From an uncultured candidatus Porisulfidus sp. (GTDB taxonomy: Bacteria; Pseudomonadota; Gammaproteobacteria; Poriferisulfidales; Poriferisulfidaceae), in assembly GCA_958431155.1 (NCBI GenBank), contig OY288106.1, positions 1,447,888-1,511,887 on the forward strand: a stretch of DNA of 64,000 nucleotides, in the 5' to 3' direction. Shown in pieces: positions 1 to 64,000 of the stretch. How positions within the stretch are numbered: position 1 is the first letter of the stretch; the number at the start of each line of letters is the position of its first letter. Both the position numbers and the translations under genes were made by a program. The notes under the pieces were generated by a model, which worked only from the letters and a program-made list of their open reading frames with translations, searched no databases and had not been told where the DNA came from.

Positions 1-3000
1 TTGAAACCGGGCAGCCTATCGCGATCGTCGGGATGGCGTGCCGGTTCCCTGGCGCGGACAATCTTTCTGCCTTCTGGCGTCAACTGGAAGCCGGGGAGTG
101 CGCCGTAATAGAAGGCGTTCCGGGTTCCGGCATCGGGCGCATCGGCGAGCTTTTCCCGGACTCTTCGGTTCAGGCCAAGGCCTGTCGCTTTGGCGCCTAC
201 CTCGACGGACTGGACCAGTTCGATGCCGCGTTTTTCCGCATCTCGCCGGTCGAGGCGCAATTACTGGATCCGCAGCAACGTTTGATGCTGGAGACCAGTT
301 GGCGAGCCCTTGAGGACGCAGGAGTGGACCCGGACCGGCTCAAGGGCAGCCGTACCGGAGTCTATGCAGGGATCAGCAACAACGAATACCGGAACCTGAT
401 CCTGGACATCAGCGATACTTCCGAGCCTGCGGTCAGCCTTTACTCGGTGACCGGCACTTCCTTCAACACCGCTATCGGGCGAGTCGCCTACGTGCTGGGT
501 CTGGAGGGGCCGGCGATGGCAGTGGATACCGCTTGCTCATCTTCGCTGGTCGCGACACACCAGGCCGTGACGGGGCTGCAGCGAGGCGAGGCGGATCTCG
601 CCCTCGCGGGGGGCGTGCACACGATCCTTTCCGGGAAGCTGCTGGAATTTCGCGCGAATGCCGGGATGCTGTCCCCGGACGGGCGTTGCAAGACGTTTGA
701 CGCGGCTGCAAATGGATACGTGCGTGGGGAGGGTTGCGGGATCATTGTTTTGAAGCGACTCAGCGAAGCGGAGGCGGACGGGGACCGGATCTGGGGAGTC
801 ATTCGGGGTTCCGCATTGAACCAGGACGGAGCAAGCCCCGGGCTGACGGTACCCAGCGGGGCGGCACAGCAGGGAGTGATCGAGGCAGCACTGCATCGTG
901 CAGGGGTTTCGGCCTCCCAAGTGGATTATGTCGAGGCTCACGGGACGGGGACGGAAGTCGGCGACCCGATCGAGGCCAAGGCAATGGGGACGGCCTATGG
1001 CAAGGAGCGTGAAGCGGACCACCCGCTGTTGGTTGGCTCGGTGAAGACAAACGTCGGCCACCTGGAAGCGGCGGCAGGAGTCGCGGGCCTGATCAAGGTC
1101 CTGCTGGCCATGAATCACAAAATCATTCCGAAGCACCTGCATTTCCAGAACCCCAGCCCGCAAATAGACTGGGAGCGGTTGCCGTTACGGGTGACGTCGG
1201 AGCCGACGGACTGGCCGACTCATTCGGATCGCCCCCCGTTGGCGGGAGTGAGCGGGTTCGGATGGTCGGGAACGAATGCACATGTCGTGCTGGAGGGCTA
1301 TGAGGCCCCGGACGAGGCCGCTTCCAGCATGGAAGAGCGGTATTGGGTTGCGGGGAGCCCGAAGCCGGTCACGGAACCGCCGGCCGAAGAGCCTGCCGCC
1401 GGACGCGGGACGCGCCTGCTGCCGTTGTCGGGCAAGTCGGGCCCGGCGCTGCGGGAGTTGGCCGGTCGCTACCGGGACTGGCTCGACGAGTGCGGAGATC
1501 TTTCCCCGGCGGATGCGGGGGATCCGCTGCTTTCCGACATGGCATGGACGGCCGGGGTGGGCCGGAGCCACTTCCCGCACCGCGCGGGCGTGGTGTTCAA
1601 CGATGCGGAATCGCTTCGGGCTGGCCTGACGGAACTGGCGGAGGCATCGGACGAGCCGGAGCCGCGGGAGACGGGGAAGGTGGCGTTCGTATACACCGGG
1701 CAGGCGAGCCAGTGGGTCGGGATGGGCGAGGAGTTGTACGAGAGCGAGCCGGTGGTGCGGGTGGTGCTGGACCGGTGCGACGCACTGCTTCGGGAGGAAC
1801 GGGGCGAATCGTTGCTGGACGTGATGTTCGGGCAGTCGGGGGAGCTGGACGATCCGGCGTGGGTGCAGCCGGCGATCTATGCATTGGAGTGTGCGTTGAC
1901 GGCGCTGTGGACGAGCGTGGGGGTGCGCCCGGACGTGGTGCTGGGGCACAGCCTGGGGGAGATTGCGGCGGCGCAGGCGGCGGGGGTGTTCAGCCTGGAG
2001 GACGGCCTGCGGTTCGCGGCGACTCGCGGCGCGTTGATGGCGGCGTTGCCTGGCGAAGGGGCGATGGCGGCGGTATTCGCGCCCGCTTCTCAAGTGGCGA
2101 CGGCGCTGGACGAACACAATGCGGCATCCGAGGGTGTTGGCCTGTGCATTGCCGCCGATAACGGCGCCCACCAGGTCATTAGCGGCCCGAAGACCGAAGT
2201 GGAAGCGATCCTGCAATGCTTCGAGTCGAAGGAAATCCAGGCGAAACAGCTGAGGAAGAGTCCCGCGTATCACAGTCCCATGGTGGAGCCGGCCTTGGAA
2301 GGTTTGGATCCACTCCTTGAGAAGATGGAATTTGCGCCACCTTCGCTCCCCCTGGTGAGCAACGTGACGGGTCAGGAGGCTGGGCCGGGCAAGGCGCTCG
2401 ATAAGGCGTATTGGCGCCGGCAGATGCGCGAGCCGGTGGCGTTTCGCCGTGCCGTGGAGACGCTTGCCGAACGGGGAACGGAAATCGTCGTGGAGATTGG
2501 TCCTCATGCCGTGTTGGGCCCCATGACACTCCTGGCGTGGCCGGAATCGGCAAGAGGGTCGCCAACAGTGCTTTCGAGTCTCGTGCGCCCGTCGCGCGAT
2601 GCTCCGGCGTCGGAAGTTCGCGGTGCTTTCGTTCGTGCGGTATCGGCGGCGTACGAGGCAGGGCTGCCGATCCGCTTTGAGGGGCTTTTTTCGGGAGAGA
2701 CGCGGCGCCGAATCGCGCTACCGGGCTATCCGTTCCAATACGAGAGCTACTGGGTCCAGACATCAAGGCGCCGCCGGCAGGATGCCGGCCATCCTCTGCT
2801 TGGCAGTCGGCACGAATCCGCCCGTGGCGGGACGACTTTCGAGACCGAGATTTACCCTTCGGACCCGGCCTGGCTCAGCGACCATCGGGTGTTTGGCCGG
2901 TTGGTGGCCCCAGGTGCGCTCTACGGGGTCATGGCGGCATCGGCTTCCGCCGCCGAAGGCGCAGGCTCGGCCGTCGTCGAGGACATGCAGCTGCACAACC

Positions 3001-6000
3001 CGTTGGTTTTTGCAAAAGAAAGCTCCGAGGACGGAGCGGACGACGGAAGAAAGATGCAGGTCCTGCTTGATGATGTCGAAGAGACATTGTCACGTCGCTT
3101 CCAGGTGTTCAGCCAGGGAGACGACGGAGAGTGGACATTGCACGCGGAAGGAAGAATTCCGTCGTCGCCCGGCTCCGGTGGGTCGGAAACTCCGCCGCAG
3201 ATCGATCTCGAGGGTTTGAAGGCAGACTTGGCACCGGAAGACATGTCCGCCTTTTATCGGGCCAGGGCCGAGGCCGGGATCGACCTCGGGCCATCGTTCC
3301 GCACACTGGAGAAGGTTTGGTCGCGGGCGGGCGAAGCGCTGGGTGAGGTGGTTTTCCCCGAAACTTGCGGCCGGGATGGTTTGGATGTGCACCCGCTCCT
3401 GCTCGACGGCTGCTTCCAGGTCGTGGCGGTCGCGCGCAATGCAGCGGAGGCTGGCGGCACCTATCTGCCGTTCGGTTGGGAGCGGCTATGGCTGGCGGGG
3501 CGCTTGCCGGACCGACTGGTTTGCCACGTGCGTATGCGAGAAGGTTCCCGGCCCTCCGATCCGGAAACCGACGAACCCCCGGAAGTGCTTACAGGTGACA
3601 TGCGGATTTACGACCCGAGCGGAGCCCTGATCGGAGAACTGAACGGGTACACGGTAAAACGAGCAACGCGGGCGGCACTGCTTGCAGCAGTGGAGGGAGT
3701 AGAAGACCTTCTGTACGAAACCGTGTGGCGGGACTGCGCCCTTGCGCTGGGAATGCCTCCTGCGGATTTTTTCCCGAGCCCGACCGCTATTGCAGCCGAA
3801 TCTGATCCGTTCACCCGGTACTTGGCGGATGAAGGCGTAGGGGCCGAGGACAGGGCCGCCTTGCTGGAAGACCTGGAGCGGCTGTCGCGTTTCTATGCGC
3901 TCTGGACTTTTGAGAAGTTGGGATGGGAGCGTACGGTGGGTGCGGCGGTGGACTCCGAGGAACTACGGGAACGCTTGGATGTCTTGGAAGTCCACAAGCG
4001 CCTGTTTCGGCGGATGCTCGAAATGCTGACCAAATCCGGAGTGCTGGAAGTCGCGGGCGATGGTTTTTCGGTGGCGGTCGGCTCCGGGGACCCGCTGCCG
4101 GAGGAGATCTCGGGCGATCCCCAGGAATTCACCATCCAGGTGGCCGCGCGATATCCACATGGCTCGAATGAAATAGGGCTGTTCCGTCGATGCGGCGGCG
4201 CCTTGTCGGAAGTGCTGCTGGGCCGCGAAGACTCCCTGTCGCTGCTGTTCAGCAGCGGAGAGCCGACTGCAGCCGACCTGTACATGAAAGCGCCGGTGGC
4301 GCGCGCGGCAAACCGTATGCTGGGAGATGCGGTCGCTACTCTCATGAAGGAGGTTCCCGACGGGCGGCGGCTACGGGTTCTGGAGATCGGGGCGGGCACG
4401 GGTTCGGCGACGGCATCGGTGCTGCCGGAGCTTCCGGAAGGGCGGTTCGACTACGTCTACACGGACATTTCGGCCGGCTTCTTCGCGGAGGCGGAGGCGC
4501 GCTTTCAGGGAAGCGGCGCGCCGATCGACTACCGGGTGCTGGATATCGAGAAGAACCCGATAGAACAGGGATTCGACCCTCATGGCTATGACTTGCTGAT
4601 CGCGTCCAACGTTTTGCACGCCACGCGGTACTTGGAGGAGACGCTGGCGCATTGCCGGGAACTTCTCGCTCCATCGGGCCAGTTGGTGGCGCTGGAGAAC
4701 CTTCGCGGCCAGGGATGGCTGGACCTGACTTTCGGACAGCTGGACGGCTGGTGGCGGTTTGCCGACTCCTATCGTCCGCATCATGCCTTGGCCAGTCCCG
4801 AGGTGTGGCGGCAGGCGTTCAGCGACGCGGGATTTCCCGATGTCGAGGTATTGGGAGTGAACCGGTCCGATCCTGCCGAAATGCCGGATCGGGGAGTCAT
4901 TGTGGCGCAGGGGCCGGCGGAAGTGATCGAGCCGGCAGGTACGTGGATTCTGGTCGCGGACCGCAGTGGCGTGGCGGAGGATTTGGCCACAGATCTGGCG
5001 GCGCGCAACCAGACCGTCGTTCTGGTGGACGAGGAAGCGCAGGCAGACGCAGAGCCGACGGAGGACGGTCCCAAGATCATTAGGACATCTTTGGAGATCG
5101 AATGCCGCGAGTCATGGCAATCTCTGGCGGAAGGTTTGCCCGAGGACGTGCCGCTCAACGGGGCGGTCCACTGCGTGGCGCTGGACGGTCACGGAATCCA
5201 TGCGACGACCGAAGAAATGGCAGGGGACGCCAAGCAGGCAGGGGCGAGCGCGCTGGCGCTGGTGCAAGGCCTGACGGATGCCGACGCCATGCCGGCGAAG
5301 GGCCTGTGGCTTGTTACGCGGGGCGCGCAGGTTCTTGAGAAAGAGCGAACCGGGGAACTTGCCGGAGCAACGCTATGGGGATTCGGGAAAGTAGTGGCGC
5401 GGGAGGCCGCCCAACTGCAACCGAGGATGATTGACCTGGATCCCGGAGAGAGTGCGCCACTCGCCGATCTTGCCAACGAATTCCTGTATCCCGACGCCGA
5501 GACTCAGGTTGCGTACCGTGTCGGTCGCCGTCAGGTCGCCCGCTTGATCCGGTTTGGTAGCGGAACGGAGCGGCTGACCTTGCCTGAAGGGTCAGGCTGG
5601 ATGCTGGAGCCCGACTCGGGAGGCGCCCTTGAGAAATTGCGGGTGGAGCCGTTGCCGGCGCGCGCTTTGGAGTCGAAGGAAGTCCGTGTGGCGGTTGAGG
5701 TCGCCGGGCTCAACTTCTGGGACATGTTTCGTGCGATTGGGATGATTGATACCGGGTTGCTGGGCGGCGAGGTGTGCGGCCACGTGCTCGAAGTCGGCTC
5801 CGATGCGTCCACCGTCTCGGTCGGCGATTGCGTGGCCGCATTGGCATTCGGCACATTCGGGTCGGAGGCGGTGATGCGGGAGGAGATGGTGGCACCGGTT
5901 CCGCCGGGGATTCCGATCACGGCACTTGCAACGATGCCGACCGCATTCGTATCGGCCTTACTGTCTTTCGATCTCGCGGAATTGAAGGCTGGCGACCGGG

Positions 6001-9000
6001 TGCTGATTCATGCGGGCGCGGGGGGAGTGGGACTGGCCGCCATACAGTTGGCGCAGGCTGCCGGAGCAGAAGTGTTCGCGACGGCAAGCGCCCCGAAACA
6101 GGCGTATCTCCGGTCGTTGGGTGTGGAGCATGTCTTCGACAGCCGCCAGACGGCATTCGGCAGAGAAGTCCTCGAGGCCACGGATGGCGCGGGGGTGGAT
6201 GTAGTGCTGAACAGCCTGACCGGAGAGGGATTCATTGAGGCGAGTCTGTCCTGTCTGGCACAGGGCGGCCGTTTTGTGGAACTGTCCCGCGTGGGCATCC
6301 TGAGCCCGGACGAAATGAAGGAGGCGCGACCGGATGCCGCCTACTTCATTCTGATGTTGGATGTTCTGAAAGAAGACGATCCGGCGCAACCCGGGGATGC
6401 CTTGAGGCGCGTGATGGCACGGTTGGCAGAAGGGGAGTTGACCCCGCTAACCCATAGCCGGTGGTCGCTGGCCGAAACGGGGCCGGCAATAAAGTTCATG
6501 CGTGCAGCCCGGCACATCGGCAAAATTGTTCTTACCACATCGCCGCTTGAGCGAGGGCAACTGCGCCAGGACCGGACGTACCTGGTGACCGGCGGCCTGG
6601 GCGGGATCGGGTGTGCGGTGGCCGGTTGGCTTGCTGATCAGGGGGCTGGAGCGATCGTGTTGAACGGTCGGCGAAATCCGGATCCCGAGGTCGAAGAGGC
6701 CATCGCATCCTTGCGCGACCGCGGATTCACGGTTCAGGTGGAACTGGCCGATGTAACGGACGCAAAAACCGTAGATGAAATGCTGGCGCGCATGGATCAG
6801 GACTTGCCGCCTTTGGGGGGGATTATTCACAGCGTGGGCGTGTTGTCGGACAGCGCGCTCGGGAATCAGACCTGGGAGAATTTCGAGAAAGTGCTGTGGC
6901 CGAAGATGCTGGGGGCCTGGCATCTGCACCGGGCGACCGTGGATCGCGACCTGGATCTGTTCATCCTGTTCTCAAGCGTGGCCGGCATTATGGGCAATCC
7001 GGGCCAGGCGAACCATGCGGCGGCCAACGTATTCCTCGACCAGCTCGCCGCCCATCGCCGCGCACTGGGGCTTCCGGGCCAGGCGATCGCCTGGGGAGCA
7101 TGGTCGGGGCTTGGCGAGGCGGAGGAGCAAAGGGAGAGGATTGCCCAGCGACTGGCGGCATTCGGTACCAGTTGGATTACCCCGCAACAGGGCCTCAAGG
7201 CATTCGATCAACTGGTACGCCAGGACTCCGCGACTTCCGTGGTGTTGGCGGTGGACTGGGCGATGTTTGGGGAAGCGATCGGGAGTCGCCCACCCCTGCT
7301 GGAGGATTTATTGGGCGCTGCACTGGAGGGCGACGACAAGGCAGTCGCGTCATCGGATGACTTGCTGACTCGATTGAGGCAGACCCCGGCGGCGGGGCGC
7401 ATGGACTTGCTGGTTTCGTTCCTGCAACAGGAAGTGCAGGCAGTGCAACGGTTGCCGTCGGCTCCAGCGCCGACGGTAGGATTCTTCGACCTGGGAATGG
7501 ATTCACTGATGGCCGTGGAGTTGCGAAATCGGCTGAATCAATCGCTTTCTGGAGAATACACGGCTCCGAATACGCTGGTGTTCGATTATCCGAGCATCGC
7601 GGATCTTGCAGGCCACTTGGTCGAGGAACTGGGCGATGCCGAAGGCGCGGCGACACCCGAGGCGCAGCCCGAACCGAGCCGGCCACCCGCCCCGCGGTGC
7701 GAAGACGACCGAATTGCGGTGGTGGGCATGGCTTGCCGGCTCCCCGGCGCACCGGATCTTTCTGCTTTCTGGCGTCAGCTTGAGGCGGGGGATAGCGCGG
7801 TGACGGACGGCCGGCCGGGCTCGGGTCATTGGGGCGGGGCTGTCGGAGATCCTGCCGCCGACGAGATATTTTTCCGAAGAGGTGGATTCGTTGAGGGGAT
7901 CGATCAATTCGATGCCGGATTCTTCGGCATCAGGCCGATCGAAGCGCGGACGATGGACCCGCGACAGAGATTATTGCTGGAAACGAGTTGGCAGGCATTT
8001 GAGGACGCGGGAATCGACCCGGGCCTGTGGAAAGGCAACCGCGCCGGAATCTATGTCGGAGTGGGGGGCAGCGAATACCGGGATCTGGTTGCAGCCAGCG
8101 GTGAAATAGGCAATTACTTCGGGACGACTGGCAGCGTCGCTGTTGGACGGATCGCATTTGTGCTGGGCTTTATGGGACCGGCGGTGCCGCTAGACATGAC
8201 GTGCGCGTCGTCGTTGGTTGCGATGCATCAAGCGGTTACCGGCCTGCAGCGGGGTGAAGTGGATTTGGCATTGGCTGGAGGCGTGCATGCCGCCCTCTCT
8301 CCCGCGATCACGAAATTCATGGCGGAATTCGGGATGCTGTCGCGGAGCGGGCAGTGTCGGACTTTTGATTCGGCCGCGGACGGTTTCGTGCGAGGCGAAG
8401 GTTGCGGGATGGTGGTTTTGAAGCGATTGAGCGAAGCGGAGGCGGACGGAGACCGGATCTGGGGCGTGGTCGCAGGCTCTGCGGTCAACCAGAACGGAGC
8501 GAGCGCGGGGTTGACGGTGCCCAGCGGTTCGGCACAGGAGCAAGTCATGAAGGAGGCTTTGTCCCAAGCGGGGGTCTCTCCGTCGGAAGTGGATTATCTG
8601 GAGGCCCATGGCACGGGGTCGGAACTGGGAGACCCAATCGAGGTGCGTGCGTCGGCAGCGGCATACGGAGAAGGACGCGACATGGACCACCCGCTCCTGA
8701 TCGGATCGGTCAAGCCGAATATCGGCCACCTTGAATGGGCGGCAGGGGTCGCAAGTTTGATCAAGGTTTTGCTGGCCATGCAACGGAGGGTGATCCCTGG
8801 GCAACTGAATTTCCAGAACCCGAACTCTCACATCAATTGGGACCAATTGCCCATACGGGTGATCTCGGAAGCGACGGACTGGCCGGACGCTTCGGGACAT
8901 CCACCACGGGCGGGGATAAGCGCTTTCGGGCTTTCGGGAACGAACGCGCATGTCGTGGTGGAGGGGTACGAAACCTTGGACGGTGCTGATTCCGATGCCG

Positions 9001-10244
9001 GAGAACAGTACCGGGCCGCAGGCAGGCCGAAGTCGGTTGCCGTCTCGGTGCCGGTGCCGGTCGCGGAACTGCCGGCCGAAGAGCCTGCCGCCGGGCGCGG
9101 GACGCGCCTGCTGCCGTTGTCGGGCAAGTCGGGCCCGGCGCTGCGGGAGTTGGCCGGTTGCTACCGGGACTGGCTCGACGAGTGCGGGGATCTTTCCCCG
9201 GCGGATGCGGGGGATCCGCTGCTTTCCGACATGGCATGGACGGCCGGGGCAGGTCGGAGCCATTTCCCATACCGCGCAGGCGTAGTGTTCAGCGATGCGG
9301 CATCGCTTCGGGCTGGCCTGACGGAACTGGCGGAGGCATCGGACGAGCCGGAGCCGCGGGAGACGGGGAAGGTGGCGTTCGTATACACCGGGCAGGCGAG
9401 CCAGTGGGTCGGGATGGGCGAGGAGTTGTACGAGAGCGAGCCGGTGGTGCGGGTGGTGCTGGACCGGTGCGACGCACTGCTTCGGGAGGAACGGGGCGAA
9501 TCGTTGCTGGACGTGATGTTCGGGCAGTCGGGGGAGCTGGACGATCCGGCGTGGGTGCAGCCGGCGATCTATGCATTGGAGTGTGCGTTGACGGCGCTGT
9601 GGACGAGCGTGGGGGTGCGCCCGGACGTGGTGCTGGGGCACAGCCTGGGGGAGATTGCGGCGGCGCAGGCGGCGGGGGTGTTCAGCCTGGAGGACGGCCT
9701 GCGGTTTGCGGCGACTCGCGGCGCGTTGCCCGAGGAAGGAGCAGGGAACGGGCAGGCTTTGGATGAACTGGAAACGTTGCTTGCGGACGTGACGATCTCA
9801 CCGCCGTCCCTGACTTTGGTGAGTAGCCTTACGGGAGAGACGGTAGGGCTTGACGATGCGTTGGATGGAGCATATTGGCGTAGGCAGCTCCTTGAGCCTG
9901 CCGCATTTCAAGGATGCGTGGAAACACTGGCGGAGCTGGGCGTGGATGTGATTCTGGAGATCGGTCCACAGTCGGATCCGATGGCGGCTATGATCCGGCA
10001 AGATTTTGTGGATGAATCTGCGGAGCGGACACCAGTCGTTCTGCCGAACCCTCTGGTTAGCGCGCAGGCGTCAGGAAGTGAAAACGCCAGGTTCGTAGAG
10101 ACAGTTGCGGGAGCATATCGGGTAGGCCTTCCGATTTCTTTTGCCGGGCTGTTTTCGGGGGAAGCGCGCCGCCGAATACCATTGCCCGGGTATCCATTTC
10201 AGCGTCAGCGGTATTGGGTCGAAGCACCAAAACAAAATGCTTGA
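1..10244 (+). CDS. Type I polyketide synthase, 5' partial (KS-AT-DH-cMT-ER-KR-ACP-KS-AT)
   Basis: The reading frame is open from base 3 and already reads PIAIVGMACRFPG, the start of a ketosynthase, so the true start lies upstream. Residues below count from the ATG at 33. KS1 (1-430) has Cys168 (DTACSSS), His303 and His343. AT1 (550-860) has Ser640 (GHSLG) and His747. DH (915-1210) has an intact HxxxGxxxxP motif from His951 and Asp1125. A C-methyltransferase (1380-1610) carries EIGAGTG at 1451-1457. ER (1855-2160) has HAGAGGVG from 1993. KR (2175-2415) has TGGLGGIG from 2186 but His2328 where Tyr is usual. The ACP Ser is 2491 (DSL). KS2 (2559-2985) has Cys2724, His2859 and His2899. AT2 (3115-3390) has Ser3204 but is shortened. 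The protein stops right after AT2, with no reductive domains, ACP or thioesterase in module 2. It should build a methylated, fully reduced chain at least in module 1. Confidence 0.95.
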   Translation, partial: ETGQPIAIVGMACRFPGADNLSAFWRQLEAGECAVIEGVPGSGIGRIGELFPDSSVQAKACRFGAYLDGLDQFDAAFFRISPVEAQLLDPQQRLMLETSWRALEDAGVDPDRLKGSRTGVYAGISNNEYRNLILDISDTSEPAVSLYSVTGTSFNTAIGRVAYVLGLEGPAMAVDTACSSSLVATHQAVTGLQRGEADLALAGGVHTILSGKLLEFRANAGMLSPDGRCKTFDAAANGYVRGEGCGIIVLKRLSEAEADGDRIWGVIRGSALNQDGASPGLTVPSGAAQQGVIEAALHRAGVSASQVDYVEAHGTGTEVGDPIEAKAMGTAYGKEREADHPLLVGSVKTNVGHLEAAAGVAGLIKVLLAMNHKIIPKHLHFQNPSPQIDWERLPLRVTSEPTDWPTHSDRPPLAGVSGFGWSGTNAHVVLEGYEAPDEAASSMEERYWVAGSPKPVTEPPAEEPAAGRGTRLLPLSGKSGPALRELAGRYRDWLDECGDLSPADAGDPLLSDMAWTAGVGRSHFPHRAGVVFNDAESLRAGLTELAEASDEPEPRETGKVAFVYTGQASQWVGMGEELYESEPVVRVVLDRCDALLREERGESLLDVMFGQSGELDDPAWVQPAIYALECALTALWTSVGVRPDVVLGHSLGEIAAAQAAGVFSLEDGLRFAATRGALMAALPGEGAMAAVFAPASQVATALDEHNAASEGVGLCIAADNGAHQVISGPKTEVEAILQCFESKEIQAKQLRKSPAYHSPMVEPALEGLDPLLEKMEFAPPSLPLVSNVTGQEAGPGKALDKAYWRRQMREPVAFRRAVETLAERGTEIVVEIGPHAVLGPMTLLAWPESARGSPTVLSSLVRPSRDAPASEVRGAFVRAVSAAYEAGLPIRFEGLFSGETRRRIALPGYPFQYESYWVQTSRRRRQDAGHPLLGSRHESARGGTTFETEIYPSDPAWLSDHRVFGRLVAPGALYGVMAASASAAEGAGSAVVEDMQLHNPLVFAKESSEDGADDGRKMQVLLDDVEETLSRRFQVFSQGDDGEWTLHAEGRIPSSPGSGGSETPPQIDLEGLKADLAPEDMSAFYRARAEAGIDLGPSFRTLEKVWSRAGEALGEVVFPETCGRDGLDVHPLLLDGCFQVVAVARNAAEAGGTYLPFGWERLWLAGRLPDRLVCHVRMREGSRPSDPETDEPPEVLTGDMRIYDPSGALIGELNGYTVKRATRAALLAAVEGVEDLLYETVWRDCALALGMPPADFFPSPTAIAAESDPFTRYLADEGVGAEDRAALLEDLERLSRFYALWTFEKLGWERTVGAAVDSEELRERLDVLEVHKRLFRRMLEMLTKSGVLEVAGDGFSVAVGSGDPLPEEISGDPQEFTIQVAARYPHGSNEIGLFRRCGGALSEVLLGREDSLSLLFSSGEPTAADLYMKAPVARAANRMLGDAVATLMKEVPDGRRLRVLEIGAGTGSATASVLPELPEGRFDYVYTDISAGFFAEAEARFQGSGAPIDYRVLDIEKNPIEQGFDPHGYDLLIASNVLHATRYLEETLAHCRELLAPSGQLVALENLRGQGWLDLTFGQLDGWWRFADSYRPHHALASPEVWRQAFSDAGFPDVEVLGVNRSDPAEMPDRGVIVAQGPAEVIEPAGTWILVADRSGVAEDLATDLAARNQTVVLVDEEAQADAEPTEDGPKIIRTSLEIECRESWQSLAEGLPEDVPLNGAVHCVALDGHGIHATTEEMAGDAKQAGASALALVQGLTDADAMPAKGLWLVTRGAQVLEKERTGELAGATLWGFGKVVAREAAQLQPRMIDLDPGESAPLADLANEFLYPDAETQVAYRVGRRQVARLIRFGSGTERLTLPEGSGWMLEPDSGGALEKLRVEPLPARALESKEVRVAVEVAGLNFWDMFRAIGMIDTGLLGGEVCGHVLEVGSDASTVSVGDCVAALAFGTFGSEAVMREEMVAPVPPGIPITALATMPTAFVSALLSFDLAELKAGDRVLIHAGAGGVGLAAIQLAQAAGAEVFATASAPKQAYLRSLGVEHVFDSRQTAFGREVLEATDGAGVDVVLNSLTGEGFIEASLSCLAQGGRFVELSRVGILSPDEMKEARPDAAYFILMLDVLKEDDPAQPGDALRRVMARLAEGELTPLTHSRWSLAETGPAIKFMRAARHIGKIVLTTSPLERGQLRQDRTYLVTGGLGGIGCAVAGWLADQGAGAIVLNGRRNPDPEVEEAIASLRDRGFTVQVELADVTDAKTVDEMLARMDQDLPPLGGIIHSVGVLSDSALGNQTWENFEKVLWPKMLGAWHLHRATVDRDLDLFILFSSVAGIMGNPGQANHAAANVFLDQLAAHRRALGLPGQAIAWGAWSGLGEAEEQRERIAQRLAAFGTSWITPQQGLKAFDQLVRQDSATSVVLAVDWAMFGEAIGSRPPLLEDLLGAALEGDDKAVASSDDLLTRLRQTPAAGRMDLLVSFLQQEVQAVQRLPSAPAPTVGFFDLGMDSLMAVELRNRLNQSLSGEYTAPNTLVFDYPSIADLAGHLVEELGDAEGAATPEAQPEPSRPPAPRCEDDRIAVVGMACRLPGAPDLSAFWRQLEAGDSAVTDGRPGSGHWGGAVGDPAADEIFFRRGGFVEGIDQFDAGFFGIRPIEARTMDPRQRLLLETSWQAFEDAGIDPGLWKGNRAGIYVGVGGSEYRDLVAASGEIGNYFGTTGSVAVGRIAFVLGFMGPAVPLDMTCASSLVAMHQAVTGLQRGEVDLALAGGVHAALSPAITKFMAEFGMLSRSGQCRTFDSAADGFVRGEGCGMVVLKRLSEAEADGDRIWGVVAGSAVNQNGASAGLTVPSGSAQEQVMKEALSQAGVSPSEVDYLEAHGTGSELGDPIEVRASAAAYGEGRDMDHPLLIGSVKPNIGHLEWAAGVASLIKVLLAMQRRVIPGQLNFQNPNSHINWDQLPIRVISEATDWPDASGHPPRAGISAFGLSGTNAHVVVEGYETLDGADSDAGEQYRAAGRPKSVAVSVPVPVAELPAEEPAAGRGTRLLPLSGKSGPALRELAGCYRDWLDECGDLSPADAGDPLLSDMAWTAGAGRSHFPYRAGVVFSDAASLRAGLTELAEASDEPEPRETGKVAFVYTGQASQWVGMGEELYESEPVVRVVLDRCDALLREERGESLLDVMFGQSGELDDPAWVQPAIYALECALTALWTSVGVRPDVVLGHSLGEIAAAQAAGVFSLEDGLRFAATRGALPEEGAGNGQALDELETLLADVTISPPSLTLVSSLTGETVGLDDALDGAYWRRQLLEPAAFQGCVETLAELGVDVILEIGPQSDPMAAMIRQDFVDESAERTPVVLPNPLVSAQASGSENARFVETVAGAYRVGLPISFAGLFSGEARRRIPLPGYPFQRQRYWVEAPKQNA
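1379..2036 (+). repeat. Intragenic direct repeat, copy A (AT1 linker and AT core)
   Basis: This 658-base stretch recurs 7692 bases downstream at 9071-9728 in the same frame and orientation. By eye there are scattered differences only in the first 230 bases; 1610-2014 (405 bases) is identical in both copies. It encodes the KS-AT linker and the N-terminal half of AT1, including GHSLG. Such identity between two AT domains of one gene points to recent duplication or gene conversion. Confidence 0.9.
9071..9728 (+). repeat. Intragenic direct repeat, copy B (AT2 linker and AT core)
   Basis: This is the second copy of the repeat at 1379-2036. Similarity ends exactly where AT2 loses about 76 codons present in AT1, just after the RGAL residues. 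The repeat edge and the deletion edge therefore coincide near 9728, suggesting one recombination event made both. Confidence 0.9.
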
Positions 10245-10260
10245 GCCTCCCGCTCTAGCT

Positions 10261-11193
10261 CTACATCAAGTCATGCTGCTCAATGAATCCGCGTATCGCC
10301 GCAGCGCACTCTTCCGGTTTTTCCAATTGGAGCAGGTGCGTCGCTTCGGGGATGAAGTCGTAGTCTACGGTCATGATGTCGTCCAAAGCGTAGGACGGCA
10401 GGTACGAGTACGGCAGGGTGGGATCCGCACCGATGACTTTTGTCGGGCAGGGAAGCGCATCGAAATCCACCAGCATTGAGTAGCTTCCTGTCCACTCGAT
10501 GATTTGTGCCTCGTAATCGCGAGGACAGCGAAGTTCGTAGCCTTCGCCGGTTTCAGACTCTCGAAGTATGGTTGCCGCCATGAGCTCCGGAACTCCAGGC
10601 AGCACCCGCGAGAAAGTTGGCAGGCAGTGCAGCAATTCCGAGAACTCTTCTCTCGTCCGGAATCGATGCCCGCGTCGTCGGGCCATGCTGGCGGTCCGCA
10701 GGGCGACCTCATCGAATTCCACCCGATCGATTCCAGCCTTGCGCAAGGGGGGATCGAACAAGACCATCGCCGAGAAGCCTCGGTTCTGGACGGTCATTGG
10801 GACCAGGATCGGGGCCGTAGACGCCAAAAGCGCGATTAAGGTGGAAAGCGAATGGAATATGCCGATGTTCGGCTTTTTCCCGTAGTGGAAGTCGATGGAT
10901 TCCAGGATGCGGTCCTGATCGCTGATCAAGTTTGGAACATTGTGTTGCTTGCGGTCGCCGACGGTATTCCATCCGTGGTTTCTCAGGTCGTAGAGAATCA
11001 GGTCGAAATCGTCAGTGAGTTGGGACCAAAAAGGGTAATAGAGATCAACCGCAAAGCCGTTACCGTGACTCATGATGAGTCGGGGACCCGATGGATTTCC
11101 GTGTCTCCGCAGGGTGGTGACGGTGTCGTCATGGAGGCGAACCTCGCGTACTGAGAGAGGTTCGGGAATCTCCCACAACGCCTTTGAAGTCAT
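10261..11193 (-). CDS. Alpha/beta hydrolase family protein next to the PKS
   Basis: The 310-residue protein has the alpha/beta hydrolase layout: an HGNG oxyanion-hole region (SHGNGFAVDLYYP), a nucleophile elbow reading FHSLS, and a late THLLQLEKPEE segment with the likely catalytic His. The elbow departs from GxSxG: Ser is present but the flanking Gly positions are His-minus-one and Ser. It is convergent with the PKS, whose stop is only 16 bases away. By position it may release or edit the polyketide, because the PKS shows no thioesterase. That role is inferred. It could equally be an unrelated esterase or lipase-like enzyme. Confidence 0.75.
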   Translation of the reverse strand: MTSKALWEIPEPLSVREVRLHDDTVTTLRRHGNPSGPRLIMSHGNGFAVDLYYPFWSQLTDDFDLILYDLRNHGWNTVGDRKQHNVPNLISDQDRILESIDFHYGKKPNIGIFHSLSTLIALLASTAPILVPMTVQNRGFSAMVLFDPPLRKAGIDRVEFDEVALRTASMARRRGHRFRTREEFSELLHCLPTFSRVLPGVPELMAATILRESETGEGYELRCPRDYEAQIIEWTGSYSMLVDFDALPCPTKVIGADPTLPYSYLPSYALDDIMTVDYDFIPEATHLLQLEKPEECAAAIRGFIEQHDLM

Positions 11194-11414
11194 GAGGAGG
11201 CAAGGGCTTCTATGAACGTAAACAGCCCCTTCCTGTTGCTATGATTTGTGGCGAAGTTGATAAGACTGCCTTTCAGAATGATAGCAACAACTTGCCGTAT
11301 TCTACGGTGTCGCGAACAATCCCTTTGATTTTGCCGCTTCTCATGTCGGAGCCGCTGGCATTTATCAGTAAAAATAAGGAATTCAGACCTCAGCCTGTGT
11401 AAACCGAGACCCTT

Positions 11415-11442
11415 GGGGCGGGCACCTAAAAAAGCGCCCACC
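11415..11442. terminator. Stem-loop downstream of the ACP gene
   Basis: An 8-base-pair GC-rich stem (11415-11422 with 11435-11442, one G-T pair) encloses a 12-base loop containing a run of A (T on the minus strand). It lies about 40 bases beyond the ACP stop. No U-tract follows the stem on either strand, so it is at best an atypical terminator or an RNA 3' end structure. Confidence 0.4.
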
Positions 11443-11482
11443 CAATTTCGAGGAATCAGGCGGCAATACTTGCCGCGTACTT

Positions 11483-11710
11483 TTATCCTGCGTTTGAATC
11501 GACAAATTCAGCAAGACCCCGAAGCGTCGAGATCTGGGCCAAGTCGTCGGCAGAAATCTCGACACCAAATTCCTGACCGACGACCTTCATAAACGCGATA
11601 GCGTCTACGGAAGATACGCCGGAATCACCGAATGAAGCATCTAGGCCCGGCTCTCGGTCGAGCCCCAAGTTGTTTCGGGCGAGTTCCATGATGCGGTCTT
11701 CTGATGCCAT
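11483..11710 (-). CDS. Stand-alone acyl carrier protein
   Basis: The 75-residue protein has the size and four-helix pattern of an acyl carrier protein. The phosphopantetheine site reads GDSGVSSVDAIAF, so the attachment Ser sits in SSVD rather than the usual DSLD/DSLE. The C-terminal ISADDLAQISTLRGLAEFV is typical of the helix III-IV region. It is on the same strand as the hydrolase at 10261-11193 and divergent from panD. Because the last PKS module lacks an ACP, this discrete carrier could serve it in trans. That link is inferred from position only. Confidence 0.85.
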   Translation of the reverse strand: MASEDRIMELARNNLGLDREPGLDASFGDSGVSSVDAIAFMKVVGQEFGVEISADDLAQISTLRGLAEFVDSNAG

Positions 11711-11741
11711 GATATAAATCCTTGGTCGATGAAAAAAATGG

Positions 11742-11777
11742 AATCACATTATACGAATTGAGAATTCGCATGTGATT
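11742..11777. promoter_or_regulatory. Nested palindrome between the ACP gene and panD
   Basis: The outer arms AATCACAT (11742-11749) and ATGTGATT (11770-11777) are perfect inverted repeats. Inside them CGAATT (11754-11759) and AATTCG (11763-11768) form a second perfect pair around GAG. It lies 32 bases upstream of the ACP start in a divergent promoter region, a natural place for an operator. No specific regulator can be named. Confidence 0.5.
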
Positions 11778-11892
11778 TCCCTTTGCGGCCTGCGGCCTAG
11801 AAGGTTGTTGGACGGTTCTGTTTTTCCGTTTCAGGTGTCGACAAAGCGAAGCGAGGTTGCCGCCAGTTCGCGGTTTGCTAAAATTCGGCATC

Positions 11893-12273
11893 ATGAAACT
11901 GACCTTTCTCCGAGCCCGCCTGCATCAGGCAACGGTGACCCATGTCGAGCCGGACTATGACGGCTCGTGCGCGATCGATAGCGAGTTGCTGGAAGCAGCC
12001 GACATCAGCGAATACGAGCAGATCGATCTCTACAACATCAGCAATGGGGAACGGCTCACCACTTACGCTATCCGGGCCCGCCACGGTAGCCGCATCATTT
12101 CGGTGAATGGCGCAGCGGCGCACAAGGCGTCGCCGGGGGATCAGATCATCATTGCCGCCTACGCGCAACTGGAGCCGGAAGAAGTGGCGGATTTCAAACC
12201 CGTCCTGGTGTATCTGGGCGCGGGCAATCGTATCGAACGCATCACCCACAAGATTCCGGCCCAAGCGGCCTGA
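11893..12273 (+). CDS. panD: Aspartate 1-decarboxylase
   Basis: The protein starts [16 protein letters not shown] and matches PanD along its whole 126 residues. The pyruvoyl precursor site is the Gly-Ser of [12 protein letters not shown], where self-cleavage at Ser produces the pyruvoyl cofactor. The enzyme makes beta-alanine from aspartate for pantothenate and CoA. The ATG at 11893 is preferred over an in-frame upstream Met because the family begins MKLTxLRxKLH. Convergent with ppc; the stops are adjacent. Beta-alanine feeds the phosphopantetheine arm of ACPs, but its place beside the ACP gene may be chance. Confidence 0.95.
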
Positions 12274-12274
12274 G

Positions 12275-15070
12275 TCAGCCGGTATTCCGCATTCCCGCCG
12301 CGATCGCGCTGATCGACCGCGCGACGACATTCTGATAGGGATCAGGGTCGGAGGCCTCGCGCATGCGGTGCAGCAGGCTAAGTTGAATCGCGTTGAGAGG
12401 ATCCAGATAAGGTTTGCGGCGGCTCAATGACCGGCGCAGCACTTCCTGCGTTTCCAGAAGTTCCTTGCAGCTTGCCACCTGCAGCACGAGTTTGCGGGTG
12501 AGCCGGTACTCCTGCTCGATCCGCTTGTAGATATGATCAGCGTCGGCCGGGTGCTGGCTGAGTTGCATGTACTGCCGGGCGATTGGCATGTCGGCCTTGG
12601 CAAGGGCCATCTGGATGTTCTGCATTAGGGTCCGGAAGAACGGCCAGCGCTTGTACGCGAGGCGAATCTGTGCAAGTCCGGTTTTCGGGTGTGCCTTCAG
12701 ATAGGACTCAATGGCGGTGCCGATACCGTACCAGGCGGGCAGGGTATGCCGGGAGAGGGACCAGCCGAACACCCAGGGGATGGCGCGGATGGAATCCATC
12801 GAGCGATCCACCGCGCGGCGATGCGAAGGCCGGGAACCAATGTTGATGTTGCCGATCTCCTGCACCGGGGTGACCTCGTAGAAGTAATCCAGAAATCCCG
12901 GGGTTCCGATGAGTTCCCGGTAGGCTTGCTCGCCGTCCTCGGCAAGTTTCTCCATGACCCTGAGATCGTCGGCGTATTCGTGAGCCAGCCTGCGGAACAG
13001 CAGGTGGCGGGAGGCCAAGATCAGGCCGGTCGCACCCATGGTCAGTTCGTACACTGCAGTCTCCAAATTGGAGTACTTGTATGACAGTACTTCGCCCTGC
13101 TCGGTCAGCTTGATGGTGCCGCGCACCGTGCCGGGTGGCTGTGCCGTGATGGCCTCGTAGGTCGGTCCCCCGCCCCGTCCGACGGTCCCGCCACGGCCGT
13201 GGAAAAGCCGGAACTGCACGCCGTGGCGCTCGGAGACCTCGTGAATCTGTTTTTGCGCCTGGTACAGGTTCCACACCGAAGCCAGGATGCCGCCGTCCTT
13301 GCAGGAGTCGGAATAGCCCAGCATGATGTCCTGCACGCCGCCGGAGGCATTCAGCAGCGGGCGGTAGACGGGATCCCGGAACAGCCGGTTAAGGATGTCT
13401 GGCACCCTGCGCAGGTCTTCGATCGTCTCGAATAGCGGGCAGACCTGCAGATGGCAAAAACGGTGCTGCCCGTGGCCTCCGGCCAGGCCGGCCACCCCCC
13501 CCAGGAACAGCACTTCCAGAACATGGCTGGCCTCGTGGGTCATGGAGATGATGTATTGGCCGAAGATCTTCGGGCTGGTCTGTTCCGGTACTTCCCGTAT
13601 GAGGTCGAACACGGCCAAGGTCTCACGCGTGGCGGGAGACAGTTTCCTGCGATCCAGGGAAATCGGCCCGTCCATCTTTCTGAGATGCTTTTGGAGGGCC
13701 TGGATTCGTCCGGCTTCGGTCAGGCTGGCGTAGTCGGTCTTGTCCATGACTTGCAGGATTTCGCTGACTGCCTCCGTGTGACGGGGAGATTCCTGGCGGA
13801 GGTCGAGCCGCGCCAGGTAGAAGCCGAACGTTTCCACCAGCCGGATCAGGTCGGCCAGTTCGCCGTCGGCGATGCGGCCATCGCCCTGCTCGACCAGTGA
13901 GTCGTAAATCAGCCGCAGGTCATCGAGGAACTGGGTCTCGTCCTGGTAACTGTCCGAACTGTGCCAGGCCCGGCCCTGCAGGTGATCGAGCCGATGCTGC
14001 AATCGGTGCAGGATAACTTCCAACTTGCAACGGTACGGCTCGGTTTCGAATAACGAAGTAGCTCGGCTCCGCACCCGATCCAGCAGCTTGCGGTCGGTTT
14101 CCAAGCTGGTGCGCATGCGTTCGGGCAGATCGATCAGGTGGGAGGAATGGCTGAGGATGCTTTCCAGGTCGCGGACGCGACGGATGTATTCGACGAGGAT
14201 GGTTCGTGCCTGCATTCGGCAGGCTTCGCGGGTGACGCGTGCGGTGACGTGGGGGTTGCCGTCGCGGTCTCCGCCGATCCAGGAGCCGAATTGGATGAAG
14301 CTCGGAAGCGTGCGGGGTGAGTCCGGGTAAGTTTGCCGCCAGGCGCGCTGTAGGTTGCGGTACAGGATCGGGATGGACTCGAACAGGGATTTCTCAAAAT
14401 AATGCAGGCCGTTCTTGACCTCGGTCTGCACGGTCGGCTTGCCTGGGCGGACCTCGTCGGTCTTCCACAGCAGCTGGATTTCCGCCAGCAGGCGGTCGCC
14501 AGCCTCGTCGCGTTCCACCTGGCTCAAGGTGCGGTCGTCCGAGGACTGCAGCAAGATGAAGATGCGCCGAAGCGCTTCCTGCATGATGCGGCGCTTCGCC
14601 TCGGTCGGATGGGCGGTGAAGACCGGCATGTACTCGACCGAAAGCAGCAATTTTTCAGCCTTGGCCGCGCTGAAGCCTTGTTCCTTGAGTGCGCGCAGGG
14701 TCGCGTCGAACGAGCCCGGCCATAACGACGCACCGGCACGCAGGTACCGGCTACGCCGGTCCTGAAGGGCCGCCTCTTCGGCGACGTTGACCAGGCTGAA
14801 ATAGGTGGAGAATGCCCGGATGACCTGGACGGTGAGGTCTTGGTTCAGCCGGTCGATCAGGCCGATCAGGCGCGCGTGCCGATTTGCGTCCTCTTCGCGC
14901 TGCAGGCGGATATAACCCCGGCGTAGACGCTCCACGACCTGGAATACCTGGGGAGGGGCGTGCTCCTGGAGCACGAGACCCAGTAGGCGACCCAGCAGTT
15001 TGACCCGCTGTCGTAATTTGCGGTCAATGGCATCGCCTATCGACGGCGTGTGTCTGGCCGCGCTAGGCAT
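12275..15070 (-). CDS. ppc: Phosphoenolpyruvate carboxylase
   Basis: The 931-residue length is normal for the bacterial enzyme, which carboxylates PEP to oxaloacetate. Diagnostic motifs are all present: FTAHPTEAKRR near the N-terminal third, GSWIGGDRDGNPHVTARV, the GYSDSCKDGG segment, and the glycine-rich active loop FHGRGGTVGRGGGP. The C-terminus ends in the conserved RNTG. It is divergent from pgi with a 67-base gap. Anaplerotic housekeeping gene with no sign of damage. Confidence 0.97.
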   Translation of the reverse strand: MPSAARHTPSIGDAIDRKLRQRVKLLGRLLGLVLQEHAPPQVFQVVERLRRGYIRLQREEDANRHARLIGLIDRLNQDLTVQVIRAFSTYFSLVNVAEEAALQDRRSRYLRAGASLWPGSFDATLRALKEQGFSAAKAEKLLLSVEYMPVFTAHPTEAKRRIMQEALRRIFILLQSSDDRTLSQVERDEAGDRLLAEIQLLWKTDEVRPGKPTVQTEVKNGLHYFEKSLFESIPILYRNLQRAWRQTYPDSPRTLPSFIQFGSWIGGDRDGNPHVTARVTREACRMQARTILVEYIRRVRDLESILSHSSHLIDLPERMRTSLETDRKLLDRVRSRATSLFETEPYRCKLEVILHRLQHRLDHLQGRAWHSSDSYQDETQFLDDLRLIYDSLVEQGDGRIADGELADLIRLVETFGFYLARLDLRQESPRHTEAVSEILQVMDKTDYASLTEAGRIQALQKHLRKMDGPISLDRRKLSPATRETLAVFDLIREVPEQTSPKIFGQYIISMTHEASHVLEVLFLGGVAGLAGGHGQHRFCHLQVCPLFETIEDLRRVPDILNRLFRDPVYRPLLNASGGVQDIMLGYSDSCKDGGILASVWNLYQAQKQIHEVSERHGVQFRLFHGRGGTVGRGGGPTYEAITAQPPGTVRGTIKLTEQGEVLSYKYSNLETAVYELTMGATGLILASRHLLFRRLAHEYADDLRVMEKLAEDGEQAYRELIGTPGFLDYFYEVTPVQEIGNINIGSRPSHRRAVDRSMDSIRAIPWVFGWSLSRHTLPAWYGIGTAIESYLKAHPKTGLAQIRLAYKRWPFFRTLMQNIQMALAKADMPIARQYMQLSQHPADADHIYKRIEQEYRLTRKLVLQVASCKELLETQEVLRRSLSRRKPYLDPLNAIQLSLLHRMREASDPDPYQNVVARSISAIAAGMRNTG

Positions 15071-15137
15071 AAGGGAAAAACGGGCGGTGTTCGAATGAAC
15101 ATTATACTAGGCGCACCTCAAACACAGACTTTTCGGC

Positions 15138-16682
15138 ATGCCTGCGCCATACCCGGAATCCCTGTCTCTCCATGCGGAACGCCTGCGGGAAATCCCGTTG
15201 CGAACTTTGTTTGCGGAAAGCCGGGATCGCTCCTTCCTGTGCCGCGACATCGAAGGCATCCATGTCGATGCCTCACGCCAACGGTTGGATGCCGAGACTT
15301 GGGCGGACCTGCTGCGCGTGGCGGAGCAGGTAGAGCCGGCCCGCTCCGACCTGTTTGCCGGTGCGCCGGTGAACGCGACGGAGAATCGCCCGGTCCTGCA
15401 CCCGGCCCTGCGCGACCCACGCCCGGAGGGCTTGGTCGTGGACGGAGTCGACATCCTTGCAGAGGTACACCGGCAGCGCCAGCGGATGCGTGAGTTCGCC
15501 GAATCGTGCGCCGCACGCTGGCAGACGGTCGTCAATCTCGGGATCGGCGGTTCGGATCTGGGGCCACGCATGCTGTGCGAGGCCTTCCCACGCGCACCCG
15601 GCGCGCCGGATGTTCGCTTCGCGTCCACGCTGGACCCCGAGGAATTGAATGCCGCGCTGCACGGCTGCGATGCGGATCAGACGCTCTTCATCATCGCTTC
15701 CAAGACTTTCACTACCGAAGAGACCCAGCGCAATTTCTCGGCGGCCAGGCAGTGGCTGGCGGATCAAGGGGTGGAGCCTGGGGAGGTAATGGAACATTTC
15801 GTGGCGACCACGGCCGCGACCGAGCGCGCGCAGGAAATCGGCATCGACGCGCAAAGGATCTTCCCGTTCTGGGACGGAGTCGGCGGTCGTTATTCGGTCT
15901 GGTCAAGCGTCGGCCTGCCGGTCGTGCTGCATGCCGGTTGGGACGCATTCGAGCAATTGCTCGCGGGTGCCCATGCAGTGGACGAACACTTCAGGGAAGC
16001 GAAGGCGGAATCCAATGTCCCCCTGATGCTGGCGTTGTTGATGCTTTGGAACCATACGTTTCTGGGAGCGGCGACGCGTGCGGTCCTGCCGTACAACTAT
16101 CGCTTGCGGACCTTGCCGAGATTCTTGCAGCAGCTTCAGATGGAAAGCCTGGGCAAACGAGCCGATGCGGAGGGCAATTTGCAGGATGTTGCGGCTCCGG
16201 TCGTGTGGGGCGGTTCCGCCAATGATGGCGCCCATGCGTTTTTCCAGTTGCTGCATCAGGGAGAACAGGCCGTGCCGGTGGATGCGATCATTGCGAAGCT
16301 GGATCTGGAGGATGAACGCGAGCGGGCACTGCTGGCGCAGTGCCTGTCCCAATTGGACCTGCTGGCTTCAGGCCGGACTTTCGGGGAGGTGGAACCGGCT
16401 GCCGGAGTGGCGGCGGGCCACTACGTGCATCCGGGTGATCGACCGAGCACGTTGTTCCTGATGGAGGATATAAGTCCACGGCGGATTGGGGCTCTGCTGG
16501 CACTGTTCGAGCACGTGACGTTTTCAATCGCCGTGTTCTGGGGAATTAATGCCTTCGACCAGTTCGGGGTGGAGTACGGCAAGCGCCTGTCGCGCTCATT
16601 GGCGGAGGCGTTGCAGGATTCGGCGGCTCCGGCTCCTGGACATACCTTGAAAGCCCTTCTCGACCGGTTGCGGAATCGCTGA
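15138..16682 (+). CDS. pgi: Glucose-6-phosphate isomerase
   Basis: 514 residues, somewhat shorter than the E. coli enzyme (549). Visible signatures are NLGIGGSDLGPRM (sugar-phosphate binding), SKTFTTEET, and DGVGGRYSVWSSVGLP, the first PROSITE-type PGI signature. It interconverts glucose-6-P and fructose-6-P in the cytoplasm. The stop overlaps the start of the next gene (TGATG at 16680-16684), so it is probably translationally coupled to the glycosylglycerate genes. Fructose-6-P and glucose-6-P are precursors of the sugar nucleotides that pathway needs. Confidence 0.96.
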   Translation: MPAPYPESLSLHAERLREIPLRTLFAESRDRSFLCRDIEGIHVDASRQRLDAETWADLLRVAEQVEPARSDLFAGAPVNATENRPVLHPALRDPRPEGLVVDGVDILAEVHRQRQRMREFAESCAARWQTVVNLGIGGSDLGPRMLCEAFPRAPGAPDVRFASTLDPEELNAALHGCDADQTLFIIASKTFTTEETQRNFSAARQWLADQGVEPGEVMEHFVATTAATERAQEIGIDAQRIFPFWDGVGGRYSVWSSVGLPVVLHAGWDAFEQLLAGAHAVDEHFREAKAESNVPLMLALLMLWNHTFLGAATRAVLPYNYRLRTLPRFLQQLQMESLGKRADAEGNLQDVAAPVVWGGSANDGAHAFFQLLHQGEQAVPVDAIIAKLDLEDERERALLAQCLSQLDLLASGRTFGEVEPAAGVAAGHYVHPGDRPSTLFLMEDISPRRIGALLALFEHVTFSIAVFWGINAFDQFGVEYGKRLSRSLAEALQDSAAPAPGHTLKALLDRLRNR

Positions 16683-17452
16683 TGCGCCACCTGCTGTTCA
16701 GCGACGTCGACGGAACGATGCTGGACGCCGACACCTACCGGTGGGATGAGGCGCTGCCCGGGATCGAGTGCGCTCGCAGATATGGTGTGCCGATCATTTT
16801 TAACACAAGCAAGACCGAGCAAGAGACCCGCCTGTTGGGGGAAACGCTCGGGATTAATGCGCCGTTCTCTATCGAGAATGGCGGCGCGGTTTACGTCCCG
16901 CCTGGGACCTTCGACGACGGAGAGAAGGAAGGGTTGATCCCATTCGGTGCTCCCTACCCGGTGATTCGGGCAGCACTCGACGAACTGGCCTCTTCGTTCC
17001 GCTTTCAGGGGATGTCCGATATGAGCGAAAAGGAGGTCGAGGCCGCTTGCGGTTTGCCGGCAGGCGCGATGGCGGCGGCCCGCGAACGGCGCTTCACCGA
17101 ACCGCTGGTCTGGCGCGATGAGCCGGAGCGGCTGGATGAGTTCGCAGAACAGTTGCGGTCACACGGGCTGAACCTAAAGCGAGGGGACCGTTTTGTGCAT
17201 GTCATGGGCACGACGGACAAGCGGGTCGCGCTGGAGCACTTGGTTCCGCGTTACCGGCGGCAGTACCCGGAGGTGGCGAGTGTGGCGCTCGGCAACGGCC
17301 CGAATGACTTGGGCATGATGGATGCGGCGGATATCGCGGTGGTGATCAACAATCCAGGCGGGCGCAACATACAATATCCCGGTGCGCGTGTGCCGGAGGG
17401 GACCGGACCGGCCGCTTGGTCACGCGCGGTTCAGGCATTGTTAGAGGGCTAG
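16682..17452 (+). CDS. Mannosyl/glucosyl-3-phosphoglycerate phosphatase (HAD family)
   Basis: A HAD-IIB phosphatase of 256 residues. The catalytic motif I is SDVDGTML at the N-terminus; motif IV is NGPNDLGMMDAADIAVVINN. Overall it resembles MpgP/GpgP-type phosphatases, which remove phosphate from glycosyl-3-phosphoglycerate to give the compatible solute mannosyl- or glucosylglycerate. The start overlaps pgi, and the partner glycosyltransferase begins 2 bases after the stop, which supports this substrate. Which sugar is used cannot be read from the sequence. Confidence 0.85.
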   Translation: MRHLLFSDVDGTMLDADTYRWDEALPGIECARRYGVPIIFNTSKTEQETRLLGETLGINAPFSIENGGAVYVPPGTFDDGEKEGLIPFGAPYPVIRAALDELASSFRFQGMSDMSEKEVEAACGLPAGAMAAARERRFTEPLVWRDEPERLDEFAEQLRSHGLNLKRGDRFVHVMGTTDKRVALEHLVPRYRRQYPEVASVALGNGPNDLGMMDAADIAVVINNPGGRNIQYPGARVPEGTGPAAWSRAVQALLEG

Positions 17453-17454
17453 CC

Positions 17455-18669
17455 ATGAGCGATTTTTTCCAGAACGGGCAGATTGTCACGCTGCATGACT
17501 TGGCGGGACGCCCCACCGAGGAATTCGAGGCGGAACTGCTCGGGTTTTCCAAAAACCGGCCGTTGGGGCTGGTGTTGCCCTCCTTGTATTCGGAACTTGA
17601 AGGGCCTGCGCTCAACCGAATTGTCGAGGAATTGGCCCAGGTGGAATACCTGAACGAAATCGTAATTGGCCTGGATGCGGCCGACGCGGAGCAATTCAAG
17701 CACGCCCGGGATTTCTTCTCCCGCCTGCCACAGCCCCATCACGTGCTTTGGAATGACGGTCCCAGGTTGCGGGCGCTGGCGGACGAACTGGAGACGCGGG
17801 GCCTGGCGCCGACCCAGCAGGGGAAGGGGCGCAATGTCTGGTTCTGCTTCGGGTATGTGCTGGCGTGCGACCGGGCGGAGGCCCTGGCGCTGCATGACTG
17901 CGACATCACCACGTACGACCGCCGCCTGCTGGCGCGGTTGATCTATCCGGTCGCGAACCCGAGTTTCAGCTTCGCGTTCTGCAAGGGTTACTACTCGCGC
18001 ATTTCCGAGCAGGAATTGAAGGGCCGGGTGGCGCGGTTGCTGGTGGCGCCGCTGCTGCGCGCCCTGCGCAAGGTGTTCGGACCGCATGATTTCGTCGAGT
18101 ACATCGACAGTTTCCGCTATCCGCTAGCCGGGGAATGCTCGCTGCGCACCTATGTGCTGAAGGACCTGTACCTGCCGGATGACTGGGGCCTGGAGATCGG
18201 ACTGCTTGCCGAAATCCGGCGCATGCATTCCAGCCGGCGCATCTGCCAGGTCGACATTGCGGACCTGTACGATCATAAGCACCAGCAGATGGGAGCAGCC
18301 GACGCACGGGCGGGGCTGTCGAAGATGAGCGCGGATATTTGCAAGGCCGTCTTCAGAAAGATGGCGATCGAGGGCGAGGTGTTTTCCAAGGGCGTGTTTC
18401 GTAGCCTCAAGGCGGCCTATCTTAGGGAAGCGTTGGACCTGATCGAGCGCTACCAGAGTGATGCGGTAACCAACGGGCTGAACCTGGACCGGGATGCGGA
18501 AGAACAGGCGGTGGAGCTGTTCTCCAGCAATTTACTAAGTGCAGGACAGGACTTTTTGGCACACCCGATGGAAAGCCCGTACGTACCGAGTTGGCGGCGG
18601 GTTCGCTCGGCGATTCCAGACTTCCTGCAGCGTCTGGAAATGGCCGTTGAGGAAGACAATCAAGAATAA
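17455..18669 (+). CDS. Glucosyl-3-phosphoglycerate synthase-like glycosyltransferase
   Basis: A 404-residue family 2/81-type glycosyltransferase. It has a nucleotide-sugar binding N-terminal half and the metal-binding DxD in LHDCDITTYDRRLL. The segment FAFCKGYYSRI follows, as in GpgS proteins. It would transfer glucose (or mannose) from a sugar nucleotide to 3-phosphoglycerate. The ATG at 17455 fits the 2-base gap after the phosphatase; an upstream in-frame Met would overlap that gene. Together the two make a short osmolyte pathway, suggesting life at raised salinity. Confidence 0.82.
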   Translation: MSDFFQNGQIVTLHDLAGRPTEEFEAELLGFSKNRPLGLVLPSLYSELEGPALNRIVEELAQVEYLNEIVIGLDAADAEQFKHARDFFSRLPQPHHVLWNDGPRLRALADELETRGLAPTQQGKGRNVWFCFGYVLACDRAEALALHDCDITTYDRRLLARLIYPVANPSFSFAFCKGYYSRISEQELKGRVARLLVAPLLRALRKVFGPHDFVEYIDSFRYPLAGECSLRTYVLKDLYLPDDWGLEIGLLAEIRRMHSSRRICQVDIADLYDHKHQQMGAADARAGLSKMSADICKAVFRKMAIEGEVFSKGVFRSLKAAYLREALDLIERYQSDAVTNGLNLDRDAEEQAVELFSSNLLSAGQDFLAHPMESPYVPSWRRVRSAIPDFLQRLEMAVEEDNQE

Positions 18670-18730
18670 GCGGCTGGCAGCAGGAAGGTTTCCAATCTCG
18701 ACCGCGGTCTAGGGTCTGCTTCAGGCAGTC

Positions 18731-19102
18731 CTATGCGCAACAACGATCCGCGTAGTAGTTGTCCCCTTGCGACATTTGTATAAATTGGCAAGGTTCGTCT
18801 CCTACGGTCCAGGCGTCATGTCCCGGGGGCAACATCATGATGTCGCCCTTGCGGAAAGTCTCTCTCGAACCGTCATCCATCTGGATTTCGATTGCACCGG
18901 AGATCACGTACGCGACGTGCGGAAGCAAGCATGAATCCGTTCCGGCGTACTCCTTGAGATCCACAGACCATTTGGCTCCGGGATTGAAGGTCACCTTGAT
19001 GGCCGTGACTTCGTCGAGCGTTACGACTTGTTTGGATATCTTTCCGTGCACATCCGATTCGGCGCCGTCGATGCTTGCCTTCAACATATTGGGTAATGAC
19101 AT
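18731..19102 (-). CDS. Small cupin-fold protein
   Basis: 123 residues. The central half has cupin character: LLPHVAYVISGAIEIQMDDG (motif 1-like) and GDIMMLPPGHDAWTVGDEP (motif 2-like). The usual second His of motif 1 is missing, so metal binding is uncertain. It ends with a Cys-Cys-Ala tail. It is monocistronic and convergent with the glycosyltransferase gene. A purine-rich RBS (AAGGAGAAAGG) lies just upstream of the start. The substrate is unknown. Confidence 0.7.
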   Translation of the reverse strand: MSLPNMLKASIDGAESDVHGKISKQVVTLDEVTAIKVTFNPGAKWSVDLKEYAGTDSCLLPHVAYVISGAIEIQMDDGSRETFRKGDIMMLPPGHDAWTVGDEPCQFIQMSQGDNYYADRCCA

Positions 19103-19262
19103 TTCCTTTCTCCTTATTTAATGGAGGGGATTTTTTATTGTACTCCGATGGCAATCCGCATCAATCCCCGAAACGCCGATTTTTTGCGACGAAGTAATTA
19201 TCAAATTTTAAACAGGATTCAGGTGTGATTTGTCAATATAAAAGCCATAAAGCCATGCGTCG

Positions 19263-19694
19263 CTAGGTTTCCCAATGTTCCTGCCACGCCGTGAATTCGA
19301 ATGGCCGGATGCCGTAAGGCGCCAAGTTTCCCTCATGCAGCTCCAGCAGGATCTTTTCGGCGATTTCGCAGAAGCGGTAACGTTCCGGCTCGTCCACCTG
19401 TGTTTGTACCCATGTATGGACATGGGTCGAGGCTTGCTGCTTGTTCATGCATTGGTGGACGACAGTGCCGACGACTTCGCGTAAAGCGGTTCGGTGGCGC
19501 ATGCGAAACGGGTCGGGTTCGCCGATGGACTGCCGCACCATAGCATAGTGGACGGCCGAATGCTGGTAGGCCCAAAGGAACACATCCCTGAGCAATTCAA
19601 CGCGGTTCAGTTCATACACACCGAGCATGGATTCTTGGATCGAAACGAGCACTTGAGCCGATCCGGGAGGTGGAGATTCCCGATTCGTTTCCAT
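19263..19694 (-). CDS. Unknown protein, 143 residues
   Basis: I do not recognise a firm function. The protein is all-helical in appearance, soluble and without signal peptide. The segment ELLRDVFLWAYQHSAVHYAMVRQ followed by DPFRMRHRTALREVVG recalls a C-terminal region seen in some proteins annotated as Fic family, but the Fic catalytic motif HPFxxGNG is absent, so no AMPylation activity is implied. It lies alone between the cupin and the iron transporter and is divergent from the latter. Confidence 0.55.
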   Translation of the reverse strand: METNRESPPPGSAQVLVSIQESMLGVYELNRVELLRDVFLWAYQHSAVHYAMVRQSIGEPDPFRMRHRTALREVVGTVVHQCMNKQQASTHVHTWVQTQVDEPERYRFCEIAEKILLELHEGNLAPYGIRPFEFTAWQEHWET

Positions 19695-19780
19695 GGGTTG
19701 TCTTCCGAACCCGAAATGTGAGAGGCCGCATCATAAAAGCCAAACCACATGCTGCCGTGCAGGTTTGAGGGCGAATCAGG

Positions 19781-19810
19781 TTGACAGGCATATATAAACT
19801 ATAATAATAT
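19781..19810 (+). promoter_or_regulatory. Sigma-70 promoter of the iron transporter operon
   Basis: A perfect -35 TTGACA (19781-19786) is followed after 18 bases by TAATAT (19805-19810), giving a likely transcript start near 19817, about 20 bases before the fbpA start. The -10 overlaps the Fur-box-like sequence. Confidence 0.6.
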
Positions 19811-19824
19811 TGATTCTCATTACC
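19806..19824 (-). promoter_or_regulatory. Fur box upstream of fbpABC
   Basis: Read on the minus strand, these 19 bases (GGTAATGAGAATCAATATT) match 15 of 19 positions of the classic Fur consensus GATAATGATAATCATTATC. The site covers the -10 and start region, so iron-loaded Fur should block transcription of the ferric transporter. Confidence 0.7.
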
Positions 19825-19838
19825 AATTTTCTTTCGCA

Positions 19839-20840
19839 ATGAAGAAACTTGCCTTGGCCCTGTTGGTGCTGCTGGTAGCCCAACCCGTCCTGGTATCGGC
19901 CGACCCGACTACGCTGACGCTGTATTCCTCGCGCAAAGCCCACCTGATCGAGCCGGTATTGGAACTCTATACGCAGCAGACCGCCGTCCAGTTCAACCTC
20001 CATACCGGGAAACCGGGACCCCTTCTGGAACGTCTTGATGCGGCCGGCAAGAATGGTGGGGCCGATGTCCTTCTGACGGTGGATGCCGGAAACCTCTGGC
20101 ATGCGGCAGAACGTGGCCTGCTGGTACCAATTGATTCCGAGGTGCTGGCGCAATCTGTTCCGCCCGCCCTGCGCGACCCGGAGAACCACTGGTTCGGATT
20201 TTCGAGACGGGCGCGGACTCTTGCATACAATACCGAAAAACTCTCTCCCGATGAGCTTTCTTCATACGAGGACCTGGCAGACCCGAAGTGGCGCGGAAGA
20301 CTGTGCCTGCGGACTTCCAAGAAAGTCTACAACCAGTCGCTGGTAGCGACTCTGATCGCACACCACGGCGAGGAGAAGGCCGAGGAGATAGTGAAGGGTT
20401 GGGTGGCCAACCTCGCGGCCGAACCCTTTTCCAATGACACCAAGGCACTGCAGGCGGTCGCGATGGGTCGGTGCGACGTCACCATCGTCAACAACTACTA
20501 CTTTGGCCGGCTGATGCGCAAGGAACCGAACCTCAAGCTCGCCCTGTTCTGGCCCAACCAGGATTCCCAGGGCGTCCACGTCAATGTTTCTGGCGGCGGC
20601 CTCCTGAAGATTTCTCCGAATCCCGGGGAGGCGAAGGCCTTTCTCGAATGGCTGGCACAACCCGAGGCTCAAGGCTTGTTTGCTGAACTCAACCTGGAAT
20701 ATCCGGTTCGGGAAGATGTGCCTCCCGCATCCGCAGTCCAGGCTTGGGGAAAATTCCGAGGCGATTCGCTGAATCTCGTCGAGGCAGGCCGGCTGCAGGC
20801 GGATGCCGTGCGTTTGATGGATCGAGCCGGCTATCGCTGA
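19839..20840 (+). CDS. fbpA: Ferric iron ABC transporter, periplasmic binding protein
   Basis: 333 residues with a Sec signal peptide (MKKLALALLVLLVAQPVLVSA). The mature part is a family 1 bacterial solute-binding protein of the FbpA/FutA/AfuA group: LTLYSSRKAHLIEPVLELY at the N-terminus and the iron-coordinating tyrosine pair in IVNNYYFGRL. It captures Fe3+ in the periplasm and passes it to the permease encoded 13 bases downstream. The Fur box and promoter just upstream fit iron-starvation control. Confidence 0.93.
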   Translation: MKKLALALLVLLVAQPVLVSADPTTLTLYSSRKAHLIEPVLELYTQQTAVQFNLHTGKPGPLLERLDAAGKNGGADVLLTVDAGNLWHAAERGLLVPIDSEVLAQSVPPALRDPENHWFGFSRRARTLAYNTEKLSPDELSSYEDLADPKWRGRLCLRTSKKVYNQSLVATLIAHHGEEKAEEIVKGWVANLAAEPFSNDTKALQAVAMGRCDVTIVNNYYFGRLMRKEPNLKLALFWPNQDSQGVHVNVSGGGLLKISPNPGEAKAFLEWLAQPEAQGLFAELNLEYPVREDVPPASAVQAWGKFRGDSLNLVEAGRLQADAVRLMDRAGYR

Positions 20841-20853
20841 ACTTTCTCTCCCT

Positions 20854-22473
20854 GTGACTTCGGCTGCCGGTTTTTCCAGCCGCTTCTGGTACTGGGGAAG
20901 CCGGCTGCTGGCGGCAGCTATCCTAGTCCCGCTGGTCGTAATCTTCGGAGCCTGGCTGGCCCCGACTACTGAAGTCTGGGGGCACCTGGCGGCAACGGTA
21001 CTGCCGACGCTGATCGGCAATACCCTGTTGCTGATCGTCGGCGTCGCGATTGGCACCATGCTCCTCGGGGTCAGCTTGGCTTGGCTGGTCAGCACCTGCG
21101 AGTTCCCGGGAAGACGCTGGTTTGACTGGGCGCTGATGTTGCCGTTTGCCCTGCCCACGTACGTCATGGCGTTCGTGTTTCTGGGGCTACTGGATTTTCA
21201 GGGCCCGGTGCAGGGCTTGGTGCGGCAGGCATTTGGTCTGCCCGCATCCTGGAGCGTGGAAGTGCGGCATTCCGCCAGCGTCCTGGCCATCATGGTGCTG
21301 GTGCTGTATCCCTACGTCTATCTACTGGCGCGGGTGGCGTTCCTGAAGCAGGGCCGGGCTGCGCTGGAAGCGGCGCATACCTTGGGAATGACGTCATGGC
21401 AGAGTTTCTTCCGAGTGGCCCTGCCGATGGCACGGCCAGCGATTATCGGCGGCGTCAGTCTGGCCGTGATGGAGGCTTTGGCAGACTTCGGTGCAGTGGC
21501 AGTGTTCAACTACGACACGTTCACCACCGCAATCTACAAGTCATGGTTCGGGTTTTTCGATCTCAATGCCGCCAGCCAACTGGCTTCCCTGTTGCTCCTG
21601 TTCGTTTTTGTTCTGCTGTACCTCGAACGCTACGGACGTTCCCGTGCCCGTTTCGACAATGGCACCACTTCGCTGGATTCCCGCACCTATCGTCTGCGGG
21701 GTCTTCGCGCGACGGCGGCGAGCGTCTATTGCGGCCTGGTGCTGCTGCTGGCGTTCATCATCCCCATGGTCCAGCTCCTGCTGTGGGCGCGTCACTGGAT
21801 CGATGATCTGGATTTTGCCTACATGTCGCTGTTGGGCAATACTCTGGCCTTGGGCGCTATGGCGGCGATTGCAACCACGGCAGGAGGGCTTGTCCTGGCT
21901 TATGCCTTGCGGCGTGATACAAGCTGGCTCACCCGGGCCAGCGTACGCATCGGCACCTTGGGCTACGCCATCCCGGGCTCGGTGCTGGCGGTGGCCGTGA
22001 TGTGGTCGCTGTCCTGGATCGACCACCGGGTCGCCGAAGTCTGGCTGTGGTTGACCGGGGTCGAGGTGACCTGGGTGTTTGTTGGCAGCGTGTTCAGTCT
22101 TATACTGGCTTACTTCGCCCGGTTTCTGGCGCTGGCGTTCAATCCCATCGACAGCACGCTGGAGCAGGTTCGCCCCAGCGTACGGGAAGCTGCACAGTCG
22201 CTGGGCTTGACGGGTGTGGCGCTGGTGTGGCGAATCTATGTTCCCATCCTGCGCCCGGGCCTGCTGACTGCCGCACTACTGGTTCTGGTTGACGTGATGA
22301 AGGAAATGCCGGCGACCCTGCTTCTGCGTCCGTTCGGTTGGGACACGCTGGCGGTGCGGATTTACGGCCTGTCTTCGGAGGGCCTGTGGGAGCGGGCGGC
22401 GCTGCCGTCGGTTGCACTGGTGGCGGCAGGCCTGATTCCGGTGTTCCTGCTGGCGGTCCGCGGCCGGCGTTGA
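20854..22473 (+). CDS. fbpB: Ferric iron ABC transporter, permease
   Basis: 539 residues with about twelve membrane segments in two homologous halves. Each half carries an EAA-type loop (EAAHTLGMTSWQSFFRVALPMARP and EAAQSLGLTGVALVWRIYVP regions), as in fused FbpB permeases. The start is a GTG at 20854, 13 bases after fbpA. It forms the inner-membrane channel for Fe3+ with FbpA and the ATPase encoded next. The operon order fbpA-fbpB-fbpC is standard. Confidence 0.93.
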   Translation: MTSAAGFSSRFWYWGSRLLAAAILVPLVVIFGAWLAPTTEVWGHLAATVLPTLIGNTLLLIVGVAIGTMLLGVSLAWLVSTCEFPGRRWFDWALMLPFALPTYVMAFVFLGLLDFQGPVQGLVRQAFGLPASWSVEVRHSASVLAIMVLVLYPYVYLLARVAFLKQGRAALEAAHTLGMTSWQSFFRVALPMARPAIIGGVSLAVMEALADFGAVAVFNYDTFTTAIYKSWFGFFDLNAASQLASLLLLFVFVLLYLERYGRSRARFDNGTTSLDSRTYRLRGLRATAASVYCGLVLLLAFIIPMVQLLLWARHWIDDLDFAYMSLLGNTLALGAMAAIATTAGGLVLAYALRRDTSWLTRASVRIGTLGYAIPGSVLAVAVMWSLSWIDHRVAEVWLWLTGVEVTWVFVGSVFSLILAYFARFLALAFNPIDSTLEQVRPSVREAAQSLGLTGVALVWRIYVPILRPGLLTAALLVLVDVMKEMPATLLLRPFGWDTLAVRIYGLSSEGLWERAALPSVALVAAGLIPVFLLAVRGRR

Positions 22474-22482
22474 GAAGGGATC

Positions 22483-23535
22483 ATGGCGCTTCTGGAAGTA
22501 GAGAAGATTTCCTGCGTCTACGGCGACCGCCCGGCGCTGGACGACTTCTCGTTCAAGGTCGTGCAGGGCGAAATCGCCGCCCTGCTGGGGCCGTCCGGTT
22601 GTGGAAAGACAACTATCTTGCGCGCCATTCTGGGGTTTGAGCCGATTCTGCGCGGGGAGATCCGCATTGCAGGCGAACTCATGTCCCGACCGGGATTCAG
22701 CGTTTTGCCGGAGCGGCGGCCGGTCGGAATGGTGTTTCAGGACCGGGCGCTGTTTCCGCACCTGACGGTGGCGCAGAATATCGCCATCGGGATCCGTCGC
22801 GAACCGAAGGCTGATCAGGATCAAACCGTCCGCAGATTACTGGGGATCATTGGCCTGGGGGACTGCTATTCCCGCTATCCGCATGAATTGTCCGGCGGAC
22901 AGCAGGAACGGGTGGCGCTGGCTCGGGCTCTGGCCCCGCAGCCGCGCCTGTTGCTGCTTGATGAACCATTTGCCAGCCTCGATATCGACCTGCGTGAACG
23001 CCTGAGTCTTGAAGTGCGCGATATCCTCAAGGAAACCGGTTCAACGGCGGTCGTCGTGACGCACTACCAGGATGAAGCCTTCGCCATGGGCGACCGGGTC
23101 GGAGTCATGAAACAAGGAGCTATCCTGCAGTGGGACACGCCGTTCAACATCTACCACCGCCCGGTTTCCCGGCAGGTCGCAAGCCTGGTCGGGAGGGGCG
23201 TTTTCATCGAAGGCATTTTGCGGGAAGAGGGTGCCTTCGACACCGAACTCGGCCGGGTCCAGGACGATCACAACACCTATTCGCATCCTTCCGGGACGCG
23301 CATGGACATCCTGCTGCGCCCGGACGATGTCCTGATTGATTCGGAGGGAGAGATTTCCGCCACGGTAACCAAGAAAGCCTTCAAGGGTGATGACACCTTA
23401 TATACGTTGCGGCTCGCGTCTGGCACCCAACTGCTCGCTTTGGCTTCCAGTCACAAAGACCTGGAAATAGATGAAGAGACTCGCTTGAGTCTAGACCTGG
23501 AGCACTTGGTAGCATTCCCGAGGACGCCGGAATAA
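22483..23535 (+). CDS. fbpC: Ferric iron ABC transporter, ATP-binding protein
   Basis: 350 residues. Walker [10 protein letters not shown], signature LSGGQQERVALARAL, Walker B LLLLDEPFASLD and the H-loop VVVTHYQDEAFAMGD are all intact. A C-terminal TOBE-like domain (about 240-350, including ILLRPDDVLID) is typical of the iron/molybdate/sulfate transporter ATPases. The start is 9 bases after fbpB. Last gene of the iron operon; zur begins about 50 bases downstream behind its own operator. Confidence 0.94.
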   Translation: MALLEVEKISCVYGDRPALDDFSFKVVQGEIAALLGPSGCGKTTILRAILGFEPILRGEIRIAGELMSRPGFSVLPERRPVGMVFQDRALFPHLTVAQNIAIGIRREPKADQDQTVRRLLGIIGLGDCYSRYPHELSGGQQERVALARALAPQPRLLLLDEPFASLDIDLRERLSLEVRDILKETGSTAVVVTHYQDEAFAMGDRVGVMKQGAILQWDTPFNIYHRPVSRQVASLVGRGVFIEGILREEGAFDTELGRVQDDHNTYSHPSGTRMDILLRPDDVLIDSEGEISATVTKKAFKGDDTLYTLRLASGTQLLALASSHKDLEIDEETRLSLDLEHLVAFPRTPE

Positions 23536-23539
23536 TAGA

Positions 23540-23554
23540 GTTACAATATAACAT
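23540..23554 (+). promoter_or_regulatory. Zur box upstream of zur
   Basis: GTTACAATATAACAT matches the core of the gammaproteobacterial Zur operator GTTATANTATAAC at all but one base and includes the following AT. It lies in the short gap between fbpC and zur, suggesting Zur autoregulation and separate control from the iron operon. Confidence 0.6.
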
Positions 23555-23582
23555 CGCCGCGATTTGGGCTGGGAAGCCCTAC

Positions 23583-24095
23583 GTGATGACGCAAATAGCC
23601 GCCGATCCTTCGCTGCCGCTTTCCCCGCATGACCACCGATCCTGCGCCTCGGACGCCTTGGCGCATGCAGAAGCGGTGTGCGAGAGCCGCAACAAGCGAT
23701 TCACCGAAAATCGCCGAGCCGTCCTGAAACTTCTGCTCGACGATCATCGCGCCTTGGGAGCCTACGAGATTCTCAGGCGGTTCGACTGGGGAGGCCGTAG
23801 TCGGGCGCCCGTCCAGGTATATCGGGCGCTGGATTTTCTGGAATCCATGGGCTTGGTGCATCGCGTCGCCAGCAGCAACGCCTATGTCGCGTGCTACCGG
23901 CTTGCCGAGCGGCATGGCGCTGTATTGTTCGTGTGCGAGACCTGCGGAGTCGTAATGGAATGCGGGGAACTCAATCTGCAGTCCATGATGGACAAATTGG
24001 CCCGGCAGTCCGGCTTTACGATTCACTCCCAATTGCTGGAAGCGGTCGGGCATTGCCCGAGTTGCGCCAGGGCGGCGGAGGCTGTCGATCCATGA
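23583..24095 (+). CDS. zur: Zinc uptake regulator, Fur family
   Basis: About 170 residues (GTG at 23583 or ATG at 23586). It has the Fur-family winged helix (RFTENRRAVLKLLLDDHRALGAYEIL, YRALDFL) and two CxxC zinc motifs, CETCG and CPSC. The layout fits Zur rather than Fur: a short Cys-containing N-terminus, lack of the HHxH run after the DNA-binding domain, and linkage to znu genes. Zn-loaded Zur represses zinc uptake genes. Its stop overlaps the start of the znuC remnant (ATGA), as in intact zur-znuCB operons. Confidence 0.88.
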   Translation: MMTQIAADPSLPLSPHDHRSCASDALAHAEAVCESRNKRFTENRRAVLKLLLDDHRALGAYEILRRFDWGGRSRAPVQVYRALDFLESMGLVHRVASSNAYVACYRLAERHGAVLFVCETCGVVMECGELNLQSMMDKLARQSGFTIHSQLLEAVGHCPSCARAAEAVDP

Positions 24096-24521
24096 CCCGG
24101 CCCCAACCGCTTGTCAGCGCCCGTTCCGTGGGAGTGTACCGGGGCGGACGCTGGTTGATTCACGATGTCAGCCTTGACATCCATGCCGGCGAGGTCGTGA
24201 CCGTGGTTGGTCCCAATGGTGCCGGCAAAAGCACCTTGCTGGAGACCCTGCTCGGGTTGCGCCGCCCGGATGCGGGCAGCGCGAACCCTGGCTCATACTC
24301 CGGAGCAGATAGCACTGATCGCCATTCTCATTGCGACGCTTTCAGGTGCGTTGGGCCTGTACCGTTCTCTTTGGCTCGATATCCCAGCCGGGCCCTCCAT
24401 AGTGACGGTGGCCGCATTCACCTTTTTAGGGTGTCTAGCGTTCGATGCGGTGGCCCAGCAGTTGAGCCGGAGCCGGGGCGTCAGGCGTAGCGTTGCTCAT
24501 GCTCCAGAAGACGGCGCTTGA
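24092..24521 (+). pseudogene. znuC-znuB deletion remnant
   Basis: The first 60 or so codons encode the start of a ZnuC-type ATPase, with Walker A VVGPNGAGKSTLLETLLGL. At about 24277-24290 the sequence jumps, in a different frame, into the C-terminal end of a ZnuB permease (HTPEQIALIAILIATLSGAL, then WLDIPAGPSIVTVAAFTFL). The intact ZnuB at 30439-31263 has the matching tail ([38 protein letters not shown]). So most of znuC and most of znuB were deleted. No Walker B, signature or His loop remains; the product cannot work. Confidence 0.88.
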
Positions 24522-24990
24522 TCTCCAGGAGTTGCTCTCCCTTCTCGCGGATTAACGGTCCTCCGTAGCCTCCAAGTCCGTTTTTTCCCACCACTCGGTG
24601 GCAGGGCACGACGACACAAAGCGGATTGTGGCCGTTGGCGGTGCCGACCGATCGCGGACTGCCGCCGGCCTGCTCGGCGATGTCGGTGTAAGTTCGGGTC
24701 TGTCCGTAAGGAATGTCCAGAAGCGTGCTCCATACCCTGCGCCGGTATTCGGTGACCGGGTTGTCTTTGTTCAGCGTGGCGAGCGGAAGCTCGAATACCC
24801 TGCGCTTGCCGTCGAAGTATTCCCGGAGTTGCCGCGCAGCGGCACGGGTCAGGGCGTTCGGACGGTCGGGGCGCCGCTTCCGGTGGTCCAGATTGAAGAA
24901 AATCGCCGACACGCCATGCCGGTCGGCATGGATTTCGATGGGCGCGTCTAGGGGCGTGTCGAAACTCTGGAAGCCGATGTCGTCCGGCAT
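24481..24990 (-). CDS. ogt: Methylated-DNA--protein-cysteine methyltransferase
   Basis: About 169 residues. The active-site motif is VVPCHRVVGKNGLGGYGG with the alkyl-accepting Cys in PCHR. The helix-turn-helix segment (IPYGQTRTYTDIAEQAGGS, then RSVGTANGHNP) contains the arginine finger. It repairs O6-methylguanine by suicide transfer to itself. The Met at 24990 is preferred; a Met at 25050 would overlap rplS. Its 3' end overlaps the tail of the znuC-znuB remnant on the other strand, so the deletion brought the two close. Confidence 0.93.
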   Translation of the reverse strand: MPDDIGFQSFDTPLDAPIEIHADRHGVSAIFFNLDHRKRRPDRPNALTRAAARQLREYFDGKRRVFELPLATLNKDNPVTEYRRRVWSTLLDIPYGQTRTYTDIAEQAGGSPRSVGTANGHNPLCVVVPCHRVVGKNGLGGYGGPLIREKGEQLLEIKRRLLEHEQRYA

Positions 24991-25000
24991 GGCTGCCGAA

Positions 25001-25357
25001 TCACCCGCCGAGCTTTTCTTGGATGCGTGCGGCCTTTCCAGTGCGGCCACGCAGGTAGTACAGTTTTGCGCGGCGTACTTTCCCGCGGCGCTTGACGTTG
25101 ATCGAGTCGATCAGCGGGCTGTGCATCTGGAACACCCGCTCCACGCCTTCGCCGTGCGAGATCTTCCGCACCGTGAACGAGGAGTTCAGGCCGCGATTGC
25201 GCCGGGCGATCACCACCCCTTCGAACACCTGCAGGCGCTCGCGTTCGCCCTCCCGGACCTTGACCGAGACCGCAACCGTGTCGCCTGGCGCGAACTTAAC
25301 ATCAGCCAGGTCTTGGCGCATCTGTGCGCTTTCCAGTTTCTCAATCGTCGCGCTCAC
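25001..25357 (-). CDS. rplS: 50S ribosomal protein L19
   Basis: 118 residues from a GTG start at 25357 ([20 protein letters not shown]), which aligns with the normal L19 N-terminus; upstream in-frame Met codons lie inside trmD. The core [21 protein letters not shown] and the C-terminal [17 protein letters not shown] are diagnostic. L19 sits at the 30S-50S interface. It overlaps the end of trmD by 17 bases. Last gene of the rpsP-rimM-trmD-rplS operon. Confidence 0.95.
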
Positions 25358-26105
25358 GGTCTGTTTCCTCTGAGGTTGAGTCCAGGTATTCATCCAGCAA
25401 AGCCCGGTCTTCCGCCGACAACGCGGTGCGATCAAGCAGATCCGGGCGGCGTCGGTAGGTGCGTCCGAGCATTTCGCGCCGTCGCCAGCGCGCTATTTTG
25501 CCATGATCGCCGGATAAAAGCACCTCCGGCACGCGCAGGCCCTCGATTTCTTCCGGCCGGGTGTAGTGGGGGCAGTCTAAAAGCCCCTCGCTGAACGAGT
25601 CCTGCCCAGCCGATTCCGCGCAGCCGAGAACGCCCGGCAACAACCGGGCAACGGTGTCGATCACCACGGCCGCGGCCAGTTCGCCGCCGGACAGCACATA
25701 GTCGCCGACCGACCACTCGGCGTCTACCTGCTGGTTCAGGAAGCGCTCGTCGATTCCTTCGTAGCGCCCGGCGATCAGGATCAAACCCTTTTCTTTCGCC
25801 GCCTCGCGTGCCAGCGCCTGGGTGAAGGGAATTCCCTGGGGGGTCAGCGCGATCGTGCGGGCTTCCGGATTTGCCTTGCGCACCGAACCGTGCGCTCGTG
25901 CCAGCGGTTCGTATTGCATGACCATGCCCGGGCCGCCGCCGTAGGGGCGGTCGTCCACGGTATGGTGCGGATCTTCGGCGAAATCGCGCGGGTTGGTGCA
26001 GTGCACCTGTACTTTGCCCTGCGTGCACGCCCGGCCAACCACTCCCTCGGAGGCGACGGCCTCGACGATCCCCGGAAGCAGCGCGACGATGTCGAAACGC
26101 ATCAC
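25341..26105 (-). CDS. trmD: tRNA (guanine-N1-)-methyltransferase
   Basis: 254 residues. Knot-forming motifs are intact: [24 protein letters not shown] and [15 protein letters not shown], the SAM-binding trefoil knot. The catalytic Asp lies in the D of [18 protein letters not shown]. It methylates G37 of tRNAs to prevent frameshifting. It sits one base from the rimM stop and overlaps rplS. Confidence 0.97.
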
Positions 26106-26106
26106 G

Positions 26107-26598
26107 TCACTCCAGCACGCCGTCCCAGCGCAGATCGATCCGGCGTTGTTCCAAATCCACGTTCAGCACGGTCTCACCGGGCGCGTAGGGGATGAGGTAC
26201 TCCTGCTCTCCGCGAATGAGCAGCACATCATGGGTGGCAGTCTCCAAGACCTGATCCACGGTACCAAGCGCTTGCCGGTGCTGATCGTACGCGGCCAGCC
26301 CCAGCAGTTCGCGGTGGTAGTATTCGCCTTTCGGCAAGGTAGGGAACTGTGCTGAATCGATCCATATTTCTTGGCCCCGCAGCGCTTCCGCCTGGTCGCG
26401 GTCGTCCACCCCGCGGAGTTTGGCGATCAGGCCTCGGGAAGTGCGTCGGCCGGATTCCGGCTCATGGATGTTGCTGTCTCCGTCGGTGCGCAGCTGCCAG
26501 GGACGGTACTGGAGGAGGTTGTCGATGGGACGGGTGTACGAATACACCTTGACCCAGCCCCGCACGCCGTACACGCCGCTGATGTATCCACACAGCAC
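26107..26598 (-). CDS. rimM: Ribosome maturation factor RimM
   Basis: At least 163 residues. The N-terminal RimM domain (GYISGVYGVRGWVKVYSYT) and the C-terminal PRC barrel (YYHRELLGLAAYD to DLEQRRIDLRWDGVLE) are clear. It assists 30S head assembly around S19. The first plausible start is a GTG at 26598, but the conserved strand continues upstream in frame (AAPAYVLCGYISG), so translation may begin further upstream at a non-ATG codon before 26650. The operon position, between rpsP and trmD, is standard. Confidence 0.93.
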   Translation of the reverse strand: MLCGYISGVYGVRGWVKVYSYTRPIDNLLQYRPWQLRTDGDSNIHEPESGRRTSRGLIAKLRGVDDRDQAEALRGQEIWIDSAQFPTLPKGEYYHRELLGLAAYDQHRQALGTVDQVLETATHDVLLIRGEQEYLIPYAPGETVLNVDLEQRRIDLRWDGVLE

Positions 26599-26659
26599 AT
26601 AGGCGGGGGCCGCGGAGCCGGAGGGGTCCGTGGCGGGGGAGGTGTTCAGAGGGGCGGCC

Positions 26660-26914
26660 TCAGGCGGCCTGCAGCTTGGCGTGTTTTCGAATCAGCTGCG
26701 CCGCACGGTCGGAAAGCTTCGCGCCCTGCTTCAGCCAATGCTGCACGCGCTCCTGGTTGATGCGCAACTCTTCTTCCTTGCCGGTGGCAATGGGATTGAA
26801 AAAGCCTAGGCGCTCAAGATATCCGCTGTCACGGGGCTTGCGCGAATCGGTGACCACCAGATGGTAGAACGGACGCTTCTTCGCGCCGGCTCGGGATAAA
26901 CGGATTGTGACCAA
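26660..26914 (-). CDS. rpsP: 30S ribosomal protein S16
   Basis: 84 residues, start TTG at 26914: the protein reads (L)[20 protein letters not shown], matching S16, which begins MVTIRLxRxGAKKxPFY. A Shine-Dalgarno GGAG lies about 8 bases upstream of the TTG. No ATG or GTG gives this N-terminus. First gene of the rpsP-rimM-trmD-rplS operon, with the tRNA-Ile2 gene 125 bases upstream on the same strand. Confidence 0.95.
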
Positions 26915-27039
26915 GAGTTGCTCCGGAGAGTCGTTCCACAGGTTGCGGGGTGCGCATTCTAACAGAAACCGGGTCTCGCCACCTAGCCGATTTCCCTTTG
27001 ATATAAAGCGGGTCCGGTTTTCCATGCCTGTCGCGGAGG

Positions 27040-27116
27040 TGGTGGGCCCGGCAGGATTCGAACCTGCGACCAAAGGATTATGAGTCCCCTGCTCTAACCG
27101 ACTGAGCTACAGGCCC
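27040..27116 (-). tRNA. ileX: tRNA-Ile2 (anticodon CAU)
   Basis: 77 bases including an encoded CCA. The seven-base acceptor stem, the D arm (AGCTCAGTCGGTTAGAGC), anticodon loop CTCATAA and the T arm all fold. The anticodon arm and variable loop (GGGGACTCATAATCC, TTTGGTCGC) resemble tRNA-Ile2, whose C34 becomes lysidine, more than elongator or initiator tRNA-Met. Its place beside rpoD is the same as ileX in E. coli. Identity as Met cannot be fully excluded by sequence alone. Confidence 0.85.
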
Positions 27117-27143
27117 ACGATGGGGTCGGAATCCGGGCTCCGG

Positions 27144-28916
27144 TCATTCCCGGTCGAGGAAACTGCGAAGCAGTTCGGAGCGGCTGGGATGGCGCAGTTT
27201 GCGCAAGGCCTTGGACTCGATCTGCCGGATTCGTTCGCGCGTCACCTCGAATTGCTTGCCGACCTCTTCCAAGGTGTGATCCTGGTTCAGGTCGATGCCG
27301 AAGCGCATGCGCAGCACTTTCGATTCGCGGGGCGACAGCGTGCTGAGTGCTTCGCGGATTGCCTTGGCTACCGCCGCTCGGGTGGTGGCATCTTCCGGAA
27401 GTTCCTGCGAGGTGTCTTCCAGACGATCCCCGATGTGCAGGTCGTCGTCGTCGCCGACGGGGGTTTCGATGGAGATCGGGTCGCGGGCGATGCTTTGCAC
27501 GCGGCGGACCTTGTTCTCGGCCAGCTCCATCCGTTCCGCCAGCTCTGAGGCCGTCGGTTCCCGCCCTTGTTCCTGCATGATCTGCCGGGAGATCCGGTTG
27601 ACCTTGTTGATGGTCTCCGTCATGTGGACCGGTACCCGGATCGTGCGCGCCTGATCCGCGATGGAGCGGGTGATGGCTTGGCGGATCCACCAGGTCGCAT
27701 AGGTGGAGAATTTGAAGCCGCGCCGGTATTCGAATTTGTCGACCGCTTTCATCAATCCGATATTGCCTTCCTCGATCAGATCCAGGAAATGCAGGCCGCG
27801 GTTGGTGTATTTCTTGGCGATCGAGATGACCAGACGGAGATTGGCCTCGACCATTTCATCCTTGGCCTTTTGCGCCTGCACATCGGCCATACGCAGGTTA
27901 CGGACGATGGACTTGATGACGGGTAGTTTCAGGCGGTGCGTGTCTTCCAGCGCTGCCAGCTTCTTCTGGTGGGTCTCGATCTGCTTGCGCACCTTGCGCA
28001 GGTTCTCCTTGTACGAGATCTGGCGGCGCAGGCAATTACCGATCCAGGCCGGTTTGGAGGCGTTCTTCAGAAAATCCTTTTCGAAGTCCTCGGGGGGCAT
28101 GCCGGCGTCAAGACAGAGTTCACGAATATTGGTTTCTTCCTGGTGGGAGGCCTCGCCCATCTGATGCACGATTCTGCGCAGTTCGGAAACAATGACGGGA
28201 GGCAAGCAGAACAGGACGAAGTAGTCGGCCACCTCGCCGCGGCGACGTTGGTAGGCGTTCGGGTTGCGCCGGACATTGCTGTTCATGGCCCGCTTGTGGC
28301 GGTTGGCCAACTCGCGGAAACGGGTTTGTACCTGGCGCTTGGTGGGTGAGCGATCCTTCTTGCTGTCCTTGGTAATCTCCACTTTCTCCGGTTGGACGCG
28401 CGGGTCTTCGAAGCCGAGCACAAGGTCGGCAATCTTGATTTTCTTCTGCTTGAGCTCTTCGTATTTCTCCAGCATCCTCTCGATCACGAGCGGGCATTGC
28501 GCCATGGCGAAGGCAGCGTTGCACTCACTGAGCTCGATGCGCTTGGCGATCTCGATCTCTTCGGCCCGGCTCAGCAGGCTGACCGCGCCCATCGCGCGCA
28601 TGTACATGCGGATGGGATCCGAAGTATGCGAATCGTCCGGGGCCGGGGTTGTGTTTTCGGGCGCGTCCGGGTCTTTCCCCTCGATCTCCTCACTCTCGCC
28701 CAAGAGGTCGCGCTCCTCATCAGGGTCCTGTTCCAGAATTTCGATCCCCATGTCGGACAGGCTCTCGACCATCAGGGAAATCGATTCGTCGTCGTGCTCA
28801 TCGGCCAGACGCTTGTGGATTTCGTCCAGCGTCAGGTGCCCCTGCTCGCGCCCGTGTGCGATCAGTTCTTCGAGGGTATTGTCGAGGTCGGCCGAGGGAG
28901 TGGAGTTCTTGCTCAT
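27144..28916 (-). CDS. rpoD: RNA polymerase sigma-70 factor RpoD
   Basis: 590 residues from ATG 28916 ([19 protein letters not shown]); an upstream Met is less likely. Region 1.1 lies at the N-terminus; region 1.2 includes [11 protein letters not shown]; a long non-conserved region follows. Regions 2.1-2.4 contain [21 protein letters not shown] and the [19 protein letters not shown] helix that melts and reads the -10. Region 3 has HMTETINK. Region 4.2 is [21 protein letters not shown]. This is the primary sigma factor. dnaG is not next to it here. Confidence 0.97.
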
Positions 28917-29074
28917 TGGATAGGATAGCGGGGCGTAACCTCTCATTTTACCAGCATCTAACACAAAGACTCCGTCTGAGTCTCTTCCGGCTCTTCGCGG
29001 AAGCCTGGTCTCAATTAGTCACTGCAACGATTCCGGCAACCGGCGAGGAATGGCTTCGCGAACTCTACAAGGTC

Positions 29075-29440
29075 GTGGCCCAACGGCGCGGCGTCATGTT
29101 CCGGTCGATTGTCGGGCTCATGGGGACGACGACCGGGGACAGCGAAGGGGTCTACCACTGGATCGCCTTGCTGACGATCCTCGTTTTCGGGGTTGGGATC
29201 CTGGCTTCGGCCCTGACCATGCTGACCGTAACCTTGGTTTCGGTGAAGGAAGCGCACGGGGCGGAGAACGGACTGAAACGGTTCGTCGACGGCGAGACTG
29301 ACCGCAACAAGGCGATGTTCACCGCCGAGCCGCAGATTTTTCGCCTGGCCGATTTCGCCACCTTTGCCGGGGCCGTCAGCGCTGTGGGGTTTATGCTGGG
29401 AGGCTTGATCAGCCTTATTCTGCTGACCCTGTTTTTCTAA
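29075..29440 (+). CDS. Small two-helix membrane protein
   Basis: I do not recognise the family. The start is uncertain: GTG at 29075 or ATG at 29096, giving 115-121 residues. Two hydrophobic segments are clear, YHWIALLTILVFGVGILAS and FATFAGAVSAVGFMLGGLIS with the following ILLTLFF end. Between them is a charged cytoplasmic or periplasmic stretch (KEAHGAENGLKRFVDGETDRN). It is divergent from rpoD and its stop overlaps the end of znuA by 4 bases. Confidence 0.6.
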   Translation: MAQRRGVMFRSIVGLMGTTTGDSEGVYHWIALLTILVFGVGILASALTMLTVTLVSVKEAHGAENGLKRFVDGETDRNKAMFTAEPQIFRLADFATFAGAVSAVGFMLGGLISLILLTLFF

Positions 29441-30378
29441 GGTTTCCCGAGGCAGCCCACGAAAGCGGTGCCCAGCCCCTGCAGGATCTGGAACCAGGCA
29501 TCCGCACCGGGCGGAATGCTAATGCCGATCGGATCAAGTGCGGCGGTGTCGGCCGCCGTTCCCTCAATCACGGTCTGGACCAGATCTGGTTCAAACTGGG
29601 GCTCGGTAAACACGCAGCGGACATCATGCTTCGCCAAGGCGCGGCGCAGTTCCGTCAGGCGCTTGGCGCCCGGCGCCCGCGCTGGATCAATAGCGACTGC
29701 GCCAAGACCCCTCAATTCAAAAGCGTGTTCAAAATACCGGTAACCGTCGTGGAACACGATAAAAGGGCGGTCGCGTACGGGCGTCAACTGTGCCCGCAGC
29801 ACTTCGGTTTGCGCCGCGATGCGTTCGCGCATCATGGCGGCATTGTCGCGGTAGGTCTGGGCACGGAATGCATCGATCCGGGCGAGCGTGTGCATGACGA
29901 TATCGACAATCCGGCGTGCATTGCCGGGATCAAGCCAGATATGCATGTCGAACTCACCATGGGCATGGCCATGGTCGTGATGTTCGTCCACGTGAACCTT
30001 CGCTTCCTCGCCATCCCAGATGCCGCCCCCGCGATTGGGCAGGAGGTGGATTCCCGCTTCCTCATGCAGCGTGACGACTTCGGCTTCAGTCCCGAGATTT
30101 TCAATGGCACGGGCCAGAAAGGTTTCCATATTCTCGCCGATCCAGATGATAATATCCGCTTCGCGCAAGGTTTTTGCTTCGGACGGACGCATCTGGTAAA
30201 CATGGGGTGAAGCGCTGCCCGGCACGATTAGCCGGGGCTCGCCGATTCTCCCCATCACGCCGGCAACCAGAGAATGAATGGGTTTGAGGCTCACCACAAC
30301 GTTGGGTGAGGCATCCGCCGCATGCGCAGGCAGGCCGGAAACCACGAGGAGCACGGCAAAAATCAATTTCCTTTGCAT
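29437..30378 (-). CDS. znuA: Zinc ABC transporter, periplasmic binding protein
   Basis: 313 residues with a Sec signal peptide (MQRKLIFAVLLVVSGLPAHA). It is a cluster A-I solute-binding protein: VVVSLKPIHSLVAGVMG, the first His ligand in SASPHVYQMRPS, and a His/Asp-rich loop (HVDEHHDHGHAHGEFDMHIW) typical of zinc-specific ZnuA. Later ligands lie in the VFHDGYRYFEH segment. It takes Zn2+ from the periplasm to ZnuB. It is the last gene of znuC-znuB-znuA. Confidence 0.93.
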   Translation of the reverse strand: MQRKLIFAVLLVVSGLPAHAADASPNVVVSLKPIHSLVAGVMGRIGEPRLIVPGSASPHVYQMRPSEAKTLREADIIIWIGENMETFLARAIENLGTEAEVVTLHEEAGIHLLPNRGGGIWDGEEAKVHVDEHHDHGHAHGEFDMHIWLDPGNARRIVDIVMHTLARIDAFRAQTYRDNAAMMRERIAAQTEVLRAQLTPVRDRPFIVFHDGYRYFEHAFELRGLGAVAIDPARAPGAKRLTELRRALAKHDVRCVFTEPQFEPDLVQTVIEGTAADTAALDPIGISIPPGADAWFQILQGLGTAFVGCLGKP

Positions 30379-30438
30379 TTCAGGCGTCTCCTAGTTTGCT
30401 GACAATTTCAAGCGACTGTTTCTTTCTACGGTCTTGCC

Positions 30439-31263
30439 TCATCTTGGATTTTCAGAAGTCGGGTCCAGGTTCCGGAAGCGCCCCAGAACAGGAGCGAGCA
30501 GACTGACCATGAACATCGCGGTGGCCACCAGCACAATCATCGGTCCCGCCGGAAGATCCCACTGTAGGGACCCGAACAGGCCGGCCACAACCGAGATCAC
30601 CCCGACGAGGGTCGCAACAACCGCCATCTGCTCGGGGGTCGTCACAAAATAGCGGGCGGTCGCCGCAGGAATGATCAGGAGCGCAACCACTAGCAGCATG
30701 CCGACAATTTTCATGCCTACCGCAATCACTCCGGCGAGCAGGAACACGAGCAACAGGCGCACCCGCTCGACCCGCACCCCCTCCACGGCGGCAAGGTCCC
30801 GGTTGATGGTCATGGCAAGCAGATTGCGCCATTGCCTGAGTAAAACGATGGTGGTGAAGACTAGGGTCCCCAAAATGAGCCATAGGTCGACGGACCCCGT
30901 CGAGAGGATGTCCCCGAAGAGATAGCCCAGGAGATCCACCCGCACGTTCTCCATGAACGCAATGACGACCATGCCCGCCGCGAAAATGCCGTGCGCGAAC
31001 ACGCCCAGCAAGGTGTCAAGCGGCACCAGCTGCTGGCGCTCCAGAAGCGCCAGGCCTCCCGCAAACAGCAAGCACATTGTAAACACGGACAAAGTCGGTT
31101 CGATCTCGATCAGGAAGCCCAAGGCGACGCCCAGAAGCACCGTATGGGCGAGCGCTGTGCCAAAAAAAGCCATGCGGCGCCACACGACGAAGCAACCCAC
31201 CGGACCGGAAATCAGCGCCACACCGACCCCGCCGAGCAAGGCGCGCAGGAAAAAATCATCCAT
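30439..31263 (-). CDS. znuB: Zinc ABC transporter, permease
   Basis: 274 residues from ATG 31263 ([20 protein letters not shown]), with about eight membrane segments, an ABC-3 family permease. It includes [21 protein letters not shown] near the N-terminus and [20 protein letters not shown], the coupling region. The start overlaps the end of znuC by 8 bases, indicating translational coupling. Its C-terminal region is what lets the degraded ZnuB tail near 24.3 kb be recognised. Confidence 0.94.
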
Positions 31264-32050
31264 GCGAGGTTCCTGCAGGTTCGGCCGGCACCGGGTCGCG
31301 TCCCGCATCGTGGCGATGGTCATGTTCATGGGGATAGACTGCGAGAGAATCAGCAAGAGACTTGCCGAAAAGAGAGGCAAACACCGGGTCGCCGGTGATT
31401 TTTCGCGGGGGGCCACTGCAGCACACGTGGCGGTTGAGGCATACGACCGTATCCGTTGAGGCCATGGTCAGATGCAGGTCGTGTGACACCAGAAGGACGC
31501 CGCAGCCGTATCGGTCCCGGATCTCTGTAATCAACCGGTAGAGTTCGGCTTGGCCGCTGACGTCGACGCCTGCCAGCGGCTCGTCGAGCACGAGCAGGTT
31601 GGGCTTCTGCAGCAACGCGCGGGCAAGAAGCACGCGGTTCAGCTCTCCTCCGGAAATCTCGGCCATCGGGTGGTCGAAGATCGCGCCGGCCCCGACTTCG
31701 TCGAGCACCGCCTCGGCCCGTGCGCGCGCCACCGGGGCGCCCAAGGCCAGAAAGCGTCGCACGGTCACCGGCAGAATGGGGTCACGATGCACGTGCTGCG
31801 GCGAATAGCCAATGCGCAGGCCGGGCATGCGCACCACGTTCCCGCGATCCGGAACAATGGCGCCGAGCAGCACACGTATCAGTGTCGTTTTCCCGGCACC
31901 GTTGAGCCCCACCAACGTAACGATTTCTCCGGCATGGACGTGCAGATCCACCGAATCGAGAACAGGGCGCCGCCCGTAGCGCACGCTGACCGCACGCGCT
32001 TCGATAAGCGGCATCGTCGATGATTCGCGGTCAGGTGAAGAAATGGACAC
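31256..32050 (-). CDS. znuC: Zinc ABC transporter, ATP-binding protein
   Basis: 264 residues from GTG 32050, or 252 from ATG 32014; no strong RBS decides. Walker [13 protein letters not shown], signature [16 protein letters not shown], Walker [13 protein letters not shown] and H-loop [10 protein letters not shown] are intact. The His-rich C-terminal tail ([11 protein letters not shown]) is common in zinc transporter ATPases. First gene of the operon, with a Zur-type palindrome about 100 bases upstream. Confidence 0.93.
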
Positions 32051-32146
32051 GAAAAACTATTTTATCGAGCATATGATACAAGCCAGCGGTGCGAGCAGCA
32101 GGAAACGACAAAGTCGGGCCTTTTTCTTCCACATAATCAGGCCTAT

Positions 32147-32172
32147 TATGTAATAATATATCATTACATTTC
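32147..32172 (-). promoter_or_regulatory. Zur box upstream of znuCBA
   Basis: The 20-base inverted repeat TGTAATAATATATCATTACA (32149-32168) has arms that pair at all but one position per half. With flanking TTTC it reads GAAATGTAATGATATATT on the minus strand, a good match to the Zur operator GAAATGTTATANTATAAC. It lies 98-122 bases before the znuC start. Confidence 0.7.
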
Positions 32173-32233
32173 TGGGGCAGTCTCTTCCAACGAGAAATGA
32201 GTATCCATGTTGTCAAGAAATAGTCTTGGTGGA

Positions 32234-32301
32234 AGATTCAGTGTTTTGCGAACAGGATCGGCTCTGGCTGCCGACCGCCCCGGTTGCAAAACACTGAATC
32301 T
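32234..32301. promoter_or_regulatory. Long perfect inverted repeat between znuC and copA
   Basis: Left arm 32234-32249 (AGATTCAGTGTTTTGC) and right arm 32286-32301 are perfect 16-base complements, with a 36-base GC-rich loop that adds a few more pairs next to the stem. It ends 116 bases before copA. It could be an RNA structure in the copA leader, a bidirectional terminator between divergent genes (though no U-tract follows), or the scar of a small element. Confidence 0.6.
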
Positions 32302-32417
32302 CATTTCAAGATTGGAATAGAGTGCAGTGGTGAGGCGTGTCGAACCAAAGCCGAAATTTCCCCTTTTTCGATAGTGCAGGCGGGACTCCTGATGCGATAA
32401 GGACTATACTTTTACCT

Positions 32418-34133
32418 ATGGTGAGGAGAAACAGGGTGAAAAACTGTCGGTTAGGGTTCGCGGGCGGCGTTGTCGCTGCGGTTGTCGCGTTGCTGTGTGC
32501 GCCGGCGGCATTCGCCGGCACTTACGACTTGGTGATCGGCGAGATCACGCTTGACGCCTCCGGCACCATGCGTCCGGCGCTGGCCGTCAACGGTTCGGTT
32601 CCGGCACCAACCCTTCGCTTTTTCGAGGGCGAAAAATTGACCATCAACGTGACCAATACGCTTGAGGTCGACAGTTCGATCCATTGGCATGGCCTGATCG
32701 TGCCGTTCACGATGGATGGCGTGCCGGGTATAAGTTTCGACGGCATCGGGCCGGGCACCACCCACACCTACCGCTTCCCAGCCCAGCAGAGCGGCACCTA
32801 CTGGTACCACAGCCATTCCGGGTTGCAGGAGCAGGCGGGACTTTACGGCGCGATCATCATCGACCCTCGGGAGCCGGAGCCCTACCGCTATGACCGGGAA
32901 TACGTCGTGGTGCTGTCGGATTGGCACGACAGCCCCCCGGAGAAGATCCTCGCCAACTTGGTGCGGCAGCCGGACTACTACAACCAGCAGAGGCGGACCC
33001 TGGTCACGTTTTTCGGTGAAGTCGAGGAGAAGGGCTTCCGCGCCGCACTTGCAGATCGTTTGGCTTGGGGCGAGATGCGCATGACACCGACCGACATTGC
33101 GGACGTCAGCGGTTACACCTTTCTGGTCAACGGCAAGAGTCCTGCACAGAACTGGACCGGGTTGTTTGAGCCCGGAGAGCGCGTGCGGCTGCGTTTCATC
33201 AACGCCGCCGCGATGACGTTTTTCGATGTCCGGATTCCCGGGCTTCGGATGACCGTGGTCCAGGCCGACGGCAACAACGTGCAACCGGTTGTGGTGGATG
33301 AGTTCCGCATTGCGGTGGCCGAGACCTATGACGTGATCGTGGAACCGGAAGAAGATCGGGCCTATACGTTGTTTGCGGAATCGATGGCGCGCACGGGGTT
33401 CGCACGCGGGACCCTGGCCCCTCAAGAAGGGCTTGAGGCGGCGGTGCCGACGACCCGCGACCCACCGCTTCTCACCATGGCGGACATGGGCCACGGAGAG
33501 ATGGACCACGGGCAAATGGACCATAGTGAAATGCACCATGGCGAGATGGATCATGCGCAGATGGATCACAGCGAAATGAACCATGACGATATGACCGAGA
33601 TGGAGCACCATGAAATGTCGCATGGGAACGACGAGGCGGGAGATCCTTTCTATGCACCGGGAAGCGGTCTCGTACCCCGCGCCGCCGACGGCGGCCGTTT
33701 TCTGTCCTACGCGGACCTCAGGGCACGGGAACCGCGCTATCCGTTGCGCCCGGCCGACCGCGAGATCGAAATCCGCCTGACCGGCAACATGGAGCGCTAC
33801 TTCTGGTCTATCAACAAGCAGATCTACCCGAAAGCCGAACCGATCCGCTTGCGTCTCGGAGAACGTGTCCGGTTCAAGTTCGTCAACGAGACCATGATGA
33901 CGCATCCGATGCACCTGCACGGCATGTGGACCATTCTGGATGTCGGGGCCGGGCAGTGGAATCCGGCCAAGCATACGGTTAGCATCGCACCCGCGACCAC
34001 GGTCTACGCCGACATCGAGGCTGACGCGCCGGGGCGCTGGGCGTTCCATTGCCACCTGATGTACCACATGGCAACCGGCATGTTCCGCGAAGTCGTGGTC
34101 GAGGAAGACCCCGAAATCGCTCTGGGCGATTAA
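32418..34133 (+). CDS. copA: Copper resistance multicopper oxidase CopA
   Basis: 571 residues from ATG 32418, giving a signal peptide (RRNRVKN then a hydrophobic run ending APAAFA); the RR is not a clear Tat motif. All copper ligands are present: IHWHGL, WYHSHSG, HPMHLHG and FHCHLMYHMATGM (type 1 site with Met). Between the second and third cupredoxin domains (bases 33477-33630) is a Met/His-rich run of MDH and EMxH repeats that would bind extra copper. It oxidises Cu(I) in the periplasm. The next gene, copB, starts 1 base after its stop. Confidence 0.93.
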   Translation: MVRRNRVKNCRLGFAGGVVAAVVALLCAPAAFAGTYDLVIGEITLDASGTMRPALAVNGSVPAPTLRFFEGEKLTINVTNTLEVDSSIHWHGLIVPFTMDGVPGISFDGIGPGTTHTYRFPAQQSGTYWYHSHSGLQEQAGLYGAIIIDPREPEPYRYDREYVVVLSDWHDSPPEKILANLVRQPDYYNQQRRTLVTFFGEVEEKGFRAALADRLAWGEMRMTPTDIADVSGYTFLVNGKSPAQNWTGLFEPGERVRLRFINAAAMTFFDVRIPGLRMTVVQADGNNVQPVVVDEFRIAVAETYDVIVEPEEDRAYTLFAESMARTGFARGTLAPQEGLEAAVPTTRDPPLLTMADMGHGEMDHGQMDHSEMHHGEMDHAQMDHSEMNHDDMTEMEHHEMSHGNDEAGDPFYAPGSGLVPRAADGGRFLSYADLRAREPRYPLRPADREIEIRLTGNMERYFWSINKQIYPKAEPIRLRLGERVRFKFVNETMMTHPMHLHGMWTILDVGAGQWNPAKHTVSIAPATTVYADIEADAPGRWAFHCHLMYHMATGMFREVVVEEDPEIALGD

Positions 34134-34134
34134 G

Positions 34135-34863
34135 GTGCGGATCGCACCGTTAGGAGTGGGGCGCACCCTTCTGGGGGCGTCGCTGGCGCTTGCCTTGCTG
34201 GCTACAGTCCCGGCCCATGGCGCGGAGGCGAGCGGGCAGCAATTCTCTTCCTTCAAGATGAACCAGAACGAGGTCCGCTTCGGCGCCCACGGCGGCTACG
34301 TCTGGGAAGCCCTCGCTTGGGTCGGCACCCATACCGACAAGGTGTATCTAAAATCGGACGGCGAGAGAGAATCCGGCGAGGGGCTGCAGGCGGGCGAGGC
34401 GCAGATTCTGTACGGTTGGCAGATTTCCGATTTCTTCGACGCTCAGGCCGGCATCCGCCACGATTTCCATCCTGACCCGACCCGCACCTATGCGGTGTTT
34501 GGCCTGCACGGCTTGGCTCCGTATCACATCGAGATCGACGCGGCAATATTCCTCAGCGAAAGAGTCGATGTCTCGGCCCGGCTGGAGGCGGAATACGATT
34601 TGTTGATTACCCAGCGATGGGTGCTTCAACCGTTGATCGAGATTGATTTTTCCGCCCAGGACGTGGACGAACTCGGTATTGCGGCCGGGCCGACCAACTT
34701 TGAACTTGGCATTCGGCTTCGCTATGAGTTCGCCCGGGAATTTGCGCCTTACGTCGGCGTCGTCTACGAGCGCGACTTGTTTGCGACCGAGAGGCTGACG
34801 CTGGAACGCGGTGAGGATCCCGCACTTTGGTCGCTGGTCGCTGGAGTCCGGCTTTTCTTCTGA
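34135..34863 (+). CDS. copB: Copper resistance outer membrane protein CopB
   Basis: 242 residues from GTG 34135, with a signal peptide ending AHGAEA. The rest is amphipathic beta-strand: YVWEALAWVGTHTDKVYLKS, AQILYGWQISDFFDAQAGIR, RLEAEYDLLITQRWVLQP, ending in an aromatic residue (RLFF) as outer-membrane barrels do. These are CopB features. The Met/His-rich N-terminal stretch found in longer CopB proteins is lacking; here that metal-binding function sits in CopA. It forms an operon with copA. No copRS genes are adjacent. Confidence 0.9.
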   Translation: MRIAPLGVGRTLLGASLALALLATVPAHGAEASGQQFSSFKMNQNEVRFGAHGGYVWEALAWVGTHTDKVYLKSDGERESGEGLQAGEAQILYGWQISDFFDAQAGIRHDFHPDPTRTYAVFGLHGLAPYHIEIDAAIFLSERVDVSARLEAEYDLLITQRWVLQPLIEIDFSAQDVDELGIAAGPTNFELGIRLRYEFAREFAPYVGVVYERDLFATERLTLERGEDPALWSLVAGVRLFF

Positions 34864-34897
34864 TCCAGACAGGGCTATGTTAAACTTTGCCGCCCAT

Positions 34898-34973
34898 TCC
34901 CCGGTAGCTCAGTTGGCAGAGCGGGTGGCTGTTAACCACTAGGTCGGCGGTTCGAGCCCGTCCCGGGGAGCCA
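34898..34973 (+). tRNA. tRNA-Asn (anticodon GUU)
   Basis: 76 bases with an encoded CCA. Acceptor TCCCCGG pairs with CCGGGGA; the anticodon loop is CTGTTAA, anticodon GTT; the T arm has GGTTCGAGCC. It is followed directly by a patch of broken mobile-element genes, so its 3' end may be an integration site, though I could not find a second att copy. Confidence 0.97.
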
Positions 34974-35059
34974 TCTTTTCGACCGCCAACTTAGGCAACT
35001 CAATAGTTAACGCGAACTCTCGGAGGGAGGATTGGTTAGGCACGGCTCGACGAGAGGAA

Positions 35060-35370
35060 GACGACCTGTTGACGAAATCACGAATCTGCAGCGGCGCACC
35101 TGCGGGAGCCACGTTGCTTCACCAGTCAGCGGGGATTCCCACCGACCATCAAGGAACTAGCGGATGCGCTCGGGATATCCGCCCCGAGCGCGCACGAGCA
35201 GGTGAGCCAGCTGGTGCGAAATGGCTACGTGAACCGGGAGACGCGGAAGGCGTGCGGACTTACGGTGCTTTGGGAGCGGAGCGATGAGCAGGTCGACTTG
35301 CGGCCCATTTCCATCGTCAGCAAAGTGGCCGCCGGCCAGCCGATTCTCGCTGAGAAAAACATCGTCACGC
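35060..35370 (+). pseudogene. LexA-like repressor remnant, frameshifted
   Basis: The start (from about 35068) reads DEITNLQRRT, a LexA-like N-terminus, in one frame. The DNA-binding domain continues in another frame: RGFPPTIKELADALGISAPS, then QVSQLVRNGYVNRETRKA, and the hinge/cleavage region SKVAAGQPILAEKNI. The protease domain is lost where an IS256 fragment begins near 35366. At least one frameshift lies between about 35100 and 35130. The AAGQPILAE segment corresponds to the Ala-Gly area of LexA-type cleavage proteins. Confidence 0.75.
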
Positions 35371-35490
35371 CATCCTCATCAAGCAGAACGACGAGTGGGC
35401 CGTCGCCAGGAGGTACTTGACGCTGGAAACTGTCGCCCCATGGGGCGATGCTGTGGACGTCACGCCGCCGCCATCGCCGCAGCGTGATGG
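35366..35490 (+). pseudogene. IS256-family transposase C-terminal remnant
   Basis: The frame reads AILIKQNDEWAVARRYLTL followed by ETVAP. This matches the usual C-terminal end of IS256 transposases, which read QNDEWAVxRRYMSLETLA. Only about 40 codons are left and they abut the LexA-like fragment, with no terminal inverted repeats visible. A decayed insertion. Confidence 0.7.
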
Positions 35491-35555
35491 AACGGTTCAA
35501 CCTATAAGGATCGACGAACCCTCCTACACTACGTCTGGAGACACAACCTTCTTGA

Positions 35556-36191
35556 ATGGTATTGCGTATGGACGAGCTCATGGACTTTCTGAACGACATT
35601 TCGGACGACATCCGCGTATACGCCCCGTACTTTGCCTTGTCACCTGATCGACAGGGCAACGAGAGCGATGTCGCCTCAATACTAGGCGACGAACTTGCGG
35701 AGCAAGACAAGGCGTCCTTCCATTCGCTCGTCTCTCGCGGCCAAGGAGACGACCCGCCCGATTGCGAGGCATTGGATGAAAATGGTAATCGCGTAGGCAT
35801 CGAAGTCACGGAACTTGTGGATGGGGCCTCAATTGCGGACGCCAAAAGGGCCGCCAAAGCGGCCGCCAATAGGCGCCCAATAGTGACCGCCATTGAGGAT
35901 GATGCGATATCTCAAAAGGTCTGCACACCATCCGACCTGATAAAAGAGATATCCGACAGGGTTCTCAGGAAGAGTCGATCAGAAATCCATGGAGGTCCCT
36001 ACGGCACATACCTCTTGATTATCTACTGCGACGACCCGCTCTACTTAGACTATGACAATTTCGAAGCGGTGCGAAGAGCGCGATTTGATTGTACTGGAGC
36101 AATCGACCGTGTCTATTTCCTTACTTCATACTTGCCGTGGGAACAGCGTTGCCCGTTAATCGAGCTTCAATTGCATAGAGTATCCAAATAA
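35556..36191 (+). CDS. Unknown protein with possible PD-(D/E)xK nuclease core
   Basis: 211 residues (ATG 35556, or 35568). I do not recognise a named family. The stretch DDPPDCEALDENGNRVGIEV (Asp69, Glu83) followed by TEL resembles the Asp...ExK strand-turn-strand core of restriction-like nucleases, with Thr in the Lys position. Helical flanks and the hydrophobic strand YGTYLLIIYCDD fit a small alpha/beta domain. It is the only intact gene between tRNA-Asn and galU. Base composition is a little lower in GC than its neighbours. It could be cargo of a lost mobile element; function unproven. Confidence 0.55.
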   Translation: MVLRMDELMDFLNDISDDIRVYAPYFALSPDRQGNESDVASILGDELAEQDKASFHSLVSRGQGDDPPDCEALDENGNRVGIEVTELVDGASIADAKRAAKAAANRRPIVTAIEDDAISQKVCTPSDLIKEISDRVLRKSRSEIHGGPYGTYLLIIYCDDPLYLDYDNFEAVRRARFDCTGAIDRVYFLTSYLPWEQRCPLIELQLHRVSK

Positions 36192-36339
36192 GACGCCACT
36201 CATTGTGTTCGCAGACATTGAACATTGGGACATTGAGATGCGGGATCCGCATTGGCCTTCCCCACAGACCGACTCCACCCAAAAAGGTGAGAATCCGGGC
36301 TCATTGTGGCGTCCACGGAGCTGATAAGACAAGCGGCTG

Positions 36340-36420
36340 GAGGCTCTAAGGGGCGGGTGGTCTGTTCCTAACGAGCTATGCGGTCTGACCGTGTTGTAGC
36401 GAACACCCGTCACGCCGTTG
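36340..36420 (-). pseudogene. IS3-family transposase remnant
   Basis: On the minus strand, 36366-36398 encodes YNTVRPHSSLG, the hallmark near the C-terminus of IS3 OrfB transposases (YNxxRPHSSLGYxxP). The surrounding residues do not extend the match far. The rest of 36192-36827 contains no gene I can support. Confidence 0.5.
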
Positions 36421-36827
36421 TCCAGTGATGGGCAACCGGGCCATCGTTTTCGACGAAACCGACGAATTGCCCGTTGACGAGCTGAAGTACTGCATCTTGC
36501 TCGCTCTGAGGTACCATCGTGTGAAGCACCTGCCATTGCTAGGCGTGTGACGACTTCGCAGTAACTTCCAGTTGACTGACTATTCTCGAGTCAAGTACGT
36601 TCATCACCCCTGGGCGATGGGGAAGTAAGGGCGGAAATGCTCTTGACAACGCTTCCGCCTCTCGCGAGCCGGCAGATTCTTGTAAATCATTGCCTATAAG
36701 GAGTTATTCTTGAGCGTCCGACGGTGAGTGGTTGTGAAGAGGGTTGCGCAAGGGGAGCCACCTCTCCTTGCCGAATTCGACGTCCTTTCAGGTTGGCAGG
36801 ATGCGCCCGGTTTCTCCTGTGCGCAGG

Positions 36828-37697
36828 CTACAACTGCTGCAGCCACTCCCGGAATTCTTCGCCGAGGTCTTCGCGGCGCAGGGCGTATTCCACGGAGGCC
36901 TGCAGATAGCCGAGTTTGCTTCCGCAGTCGTAGCGCTTTCCCTCGAACTGGTAGGCCCGAACCGATTCCTTCTGCAGCTGAAGGGCGATGGCGTCGGTCA
37001 ACTGGATCTCGCCGCCTGCGCCGGGTGCCGTCTCGTGCAGGTGCCTGAAGATCTCCGGGGTGAGGATATAGCGCCCAACCACGCCGAGGTCGGAAGGCGC
37101 CTCGTCGGCCGGGGGTTTCTCCACGATACCGGTCAGCGTCCACAATCGCTCGCCACACGGGTCACCTGAAATCACGCCGTAACGCGAGATGCGTTCCGGC
37201 GGGACCTGCTCCACGGCGATCACGCCGGATTCGGAACGCTCGAACACATCGGTCATCTGCTTCAGGCAGGGATTGCCTCCACCGTCGATCAGGTCATCCG
37301 CCAGAATGACGGCGAAGGGCTCATTGCCGACGACTGACTCCGCGCATAAAACAGCATGACCCAGCCCCAGTGCCTGACGCTGGCGGAGGTAGATGCATGT
37401 GACCCCCTCGGGGGTGATTTGCCGTACCTGTTCGAGCTGTTCGGTCTTGCCGCCAGCCTCCAGTTCTGCCTCCAGCTCGTAGGCCATGTCGAAATGGTCC
37501 GGGATCGAGCGCTTGTTGCGGCCGGTGATGAAAATGAGCTGGTCGATGCCGGCAGCTACGGCTTCTTCCACTGCGTACTGGATAAGCGGCTTGTCCACGA
37601 TCGGCAACGCTTCCTTGGGCACCGCCTTGGTCGCGGGCAGGAACCGCGTACCGAGCCCGGCAACCGGAAACACCGCTTTGCGAATGCGCGTGGCCAT
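36828..37697 (-). CDS. galU: UTP--glucose-1-phosphate uridylyltransferase
   Basis: 289 residues from ATG 37697 ([22 protein letters not shown]). Nucleotide-binding [20 protein letters not shown] and the later [29 protein letters not shown] and GEIQLTDAI segments are as in GalU. It makes UDP-glucose, used for surface polysaccharides and possibly as donor for the glycosylglycerate pathway earlier in the window. Divergent from mazG; an upstream Met at 37757 is less likely. Confidence 0.96.
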
Positions 37698-37812
37698 CAG
37701 CAGGAAAGGTCTGAAAGTGGAGAGTCCATTGTACCGGGCGCCGGTTCGCGTCCGCACAAAACCATCCCCTATGATAAGGGCCGTTCAGTTTCATTCCGAC
37801 CGGGAGAAGGCC

Positions 37813-38583
37813 ATGCACGGCATTGACGACCTGTTGCAGATCATGCGGGATTTGCGGGATCCCGACCATGGCTGCCCATGGGATTTGCGCCAGGATTTCA
37901 GGACGATCGCGCCCTACACAATAGAGGAGGCTTATGAGGTGGCGGATGCCATCGAGCGGGAAGCCTGGGGCGAGTTGCGCGGCGAGCTGGGCGACCTGCT
38001 GCTGCAGGTGGTATATCACGCACAGATGGCCGAAGAGCAGGACCTGTTCCGTTTCCCCGAGGTGGTGGAGGCGATCTGCTCCAAGATGATCGAGCGGCAC
38101 CCACATGTCTTCGGGGAGGTCGGCAAACGCAGTGAGGAGGAGATCAGGGCGGACTGGGAAAAACGCAAGCACCGCGAACGCGCCGCATACGGAACGTCAG
38201 GAGTATTGGGGGGCATCCCGAAAGCGCAGCCGGCGTTGACGCGGGCGTTCAAGTTGCAGAAACGTGCCGCCCGGGTGGGGTTCGACTGGGAGGAGGCCCG
38301 CCAGGTGGAGGACAAGATCGAGGAAGAGTTGCGTGAATTGCGCGAGGCAAAGGATCCGGAAGAACGGGCGGCGGAGGTCGGCGACCTGTTGTTCACCTTG
38401 GTGAACTACGCGCGCCACTGCGGCTTTCGCCCGGAGGAAACCCTTCACCGCACCTGTTCGCGGTTCACGCGGCGCTTCGAACACATGGAGGCGCGTCTGC
38501 AGGAGGGTGGGGAGGCGGTAGAAAGCGTCTCTGCTGAACGCTGGGAAGAGTTGTGGGAGGAGGCGAAGCGCGCCGGGCTCTAG
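37813..38583 (+). CDS. mazG: Nucleoside triphosphate pyrophosphohydrolase MazG
   Basis: 256 residues from ATG 37813, with a GAGAAGG ribosome site just upstream. Two MazG domains are present. The first has EEAYEVADAIE, and ELGDLLLQVVYHAQMAEE supplies the ExxE/ExxD metal motif. The second has KIEEELRELREA and EVGDLLFTLVNYARH. It hydrolyses non-canonical and excess NTPs. The stop overlaps the nadC stop by 4 bases in convergent orientation. Confidence 0.94.
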   Translation: MHGIDDLLQIMRDLRDPDHGCPWDLRQDFRTIAPYTIEEAYEVADAIEREAWGELRGELGDLLLQVVYHAQMAEEQDLFRFPEVVEAICSKMIERHPHVFGEVGKRSEEEIRADWEKRKHRERAAYGTSGVLGGIPKAQPALTRAFKLQKRAARVGFDWEEARQVEDKIEEELRELREAKDPEERAAEVGDLLFTLVNYARHCGFRPEETLHRTCSRFTRRFEHMEARLQEGGEAVESVSAERWEELWEEAKRAGL

Positions 38584-39410
38584 GCACGCTCCATCCGCAT
38601 CGAGAAATCGACGGCCTGGATGTCCTTGGTCAGGGTGCCCAGGGAAATGCGCGCCGCGCCGGCGGCCGCGTAGTCGGCCAGATTGGAGCCGGAGACGCCG
38701 CCGGAGATTTCCAGTGGGATATCCGGGCATTCGGCGGTTGCCGAGCGCGCCTGCTCCGGGCTGAAATTGTCCAGCAGGATCACGTCCGGGTCTGCCGCGC
38801 GCACCTGCTTGAGCTGCTGCGGGTCCTCGACCTCCACGATAACCTGAGCGTCCGGATGTCGGGTACGCGCCTCACGGATGGCGGCTTCCAGGTCGGGAAT
38901 CAGGGCCCAGTGATTCTCCTTGATCAGCACGGCGTCCGCCAGGTTCGAACGATGGGCGGTGCCGCCGCCGCACTGCACCGCGTATTTCTGCGCATGGCGC
39001 AGGCCGGGGAGCGTCTTGCGCGTGTCCAGCAGCACGCAGGGGGAGGCGTTCAGCGTCTGTGCGAACTGCTGGGTGCGGGTGGCGGTCGCCGACAGGAGTT
39101 GCAGGAAGTTGAGGGCGGTGCGTTCGCCTTGCAGCAGCGGTCGGGCCGGGCCCCGCAATCTGCAGACGGCGGCATCCGCCTCGATCCGGTCGCCATCTCC
39201 GGCCTGCCAGTCGAGGGCGATGGAGGGCGCCAGCTGGTGGAAGACCTCCTCAGCCCAGGGAGTGCCGCACAGCACGGCCTGTTGCCGGCAGAGAATCGTC
39301 GCACGAGCCGTCTGCTCGGGAACCAGCGCGGCGGTCAGGTCGCCGGCCGCCTCATCCTCCCGCAAGGCCCGAGCGACGTCCTCGCGAACAATGCCCGGGT
39401 TCGGAGTCAC
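38580..39410 (-). CDS. nadC: Nicotinate-nucleotide pyrophosphorylase (quinolinate phosphoribosyltransferase)
   Basis: 276 residues. Typical QPRTase motifs are ERTALNFLQLLS, LLDTRKTLPGLRHAQKYAV, GGGTAHRSNLADAVLIKENH, and the C-terminal barrel DVILLDNFSPE and EISGGV. It converts quinolinate and PRPP to nicotinate mononucleotide in NAD synthesis. It begins 3 bases after the symporter gene upstream, so the two may be co-transcribed. Confidence 0.96.
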   Translation of the reverse strand: MTPNPGIVREDVARALREDEAAGDLTAALVPEQTARATILCRQQAVLCGTPWAEEVFHQLAPSIALDWQAGDGDRIEADAAVCRLRGPARPLLQGERTALNFLQLLSATATRTQQFAQTLNASPCVLLDTRKTLPGLRHAQKYAVQCGGGTAHRSNLADAVLIKENHWALIPDLEAAIREARTRHPDAQVIVEVEDPQQLKQVRAADPDVILLDNFSPEQARSATAECPDIPLEISGGVSGSNLADYAAAGAARISLGTLTKDIQAVDFSMRMERA

Positions 39411-39413
39411 AGC

Positions 39414-40739
<1,326 letters not shown>

Positions 40740-40881
40740 AGCTGAACCCCCATTGCGGCCACACACCGCCGAATGACTCAGGGGACATTATAAGCACGGT
40801 GGTCCCGCACTCGACCAGCACGTTTTGGAGGGTTTCTTGACGCTGATTTTGCCGGGAGGGGGACCCAGACACCCGCAACAG

Positions 40882-40897
40882 TGTCAGAATAATGTAA
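40882..40897 (+). promoter_or_regulatory. Candidate Pho box upstream of phoB
   Basis: TGTCA (40882-40886) and TGTAA (40893-40897) are spaced 11 bases start to start, as in the PhoB direct repeat, with an AT-rich spacer (GAATAA). It lies 27 bases before the phoB start and would allow autoregulation. Confidence 0.5.
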
Positions 40898-40923
40898 TAT
40901 TTACCATTCAAACTAGCGTGAGA

Positions 40924-41664
40924 ATGCCTGTTGCAAAGATCCTCATCGTCGAGGACGAGCCCGCTATCCGCGAGATGGTGAGTTATGCCCTTAGGCAATC
41001 CGATTTCGAACTGCTGGAAGCGGAAGACGCGCAGCAGGCCTACGGACTGATTGCCGATCACAAGCCGGACCTGGTTCTGCTCGACTGGATGCTGCCCGGG
41101 CAAAGCGGTCTGGAAGTGGCCCGGCGCCTGCGCAAGGATGCGCCGACTTCCGAACTCCCGATCATCATGCTGACCGCCCGCGGGGAGGAATCCGACCGGG
41201 TGCGCGGACTGGAATGCGGTGCGGACGACTATGTGTCCAAGCCGTTCTCGCCGCGCGAACTGATCGCCCGCATTCATGCTCTGCTACGCCGCTCCTCGCC
41301 GCATGTCGCGAACCCCACCCTGCAGCACGGGGCTGTCCGGCTCGACTCAATCCGCCACGAGGTGTGGGTTGGCAAGAAGCAGGCGGAAATGGGGCCGACG
41401 GAATTCCGGCTGCTGCGCTTCCTGATGGCGCATCCCAACCGGGTGTACAGCCGCAGCCAGTTGCTGGACCAGGTGTGGGGGCAGAACAGCTACATCGAGG
41501 AGCGGACCATCGACGTGCATATCCTCCGTCTGCGCAAGGCGCTCGGCAAGAAGGTATCCGGCCATATCCGCACCATCCATAGCGCAGGCTACCAGTTCCA
41601 TACCGACCTGCCCAAGAAAAGCAAGAAGAAATCCGTAAAGGGCAAACGGGCCAGGGCTGCCTGA
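40924..41664 (+). CDS. phoB: Phosphate regulon response regulator PhoB
   Basis: 246 residues from ATG 40924 (MPVAKILIVEDEPAIREMVS). The receiver domain has the acidic pair ED, phospho-acceptor Asp in LVLLDWMLPG, Thr in MLTARG, and Lys in VSKPFSPREL. The C-terminal OmpR-type winged helix contains GPTEFRLLRFLM and YIEERTIDVHILRLRKAL. It activates Pho regulon genes when phosphate is low. The basic Lys-rich tail (KKSKKKSVKGKRARA) is longer than in E. coli PhoB. phoR follows after 8 bases. Confidence 0.95.
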   Translation: MPVAKILIVEDEPAIREMVSYALRQSDFELLEAEDAQQAYGLIADHKPDLVLLDWMLPGQSGLEVARRLRKDAPTSELPIIMLTARGEESDRVRGLECGADDYVSKPFSPRELIARIHALLRRSSPHVANPTLQHGAVRLDSIRHEVWVGKKQAEMGPTEFRLLRFLMAHPNRVYSRSQLLDQVWGQNSYIEERTIDVHILRLRKALGKKVSGHIRTIHSAGYQFHTDLPKKSKKKSVKGKRARAA

Positions 41665-41672
41665 CGACTCGG

Positions 41673-42971
41673 GTGTGGAATTCCCCGCTTTCCAAGGAGG
41701 TTGTGCGCCTGGTAGTGCTGGCTGGCGCCGGCGCAGTGATTGGCGGCTTTTTTTCGGCGCGGGGCCTGGGGCTGAGCCTGGCGCTGCTTCTATACCTCTT
41801 GTGGCATGCACGGCAGTGGTATCAGGTACGGCAATGGGAGCGCCTTCCGCGGGCGCCGATCCCGCATAATCTGGCGCCGATTTGGCACAAATGGGTCGCG
41901 GAACTGGCGGACCGCCGTCATCAGGCGGTTCAGGTCAAGCGGGAACTGGAGCGTCTTCAACGGAAATTTGAAGCCCTGTCGGTCGCTCTGCCGGATGCCG
42001 CCGTGGCCGTGGACTCGGACTTGCGGATCGAATGGTTCAATGAAGCCGCCGAATCCCTGCTGGACCTGCAGGCAGACGATCAGGGCCGCCTGCTGGTGCA
42101 CGTGGTGCGCATCCCGGAACTGGTGCAGTACTTGCAGGAAGGAGACTTCGCCCTGCCGTTGAATCTGGAGACGTTTGCGGGTGCCTCGCATCCGGTCAGT
42201 GTGCAGGTCTCGACGTTCGGGCGACATGCCCGGCTGATCACGTTTCGTGACCTGACCCAGGAAATCCGCATGAACCGGTTGCGCCAGGAGTTCGTGGCCA
42301 ACGTATCGCACGAAATCAAAAGCCCCCTGACTGTGGTCAGCGGCTACCTGGAGACCATCGAAGACCATACGGGCAAGCCTCCGGAACAATCCGTCATCCG
42401 TGAAATGTCACGCCAGTGCCAGCGCATGCGCAGCCTGGTGGACGACCTGTTGGAACTGTCCCGGCTGGAGGCCAGCGAATTGAGCGACCATGACCTGCAG
42501 GACGTGGACCTGGTGCACCTGGCGGACGAAGTTCGGCGTGAAGCCCGGACCTTGACTTCGGAGACCCTGCATACGATCGAGGTGGAAGGCGAGGCCGGCA
42601 TCACGGTTCGGGGACGGCCGGAAGAACTGTATAGCGCGCTGTTCAATCTGGTCAGCAATGCGTTGCGTTACTCGCCGGACGGGGGCGTGGTCACCATCGG
42701 GTGGCAACGCAAGAACGACAGGATCCGCCTGTCGGTCACCGATCAGGGGGTCGGCATCAAGAAGGATCACATCGCCCGGCTGGCCGAGCGCTTCTACCGC
42801 GTGGACAAGGCGCGGTCGCGCGGCACCGGGGGCACGGGACTGGGGCTTGCGATCGTGAAGCACATCCTGCAGCGCCATGGTGCACGGTTGCAGATCGACA
42901 GCGAATGGGGCAAAGGCAGCACCTTCACCTGCGTGTTCCCGCCCCCAATGGAGGGTCGCGACGGGCGCTAG
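41673..42971 (+). CDS. phoR: Phosphate regulon sensor histidine kinase PhoR
   Basis: 432 residues from GTG 41673. It has one or two N-terminal membrane segments (VVLAGAGAVIGGFFSARG, LSLALLLYLLW), a PAS-like domain (about 95-190), the HisKA motif FVANVSHEIKSPLTVVSGYL with the phospho-His, and the ATPase N, G1 and G2 boxes (NLVSNALRYSP, DQGVGIKKD, GTGGTGLGLAIVK). Its 3' end is 6 bases from the convergent pstB stop. Confidence 0.95.
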   Translation: MWNSPLSKEVVRLVVLAGAGAVIGGFFSARGLGLSLALLLYLLWHARQWYQVRQWERLPRAPIPHNLAPIWHKWVAELADRRHQAVQVKRELERLQRKFEALSVALPDAAVAVDSDLRIEWFNEAAESLLDLQADDQGRLLVHVVRIPELVQYLQEGDFALPLNLETFAGASHPVSVQVSTFGRHARLITFRDLTQEIRMNRLRQEFVANVSHEIKSPLTVVSGYLETIEDHTGKPPEQSVIREMSRQCQRMRSLVDDLLELSRLEASELSDHDLQDVDLVHLADEVRREARTLTSETLHTIEVEGEAGITVRGRPEELYSALFNLVSNALRYSPDGGVVTIGWQRKNDRIRLSVTDQGVGIKKDHIARLAERFYRVDKARSRGTGGTGLGLAIVKHILQRHGARLQIDSEWGKGSTFTCVFPPPMEGRDGR

Positions 42972-42977
42972 CCGGAG

Positions 42978-43844
42978 TCAGCCGAAGCGGCCGGTGATGT
43001 ACTCTTCGGTCAGCTGGTGCTTCGGCGTGGTGAAGATGTCCTTGGTGGGACCCACCTCGACCAGGTAGCCCAGGTGGAAGTAGGCGGTACGCTGGGAGAC
43101 GCGCGCGGCCTGCTGCATGGAATGGGTGACGATGGCGATGGAGAAATTCTTCCGCAATTCGCCGATCAGCTCCTCGATCCTGGCGGTCGCGATCGGATCC
43201 AGCGCCGAGCAGGGCTCGTCCATCAGGATTACTTCGGGGCTGACCGCGATGGCGCGCGCAATGCACAGGCGCTGCTGCTGGCCGCCGGACAGTCCGGTGC
43301 CAGGCTGATCCAGCCGGTCCTTGACCTCGTTGAGCAGGCCAGCCCGCTCCAGCGAAGTGTGGACGATTTCCTCCAGGTCGGTGCGATCGTGCACCAGCCC
43401 GTGGATGCGTGGGCCGTAGGCGACGTTGTCGAAGATCGACTTCGGGAACGGATTGGGTTTCTGGAAGACCATGCCGACCCGGGCGCGCAGCAGCACCGGA
43501 TCCACCTTGCGCGCGTAGACGTTCTTGCCGTCCATTTCGACCCGGCCCTCGACCCGGCAGCCGTCGATCGTGTCATTCATCCGGTTGAGGCAGCGCAACA
43601 GGGTCGTTTTCCCGCAGCCGGACGGGCCGATCATGGCCGAGACGGAGTTTGATCCGATATCAAGGTTGACATTGAAGACGGCTTGTTTCTGACCATAGAA
43701 CACGTTAATGTCGCGGAGTTTCATCCGCGGATCCGGGACGGTAATATCCCCGACCGTAGTCAGATCGAGATCCGCATGCCCGGTCGTGGCACTGGGGTCG
43801 AGTTGTTCCGGAATCGGAATGGCCAAAGTTTCGGTGATGTCCAT
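42978..43844 (-). CDS. pstB: Phosphate ABC transporter, ATP-binding protein
   Basis: 288 residues. Walker [21 protein letters not shown], signature [16 protein letters not shown], Walker [17 protein letters not shown] and H-loop [13 protein letters not shown] are the PstB forms. The N-terminal extension of about 35 residues is variable. It energises phosphate import. Last gene of pstC-pstA-pstB, 34 bases after pstA. Confidence 0.97.
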
Positions 43845-43878
43845 AATTATAGTGGGTTGTTTGGGCGAATCGGGTCCG

Positions 43879-45153
43879 TCAGAATCGCTTGGTGACTTTC
43901 TCGCGCAGGTAGACGGCAGCAGCGTTCATGGCGATCAGGAATGCGAGCAGTACCAGGATCGCAGCGGAGGTGCGTTCGGTAAAGCCTCGCTCGGGGCTGT
44001 CTGACCACAGAAAGATTTGCACTGGCAGGGCAGTGGCCGGGTCCGTGAACCCGCTGGGCGGCTCGACGATGAAAGCCACCATGCCGATCATCAGGAGCGG
44101 GGCCGTTTCACCGAGTGCCCGCGCCATGCCGATGATGGTGCCGGTCAGCATGCCGGGCATGGCAATGGGCAACACGTGGTGGAACATCGCCTGCATGCGC
44201 GAAGCGCCGACGCCGAGCGCGGCTTCCTTGATGGATGGGGGGACCGCCTGGATGGAGACGCGCGAGGCAATGATGATCGTGGGCAGCGTCATCAGCGCCA
44301 GCACCAGCCCGCCCACGATCGCCGTGGAGCGGGGCATGCCGAACCAGTTGATGAAGATGGCGAGCCCGAGCAAGCCGAAGATGATCGAGGGCACGGCGGC
44401 CAGGTTGTTGATGTTGATCTCGATCAGGTCGATGAAGCGATTGCGGGGTGCGAACTCTTCCAGGTAGATCGCGGCGGCCACCCCGATCGGAAACGACAGC
44501 AGCAAGGTGATGATCAGGGTCAGGAACGACCCCGTCAACGCGCCGAGAATGCCCGCCTGTTCCGGTTCCCGGGAATCTCCGGCGGTGAAGAACGTGGTGT
44601 TGAACTGCCGCTCGATGACGCCAGCCTCGCGCAGGTCGTCCACGTAGCCGATGACCCGATCGTTCAGGCGTCGTTCGTCTTCCGGCACCTCCCGGTCGAT
44701 GTAGCCTTTCATCAGCATGTCAATGTCGTCGTCGGCCACCACCCAGATGTGCCGCGTGGTCCCGATCAGGCCGGGATTCTCCAGGACCTGATCGCGCAGT
44801 TCATATGCTGAGCCTTCGCTGATCATCCGGGCCAGTTCGCGGCGTTCTTTCCGTCCGCTGACCTGGGGGAACTTCTGGTACATGGCGGTTTTCACCAGTT
44901 TCCAGTAGTCGGCCGAAAACAGGGTCTGGGGGTCGTGTTCACCGCCCGGGTCGATGACTTCGGGGTTGAAATAAATCGGCAATTCGATATAGGTCTGGGT
45001 GAACGCTTTGTAGCCGTTGGTGACGATGCTGCCGAACAGCAGCAGCAGGAAGGACATGCCGAGGACAATGGCAATCAGGCCGTAGAGTCGGAACCGCTTC
45101 TCGGCCCGCTGTCGCCGGGCCAGCCCGGAGACGATCTGTTCGGTGCGGCTCAT
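43879..45153 (-). CDS. pstA: Phosphate ABC transporter, permease PstA
   Basis: 424 residues, longer than the roughly 300 of E. coli PstA because of a periplasmic insertion of about 120 residues after the first membrane segment (from [21 protein letters not shown] to [19 protein letters not shown]). The core has six segments and the EAA loop [22 protein letters not shown]. Its start overlaps the pstC stop by 4 bases. The long form is common in marine and related gammaproteobacteria. Confidence 0.92.
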
Positions 45154-46529
45154 TCGTACTGTTCCCGGTATTTGCGCACTACGTAGAGGGCGATGAAGTT
45201 GAGTGCCAGAGTGATGAAGAACAGAGCCAGGCCCAAGGCGAACGCGGCCAGCGTCTTGGGGCTGTCAAATTCCTGGTCGCCGACCAGCAGGGTGACGATC
45301 TGAACGGTGACCGTGGTCACGGCTTCCAGCGGGTTGGCCGTCAGGTTGGCGGACAGGCCAGCGGCCATGACCACGATCATGGTCTCGCCGATGGCACGCG
45401 AGATGGCCAGCAGAAGGCCGCCGATGATGCCAGGGAGGGCGGCAGGGAGAATGACCCGGCGCATGGTCTCGGAATGGGTGGCCCCCATCGCCAGCGAACC
45501 GTCGCGCATGGCCTGCGGCACGGCCGTGATCACGTCGTCGGAAATCGACGAGACGAAGGGAATGATCATGATGCCCATCACGAAGCCGGCCGCCAGGGCG
45601 CTTTCGGAGGCGACGTCGAGGCCGACGGACTGCCCGAAGCCACGCAATGCCGGACCGACCACGATAGCAGCGAAGAAGCCGTACACGACGGTCGGAACGC
45701 CGGCCAGGATTTCCAGCAGCGGCTTGACCGCGGCTCGGACCTTGGACGGAGCATATTCGGACAGGTAAATTGCCGACATCAGGCCGACGGGAGCAGCCAC
45801 CAGCATTGCAATGAACGAGATGAGCAGAGTGCCAACGAACAGCGGCACAGCGCCAAAGGCCCCACTGGAACCGACCTGATCCTCGCGGATCGCCATCTGC
45901 GGGCTCCAATCAAGTCCGAACAGGAACTCTGTGACCGAAACGATCTGGAAGAATCGGCTGGCCTCGAACAGCACCGAAAGCACGATGCCGATGGTAATGA
46001 AAATGGCCAGCATCGAGCACAGCAGCAGGAATCCACGAATGATTTTTTCGACTTGGGCCCGGGCACGGATGCGGGGAGTCATAAACTTCAGGGCCAATGC
46101 GGAACACACGGCGAACACCGACAGGCACGTCGCGGTCAGCGCGAGCGTGGCGGTCTGCGACAGTTCGCGGTAGCGGTCCGCCGCCATGCGGACTTCCTCG
46201 CTGGCTATCCGATAGCTGATAGGGTTCTCGATGGCATTGCGGATGTCACCGATCAGCAACTCCTGGGTGGCTGCCATGGAATCCGCATCCGGCAGCATCT
46301 CCAGTACCTGGGCCATGAGGATGTCGCCCTCGAAGGCCAGCCACACGAAGTACACCAGCAGGGCGGGGGCGCCGGCCCAAATAGCGCCCAGCATCCCAAA
46401 ATACTCGGGCAGGGAGTTGAGACGCGTGGCGTTTGCGTCCCGAGCCTGCCGCAGCATGCGGCGCTGACTGAAGAAATAAGCTGCCGACGACAATGCCAGC
46501 AGTATGAAGATCAAAAAGAGTGGCGACAC
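45150..46529 (-). CDS. pstC: Phosphate ABC transporter, permease PstC
   Basis: 459 residues, also longer than E. coli PstC. The N-terminal 170 residues form an extra membrane segment with a periplasmic domain. The core includes FLFGLDWSPQMAIREDQVGS, LSEYAPSKVRAAVKPLLEIL, the GVPTVVYGFFA motif and the EAA-like loop DGSLAMGATHSETMRRVILP. First gene of the operon here; no pstS precedes it (the upstream gene is yggX). Confidence 0.92.
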   Translation of the reverse strand: MSPLFLIFILLALSSAAYFFSQRRMLRQARDANATRLNSLPEYFGMLGAIWAGAPALLVYFVWLAFEGDILMAQVLEMLPDADSMAATQELLIGDIRNAIENPISYRIASEEVRMAADRYRELSQTATLALTATCLSVFAVCSALALKFMTPRIRARAQVEKIIRGFLLLCSMLAIFITIGIVLSVLFEASRFFQIVSVTEFLFGLDWSPQMAIREDQVGSSGAFGAVPLFVGTLLISFIAMLVAAPVGLMSAIYLSEYAPSKVRAAVKPLLEILAGVPTVVYGFFAAIVVGPALRGFGQSVGLDVASESALAAGFVMGIMIIPFVSSISDDVITAVPQAMRDGSLAMGATHSETMRRVILPAALPGIIGGLLLAISRAIGETMIVVMAAGLSANLTANPLEAVTTVTVQIVTLLVGDQEFDSPKTLAAFALGLALFFITLALNFIALYVVRKYREQYE

Positions 46530-46569
46530 CTGGGAACACCGGGTCTCTATGGAAAGGACATTATTCCGG

Positions 46570-46600
46570 CGGAATATGTCAGTTTGATTACAATGACGCG
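46570..46600. promoter_or_regulatory. Weak Pho-box-like sequence before pstC
   Basis: In the 95 bases between yggX and pstC, TGTCA is followed at an 11-base step by TTACA (TGTCAGTTTGATTACA on the plus strand). The second half-site is poor. Listed only because the downstream genes belong to the Pho regulon. Confidence 0.25.
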
Positions 46601-46624
46601 AAAAAGTCGTGTCAAATTGGCCGC

Positions 46625-46897
46625 CTAGCTTTCCGGGTCAACAAATTCCTGTGGTTTTTCAGAGCCTTCCCCAAAGAAATATTTTTCCATCTCTCCTTCC
46701 AGGAATTTTCGCGCCTTGGGGTCGACCGGAGTCAGGCGGTACTCGTTGATCAGCATGGTCTGGTGGCGCAGCCAGCCGCCCCAGGCCTCGGCCGACACTT
46801 CGTTGAAGATGCGCTGGCCGAGCGGTCCCGGGTAGGGCATCCGCTCCAGGCCCTCGGCTTCGCGGCCGAGTTTGACGCATTGGACCATGCGGGGCAT
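46625..46897 (-). CDS. yggX: YggX family Fe(2+)-trafficking protein
   Basis: 90 residues from ATG 46897. It matches YggX throughout: [40 protein letters not shown] and [19 protein letters not shown] single Cys near the N-terminus is conserved. It is linked to iron trafficking and protection of Fe-S clusters from oxidation, and commonly sits with mutY, an Fe-S enzyme, as it does here (with a nuclease gene between). Confidence 0.94.
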
Positions 46898-46958
46898 TGT
46901 GAGATAGATTCCAGAGGCAGGTCGACGGGGAAAGGGATTATATAACCATTGAGTCCTG

Positions 46959-47729
46959 CTACCCACAGACCACGCCGTCCCCGTCCCCGTCATGCATGAA
47001 CGGATAGGCGGCATGGCCGCGCGGTACGGGGGCAATGCCATGGAGGCGCGCTTCGCGGCAGGTGATCCTTCCGTTCCGGTTGTCGTCCCAGAGGCGGAGG
47101 GCCTCCGCTCCTTCCGGGGATGACGCAGGGCGGGAAGCCGGGAGGTCGGACAAAGCAGAACAGTCTGATGTTTCGATTTCGGTGGTTGTACAGGTGGACA
47201 GGATCTGCTCCAAAACCTCCGCCTCGCGCCGGTCGATGCTCAGCCCGTATTTGAGACGCACCTGGAGTACGCGATGGGCAAACCAGCAGCGATTGAGGGC
47301 GGGCATCCATCCGGAAGCATCGTGAGCACGTTTCTGCTGTCGGTTGAGTGCGGGGCTCGCCAGTGTCAGGTTAAGGAGATCGGAACTGAACTTTTTCCGT
47401 GCGGCGGCATCCGCGCGGCACAGTCCGCTGTCATGCGCTTCGGAACGGGCCACGATATGTTCGATGTCGGTCTGCCGGATGCTGCTGAAGCACTGCCCGG
47501 TGTAAGGGCTGTAGATTTTCCCGAGTTCGGCGACGATTCTCGGCTCGACCGAAGGCGGGTAGGAATAGTCGCTGCTTCGGTAATGCGAACACCGCTGCTC
47601 CGGCTCGACGACAAGACCGCGCCATGTTTCGGCCGAGACAGATGGGACATGAAAGCCGGCGGCAAGAATGATGTAGATGGCAGCCTTGCACTGCCCTCGG
47701 AGAGAGGTTCGGGATGCCAAGGAAGACAT
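46959..47729 (-). CDS. Secreted HNH-type nuclease with Excalibur domain
   Basis: 256 residues from ATG 47729, with an N-terminal hydrophobic signal ([18 protein letters not shown]). The middle region has [18 protein letters not shown], an HNH-like His after Glu, then [19 protein letters not shown], as in GmrSD-C/DUF1524-like secreted nucleases. The C-terminus ([19 protein letters not shown] ... [13 protein letters not shown]) is an Excalibur calcium-binding repeat, DxDxDGxxC. It likely degrades nucleic acid outside the cytoplasm. It interrupts the usual mutY-yggX neighbourhood. Confidence 0.75.
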
Positions 47730-47754
47730 GATCTGCAAGGCCGTCCTGCGCGGT

Positions 47755-47922
47755 TCAGAAATGCCGGAGCAGCCGCAGTCGAAAGCCGATCTCTTCAGCA
47801 TCCAGCGCGTGCACGGCCCGGACGCGCAGGTCCTCCGTCCCGTCCAGCTGCACCAAGGACTCCGAATCATAGCCCCGGTAGTACGTTTCGATCTGCAGGC
47901 CAACCTGTTCCGCGACCGGCAA
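47755..47922 (-). CDS. Small unknown open frame downstream of mutY
   Basis: A 55-codon frame opens from a TTG at 47922, ten bases past the mutY stop, and ends just before the nuclease gene. The peptide (LPVAEQVGLQIETYYRGYDS ... FRLRLLRHF) has a protein-like composition and regular alternation but no recognisable domain and no ATG or GTG start. It could be a small protein or the relic of a longer gene. Confidence 0.3.
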   Translation of the reverse strand: MPVAEQVGLQIETYYRGYDSESLVQLDGTEDLRVRAVHALDAEEIGFRLRLLRHF

Positions 47923-47931
47923 GGTCTCGGC

Positions 47932-48948
47932 TCATTTTTCAGGCCTCGAATCGCGCCCAATCAGTTTCATGATCGGGGTCGCCACGCCGACGGTCAGTTG
48001 CTTAGGATCGAACCAGCGCCCGTCCCCCTGAAATCCCCGCCGGTCCGCATTCCGGATCCTGACCCGCAACGGACGAAGACAAAGTTCCAGATGGCTCAGG
48101 CGATGGGTCAGCGAAGGCTCCTCGTGCCATTCCAGGTTGTCCCCGCAGGCTCGCGCCCAAGTCTGTGCCGCACTTCGGCTCGGGTGTTCCGGCAAGCTCC
48201 ACAGCCCACCCCAGATGCCACGAGCCTGCCGCCGCCGCAAAAGGACTTCTCCGTTTTCCGTCTGCACGATGACCACCCAGGCCGTACGGCGCGGCAATTG
48301 CGACCGTTTGCGGTCGGGCTTCTGGCTGGACCCATGACTGGCGTAGTCGCAGTCTTCGTTCAGTGGACAGTGCGCACAGTCGGGGGCGTGCGCCTTGCAG
48401 CATTGGGCCCCCAGGTCCATCAGGCCTTGGGTGTAGAGGTCGGCGTCCCGCCCCGGCAGCAACTGCTCGGCGACCCGCCACAGGGATGCGTTGAGGGTTG
48501 CAGGCAGGCCCTGATGTCGTGCGATGACGCGCCGCGCATTGCCGTCGAGCATCGGCGCAGGCTGATCCAGGGCCAGCGAGACGATGGCGCCGGCCGTGCT
48601 GCGGCCGACGCCCGGCAGGCGCACCCAGTCCTCGACGGTGCGCGGTAGCCTGCCTCCCGAACTGCGAATGATTCGCGCGGCCTGATGCAGATGGCGGGCC
48701 CGGGCGTAGTAGCCCAGCCCGGACCAGCATGCCAGCACGGCATCCAGAGGCGCTTCGGCCAGCCGCTTGACACTCGGGAAGACCCGCATGAACCGCTGAA
48801 AATAGGGGATCACGGTCGCGACCTGGGTCTGCTGCAGCATGATTTCGGAGACCCAGACTCGGTACGGCGTGCGTCGACGCTGCCACGGCAGGTCGTGACG
48901 GCCGTGTCTGTGCTGGTAGCGGATTACCCGGCGGGCAAACGACGACAC
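47932..48948 (-). CDS. mutY: A/G-specific adenine glycosylase
   Basis: 338 residues from GTG 48948 (VSSFARRVIRYQHRHGRHDL), 4 bases after the AsmA stop; an upstream start would overlap that gene. The glycosylase domain has EIMLQQTQV, the helix-hairpin-helix LPGVGRSTAGAIVSLAL with catalytic Asp in MLDGNARRV, and the Fe-S ligands C-x6-C-x2-C-x5-C (CKAHAPDCAHCPLNEDC). The C-terminal NUDIX-like domain recognises 8-oxoG. It removes A opposite 8-oxoG. Confidence 0.95.
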   Translation of the reverse strand: MSSFARRVIRYQHRHGRHDLPWQRRRTPYRVWVSEIMLQQTQVATVIPYFQRFMRVFPSVKRLAEAPLDAVLACWSGLGYYARARHLHQAARIIRSSGGRLPRTVEDWVRLPGVGRSTAGAIVSLALDQPAPMLDGNARRVIARHQGLPATLNASLWRVAEQLLPGRDADLYTQGLMDLGAQCCKAHAPDCAHCPLNEDCDYASHGSSQKPDRKRSQLPRRTAWVVIVQTENGEVLLRRRQARGIWGGLWSLPEHPSRSAAQTWARACGDNLEWHEEPSLTHRLSHLELCLRPLRVRIRNADRRGFQGDGRWFDPKQLTVGVATPIMKLIGRDSRPEK

Positions 48949-48952
48949 GGGC

Positions 48953-51061
48953 TCAGAACAGGTCTTCGAGCAGTTTCCGCAGGACTTTGCCGGCGGGTTT
49001 GCCGGCTTTTTCTTCGACTTTTTCCTCAACCTTGTCGACGATGGATCCCAGTCCCTTGCCCAACCCTTTGTCCAGTTGTTCCTCCACCAGCGACGACATG
49101 TCCAGAGAGTGCGACAGGTTGTCGAACGGCCCCTTGACGCGGACCGGAATCTGCAGGCTCTGGCTGGACCAGACGTTCAACTGGTAGTCGACCGATGAAT
49201 GCGGCAGATCTATGTAGCCCAGTCCGTCCAGGGAGATCGCGCCGGCATCCATCTTCAGCTCTCGGCTGGTCAGCCGCCCGTCGTTGGCGTCCCAGCTCGC
49301 GAGCAGCAGGTCGAACGGCAGTTTCCCCTGGGAAGTGGTTTCGCTGGGACGTTCCTGCAACGCCGCGATGGCGGCTTCCACGGCCCTGGCGATTCCGCCG
49401 ACCTGAAGCACGCCATTGCGCACGGTCAGGCTGATGAAGCCGGTCAGGGAAGGCCAGACCGTGGCCGTGCGGTGCCCGCGCGCGTTCAGGGCCAGGTTCA
49501 GGTCGGTCGTGCCCTCGATGGGGATGTGTCCATCCTCGTCGAACAGCGCCAGTATGCGACCGAGTTCCAGTCGTTCCAGTTTCAAGTCAAGCTGATACAG
49601 GGGGATGCCGCCGGAAGCGTCCAACTCCGCCCCGGCCTGGATTGTGCTGTCGTTGATCTGCCCGTTCAGCGGCCCGATTTCCCAGAGCCCCTGGTCGGCA
49701 GTCAGCCGGGCGTACGTTTCCGAGAGTTCAAGCCCTTGCCAGTGCAGTCGTTCCAGCTGCACCTTCGCCACGAGTTGCTGCCGGCGCAACCAGTCGACCG
49801 GCAGACCGTCCGGAGACGGGGTGTCGCCGTCGGACTCGGCTTTATCCTCGGCTTCGGCCTGCTGCGCCTGCGGCAGGTAGCGGTCCAGGTCGATCTTGCC
49901 CACCTGCAGGTCCAGCGCAAGCCGCGGCTGGTCGAAGTCCAGCAGGGAGAGTTCTCCCCGGATCGAGGTGGAGTCCAGCACCGCGTCCAGCCCCGACAGT
50001 TGGACGCCACGCGGATGGACCCTGAGGTCGCTTTCCCATTTCAGGAACCGCAATGCCGTCGGGTCCTCAAGGACGGGTATCTGGAGATTCCAGAGCGCCA
50101 GCCAGTGCAGGACATCAACGCCGGCCCCCTCCACATGTCCGGTCAGTTCCGGCTTTTCAGACAGGGATTTCACCTCCAGCGGGGCGAATCGCAACTGCGC
50201 ACCCTCGACCGTCGTTTCGGCCCCATCGAGGTGCAGGGTGTCGCTGGCTTGGTCCCATTGAAAAGAGCGTGCCTGGATGGTGGGGTTGATGCGCGTGAAG
50301 GCGAATGCCGGCCCGGTCAACTCCAGCGTCATGTCCAAGTCTTCGCCGGTGATTTTCTTTCCACCTTTCTCGAGGGCGAGGTCGGTGGTCATCCGCACCT
50401 GAGCGTTGATCCGGTTTTCGGCCCGGGTGTCGAGCCAGGCCATCAACTCGCCGTCCAGTTCGACATGCACGTTGCCGCCGCTCGTCAGGTTTTCCAGATT
50501 CAGGGTAAGGTTCGAGCCCCGCATGCGGCGATTGCGCAGTTCGTCCCAGATCGCGATGGTGCTGTCGGTCAAGCGGACCTCGGCCAGATCGATCCCCGCC
50601 GCCCCGCCCGAGCCGGGTCCGGCATCGGGCTGGGAGGCATCTTCGTAGGCAAACAGGCCGGTCCAGTTGGTGTGCCCGTTCGATTTCCGGCGCAGCCGCA
50701 GTTGCAGCCCATCCAGGCGCATGGAGCGAATTCGCAGGTCGCCCATCAGCAGCGGAATGACCTGCAGGTACGCTTCAACACGCTTTGCGGTCAGCATGGG
50801 CTCCTGCCCGAACCCTGCGGGGTTGTCGAACGAGACGTCATGAACCTCGAATCCGACCAGCGGGGGATCCAGGTGCAGTTCCAGGCTTCCATCGATGGTG
50901 AACGCCCGCCCGGTCCGCTCCTCGACCAGATTGATCAGGTCGTCCCGGTAGTCGTCGGGTTCGAAGGTCAATACCAGGTAACTGAGGACCAGCAGGCTGG
51001 CGAGCACCAGCGCCAGGACGCCGAAAGCGGTATAGCGGAAGGTTCTGGACAATGCGGACAT
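48953..51061 (-). CDS. asmA: AsmA family protein
   Basis: 702 residues. One N-terminal membrane anchor (VLALVLASLLVLSYLVLTF) is followed by a long periplasmic beta-rich region, with the AsmA start motif GRAFTIDGSLELHLDPPLVG. The C-terminal domain (LPFDLLLASWDANDGRLTS, LDGLGYIDLPHSSVDYQLNV) is typical. Near the C-terminus the Lys/Glu-rich helix (VDKVEEKVEEKAGKPAGKV) is low complexity. It belongs to the AsmA-like group linked to lipid transport and outer-membrane assembly. Conserved position next to mutY. Its start touches the moaC stop. Confidence 0.9.
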   Translation of the reverse strand: MSALSRTFRYTAFGVLALVLASLLVLSYLVLTFEPDDYRDDLINLVEERTGRAFTIDGSLELHLDPPLVGFEVHDVSFDNPAGFGQEPMLTAKRVEAYLQVIPLLMGDLRIRSMRLDGLQLRLRRKSNGHTNWTGLFAYEDASQPDAGPGSGGAAGIDLAEVRLTDSTIAIWDELRNRRMRGSNLTLNLENLTSGGNVHVELDGELMAWLDTRAENRINAQVRMTTDLALEKGGKKITGEDLDMTLELTGPAFAFTRINPTIQARSFQWDQASDTLHLDGAETTVEGAQLRFAPLEVKSLSEKPELTGHVEGAGVDVLHWLALWNLQIPVLEDPTALRFLKWESDLRVHPRGVQLSGLDAVLDSTSIRGELSLLDFDQPRLALDLQVGKIDLDRYLPQAQQAEAEDKAESDGDTPSPDGLPVDWLRRQQLVAKVQLERLHWQGLELSETYARLTADQGLWEIGPLNGQINDSTIQAGAELDASGGIPLYQLDLKLERLELGRILALFDEDGHIPIEGTTDLNLALNARGHRTATVWPSLTGFISLTVRNGVLQVGGIARAVEAAIAALQERPSETTSQGKLPFDLLLASWDANDGRLTSRELKMDAGAISLDGLGYIDLPHSSVDYQLNVWSSQSLQIPVRVKGPFDNLSHSLDMSSLVEEQLDKGLGKGLGSIVDKVEEKVEEKAGKPAGKVLRKLLEDLF

Positions 51062-51549
51062 TACGACGAGGCGGATTCACGCGCCCAGTCACCGGAGCGG
51101 CCGCCGGACTTGCACAACAGCCCGACGTCCTGAATGCGCATTCCCCGGTCGACGGCCTTACACATGTCGTAGATGGTCAACAGCGAAATCTGCACCGCCG
51201 TGAGAGCCTCCATCTCGACCCCGGTGGGTCCGTGGGTTTCACAGCGGGCGACACACCGCACGGCGGGAGGTTCGTTTTCCAGTTCGAACTCCACCGCCAC
51301 ATGAGTCAGGGACAGGGGATGGCACAGCGGAATCAGATCGGCGGTACGTTTGGTCGCCATGATTCCCGAGATACGCGCGATGCCGAGCACATCGCCTTTG
51401 CGGTGGGTTCCTTCCCGGATCTGCTCCAGGGTCTCCGCCTGCATCAGGATGCGCCCTTCCGCCTCCGCCACGCGGTGCGTGGCCTCCTTGTCCGAAACAT
51501 CGACCATACGGGCTTCGCCCCGGGCATTGAAGTGGGTCAGATCGGCCAT
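51061..51549 (-). CDS. moaC: Cyclic pyranopterin monophosphate synthase MoaC
   Basis: 162 residues. Conserved segments are [76 protein letters not shown] and KAVDRGM, including the active-site Asp/Lys. It turns the cyclised GTP product into cPMP in molybdenum cofactor synthesis. No other moa gene is in the window. The end overlaps the AsmA start codon by one base. Confidence 0.96.
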
Positions 51550-51625
51550 TTCCAGAAAAACTGAGCAGCGTCGCCTATTGTATGCTTATGCTCGCCTTGT
51601 TTTTCTTTGGGTACAAGGGCCGGGT

Positions 51626-52477
51626 TTATCCGCCGGATCCCCGTCCGATGGCCGAAACCGGCACCGTGGCGGTCTCGCCCCGGGTGCGTGAAACAGGCGC
51701 GAGAGCATGGCCGAAGATCGCTTCATAAGTCGCGTGCACCCGTCCCCGGTCGTCCGCCGGATAGGCTTCGGCCAGAGCCTGCCACTGATCCCGCGTGCAG
51801 GGTTGTGCGGCAGGCGGTTCGATACGACTCGAACCGATGCCCTTGAGTTCCCGAGCCAGGTCGCGGACCGAAGCATAGGAGGCGTCCAGCCGCTCGACAT
51901 CCAGGACCGGGTCCTGATAGCCTTCTTCCAGCAGCAGGTCGCCGATCGGGTGCATGTCGCTGAACTCGTTGACTCCGCCTTCCATGCCCACCGCCCGCTG
52001 CGCAGCCTGCAGTTCATGCAGGGTATCCGGGCCATAGGTCGAGAACATCAGCAGTCCGCCCGGACGCAGCACGCGACTGATTTCCTGCAGTACTTCGGCC
52101 AGCGGCATGCACCATTGCAGGGTGGAACTTGAGAAGACCAAGTCGACCGTGCCTGGCGCGAAGGGCAGTTGGAACGCATCGGCGACGACAGGGGTTCCAG
52201 CCGACCCGCCCTTTTGACCTTGCTTCAGCATGGCGTGGGAGAAATCGGCCGCAATGATTTGTGCCCTGGGATAGCGCTGACTTAGTTGTGTCGTCCCGTC
52301 TCCGGTTCCGGCACCCAGATCCACAACGTATCCGGGATCTACCTGGACCAGATCCAGTCGCTCGAGCAGCCGCAGGGTGATCTCGCGCTGCACGCCCGCG
52401 AACTGGTCGTAGCAGGCCGCCGCGCGGTCGAATCTTCGGCGCAGCCTTGCCTGTCGGGCGCGGTCGGATTCGTTCAT
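51626..52477 (-). CDS. bioC: Malonyl-ACP O-methyltransferase BioC
   Basis: 283 residues from ATG 52477, overlapping the bioH stop by 4 bases. SAM-binding motif I is VVDLGAGTGDGTTQLS; then IIAADFSHAMLK and the post-I segment LVFSSSTLQWCMPL and LRPGGLLMFST are as in BioC. It methylates malonyl-ACP to start pimelate synthesis for biotin. Pairing with bioH supports the name over a generic methyltransferase. Confidence 0.9.
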   Translation of the reverse strand: MNESDRARQARLRRRFDRAAACYDQFAGVQREITLRLLERLDLVQVDPGYVVDLGAGTGDGTTQLSQRYPRAQIIAADFSHAMLKQGQKGGSAGTPVVADAFQLPFAPGTVDLVFSSSTLQWCMPLAEVLQEISRVLRPGGLLMFSTYGPDTLHELQAAQRAVGMEGGVNEFSDMHPIGDLLLEEGYQDPVLDVERLDASYASVRDLARELKGIGSSRIEPPAAQPCTRDQWQALAEAYPADDRGRVHATYEAIFGHALAPVSRTRGETATVPVSAIGRGSGG

Positions 52478-53208
52478 TCGAGCGATTTCCAGAATGTGTG
52501 CATCAACTCCGCGCATTGGTCCGGCTCCGACAGCAGGAGCGCGTGCCCTGAATGCCGAACCAGGTCGAAGCGGGTCTCGGGGCGCAGGGCGTGGAGGGGG
52601 CGGGCCGCATCTGCCGGGACCAACGCGTCGTGTTCTCCCAGGATGCACTGTTGCGCGACCGGGTTATGGGCCCATATTCGGCGCAGGTCGGCGTGCTCGA
52701 GCAGATCCAGTCCCTGCTCAAGGGTCGCACAATCTGGAACCGGGGCGGCCTGAAGTTGATCGCGTATCCGTTGTGCTTGACCGTCCCCATGGGCGACTAG
52801 GCTCGCGAAATGCCGCATAGCGGCTTCTCGATCCAGCTGGATGCGTTGGCGGAAGTCGTGGAAGGCCGAGGAACCAATGGCGTGAGGCCAGTCGTCGCGT
52901 GCGACCATGCAGGGTTGCGAAGCGACTAGGGTCAGCGAGCGCGGGCGAAGCCCGCCCTCAAGTGCGGAAAGTGCCACCAGGCCGCCCATCGACCAGCCGG
53001 CCCAATGCGCATCCTCATGTTCCGCCAGCCGCTCGGAATCCCGGCCATTGCCCTGGCCGGGAGCTCCGTCGTATCCTGCGAGTGCGAACCGGTGAACCGT
53101 ATAATTAGCGCCGAGCCGTCTAGCCACGGGCTCCCATACGAATGAATGAAACCCGAATCCGTGAATCAGGATCACCGACGGTCTGCCTTTGGAATCCGGA
53201 TTGCCCAT
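52474..53208 (-). CDS. bioH: Pimeloyl-ACP methyl ester carboxylesterase BioH
   Basis: 244 residues of alpha/beta hydrolase: HGFGFHSFVW near the N-terminus, nucleophile WAGWSMGGLVAL with Ser in GWSMGG, an Asp in ILGEHDALVP and the catalytic His in RHSGHALLLSEP. This is the usual BioH layout. It cleaves pimeloyl-ACP methyl ester after BioC has started the chain. Its start codon overlaps, on the opposite strand, the ATG of plsY. Confidence 0.88.
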   Translation of the reverse strand: MGNPDSKGRPSVILIHGFGFHSFVWEPVARRLGANYTVHRFALAGYDGAPGQGNGRDSERLAEHEDAHWAGWSMGGLVALSALEGGLRPRSLTLVASQPCMVARDDWPHAIGSSAFHDFRQRIQLDREAAMRHFASLVAHGDGQAQRIRDQLQAAPVPDCATLEQGLDLLEHADLRRIWAHNPVAQQCILGEHDALVPADAARPLHALRPETRFDLVRHSGHALLLSEPDQCAELMHTFWKSLE

Positions 53209-53830
53209 GAGCGCTGAAGTCCACTCTCTACTTATGCTGCTGGGTGTGGCGCTGGGCAGTTATCTGATCGGCGCGGTCAACAGCGCCTTGATTATAAGCA
53301 GGGTTTGCGGCCTGCCGGACCCGCGGACCAAGGGTTCCGGTAATCCGGGCGCAACCAACATGCTGCGGGTCGGCAAAAACAAGGGGTTGGCGATGGCTAC
53401 CCTGGCCGGCGACATCGGCAAGGGAGTGCTGGCAGTGGCGCTGGCGCTTTACGCTGCCGGGGAACCCCTTTCGCTTGCCTGGCCGTCGCCAGGGGTGGTG
53501 GCCGGCGTCATGGTGGTGATCGGTCATGTGTGGCCAGTCTATTACCGCTTTCGCGGCGGGAAGGGTGTGGCGACGTTGGCCGGAATGATGGCGATACTGA
53601 ATCCATTGTTGCTGGCCATGGGGCTGGCGACCTGGCTGCTCGGCTATGCGTTGTACCGCCGGGTGTCGGCCGCTTCCATGGCTGCCGCTGCCGCCTTGCC
53701 GCTCTATGCTTGGGCGGTGCACCGGGACTGGGACCTCGTGCTGGCGGGCCTCCTTCTAGGTGTCGTGGTCGTCTATCGGCACAAGGAGAACTTGCACCGT
53801 CTTCTGCGCGGCGAGGAGGACCAGCCGTAA
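53207..53830 (+). CDS. plsY: Acyl-phosphate:glycerol-3-phosphate acyltransferase PlsY
   Basis: 207 residues from ATG 53207 with five membrane segments. Motif 1 is GSGNPGATNMLRVG, the SGNPGATN core; motif 2 is PVYYRFRGGKGVATLAG; motif 3 lies in YRHKENLHRLLRGEE. It acylates glycerol-3-phosphate in the inner membrane with PlsX-made acyl-phosphate. Divergent from bioH with overlapping start codons. Confidence 0.96.
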   Translation: MSAEVHSLLMLLGVALGSYLIGAVNSALIISRVCGLPDPRTKGSGNPGATNMLRVGKNKGLAMATLAGDIGKGVLAVALALYAAGEPLSLAWPSPGVVAGVMVVIGHVWPVYYRFRGGKGVATLAGMMAILNPLLLAMGLATWLLGYALYRRVSAASMAAAAALPLYAWAVHRDWDLVLAGLLLGVVVVYRHKENLHRLLRGEEDQP

Positions 53831-53880
53831 ATCAGGGCCTGCCGTGTATCGCCCGAGCTCGGGGCGAAGAGAAAGAACTG

Positions 53881-53911
53881 TGAAAATTGGACATATAGTA
53901 TCCAATTTTCA
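53881..53911. promoter_or_regulatory. Perfect palindrome at the start of the AAA+ ATPase remnant
   Basis: TGAAAATTGGA (53881-53891) and its complement TCCAATTTTCA (53901-53911) flank a 9-base AT-rich loop, CATATAGTA. The right arm ends on the A of the first possible ATG. It looks like an operator that would block both transcription and translation start. Confidence 0.6.
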
Positions 53912-54977
53912 TGGTAAATGGGCGCCTGATGAGAGATCGGTCTTTCCACTTGAATACGCTGGGGAAACATCTCCGGGCCGACCCCGTGGTCGGCCTTCTG
54001 GGAGCCCGGCAGGTCGGCAAGACAACGCTGGCTCGCGAATTGGCGGGACGCCGACGCGGGGCGGTGCATTTTTTCGACCTTGAATCCTCCGCCGATCTGG
54101 CACGGTTGACGGCGGACCCTCTCCTGGCCCTGCCGCCCTTGCGCGGGTTGGTCGTGTTGGATGAAATACAACGCCTTCCTGAGGTGTTCCCGACGCTTCG
54201 GGTACTGGCTGACCGCCCCGGCACCCCGGCTCGTTTCCTGGTTCTCGGCAGCGCTTCCCCGGAGTTGTTGCGGCAGAGTTCCGAGAACTTGGCGGGGCGC
54301 ATTTCGTACTATTCGCTGCCGGGATTCACCCTGCCTGAAATCCCGGCGAGCGAGACGGACCGCCTCTGGCTCCGGGGCGGCTTTCCGTGTGCGTTCACGG
54401 CGCGCAGCCACGCGGGCAGTTTCCGCTGGAGAAACAACTTCATCCGAAGCTTCCTCGAAAGGGACTTGGGACAACTCGGCATCCCGTTCCCAAGTGGCAC
54501 CATGGACCGTTTCTGGGCCATGCTGGCCCACGGTACGGACAGTTGTGGAATGGTTCCGAACTGGGCCGCGCTTTCGGAGTATCGCACCATGCCGCTCGCC
54601 GCTATCTGGGGGCGCTGGAGTCGACCTTCATGGCGAGGTGCCTAAAACCTTGGCATGCCAACCTCCGAAAACGCCAAGTCAAGTCCCCGAAAGTCTACTT
54701 TCGAGATACCGACCTGCTGCACTGCTTTCTCGGAGTATCCACCCGCGAAGAACTGCAACGGCACCCCAAGGTCGGGGCTTCCTGGGAAGGATTCATCATC
54801 GAGAACCTGATCCAGGCCCTGGGTGCAGAGGAGCGGCAGTGTTATTTCTGGGCCACCCACACCGAAGCGGAGATCGATCTGGTGCAGCAGCAGGGGGGGC
54901 GTCTGCGTGGGTTTGAGATCAAGCGTACTGTCGCTCCCAAACTAACCCGTTCCATGCAGACGTCCGCAACCTTCTAG
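53911..54977 (+). pseudogene. AAA+ ATPase of the DUF4143 type, frameshifted and truncated
   Basis: The first 205 codons encode Walker A LLGARQVGKTTLARELAG, Walker B LRGLVVLDEIQRLP and the sensor segment RFLVLGSASPELL. Near 54530 the frame shifts: the expected AHYHGQLWNGSEL region is split, and the C-terminal DUF4143 domain (LGALESTFMARCLKPWHANL, KVYFRDTDLLHCFLG, WEGFIIENL, EIDLV) continues in another frame. It then stops early after FEIKRTVAPKLT. A start at 53911 or 53929 is possible. Family members are ATPases of unclear role, often on mobile islands. Confidence 0.85.
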
Positions 54978-55176
54978 CCGCATCATCAAAGCGGTTCATA
55001 ACGTGCCGTTCGGCAGTTTAACCATTTGATAAATAAAAAGTTATTTAGAAAATCGGTGTGCTCACAAGCTCTCTCGAAGAATCCGTAAGTCTCGCTTCGT
55101 CCGCCGTTTTTCGTGGGGCGCATTGTGTTATTTTGTAGAGCATATAGAATCGTCTAACGACTCAAGGAACGATCCG

Positions 55177-55819
55177 ATGCCCCGATTGTCGCGCAATGCC
55201 CTGTCCGCTGCCATGGTGCGCTCCGCCGCACCCGGCAACTACGTCGACGGTAACGGTCTGATGCTGCGCGTCCGGAAGAGCGGATCGCGCCAGTGGATCC
55301 AGCGCTTAACCGTCCACGGGTGCCGCGTCGACCTCGGCCTAGGTAGCGCCGACCTCGTGAAGCTCGTCGACGCGCGGCGAGTCGTGGCAGGTGGAGGTGC
55401 AGCGGGCGATCTGGGACCAGTTCGACCTAGAGGCCGCGGTGTGGGTGAAGCCGGAGGAGTCGATGAAGATCGCGAAATCGCATCGGGTGCCGCTATCCCG
55501 GCAAGTGCTGGAGTTGCTGGCCGAGGCGCGGAAAGGTAAGCGGGGCGCGCTGGTGTTTCCGGGCAAGCGTCCGGAGGCGATGATGGGCGACTCGGTGATG
55601 ACGCAGGTGCTGCGCACGGCGGGGATCGCGGCGTCGGGCCACGGGTTCCGGTCGAGCTTCAAGGACTGGACACGGTAGCACGACGTAGACGAGTTGCTCT
55701 CGGAGTTCGCACTGGCGCACGTGGAGGGCTCGGCGACGGTGGCGGCCTACGCGAGGGGCGACCTGCTGGAGAAGCGGCGGCTGGTCATGCAGCGGTGGGC
55801 GGACTACATCGCGGGGTAG
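55177..55819 (+). pseudogene. Tyrosine recombinase (integrase) remnant
   Basis: The N-terminal DUF4102-like part (MPRLSRNALSAAMVRSAAPG, YVDGNGLMLRV) runs to about 55380. The central core, including the first catalytic Arg, is missing, and the frame changes. The C-terminal catalytic half follows (WDQFDLEAAVWVKPEESMKI, KSHRVPLS, HGFRSSFKDW), then an in-frame TAG at 55676-55678, then ALAHVEG and AAYARGDLLEKRR with the His and nucleophile Tyr. Dead as it stands. It marks an old integration, plausibly into tRNA-Gly. Confidence 0.85.
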
Positions 55820-55919
55820 CGGGCTGCTCGGAGCAATGTCCATGAATGGGAAGACGTCCAGTTGCGATCCGACCACATCATTGCTAATTCTGTCATTCTG
55901 AGGAACGAGACATATCACG

Positions 55920-56870
55920 GTGCTTTTCAAATCTCCCTCCTATTCGGCAGCGCTGGTCGCATTGTTGGCTGAGCACGACCTTGGATTCATCGAACTCGTG
56001 CCGCAGAATTCGTTTGCTGCTGAACTCAAGGATGGAATCACTAGCGCATTCAGAGTTGGCGCGCGCGAGGGGCGTCGTTTCGACCAGCAGGATTGGATCA
56101 ACACCTTCAACCATTCGAGCCGATTGGTGCAGTTGAACTTTGTGGCGTTTGGATTGAATGAGCTGGGGCACGACCCGATGCTGGAAGGAGTTTGGCCACG
56201 AGTCAATAATCCAATGGTGCTGAACAATATCGAAGGAAAACTCGATCAAGCGCAACGATACGTCAAGCGCCGACATGGAGTGCTCGTCAGGATTCGCGAT
56301 TCTCGGCTTGAGCTAAAGGACTGGGGCTTAGCAGAGCAGTCTAGGGAAAGCAAGAAAAAACAAGCACAAGCGCCGAACTTGACATTTGTAGGAACGATAC
56401 CTGACTCAGACTTTTCTAAGCCCATCGAGTTCAAGTTCGGAGATGTCGTGATTGCCTATTACGAGAATCCTAGAACGCTTGGGGAGAAGGTCGGGATTCC
56501 ACCATTGTTCAAGTACCCTCAGTTCGCGGTAGTGATAGATCCAAGCGCAACGAACCCCCACCGCCTAGTTGTGCGCGTGGAGGCCAGTGGCATAGGCGTT
56601 CCTATGCTCTGCTCGCTGGATCCAGCTGGCAATTATAAAGTCCTTGGTGAGTGGTCCAACACTGACCGGAACAGCTTCGTCAGAAAGGTTGCAGGAATCG
56701 TCTCGCATTCGTTGTCATCCCGGAGTTCACACGGAGCGGATCAGAACGCTCAAAAGGCAGTCATCGAGTGTCCGTCCTGCCGCAGGTCCTTGCGGGTACC
56801 AAAGTTCAGGTCGGGAAGGATCAGATGTCCATTATGCCAACACTTGTTTGAGGCCAATACTTTGAGTTGA
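55920..56870 (+). CDS. Unknown protein with C-terminal zinc ribbon
   Basis: 316 residues from GTG 55920. The first 270 residues match nothing I know; they include VGAREGRRFDQQDWINTFNH and KFGDVVIAYYENPRTLGEKV. The C-terminus has two CxxC knuckles, CPSCRRSLRVP and CPLCQHLFE, a rubredoxin-like zinc ribbon of the kind that binds nucleic acid or partner proteins. Visibly lower GC than the flanking core genes. It lies between the integrase remnant and the cyclase-like gene, on the same strand. Its link to either is inferred from position. Confidence 0.6.
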   Translation: MLFKSPSYSAALVALLAEHDLGFIELVPQNSFAAELKDGITSAFRVGAREGRRFDQQDWINTFNHSSRLVQLNFVAFGLNELGHDPMLEGVWPRVNNPMVLNNIEGKLDQAQRYVKRRHGVLVRIRDSRLELKDWGLAEQSRESKKKQAQAPNLTFVGTIPDSDFSKPIEFKFGDVVIAYYENPRTLGEKVGIPPLFKYPQFAVVIDPSATNPHRLVVRVEASGIGVPMLCSLDPAGNYKVLGEWSNTDRNSFVRKVAGIVSHSLSSRSSHGADQNAQKAVIECPSCRRSLRVPKFRSGRIRCPLCQHLFEANTLS

Positions 56871-56987
56871 TCAACCCGTGGGCAGGCTCGGATGGCATGA
56901 GCTATTACCTTCACTCTTTGCTGTAAAGGTTCAAGTGTGCTCATCCTGGGCCGCTGGAAAGCGCGATTCCGTCGCAGGACGTTGTGA

Positions 56988-57761
56988 ATGACACACTCTA
57001 CGGACAGGTCGAAGCAGCATACGACTCTTATGCGGTGGTGCATCTTTGTCGACATTCTTGGATTTAGCCAACTTTGGGAGTCCGAGCAAATGAAAGCGTG
57101 CCATTCTCTTCGGGAACTGATCCGAGCGATTTACCGGATTGGTACCCGCGTGTATACCGATCAAGGGGAACGGCTCTTCGTGCATCACATGGGGGACGGC
57201 TTCGCTATCGTCAGTGACTTCGGAGAGGCTTCATTCAAACGGCCCCTCGGCATAGCGGTTGCCCTCATGAGACATGTGACATCTACTGGTATGTTCGCTG
57301 CCGCAGCGGTCGCGGAGGGCAGTTTTTCCGACATCACCGGATGCTACCCCAATGAAGTCACGGAGGACTGCGACGACGGCGGTGTGGTCTGTCTTGGTGA
57401 AGGATTGATGACCCTGCACAAGGTGATGGGCACCGCATTCATTCACGCCTACCGTTTGAATGGCGATACGCCGTCTGGACCATTTGTGGTCGTATCCGCG
57501 GAACACGAAGGTCGCATTCCACCCGAGTTCGAGTTTTGTTCAACTCGAGGCAAGAGAGAGAATGATCTGCTCTCGATAGACTGGATGAGGGCCGAAAGCC
57601 TCGCTGTTGATCAGATACAGGCTAAGGCGTCCTTAGAAGCGCCGAAGGTTGGAGAATTGATCCAGGCAATCAAGAGCTATTGTGCGAGATATCCTCACGT
57701 GCGCGGCAAGTGGTCAGGCAATTTGCGAGCCTTGCTATCCGTCGATCTGGAGAAAGATTGA
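56988..57761 (+). CDS. Class III nucleotide cyclase-like protein
   Basis: 257 residues. Three features recall the class III adenylate/guanylate cyclase fold. The first is CIFVDILGFSQLWE with metal-ligand-like Asp22. The second is FVHHMGDGFAIVSDF with Asp70 in the GDG turn. The third is the downstream AFIHAYRLNGDTPSGPFVVV, where a cyclase has its AARL helix and valine strand. No receiver, membrane or HAMP domain is attached. Catalysis is unproven, and it may instead be a nucleotide-binding sensor. It follows the zinc-ribbon gene by 117 bases, inside the integrase-marked pocket. Confidence 0.5.
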   Translation: MTHSTDRSKQHTTLMRWCIFVDILGFSQLWESEQMKACHSLRELIRAIYRIGTRVYTDQGERLFVHHMGDGFAIVSDFGEASFKRPLGIAVALMRHVTSTGMFAAAAVAEGSFSDITGCYPNEVTEDCDDGGVVCLGEGLMTLHKVMGTAFIHAYRLNGDTPSGPFVVVSAEHEGRIPPEFEFCSTRGKRENDLLSIDWMRAESLAVDQIQAKASLEAPKVGELIQAIKSYCARYPHVRGKWSGNLRALLSVDLEKD

Positions 57762-58077
57762 GCTGACGCGGCTTGCAGGATGCTTGAGGAGATCTAGTCG
57801 AAATCGGCCGAATACGTATCGGCGCAGTGTCCGTGCGAGGAGCCGTGGTGATACTGCTCGCGGGCAGCCTTACACCTTGTTTATTGCGTAAGTAAAAATA
57901 AGGGATTCCGTTATTATGACTTTAGGCCTAAATCAAAATAACAGCCGCCTGCCAAGTCAGTTTGTGAAGAGCAGCCCATGGCGATGGGTACGGACAAGTG
58001 GCAAGACCAAAATTTGGCAGGATTCAACGCAGAAAACAAAGCACCCCGGGGGTACAGCAAGTAGAATAGAAATTCAA
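57762..58077. other. Intergenic stretch before tRNA-Gly
   Basis: No supported gene in these 316 bases. It is AT-rich around 57880-57950 and contains the 12-base perfect palindrome TTTAGGCCTAAA (57921-57932). It presumably carries the tRNA promoter and the right edge of the accessory pocket. I found no convincing copy of the tRNA-Gly 3' end that would mark an attachment site. Confidence 0.4.
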
Positions 58078-58151
58078 GCGGGTGTAGTTCAATGGTAGAA
58101 CTTCAGCTTCCCAAGCTGATAACGAGGGTTCGATTCCCTTCACCCGCTCCA
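58078..58151 (+). tRNA. tRNA-Gly (anticodon CCC)
   Basis: 74 bases with an encoded CCA. Acceptor GCGGGTG pairs with CACCCGC; the five-pair anticodon stem TCAGC/GCTGA encloses loop TTCCCAA, anticodon CCC; the T arm has GGTTCGATTCC. It resembles the glyU gene of E. coli. It forms the right boundary of the accessory pocket that starts near 53.9 kb. Confidence 0.96.
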
Positions 58152-58163
58152 CTTTGAGAACCG

Positions 58164-59258
58164 ATGAGCGATCTGGCCTCCGCCGCGCAGACTGAACCGC
58201 AAGCCTTCATGCGCAGCGTTCTGCAGCGCATTGCGACCGGGCCCGAGTACAGCAAGGATCTCCCGCAGGAGGAGACACGGGCGGCATTGAACCTGATTCT
58301 GGATGGCCAGGCGGATCCGGTACAGGCGGGAATTTTCTTCATTGCGTTGCGCATGAAGCGGGAGACTCTGGAAGAAAACACCGGTTCGCTGGAGGCGCTG
58401 CGCGACCACACCGAATCGGTCGTGGCGGATGCTGCGCAGGTTGTGGACGTGGCGGAACCGTATGACGGTTTCGTGCGCGGGTTGCCGGTCGGAGCATTCC
58501 TGCCGGCCGTGCTGAGCGCCTGCGGGGTGCCGGCGGTCTGCCACGGCGCCGAGGCAGTCGGCCCGAAGTTCGGGGTGACGCCGCGACAGATCCTGCGTGC
58601 CTGCGGAGCGAACGTGGACCGCACGACCGCGGAAGCGGCCGCACGGGTGGGGGATGCCGAGTGCGGTTGGAGCTACGTGGACCAGTCGCAGTTCTGTCCC
58701 GCCTTGCACCAGTTGCTGGAATTCCGCACCCGCATCGTCAAACGCCCGGTGCTGACAACGGTGGAAGTGCTGCTCGCGCCGGTGCGCGGCCGCGACACCA
58801 CCCATTTGGTCACCGGCTATGTGCACAAGCCCTACCCGCCGGTGTATGCGCATCTGGCCCGTGCCGCAGGGTTTTCTTCCGCACTGATCGTGCGCGGCGT
58901 GGAGGGCGGCGTGTTCCCCTCGCTCAAGCAGGCCGGGAAGGCGTTCGGGTTCCATGGGGACGAGGAAGAGACGGAGTGGGACTTCCACGCCGACGACCTG
59001 GATTTCACGCATGACAGCCGCGCGGTGCCCCTGCCGGATGCCGACTTGCCGGGAGAGCGGGTGGCGCAGGCGGCCGCCGAGACCGGGCTTGAGGCATTGG
59101 CCGGACAAGACGGGCCGGCGAAAGATAGCCTGCAGTACGCGGCAGCGATGATTCTGGCGCATCTCGACGGAAGCCGGGATATCCGGCAGCATTACCCAAG
59201 CGTTTGCGAGGCCATCGACAGTGGCCGGGCGCGGGCGCGTTTCGAAGCAGGTTCGTGA
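58164..59258 (+). CDS. TrpD2-like protein (anthranilate phosphoribosyltransferase fold)
   Basis: 364 residues related to TrpD and to E. coli YbiB. The fold is recognisable (LNLILDGQADPVQAGIFFIA, RMKRETLEEN, LPAVLSACGVPAVCHGAEAV, FGVTPRQILRACG). The GTGGD phosphate loop of real TrpD is absent (EPYDGFVRGLPVGAF instead), so tryptophan synthesis is unlikely. YbiB-type proteins bind nucleic acids and are tied to stress responses. It starts 12 bases after tRNA-Gly and its stop overlaps the next start, TGATG. Confidence 0.83.
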   Translation: MSDLASAAQTEPQAFMRSVLQRIATGPEYSKDLPQEETRAALNLILDGQADPVQAGIFFIALRMKRETLEENTGSLEALRDHTESVVADAAQVVDVAEPYDGFVRGLPVGAFLPAVLSACGVPAVCHGAEAVGPKFGVTPRQILRACGANVDRTTAEAAARVGDAECGWSYVDQSQFCPALHQLLEFRTRIVKRPVLTTVEVLLAPVRGRDTTHLVTGYVHKPYPPVYAHLARAAGFSSALIVRGVEGGVFPSLKQAGKAFGFHGDEEETEWDFHADDLDFTHDSRAVPLPDADLPGERVAQAAAETGLEALAGQDGPAKDSLQYAAAMILAHLDGSRDIRQHYPSVCEAIDSGRARARFEAGS

Positions 59259-59689
59259 TGGCCATGGATGAATCGACTCAACTGAGCCTGGAAAGCGGCA
59301 TCTCGGCGTTCGCGTCCAAGCAGTTCGCGCGCGCCCTGCAGTTGTTGACCCCGCTGGCCGAGGCGGGAGATCCGGAGGCTCAGTACCGATGCGCGATCAT
59401 GTGCCAGAATGGATTGGGGTGCGTGGTAGACGCCGAACGAGCTTTCACCTGGATGACTGCGGCGGCCGAGGCGGATCTGGCGCTGGCGCAACACGGGTTG
59501 GGGTTCATGTACATGGAGGGCGAATGCGTTGAGCAGGACGGAGAAAAGGCCGTGTACTGGTACGAAAAGGCGGCGGCTCAGGGCTTGGCCGGCTCGCTGA
59601 CTACGCTGGCCATGATGTACGAGGAAGGGACGCTGGTGCCGCAAGACGTGGAGCGCGCCCGCGCCTTGTACAAGCAAGCCGGGTTCTGA
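59258..59689 (+). CDS. Sel1-repeat protein
   Basis: 143 residues from ATG 59258 (or 59264), start overlapping the previous stop. Three to four Sel1/TPR-like repeats of about 36 residues are visible: ALQLLTPLAEAGDPEAQYRC, AFTWMTAAAEADLALAQHGL, AVYWYEKAAAQGLAGSLTTL and ARALYKQAGF. No signal peptide. It is probably an adaptor in a protein complex. It is followed after 6 bases by the MoxR ATPase gene. Confidence 0.85.
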   Translation: MAMDESTQLSLESGISAFASKQFARALQLLTPLAEAGDPEAQYRCAIMCQNGLGCVVDAERAFTWMTAAAEADLALAQHGLGFMYMEGECVEQDGEKAVYWYEKAAAQGLAGSLTTLAMMYEEGTLVPQDVERARALYKQAGF

Positions 59690-59695
59690 TCGCGT

Positions 59696-60742
59696 ATGCG
59701 TCCGTCTCAACTGGCCCGAGTACTGGAAGAGGAGTTCCGAAGCGCGGCTAAGGGACACCACACGCCGGCCATGATCTGGGGGCCGCCCGGCGTGGGCAAG
59801 TCGCAGATCGTGGCGCAGGTCGCCGACCGTCATACGGCGCCGATGATTGATATCCGCCTGTCGCAGATGGAGCCGAGCGACTTGCGTGGCATTCCTTTTC
59901 GCGTGGACGATACGGTGGATTGGGCGATTCCGGCCATGCTGCCGAATGTGGACCGCCACGGACCGAACGGGATCCTGTTTCTGGACGAAATCACTTCGGC
60001 TGCGCCGACTGTTTCCGCGGCCGCCTACCAGTTGATTCTGGACCGGCGGCTCGGCCATTACCAGGTGCCGGACGGTTGGGCCATCTTTGCGGCCGGCAAT
60101 CGGCAGGGCGACCGTGGCGTGACCTATGTGATGCCTTCGCCGCTTGCCAACCGCTTCTCGCACTTTGAACTCGATGTGCACCTGGACGACTGGGTGCAAT
60201 GGGCCTATGGAGAGGGGATCGACGATCGGGTGATCGGGTTTCTGCGGCTGCGCCCGGAACTCCTGTTCAACTTCGACGCCGAGCACAACCCCAGTGCGTT
60301 TCCCACCCCGCGATCCTGGGAGTTCGCGCACCGGGCGTTGCACAAGTTCGAATCCGATCCCTCGGTGCTGGGTGAGGCGCTTCAGGCCTGCGTGGGGCCG
60401 GCTGCGGGAATGCAGTTGAATGCCTTCGTCCAGCACGCCGCGGAGTTGCCGGACCTGGACGACGTATTGGCAGGCAAGGACACGACTATTCCGGAATCGG
60501 TGGATCTGCAATACGCTGTGGCTGCCGCACTGGTTGGCCGGGCGGTGCGCGCCAGGAAGGAGTCGAAGCTTGACGGAGTGCTGGGTTCGGTCCTGACTTA
60601 CGCCGGGCGGTTTCCACAGCGCGAGATCGGCGTCATGCTGGTCTGCGATCTGTTGCGCGGGGTCGGGGAAGAGCCGGTTTTCGGCGCGCCGGAATTCAAG
60701 CCTTGGGCGGATCAGGTCGCGGAGCTGCTGGTTTACGATTGA
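59696..60742 (+). CDS. MoxR-type AAA+ ATPase
   Basis: 348 residues. Walker A GPPGVGKSQIVAQVA, Walker B GILFLDEITSA, sensor 1 FAAGNRQGDRG and the arginine-finger segment PLANRF are in place, with a C-terminal lid (PTPRSWEFAH). MoxR ATPases work with von Willebrand A proteins to fit cofactors or assemble complexes; the VWA partner begins at the last base of this stop codon (TGATG). Confidence 0.9.
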   Translation: MRPSQLARVLEEEFRSAAKGHHTPAMIWGPPGVGKSQIVAQVADRHTAPMIDIRLSQMEPSDLRGIPFRVDDTVDWAIPAMLPNVDRHGPNGILFLDEITSAAPTVSAAAYQLILDRRLGHYQVPDGWAIFAAGNRQGDRGVTYVMPSPLANRFSHFELDVHLDDWVQWAYGEGIDDRVIGFLRLRPELLFNFDAEHNPSAFPTPRSWEFAHRALHKFESDPSVLGEALQACVGPAAGMQLNAFVQHAAELPDLDDVLAGKDTTIPESVDLQYAVAAALVGRAVRARKESKLDGVLGSVLTYAGRFPQREIGVMLVCDLLRGVGEEPVFGAPEFKPWADQVAELLVYD

Positions 60743-61875
60743 TGCCGGCCGCGCGCGATGCGAAGACCCGACTGGCGCAGGCCCGCACCCGGTTGGTCTT
60801 GGACCGGCCTTTCCTTGGCGCCTTGGTATTACAGTTGCCGTTGGTGGAAGGGGAGGACTGGTGCCGGACCACGGCGACCGATACGCAAAATTTCTACTAC
60901 AACCCTGCCTATATCGACCGCCTGACCGGTGAGGAAGTCCAGTCGGTGCTCTGCCACGAGGTGCTCCACTGCGCGCTACTGCACCTGCACCGGAAAGGGC
61001 ACCGCGTCCGGGGGCGCTGGGATGTCGCCTGCGACTATGCGGTGAATTGCCTGCTGGTTGCCGAGGATATGATGCTCCCCCAGGGTGCCCTGTACGAGCC
61101 GAAGTTCGCGGACCTGACTGCAGAGGAAATTTATCCCTGCCTCGATGAAATGGAAGACAAGCGAACCCAGGACCTGCACCTGTACAGCGACTTATCAAGT
61201 CGCGAAGATCCGGCGGCCGGGCCCCGCCCCTTGAGCTCGACGAAGCAGAACGCCATGGCGGCTACCTGGCAAGCCCGGGTTTCGCGCGCGCTGGATGCGA
61301 CCCGGCAGGCCGGGCGGCTGTCCGAGAGCTTCGAGCGGCATTTCTCCCCGCAACTGATGCCGCGCCTGCCGTGGCGGCAACTGCTTGCCCGCCACACTGG
61401 CGCACTGGCACGCGACGACTACAGTTACCAGCGCACATCCACGCGCCGGGAAGGGCCCGCAATCTACCCGAGCCTCCGCGGTCGCGAAATGGATCTGGTC
61501 GCCGCGCTGGACGTCAGCGGTTCGGTCTCGGATTCAGAGATCGCGGAATTCGTCGGCGAGGTCAACGCGATCAAGGGGACCCTGCGCGCCCGCATCACGC
61601 TGCTGGCGTGCGATCAGGAACTGTCCTCGGAAGGCCCGAAGGTGTTCGAGCCCTGGGAGACGCTGGAGCCGCCGACCCAGGTCAGCGGCGGCGGTGGCAC
61701 TTCGTTTCGTCCGGTCTTCGAATGGGTGAATCGCCAGGACCGCATGCCGGATCTTCTGCTGTACTTTACGGACGCCCAGGGCCGCTACCCGGATGCCGAA
61801 CCGCCTTACCCGGTTCTGTGGCTGGTCAAGGGTCGCGCGCCCGTACCGTGGGGCGAGAGAATCCAGTTGAACTGA
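60742..61875 (+). CDS. VWA-like protein with putative metallopeptidase domain (DUF2201 type)
   Basis: 377 residues from ATG 60742. The N-terminal domain has a zinc protease signature HExxH in VLCHEVLHCALLHLHRKGHR. The C-terminal domain is VWA-like with an altered MIDAS: DLVAALDVSGSVSDSEIAEF (DxSxS) and GGGGTSFRPVFEW. This pairing with a MoxR ATPase is typical and suggests ATP-driven remodelling of a client. The client may be the DsrS-like protein encoded next; that is inference. Confidence 0.88.
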   Translation: MPAARDAKTRLAQARTRLVLDRPFLGALVLQLPLVEGEDWCRTTATDTQNFYYNPAYIDRLTGEEVQSVLCHEVLHCALLHLHRKGHRVRGRWDVACDYAVNCLLVAEDMMLPQGALYEPKFADLTAEEIYPCLDEMEDKRTQDLHLYSDLSSREDPAAGPRPLSSTKQNAMAATWQARVSRALDATRQAGRLSESFERHFSPQLMPRLPWRQLLARHTGALARDDYSYQRTSTRREGPAIYPSLRGREMDLVAALDVSGSVSDSEIAEFVGEVNAIKGTLRARITLLACDQELSSEGPKVFEPWETLEPPTQVSGGGGTSFRPVFEWVNRQDRMPDLLLYFTDAQGRYPDAEPPYPVLWLVKGRAPVPWGERIQLN

Positions 61876-61880
61876 CTGCA

Positions 61881-62972
61881 GTGTTGGCCGAACCCGACCT
61901 GTTGCGCATGAATGTGCTGCTGACCCAGCCGTTGCAGGCGGTCCGTATTGATGAGTCGCGAATGCGCCTGGAGGCCTTGACCGAGCAGGGCGAGGCGCGG
62001 GTATCGCTGCACCCGAACACACGCCCGGAATCCTACCTGCGCGAAGTGCGCGCCTTGTTGTCCACCCGGATCTTGGGTTCTCCGGGTGGCTACCCGCTGT
62101 ACATTCGACGCTGGACCCGGATGGGTCAGGCACGCGACGATGGCTCGTTGGAGCGGTTGCTGCTGCTGGGCGAACCGGAAGCAGTGGCGGCGGTGGTTCA
62201 TGCGCCGGGGCTGACGGAGGAGCTTGCGCGACGGGCTTGGTGGGTGGAACCGAACTCCGAGCACGCCCGCCGGATGCTGGACAGCCCGGCCGTTGCCGAC
62301 AGTGCGCTGGGCGCGACGCTGGTGGAATTCCTCCTTGAATTCCTGCCGTTCGAAGAACGCCCCGGCGACATCATCGCGTCATTGCAGCGCCTGCTGTGCC
62401 ACCCGTCGTTGACGGAGGAGCAGCGGTCCGCTTTGTGGCAGCGCGCGCAGCGCCAGTCCGCCTACATGGTCGGATTCCTGTCGGCGGGTGCCGAATGCCT
62501 GCCGGAAATACATCCGCCACACCCGAAGCTCGAAGAGGTTCAGGCGGGGATCGGCCGGGATTCGGAAGACCCTGTTGCGCAACGCCTTCTGTGGGCCCTC
62601 GATGCATCCGGGCAGGGCTTTCTTGCGGCCGCCCAAAAGGCGCTTGCGCGCCCGCCCAACCAGGACGTGGTGGTAGCCTTGCTGAATGCGGTCGGGCGGG
62701 GGTTTTCCCTGCCCGGAGCGGATGCATCGTTCCGGACGTTGGGCGAACTCGAAGGAGACGCTGATGCTTTTCCGGCCCAGGCCTCGTGGGAGAAGAACCC
62801 GGACTTCTCCGAATTCCGCCGTTCTGTGCTGTGTCTGGCTCGGGTCGGGGAGCGGTTATTGGACCCGATTTTCGGCGTGAGCGATGCAGTAGGGTCGGTC
62901 ATGCGCCGACGGATCGAACCGGTCGCCCAGCCGATCAAGAAATATCTGGAGTGTTTGGCCGGCCATGAATGA
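61881..62972 (+). CDS. DsrS-like protein
   Basis: 363 residues from GTG 61881. It resembles the protein annotated as sulfur reduction protein DsrS in Chromatiales, through LAEPDLLRMNVLLTQPLQAV, ILGSPGGYPLYIRRWTRMGQ, LLLLGEPEAVAAVVHAPGLT and EEL-ARRAWW. Its biochemical role is unknown even where it lies with dsr genes. None of the sulfite reductase genes (dsrAB etc.) is in this window, so sulfur metabolism is not shown. Only 5 bases separate it from the VWA gene; the next start overlaps its stop. Confidence 0.75.
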   Translation: MLAEPDLLRMNVLLTQPLQAVRIDESRMRLEALTEQGEARVSLHPNTRPESYLREVRALLSTRILGSPGGYPLYIRRWTRMGQARDDGSLERLLLLGEPEAVAAVVHAPGLTEELARRAWWVEPNSEHARRMLDSPAVADSALGATLVEFLLEFLPFEERPGDIIASLQRLLCHPSLTEEQRSALWQRAQRQSAYMVGFLSAGAECLPEIHPPHPKLEEVQAGIGRDSEDPVAQRLLWALDASGQGFLAAAQKALARPPNQDVVVALLNAVGRGFSLPGADASFRTLGELEGDADAFPAQASWEKNPDFSEFRRSVLCLARVGERLLDPIFGVSDAVGSVMRRRIEPVAQPIKKYLECLAGHE

Positions 62973-63816
62973 AAATTTGAGCATGAGGCTGCCGGACGGG
63001 CGGATGCTGGCCTATGCCGAATACGGGGATTCCGACGGCATCCCGGTCCTAGGTGTGCACGGCACGCCGGGAACCCGGCACATCTTCTCGCTCGCCGATG
63101 CTTCGGCCCGCAAGCATGGGCTCCGCATGGTCGTACCGGACCGGGCAGGTGTTGGGGATTCGGAGGACCGCCCCGATCACAGCATTGCGGGACATGTCGA
63201 GGATGCCATGGCGTTGCTGGATTATCTCGGGGTGGAGAAGTTCGCGGTATTCGGTTTTTCCGGGGGAGGTCCCTATACGGCAGAAGCAGCCAGGCAGGTG
63301 CCGCATCGCATTCGGGCCTTGACTCTGGTCAGCGCGCACGCGCAGGGCGTGCAGCCCGGTCCGGGGCACCGGGCGTTGATGAAACTGGCCAATGCCAGCA
63401 TTCCGATAGCTCAATTGATGTTTCTGGCGATCGCGATTCCTGCAGTCGTTGCACCGAATTTTTCCCGGCTCCTGATTGGGCCGGGCCTCAATCACAGCGA
63501 TCGACAGACTATGAAAGACCGGGAAATCCGCCGGTGCCTCACCAAGGGCATTGCCGGGGTTCTTTGGAGTGGGCGCGCGACCGCTCTCGAAGCGAGGAAC
63601 TTTTATCGCGAAGGCCCTCCTTCGTCGATCGCGCTGGATGCGCCGGTGCGGATCTGGCACGGGGCGGAGGACAAGGTAATCGTGCCGAAAGCCGCGTTTA
63701 TTTACTCGCGCATGTTCCCCGGTTCCTATCTGACGATCATTCCGAAGGTCGGGCATCTGTGGGGGCTAGTCGCTTGTGACCAGGTGCTGGCGACTTTGGC
63801 CAGTGATCTGCGTTGA
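62965..63816 (+). CDS. Alpha/beta hydrolase
   Basis: 283 residues. It has VHGTPGTR (oxyanion region), nucleophile AVFGFSGGGPYTAEAA with Ser in GFSGGG, an Asp in WHGAEDKVIVP and His in PKVGHLWGLV. The substrate is unknown. The start overlaps the DsrS-like stop by 8 bases, so it belongs to the same transcript. Confidence 0.88.
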   Translation: MNENLSMRLPDGRMLAYAEYGDSDGIPVLGVHGTPGTRHIFSLADASARKHGLRMVVPDRAGVGDSEDRPDHSIAGHVEDAMALLDYLGVEKFAVFGFSGGGPYTAEAARQVPHRIRALTLVSAHAQGVQPGPGHRALMKLANASIPIAQLMFLAIAIPAVVAPNFSRLLIGPGLNHSDRQTMKDREIRRCLTKGIAGVLWSGRATALEARNFYREGPPSSIALDAPVRIWHGAEDKVIVPKAAFIYSRMFPGSYLTIIPKVGHLWGLVACDQVLATLASDLR

Positions 63817-63876
63817 GCATCCAACCGTACCACCGTGCTTGTATGATGAGCCGTCATTAATCTAGATTTTGTCCCC

Positions 63877-64000
63877 GTGCGCCAACTGATTCTTGTCCGT
63901 CACGCCAAGTCTGACCGCAGTGACTGGAGTGTCCCGGATGTCGAACGCCCGCTCGCCCCGAGAGGGGAGCGGGATGCGCCGGAAATGGGGCGACGGCTGG
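63877..64000 (+). CDS. sixA: Phosphohistidine phosphatase SixA, 3' partial
   Basis: The frame from GTG 63877 reads (M)RQLILVRHAKSDRSDW followed by ERPLAPRGERDAPEMGRRL, the histidine phosphatase motif RHAKS and the SixA continuation. It runs off the window. SixA removes phosphate from histidines of phosphorelay proteins and PTS components. The start is GTG with no clear stronger alternative. Confidence 0.88.
   Translation, partial: MRQLILVRHAKSDRSDWSVPDVERPLAPRGERDAPEMGRRL

Follow-up and report, generated by a model that had tools for sequence, protein, structure and literature searches.

To our knowledge, class III cyclases are known in phage defence from two-gene Pycsar systems only. In clades B to E, the pyrimidine cyclase of these systems, PycC, consists of a single class III domain without a sensor, the residues that select its pyrimidine base being Y/D/R in clade B, F/K/F in clade D, and F/R/Q in clade E (PMC11224242). 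The nucleotide cyclase-like proteins of the DUF2652 group are stand-alone and cytosolic and carry both metal-binding aspartates, the mycobacterial members having isoleucine in place of the asparagine of the class III Asn/Arg pair and keeping the arginine (Ramakrishnan et al. 2016, PMC4886424). In Rv1900c, a cyclase that has been characterised, histidine stands in place of the same asparagine (PMC4886424).

Here, a stretch of 64,000 nucleotides from an uncultured candidatus Porisulfidus (hereafter the window) was analysed around a gene for a stand-alone class III cyclase-homology-domain protein, termed Cyc. It is best read as a member of a single-gene, atypical class III cyclase-like family tied to defence islands; a literature search turned up no stand-alone class III family in such islands.

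Setting of the locus

Cyc is encoded by an ORF of 257 aa at positions 56988–57761 on the plus strand of the window. It follows an ORF of 316 aa with a GTG start (55920–56870, plus strand), the product of which is a zinc-ribbon orphan protein, termed Zn, and the two lie between a tyrosine-recombinase integrase remnant (55177–55819, plus strand) and tRNA-Gly (58078–58151). The first-pass annotation had described two ORFs on the same strand, a dead integrase, and lower-GC DNA between this remnant and the tRNA gene, and its description of the setting holds. Both ORFs are present; the arm domain and the catalytic part of the integrase match in different frames (Arm-DNA-bind_3, E=1.4e-8; Phage_integrase, E=2e-5), the latter being cut by an internal TAG at 55676–55678; and GC across Zn and Cyc is 0.51–0.55, against about 0.62–0.67 in the surrounding DNA. 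The GC3 of Cyc and Zn, at 0.59–0.60, falls below the 0.73–0.80 of the neighbouring genes measured, and both genes are thus probably of foreign origin. In order-1 Markov shuffles of the region, chance ORFs of at least 257 codons appeared in 18 of 2000 and ORFs of at least 316 codons in 2 of 2000.

The genes lie in a variable slot from plsY to tRNA-Gly (53831–58046), the content of which differs between siblings of the genus. In G002 the slot is empty, shrunk to about 85 bp, and in G001 it contains a Fic-like protein, while G004 carries Fic, an AAA_14/DUF4143 ATPase, and a SmaI-type restriction-modification pair. Homology between G004 and the window breaks across the integrase–Zn–Cyc stretch, positions 54958–57876 being swapped in G004 for unrelated cargo with Fic and the SmaI-type pair. 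The presence of this pair suggests that the interval from plsY to tRNA-Gly is a defence exchange spot. Integration at the 3′ end of tRNA-Gly was also considered and rejected, because the cargo sits 5′ of the tRNA gene.

Some further features of the slot were observed. The SmaI-type restriction enzyme of G004 and an N4/N6 methyltransferase are encoded at L024:2167-3953. The AAA_14/DUF4143 ATPase gene is frameshifted in the window (53911–54977), with an intact copy of 385 aa in the same slot of G004. A 31-nt imperfect palindrome, TTATTATGACTTTAGGCCTAAATCAAAATAA, at 57911–57941 stands where the exchanged cargo ends on the right, and palindromes resembling it occur in the same slot of G004 and G003; it could be a hairpin, an operator, or a recombination site.

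Relatives and spread of Cyc

A search of 369 genomes of the class returned a single convincing relative of Cyc, a broken copy of about 25–26% identity (L009). A second search covered 84,980 species genomes, using the broken ~26% copy as second query row, and recovered three intact relatives along with the same broken copy. The intact relatives come from an Alphaproteobacteria MAG (L006, 66–67% identical), a Rhodospirillaceae MAG (L008, 69%), and a Latescibacterota MAG (L007, 51%); together with the Cyc of the window and the broken L009, they make up the five-member family to which all counts refer. Weak profile matches at L003, L011, L012, L028, and L045 (14–18 bits) were judged to be chance. 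With relatives 51–69% identical and a dN/dS of about 0.25, indicating purifying selection, Cyc is a real gene.

Similarity at the DNA level to L006 and L008 is confined to the Cyc coding sequence and ends at the gene ends, and Cyc is the only gene common to any of the loci, the neighbours differing at every one. Cyc therefore moves as a single gene; it has been laterally acquired, and its transfer between phyla involves this gene alone. Carriage by a phage or plasmid was rejected, since no relatives of Cyc were found in phage records or plasmids, nor in viral contigs searched by peptide or DNA pattern. The family is small, rare, and absent from the descriptions in any library searched.

The zinc-ribbon neighbour

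The zinc ribbon assigned to Zn at first reading is plausible, with CPSC...CPLC at about residues 282–312, though it stays under all curated cut-offs (Zn_ribbon_4, E=0.009). Zn is absent from all four genomes carrying a Cyc relative and from five other genomes of the genus; its search in the class sample gave nothing above chance-level scores, no relatives were found in phages or viral contigs, and its sole plasmid match covers the ribbon alone, 38 aa within a restriction endonuclease. Since Zn is without relatives, its reality as a gene is argued for only by its length and composition. No library matched a TIR or a nucleotide-binding domain in Zn.

Cyc and Zn are separated by 117 bp on the same strand, no terminator was found between them, and they had been put forward as a candidate two-gene module, with the co-occurrence of the two proteins in other genomes proposed as a check. 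That check went against the module: the proteins are not co-conserved, Zn being missing from four of four genomes with a Cyc relative, and what the loci share is Cyc only. A conserved Cyc–Zn pair is therefore rejected, and Zn is most likely separate cargo in the same exchange slot.

Predicted fold and active site

Against the Pfam cyclase model Cyc is marginal (E=0.041), and sequence searches of solved structures gave chance matches only. An hhalign comparison of the Cyc family with 11 class III cyclases from other genomes, controlled by 100 column shuffles, scored 29.1, against a shuffle maximum of 23.7 and mean of 14.7; it paired FVDILGF with FADIVGF, MGDGF with MGDC, and VMGTAFIHAYRL with the VVGDxVNLAxRL helix. 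An AlphaFold2 model from four sequences was poor (pLDDT 38), its weak PDB matches being mostly cyclases or related ferredoxin-type folds. When two reading-frame pieces of the ~25%-identity relative were added as they stood, making six rows, the model reached a pTM of 0.68 and showed its elements in class III order, and all 29 of its Foldseek matches in the PDB at E<=1e-3 were class III cyclases. Residues 114–167 have a pLDDT below 50, so that it is chiefly the profile alignment that positions the last helix. From model and profile together, Cyc is predicted to have the class III cyclase homology-domain fold. The cyclase core claimed earlier is thus supported, the structure predicted for 56988–57761 containing it, and so is the claim that Cyc has no sensory or membrane domain.

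Both metal-binding aspartates are invariant in five of five members: D22 in FVDILGF (57051–57053, plus strand) aligns with class III FADIVGF, and D70 in MGDGF (57195–57197, plus strand) aligns with class III MGDC. The motif EGxxxDxxGCYPxE, residues 110–123 (57315–57356, plus strand), also consists of invariant residues and is family-specific rather than a known class III motif. In the helix that carries the Asn/Arg pair in class III enzymes, I152–R156 (57441–57455, plus strand), the transition-state Asn position is occupied by Ile or Val in all five members, the Arg position is R, S, R, G, and L in turn, leaving arginine in two of five, and position 153, three residues before the Arg position, is basic throughout (H, R, R, R, K). 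The base-selecting Lys position holds His in four members and Tyr in one. The metal-Asp motifs and AYRL helix reported at first are all there; the R of AYRL, however, proves to be variable within the family.

With Asn missing from all members and Arg from three of five, catalysis may be lost. Class III members that depart from the Asn/Arg rule exist, however (PMC4886424), so that the departure seen here lowers the claim of activity and not that of homology, and since the Asn is replaced in mycobacterial DUF2652 proteins and Rv1900c as well, catalytic activity of Cyc is possible.

Genomic context and a possible link to defence

At L008, Cyc lies about 150 bp after a frame-split ApeA-type gene in an island that also encodes QatABCD, a PF10137 (CAP12/Pycsar effector) TIR, a type I restriction subunit, and a HEPN/RES protein. 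At L006, it has a TIR-like protein on one side and, on the other, several DNA methyltransferases in a row and a type II restriction-like protein. L007, where Cyc is preceded by a regulator-like gene and by the frame of a DUF4258 protein, which overlaps it by 4 bases, is not a dense defence island, and the broken copy at L009 sits among housekeeping genes, followed by a short ORF that is TIR-like by eye and without library match. Two of the three intact relatives are thus found in dense anti-phage islands, three loci being too few for statistics, to which the restriction-modification exchange slot in the genus of the window can be added. The hint of a defence function in the first-pass annotation stands when taken for the Cyc family alone, given the L008 and L006 islands and the restriction-modification pair in the sibling slot, and Cyc may accordingly be credited with a putative immune role. 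As a separate observation, a protein divergent from Cyc at L006:2264-3904 (minus strand) carries an R-x4-H motif, RHAAMH, that recalls HEPN nucleases; it has no Pfam or PADLOC match.

Proposed function and rival explanations

The explanation preferred as a whole, though tentatively and at slightly under an even chance, is that Cyc is an acquired one-gene nucleotide enzyme of the class III fold with an atypical site and an auxiliary or self-sufficient anti-phage role. Cyc would form the head-to-tail homodimer usual for the class III fold, bind a nucleoside triphosphate via two metal ions, and convert it at an unusual active site, where the basic residue at 153, one helical turn earlier, may replace the Asn/Arg pair. 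It would then act against phage, as an auxiliary or by itself, either by producing a nucleotide signal that differing neighbours read or by nucleotide consumption. A more specific version, an anti-phage enzyme of one gene without a dedicated effector, its site rebuilt with residue 153 and GCYP replacing the Asn/Arg pair and its product possibly an unusual nucleotide signal or its effect a drain on the nucleotide pool, is rather unlikely. Counting against the preferred explanation are the number of intact relatives, only three, the contexts of L007 and L009, the lack of a conserved effector and of a PF00027 protein, and the dependence on a six-row model.

The main rival to the enzyme view keeps the fold but drops catalysis: a dead class III domain would bind a nucleotide or a partner protein and serve as an inert sensor or regulator of island proteins. 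The absence of Asn in five of five and of Arg in three of five members, the His or Tyr at the base-selecting Lys position, and the lack of a regular effector at the Cyc loci would all fit such a protein. The metal aspartates and the GD turn are nonetheless invariant even in the ~25%-identity copy, suggesting that metal–nucleotide chemistry has been kept, and an Asn is also wanting in Rv1900c, a characterised cyclase, and replaced by Ile in DUF2652 proteins (PMC4886424), which leaves the inert sensor somewhat unlikely. Rather unlikely is the view that Cyc is plain mobile cargo serving some function other than immunity, such as metabolic nucleotide signalling, in islands that merely collect mobile genes: two of three close relatives stand amid several defence genes, and the slot in the genus of the window holds restriction-modification genes in a sibling. 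Neighbours that differ at each locus and the positions of L007 and L009 outside dense defence islands nevertheless agree with it, and it keeps some likelihood because the known relatives are few.

Readings that invoke Pycsar fare far worse. That a cyclic nucleotide made by Cyc activates Zn as a new type of Pycsar effector is highly improbable, for all that the genes share strand, close spacing, and matching low GC and GC3 with no terminator found between them, as Zn is missing from every genome with a Cyc relative, has no relative in the class sample and no nucleotide-binding domain in any library, and lies outside the between-locus similarity. A divergent Pycsar cyclase with its receptor encoded elsewhere in the genome would have the same fold and metal sites, and TIR-type proteins do occur in the L008 and L006 islands, one of them with a CAP12/Pycsar effector TIR domain. 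This, too, has very little probability: the PADLOC PycC model (PDLC02370) matches neither the members of the Cyc family nor the genome of the window, yet among 185 genomes of the class it has matches in 107 at E<=1e-3, mostly through general class III cyclases, no PF00027 cNMP-binding protein was found in the genome of the window, and the residues of Cyc are unlike the base-selecting ones of characterised PycC clades. Because the model at this permissive E-value matches more than half of the class genomes and misses Cyc, the presence or absence of such systems is unreadable from it alone. By these comparisons Cyc is not Pycsar, there being no PycC match, no conserved effector, and different selecting residues; with Zn not co-conserved and no gene other than Cyc common to the loci, the Pycsar-type layout originally proposed is not established.

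Comparison with known systems

A separate one-gene family in defence islands, without the usual catalytic pair, would widen the immune roles of the class III fold, and a role of the Cyc family in immunity is easy to test. Like PycC, Cyc has a single class III domain without a sensor, two metal aspartates, and a defence context (PMC11224242). Unlike the PycC clades, it has F20, H66, M68, and A73 at the selecting sites, of which the first aromatic alone agrees. An aromatic residue at the first base-selecting position is general in class III. Unlike Pycsar systems, Cyc has no adjacent TIR or membrane effector (PycTIR/PycTM) beside it, and the TIR at L008, 3.8 kb from Cyc, belongs to another family, PDC-S35.

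With the DUF2652 proteins, Cyc shares its stand-alone form and both metal aspartates, and with the mycobacterial members the isoleucine in the Asn place, whereas the Arg, variable in the Cyc family, is kept in DUF2652, for which a defence context is not described (PMC4886424); the DUF2652 model of Pfam matches neither Cyc at E<=10 nor the family members at E<=1. The adenylyl cyclase domain of Rv1900c (PDB 1ybt, 1ybu) is among the closest solved folds to the Cyc model, with a TM-score by target of 0.58–0.62; the structurally aligned residues are about 15% identical. The Rv1900c match is, however, an isolated cyclase homology domain, whereas Cyc makes up a whole protein by itself and has C-terminal helices of its own and the GCYP motif.
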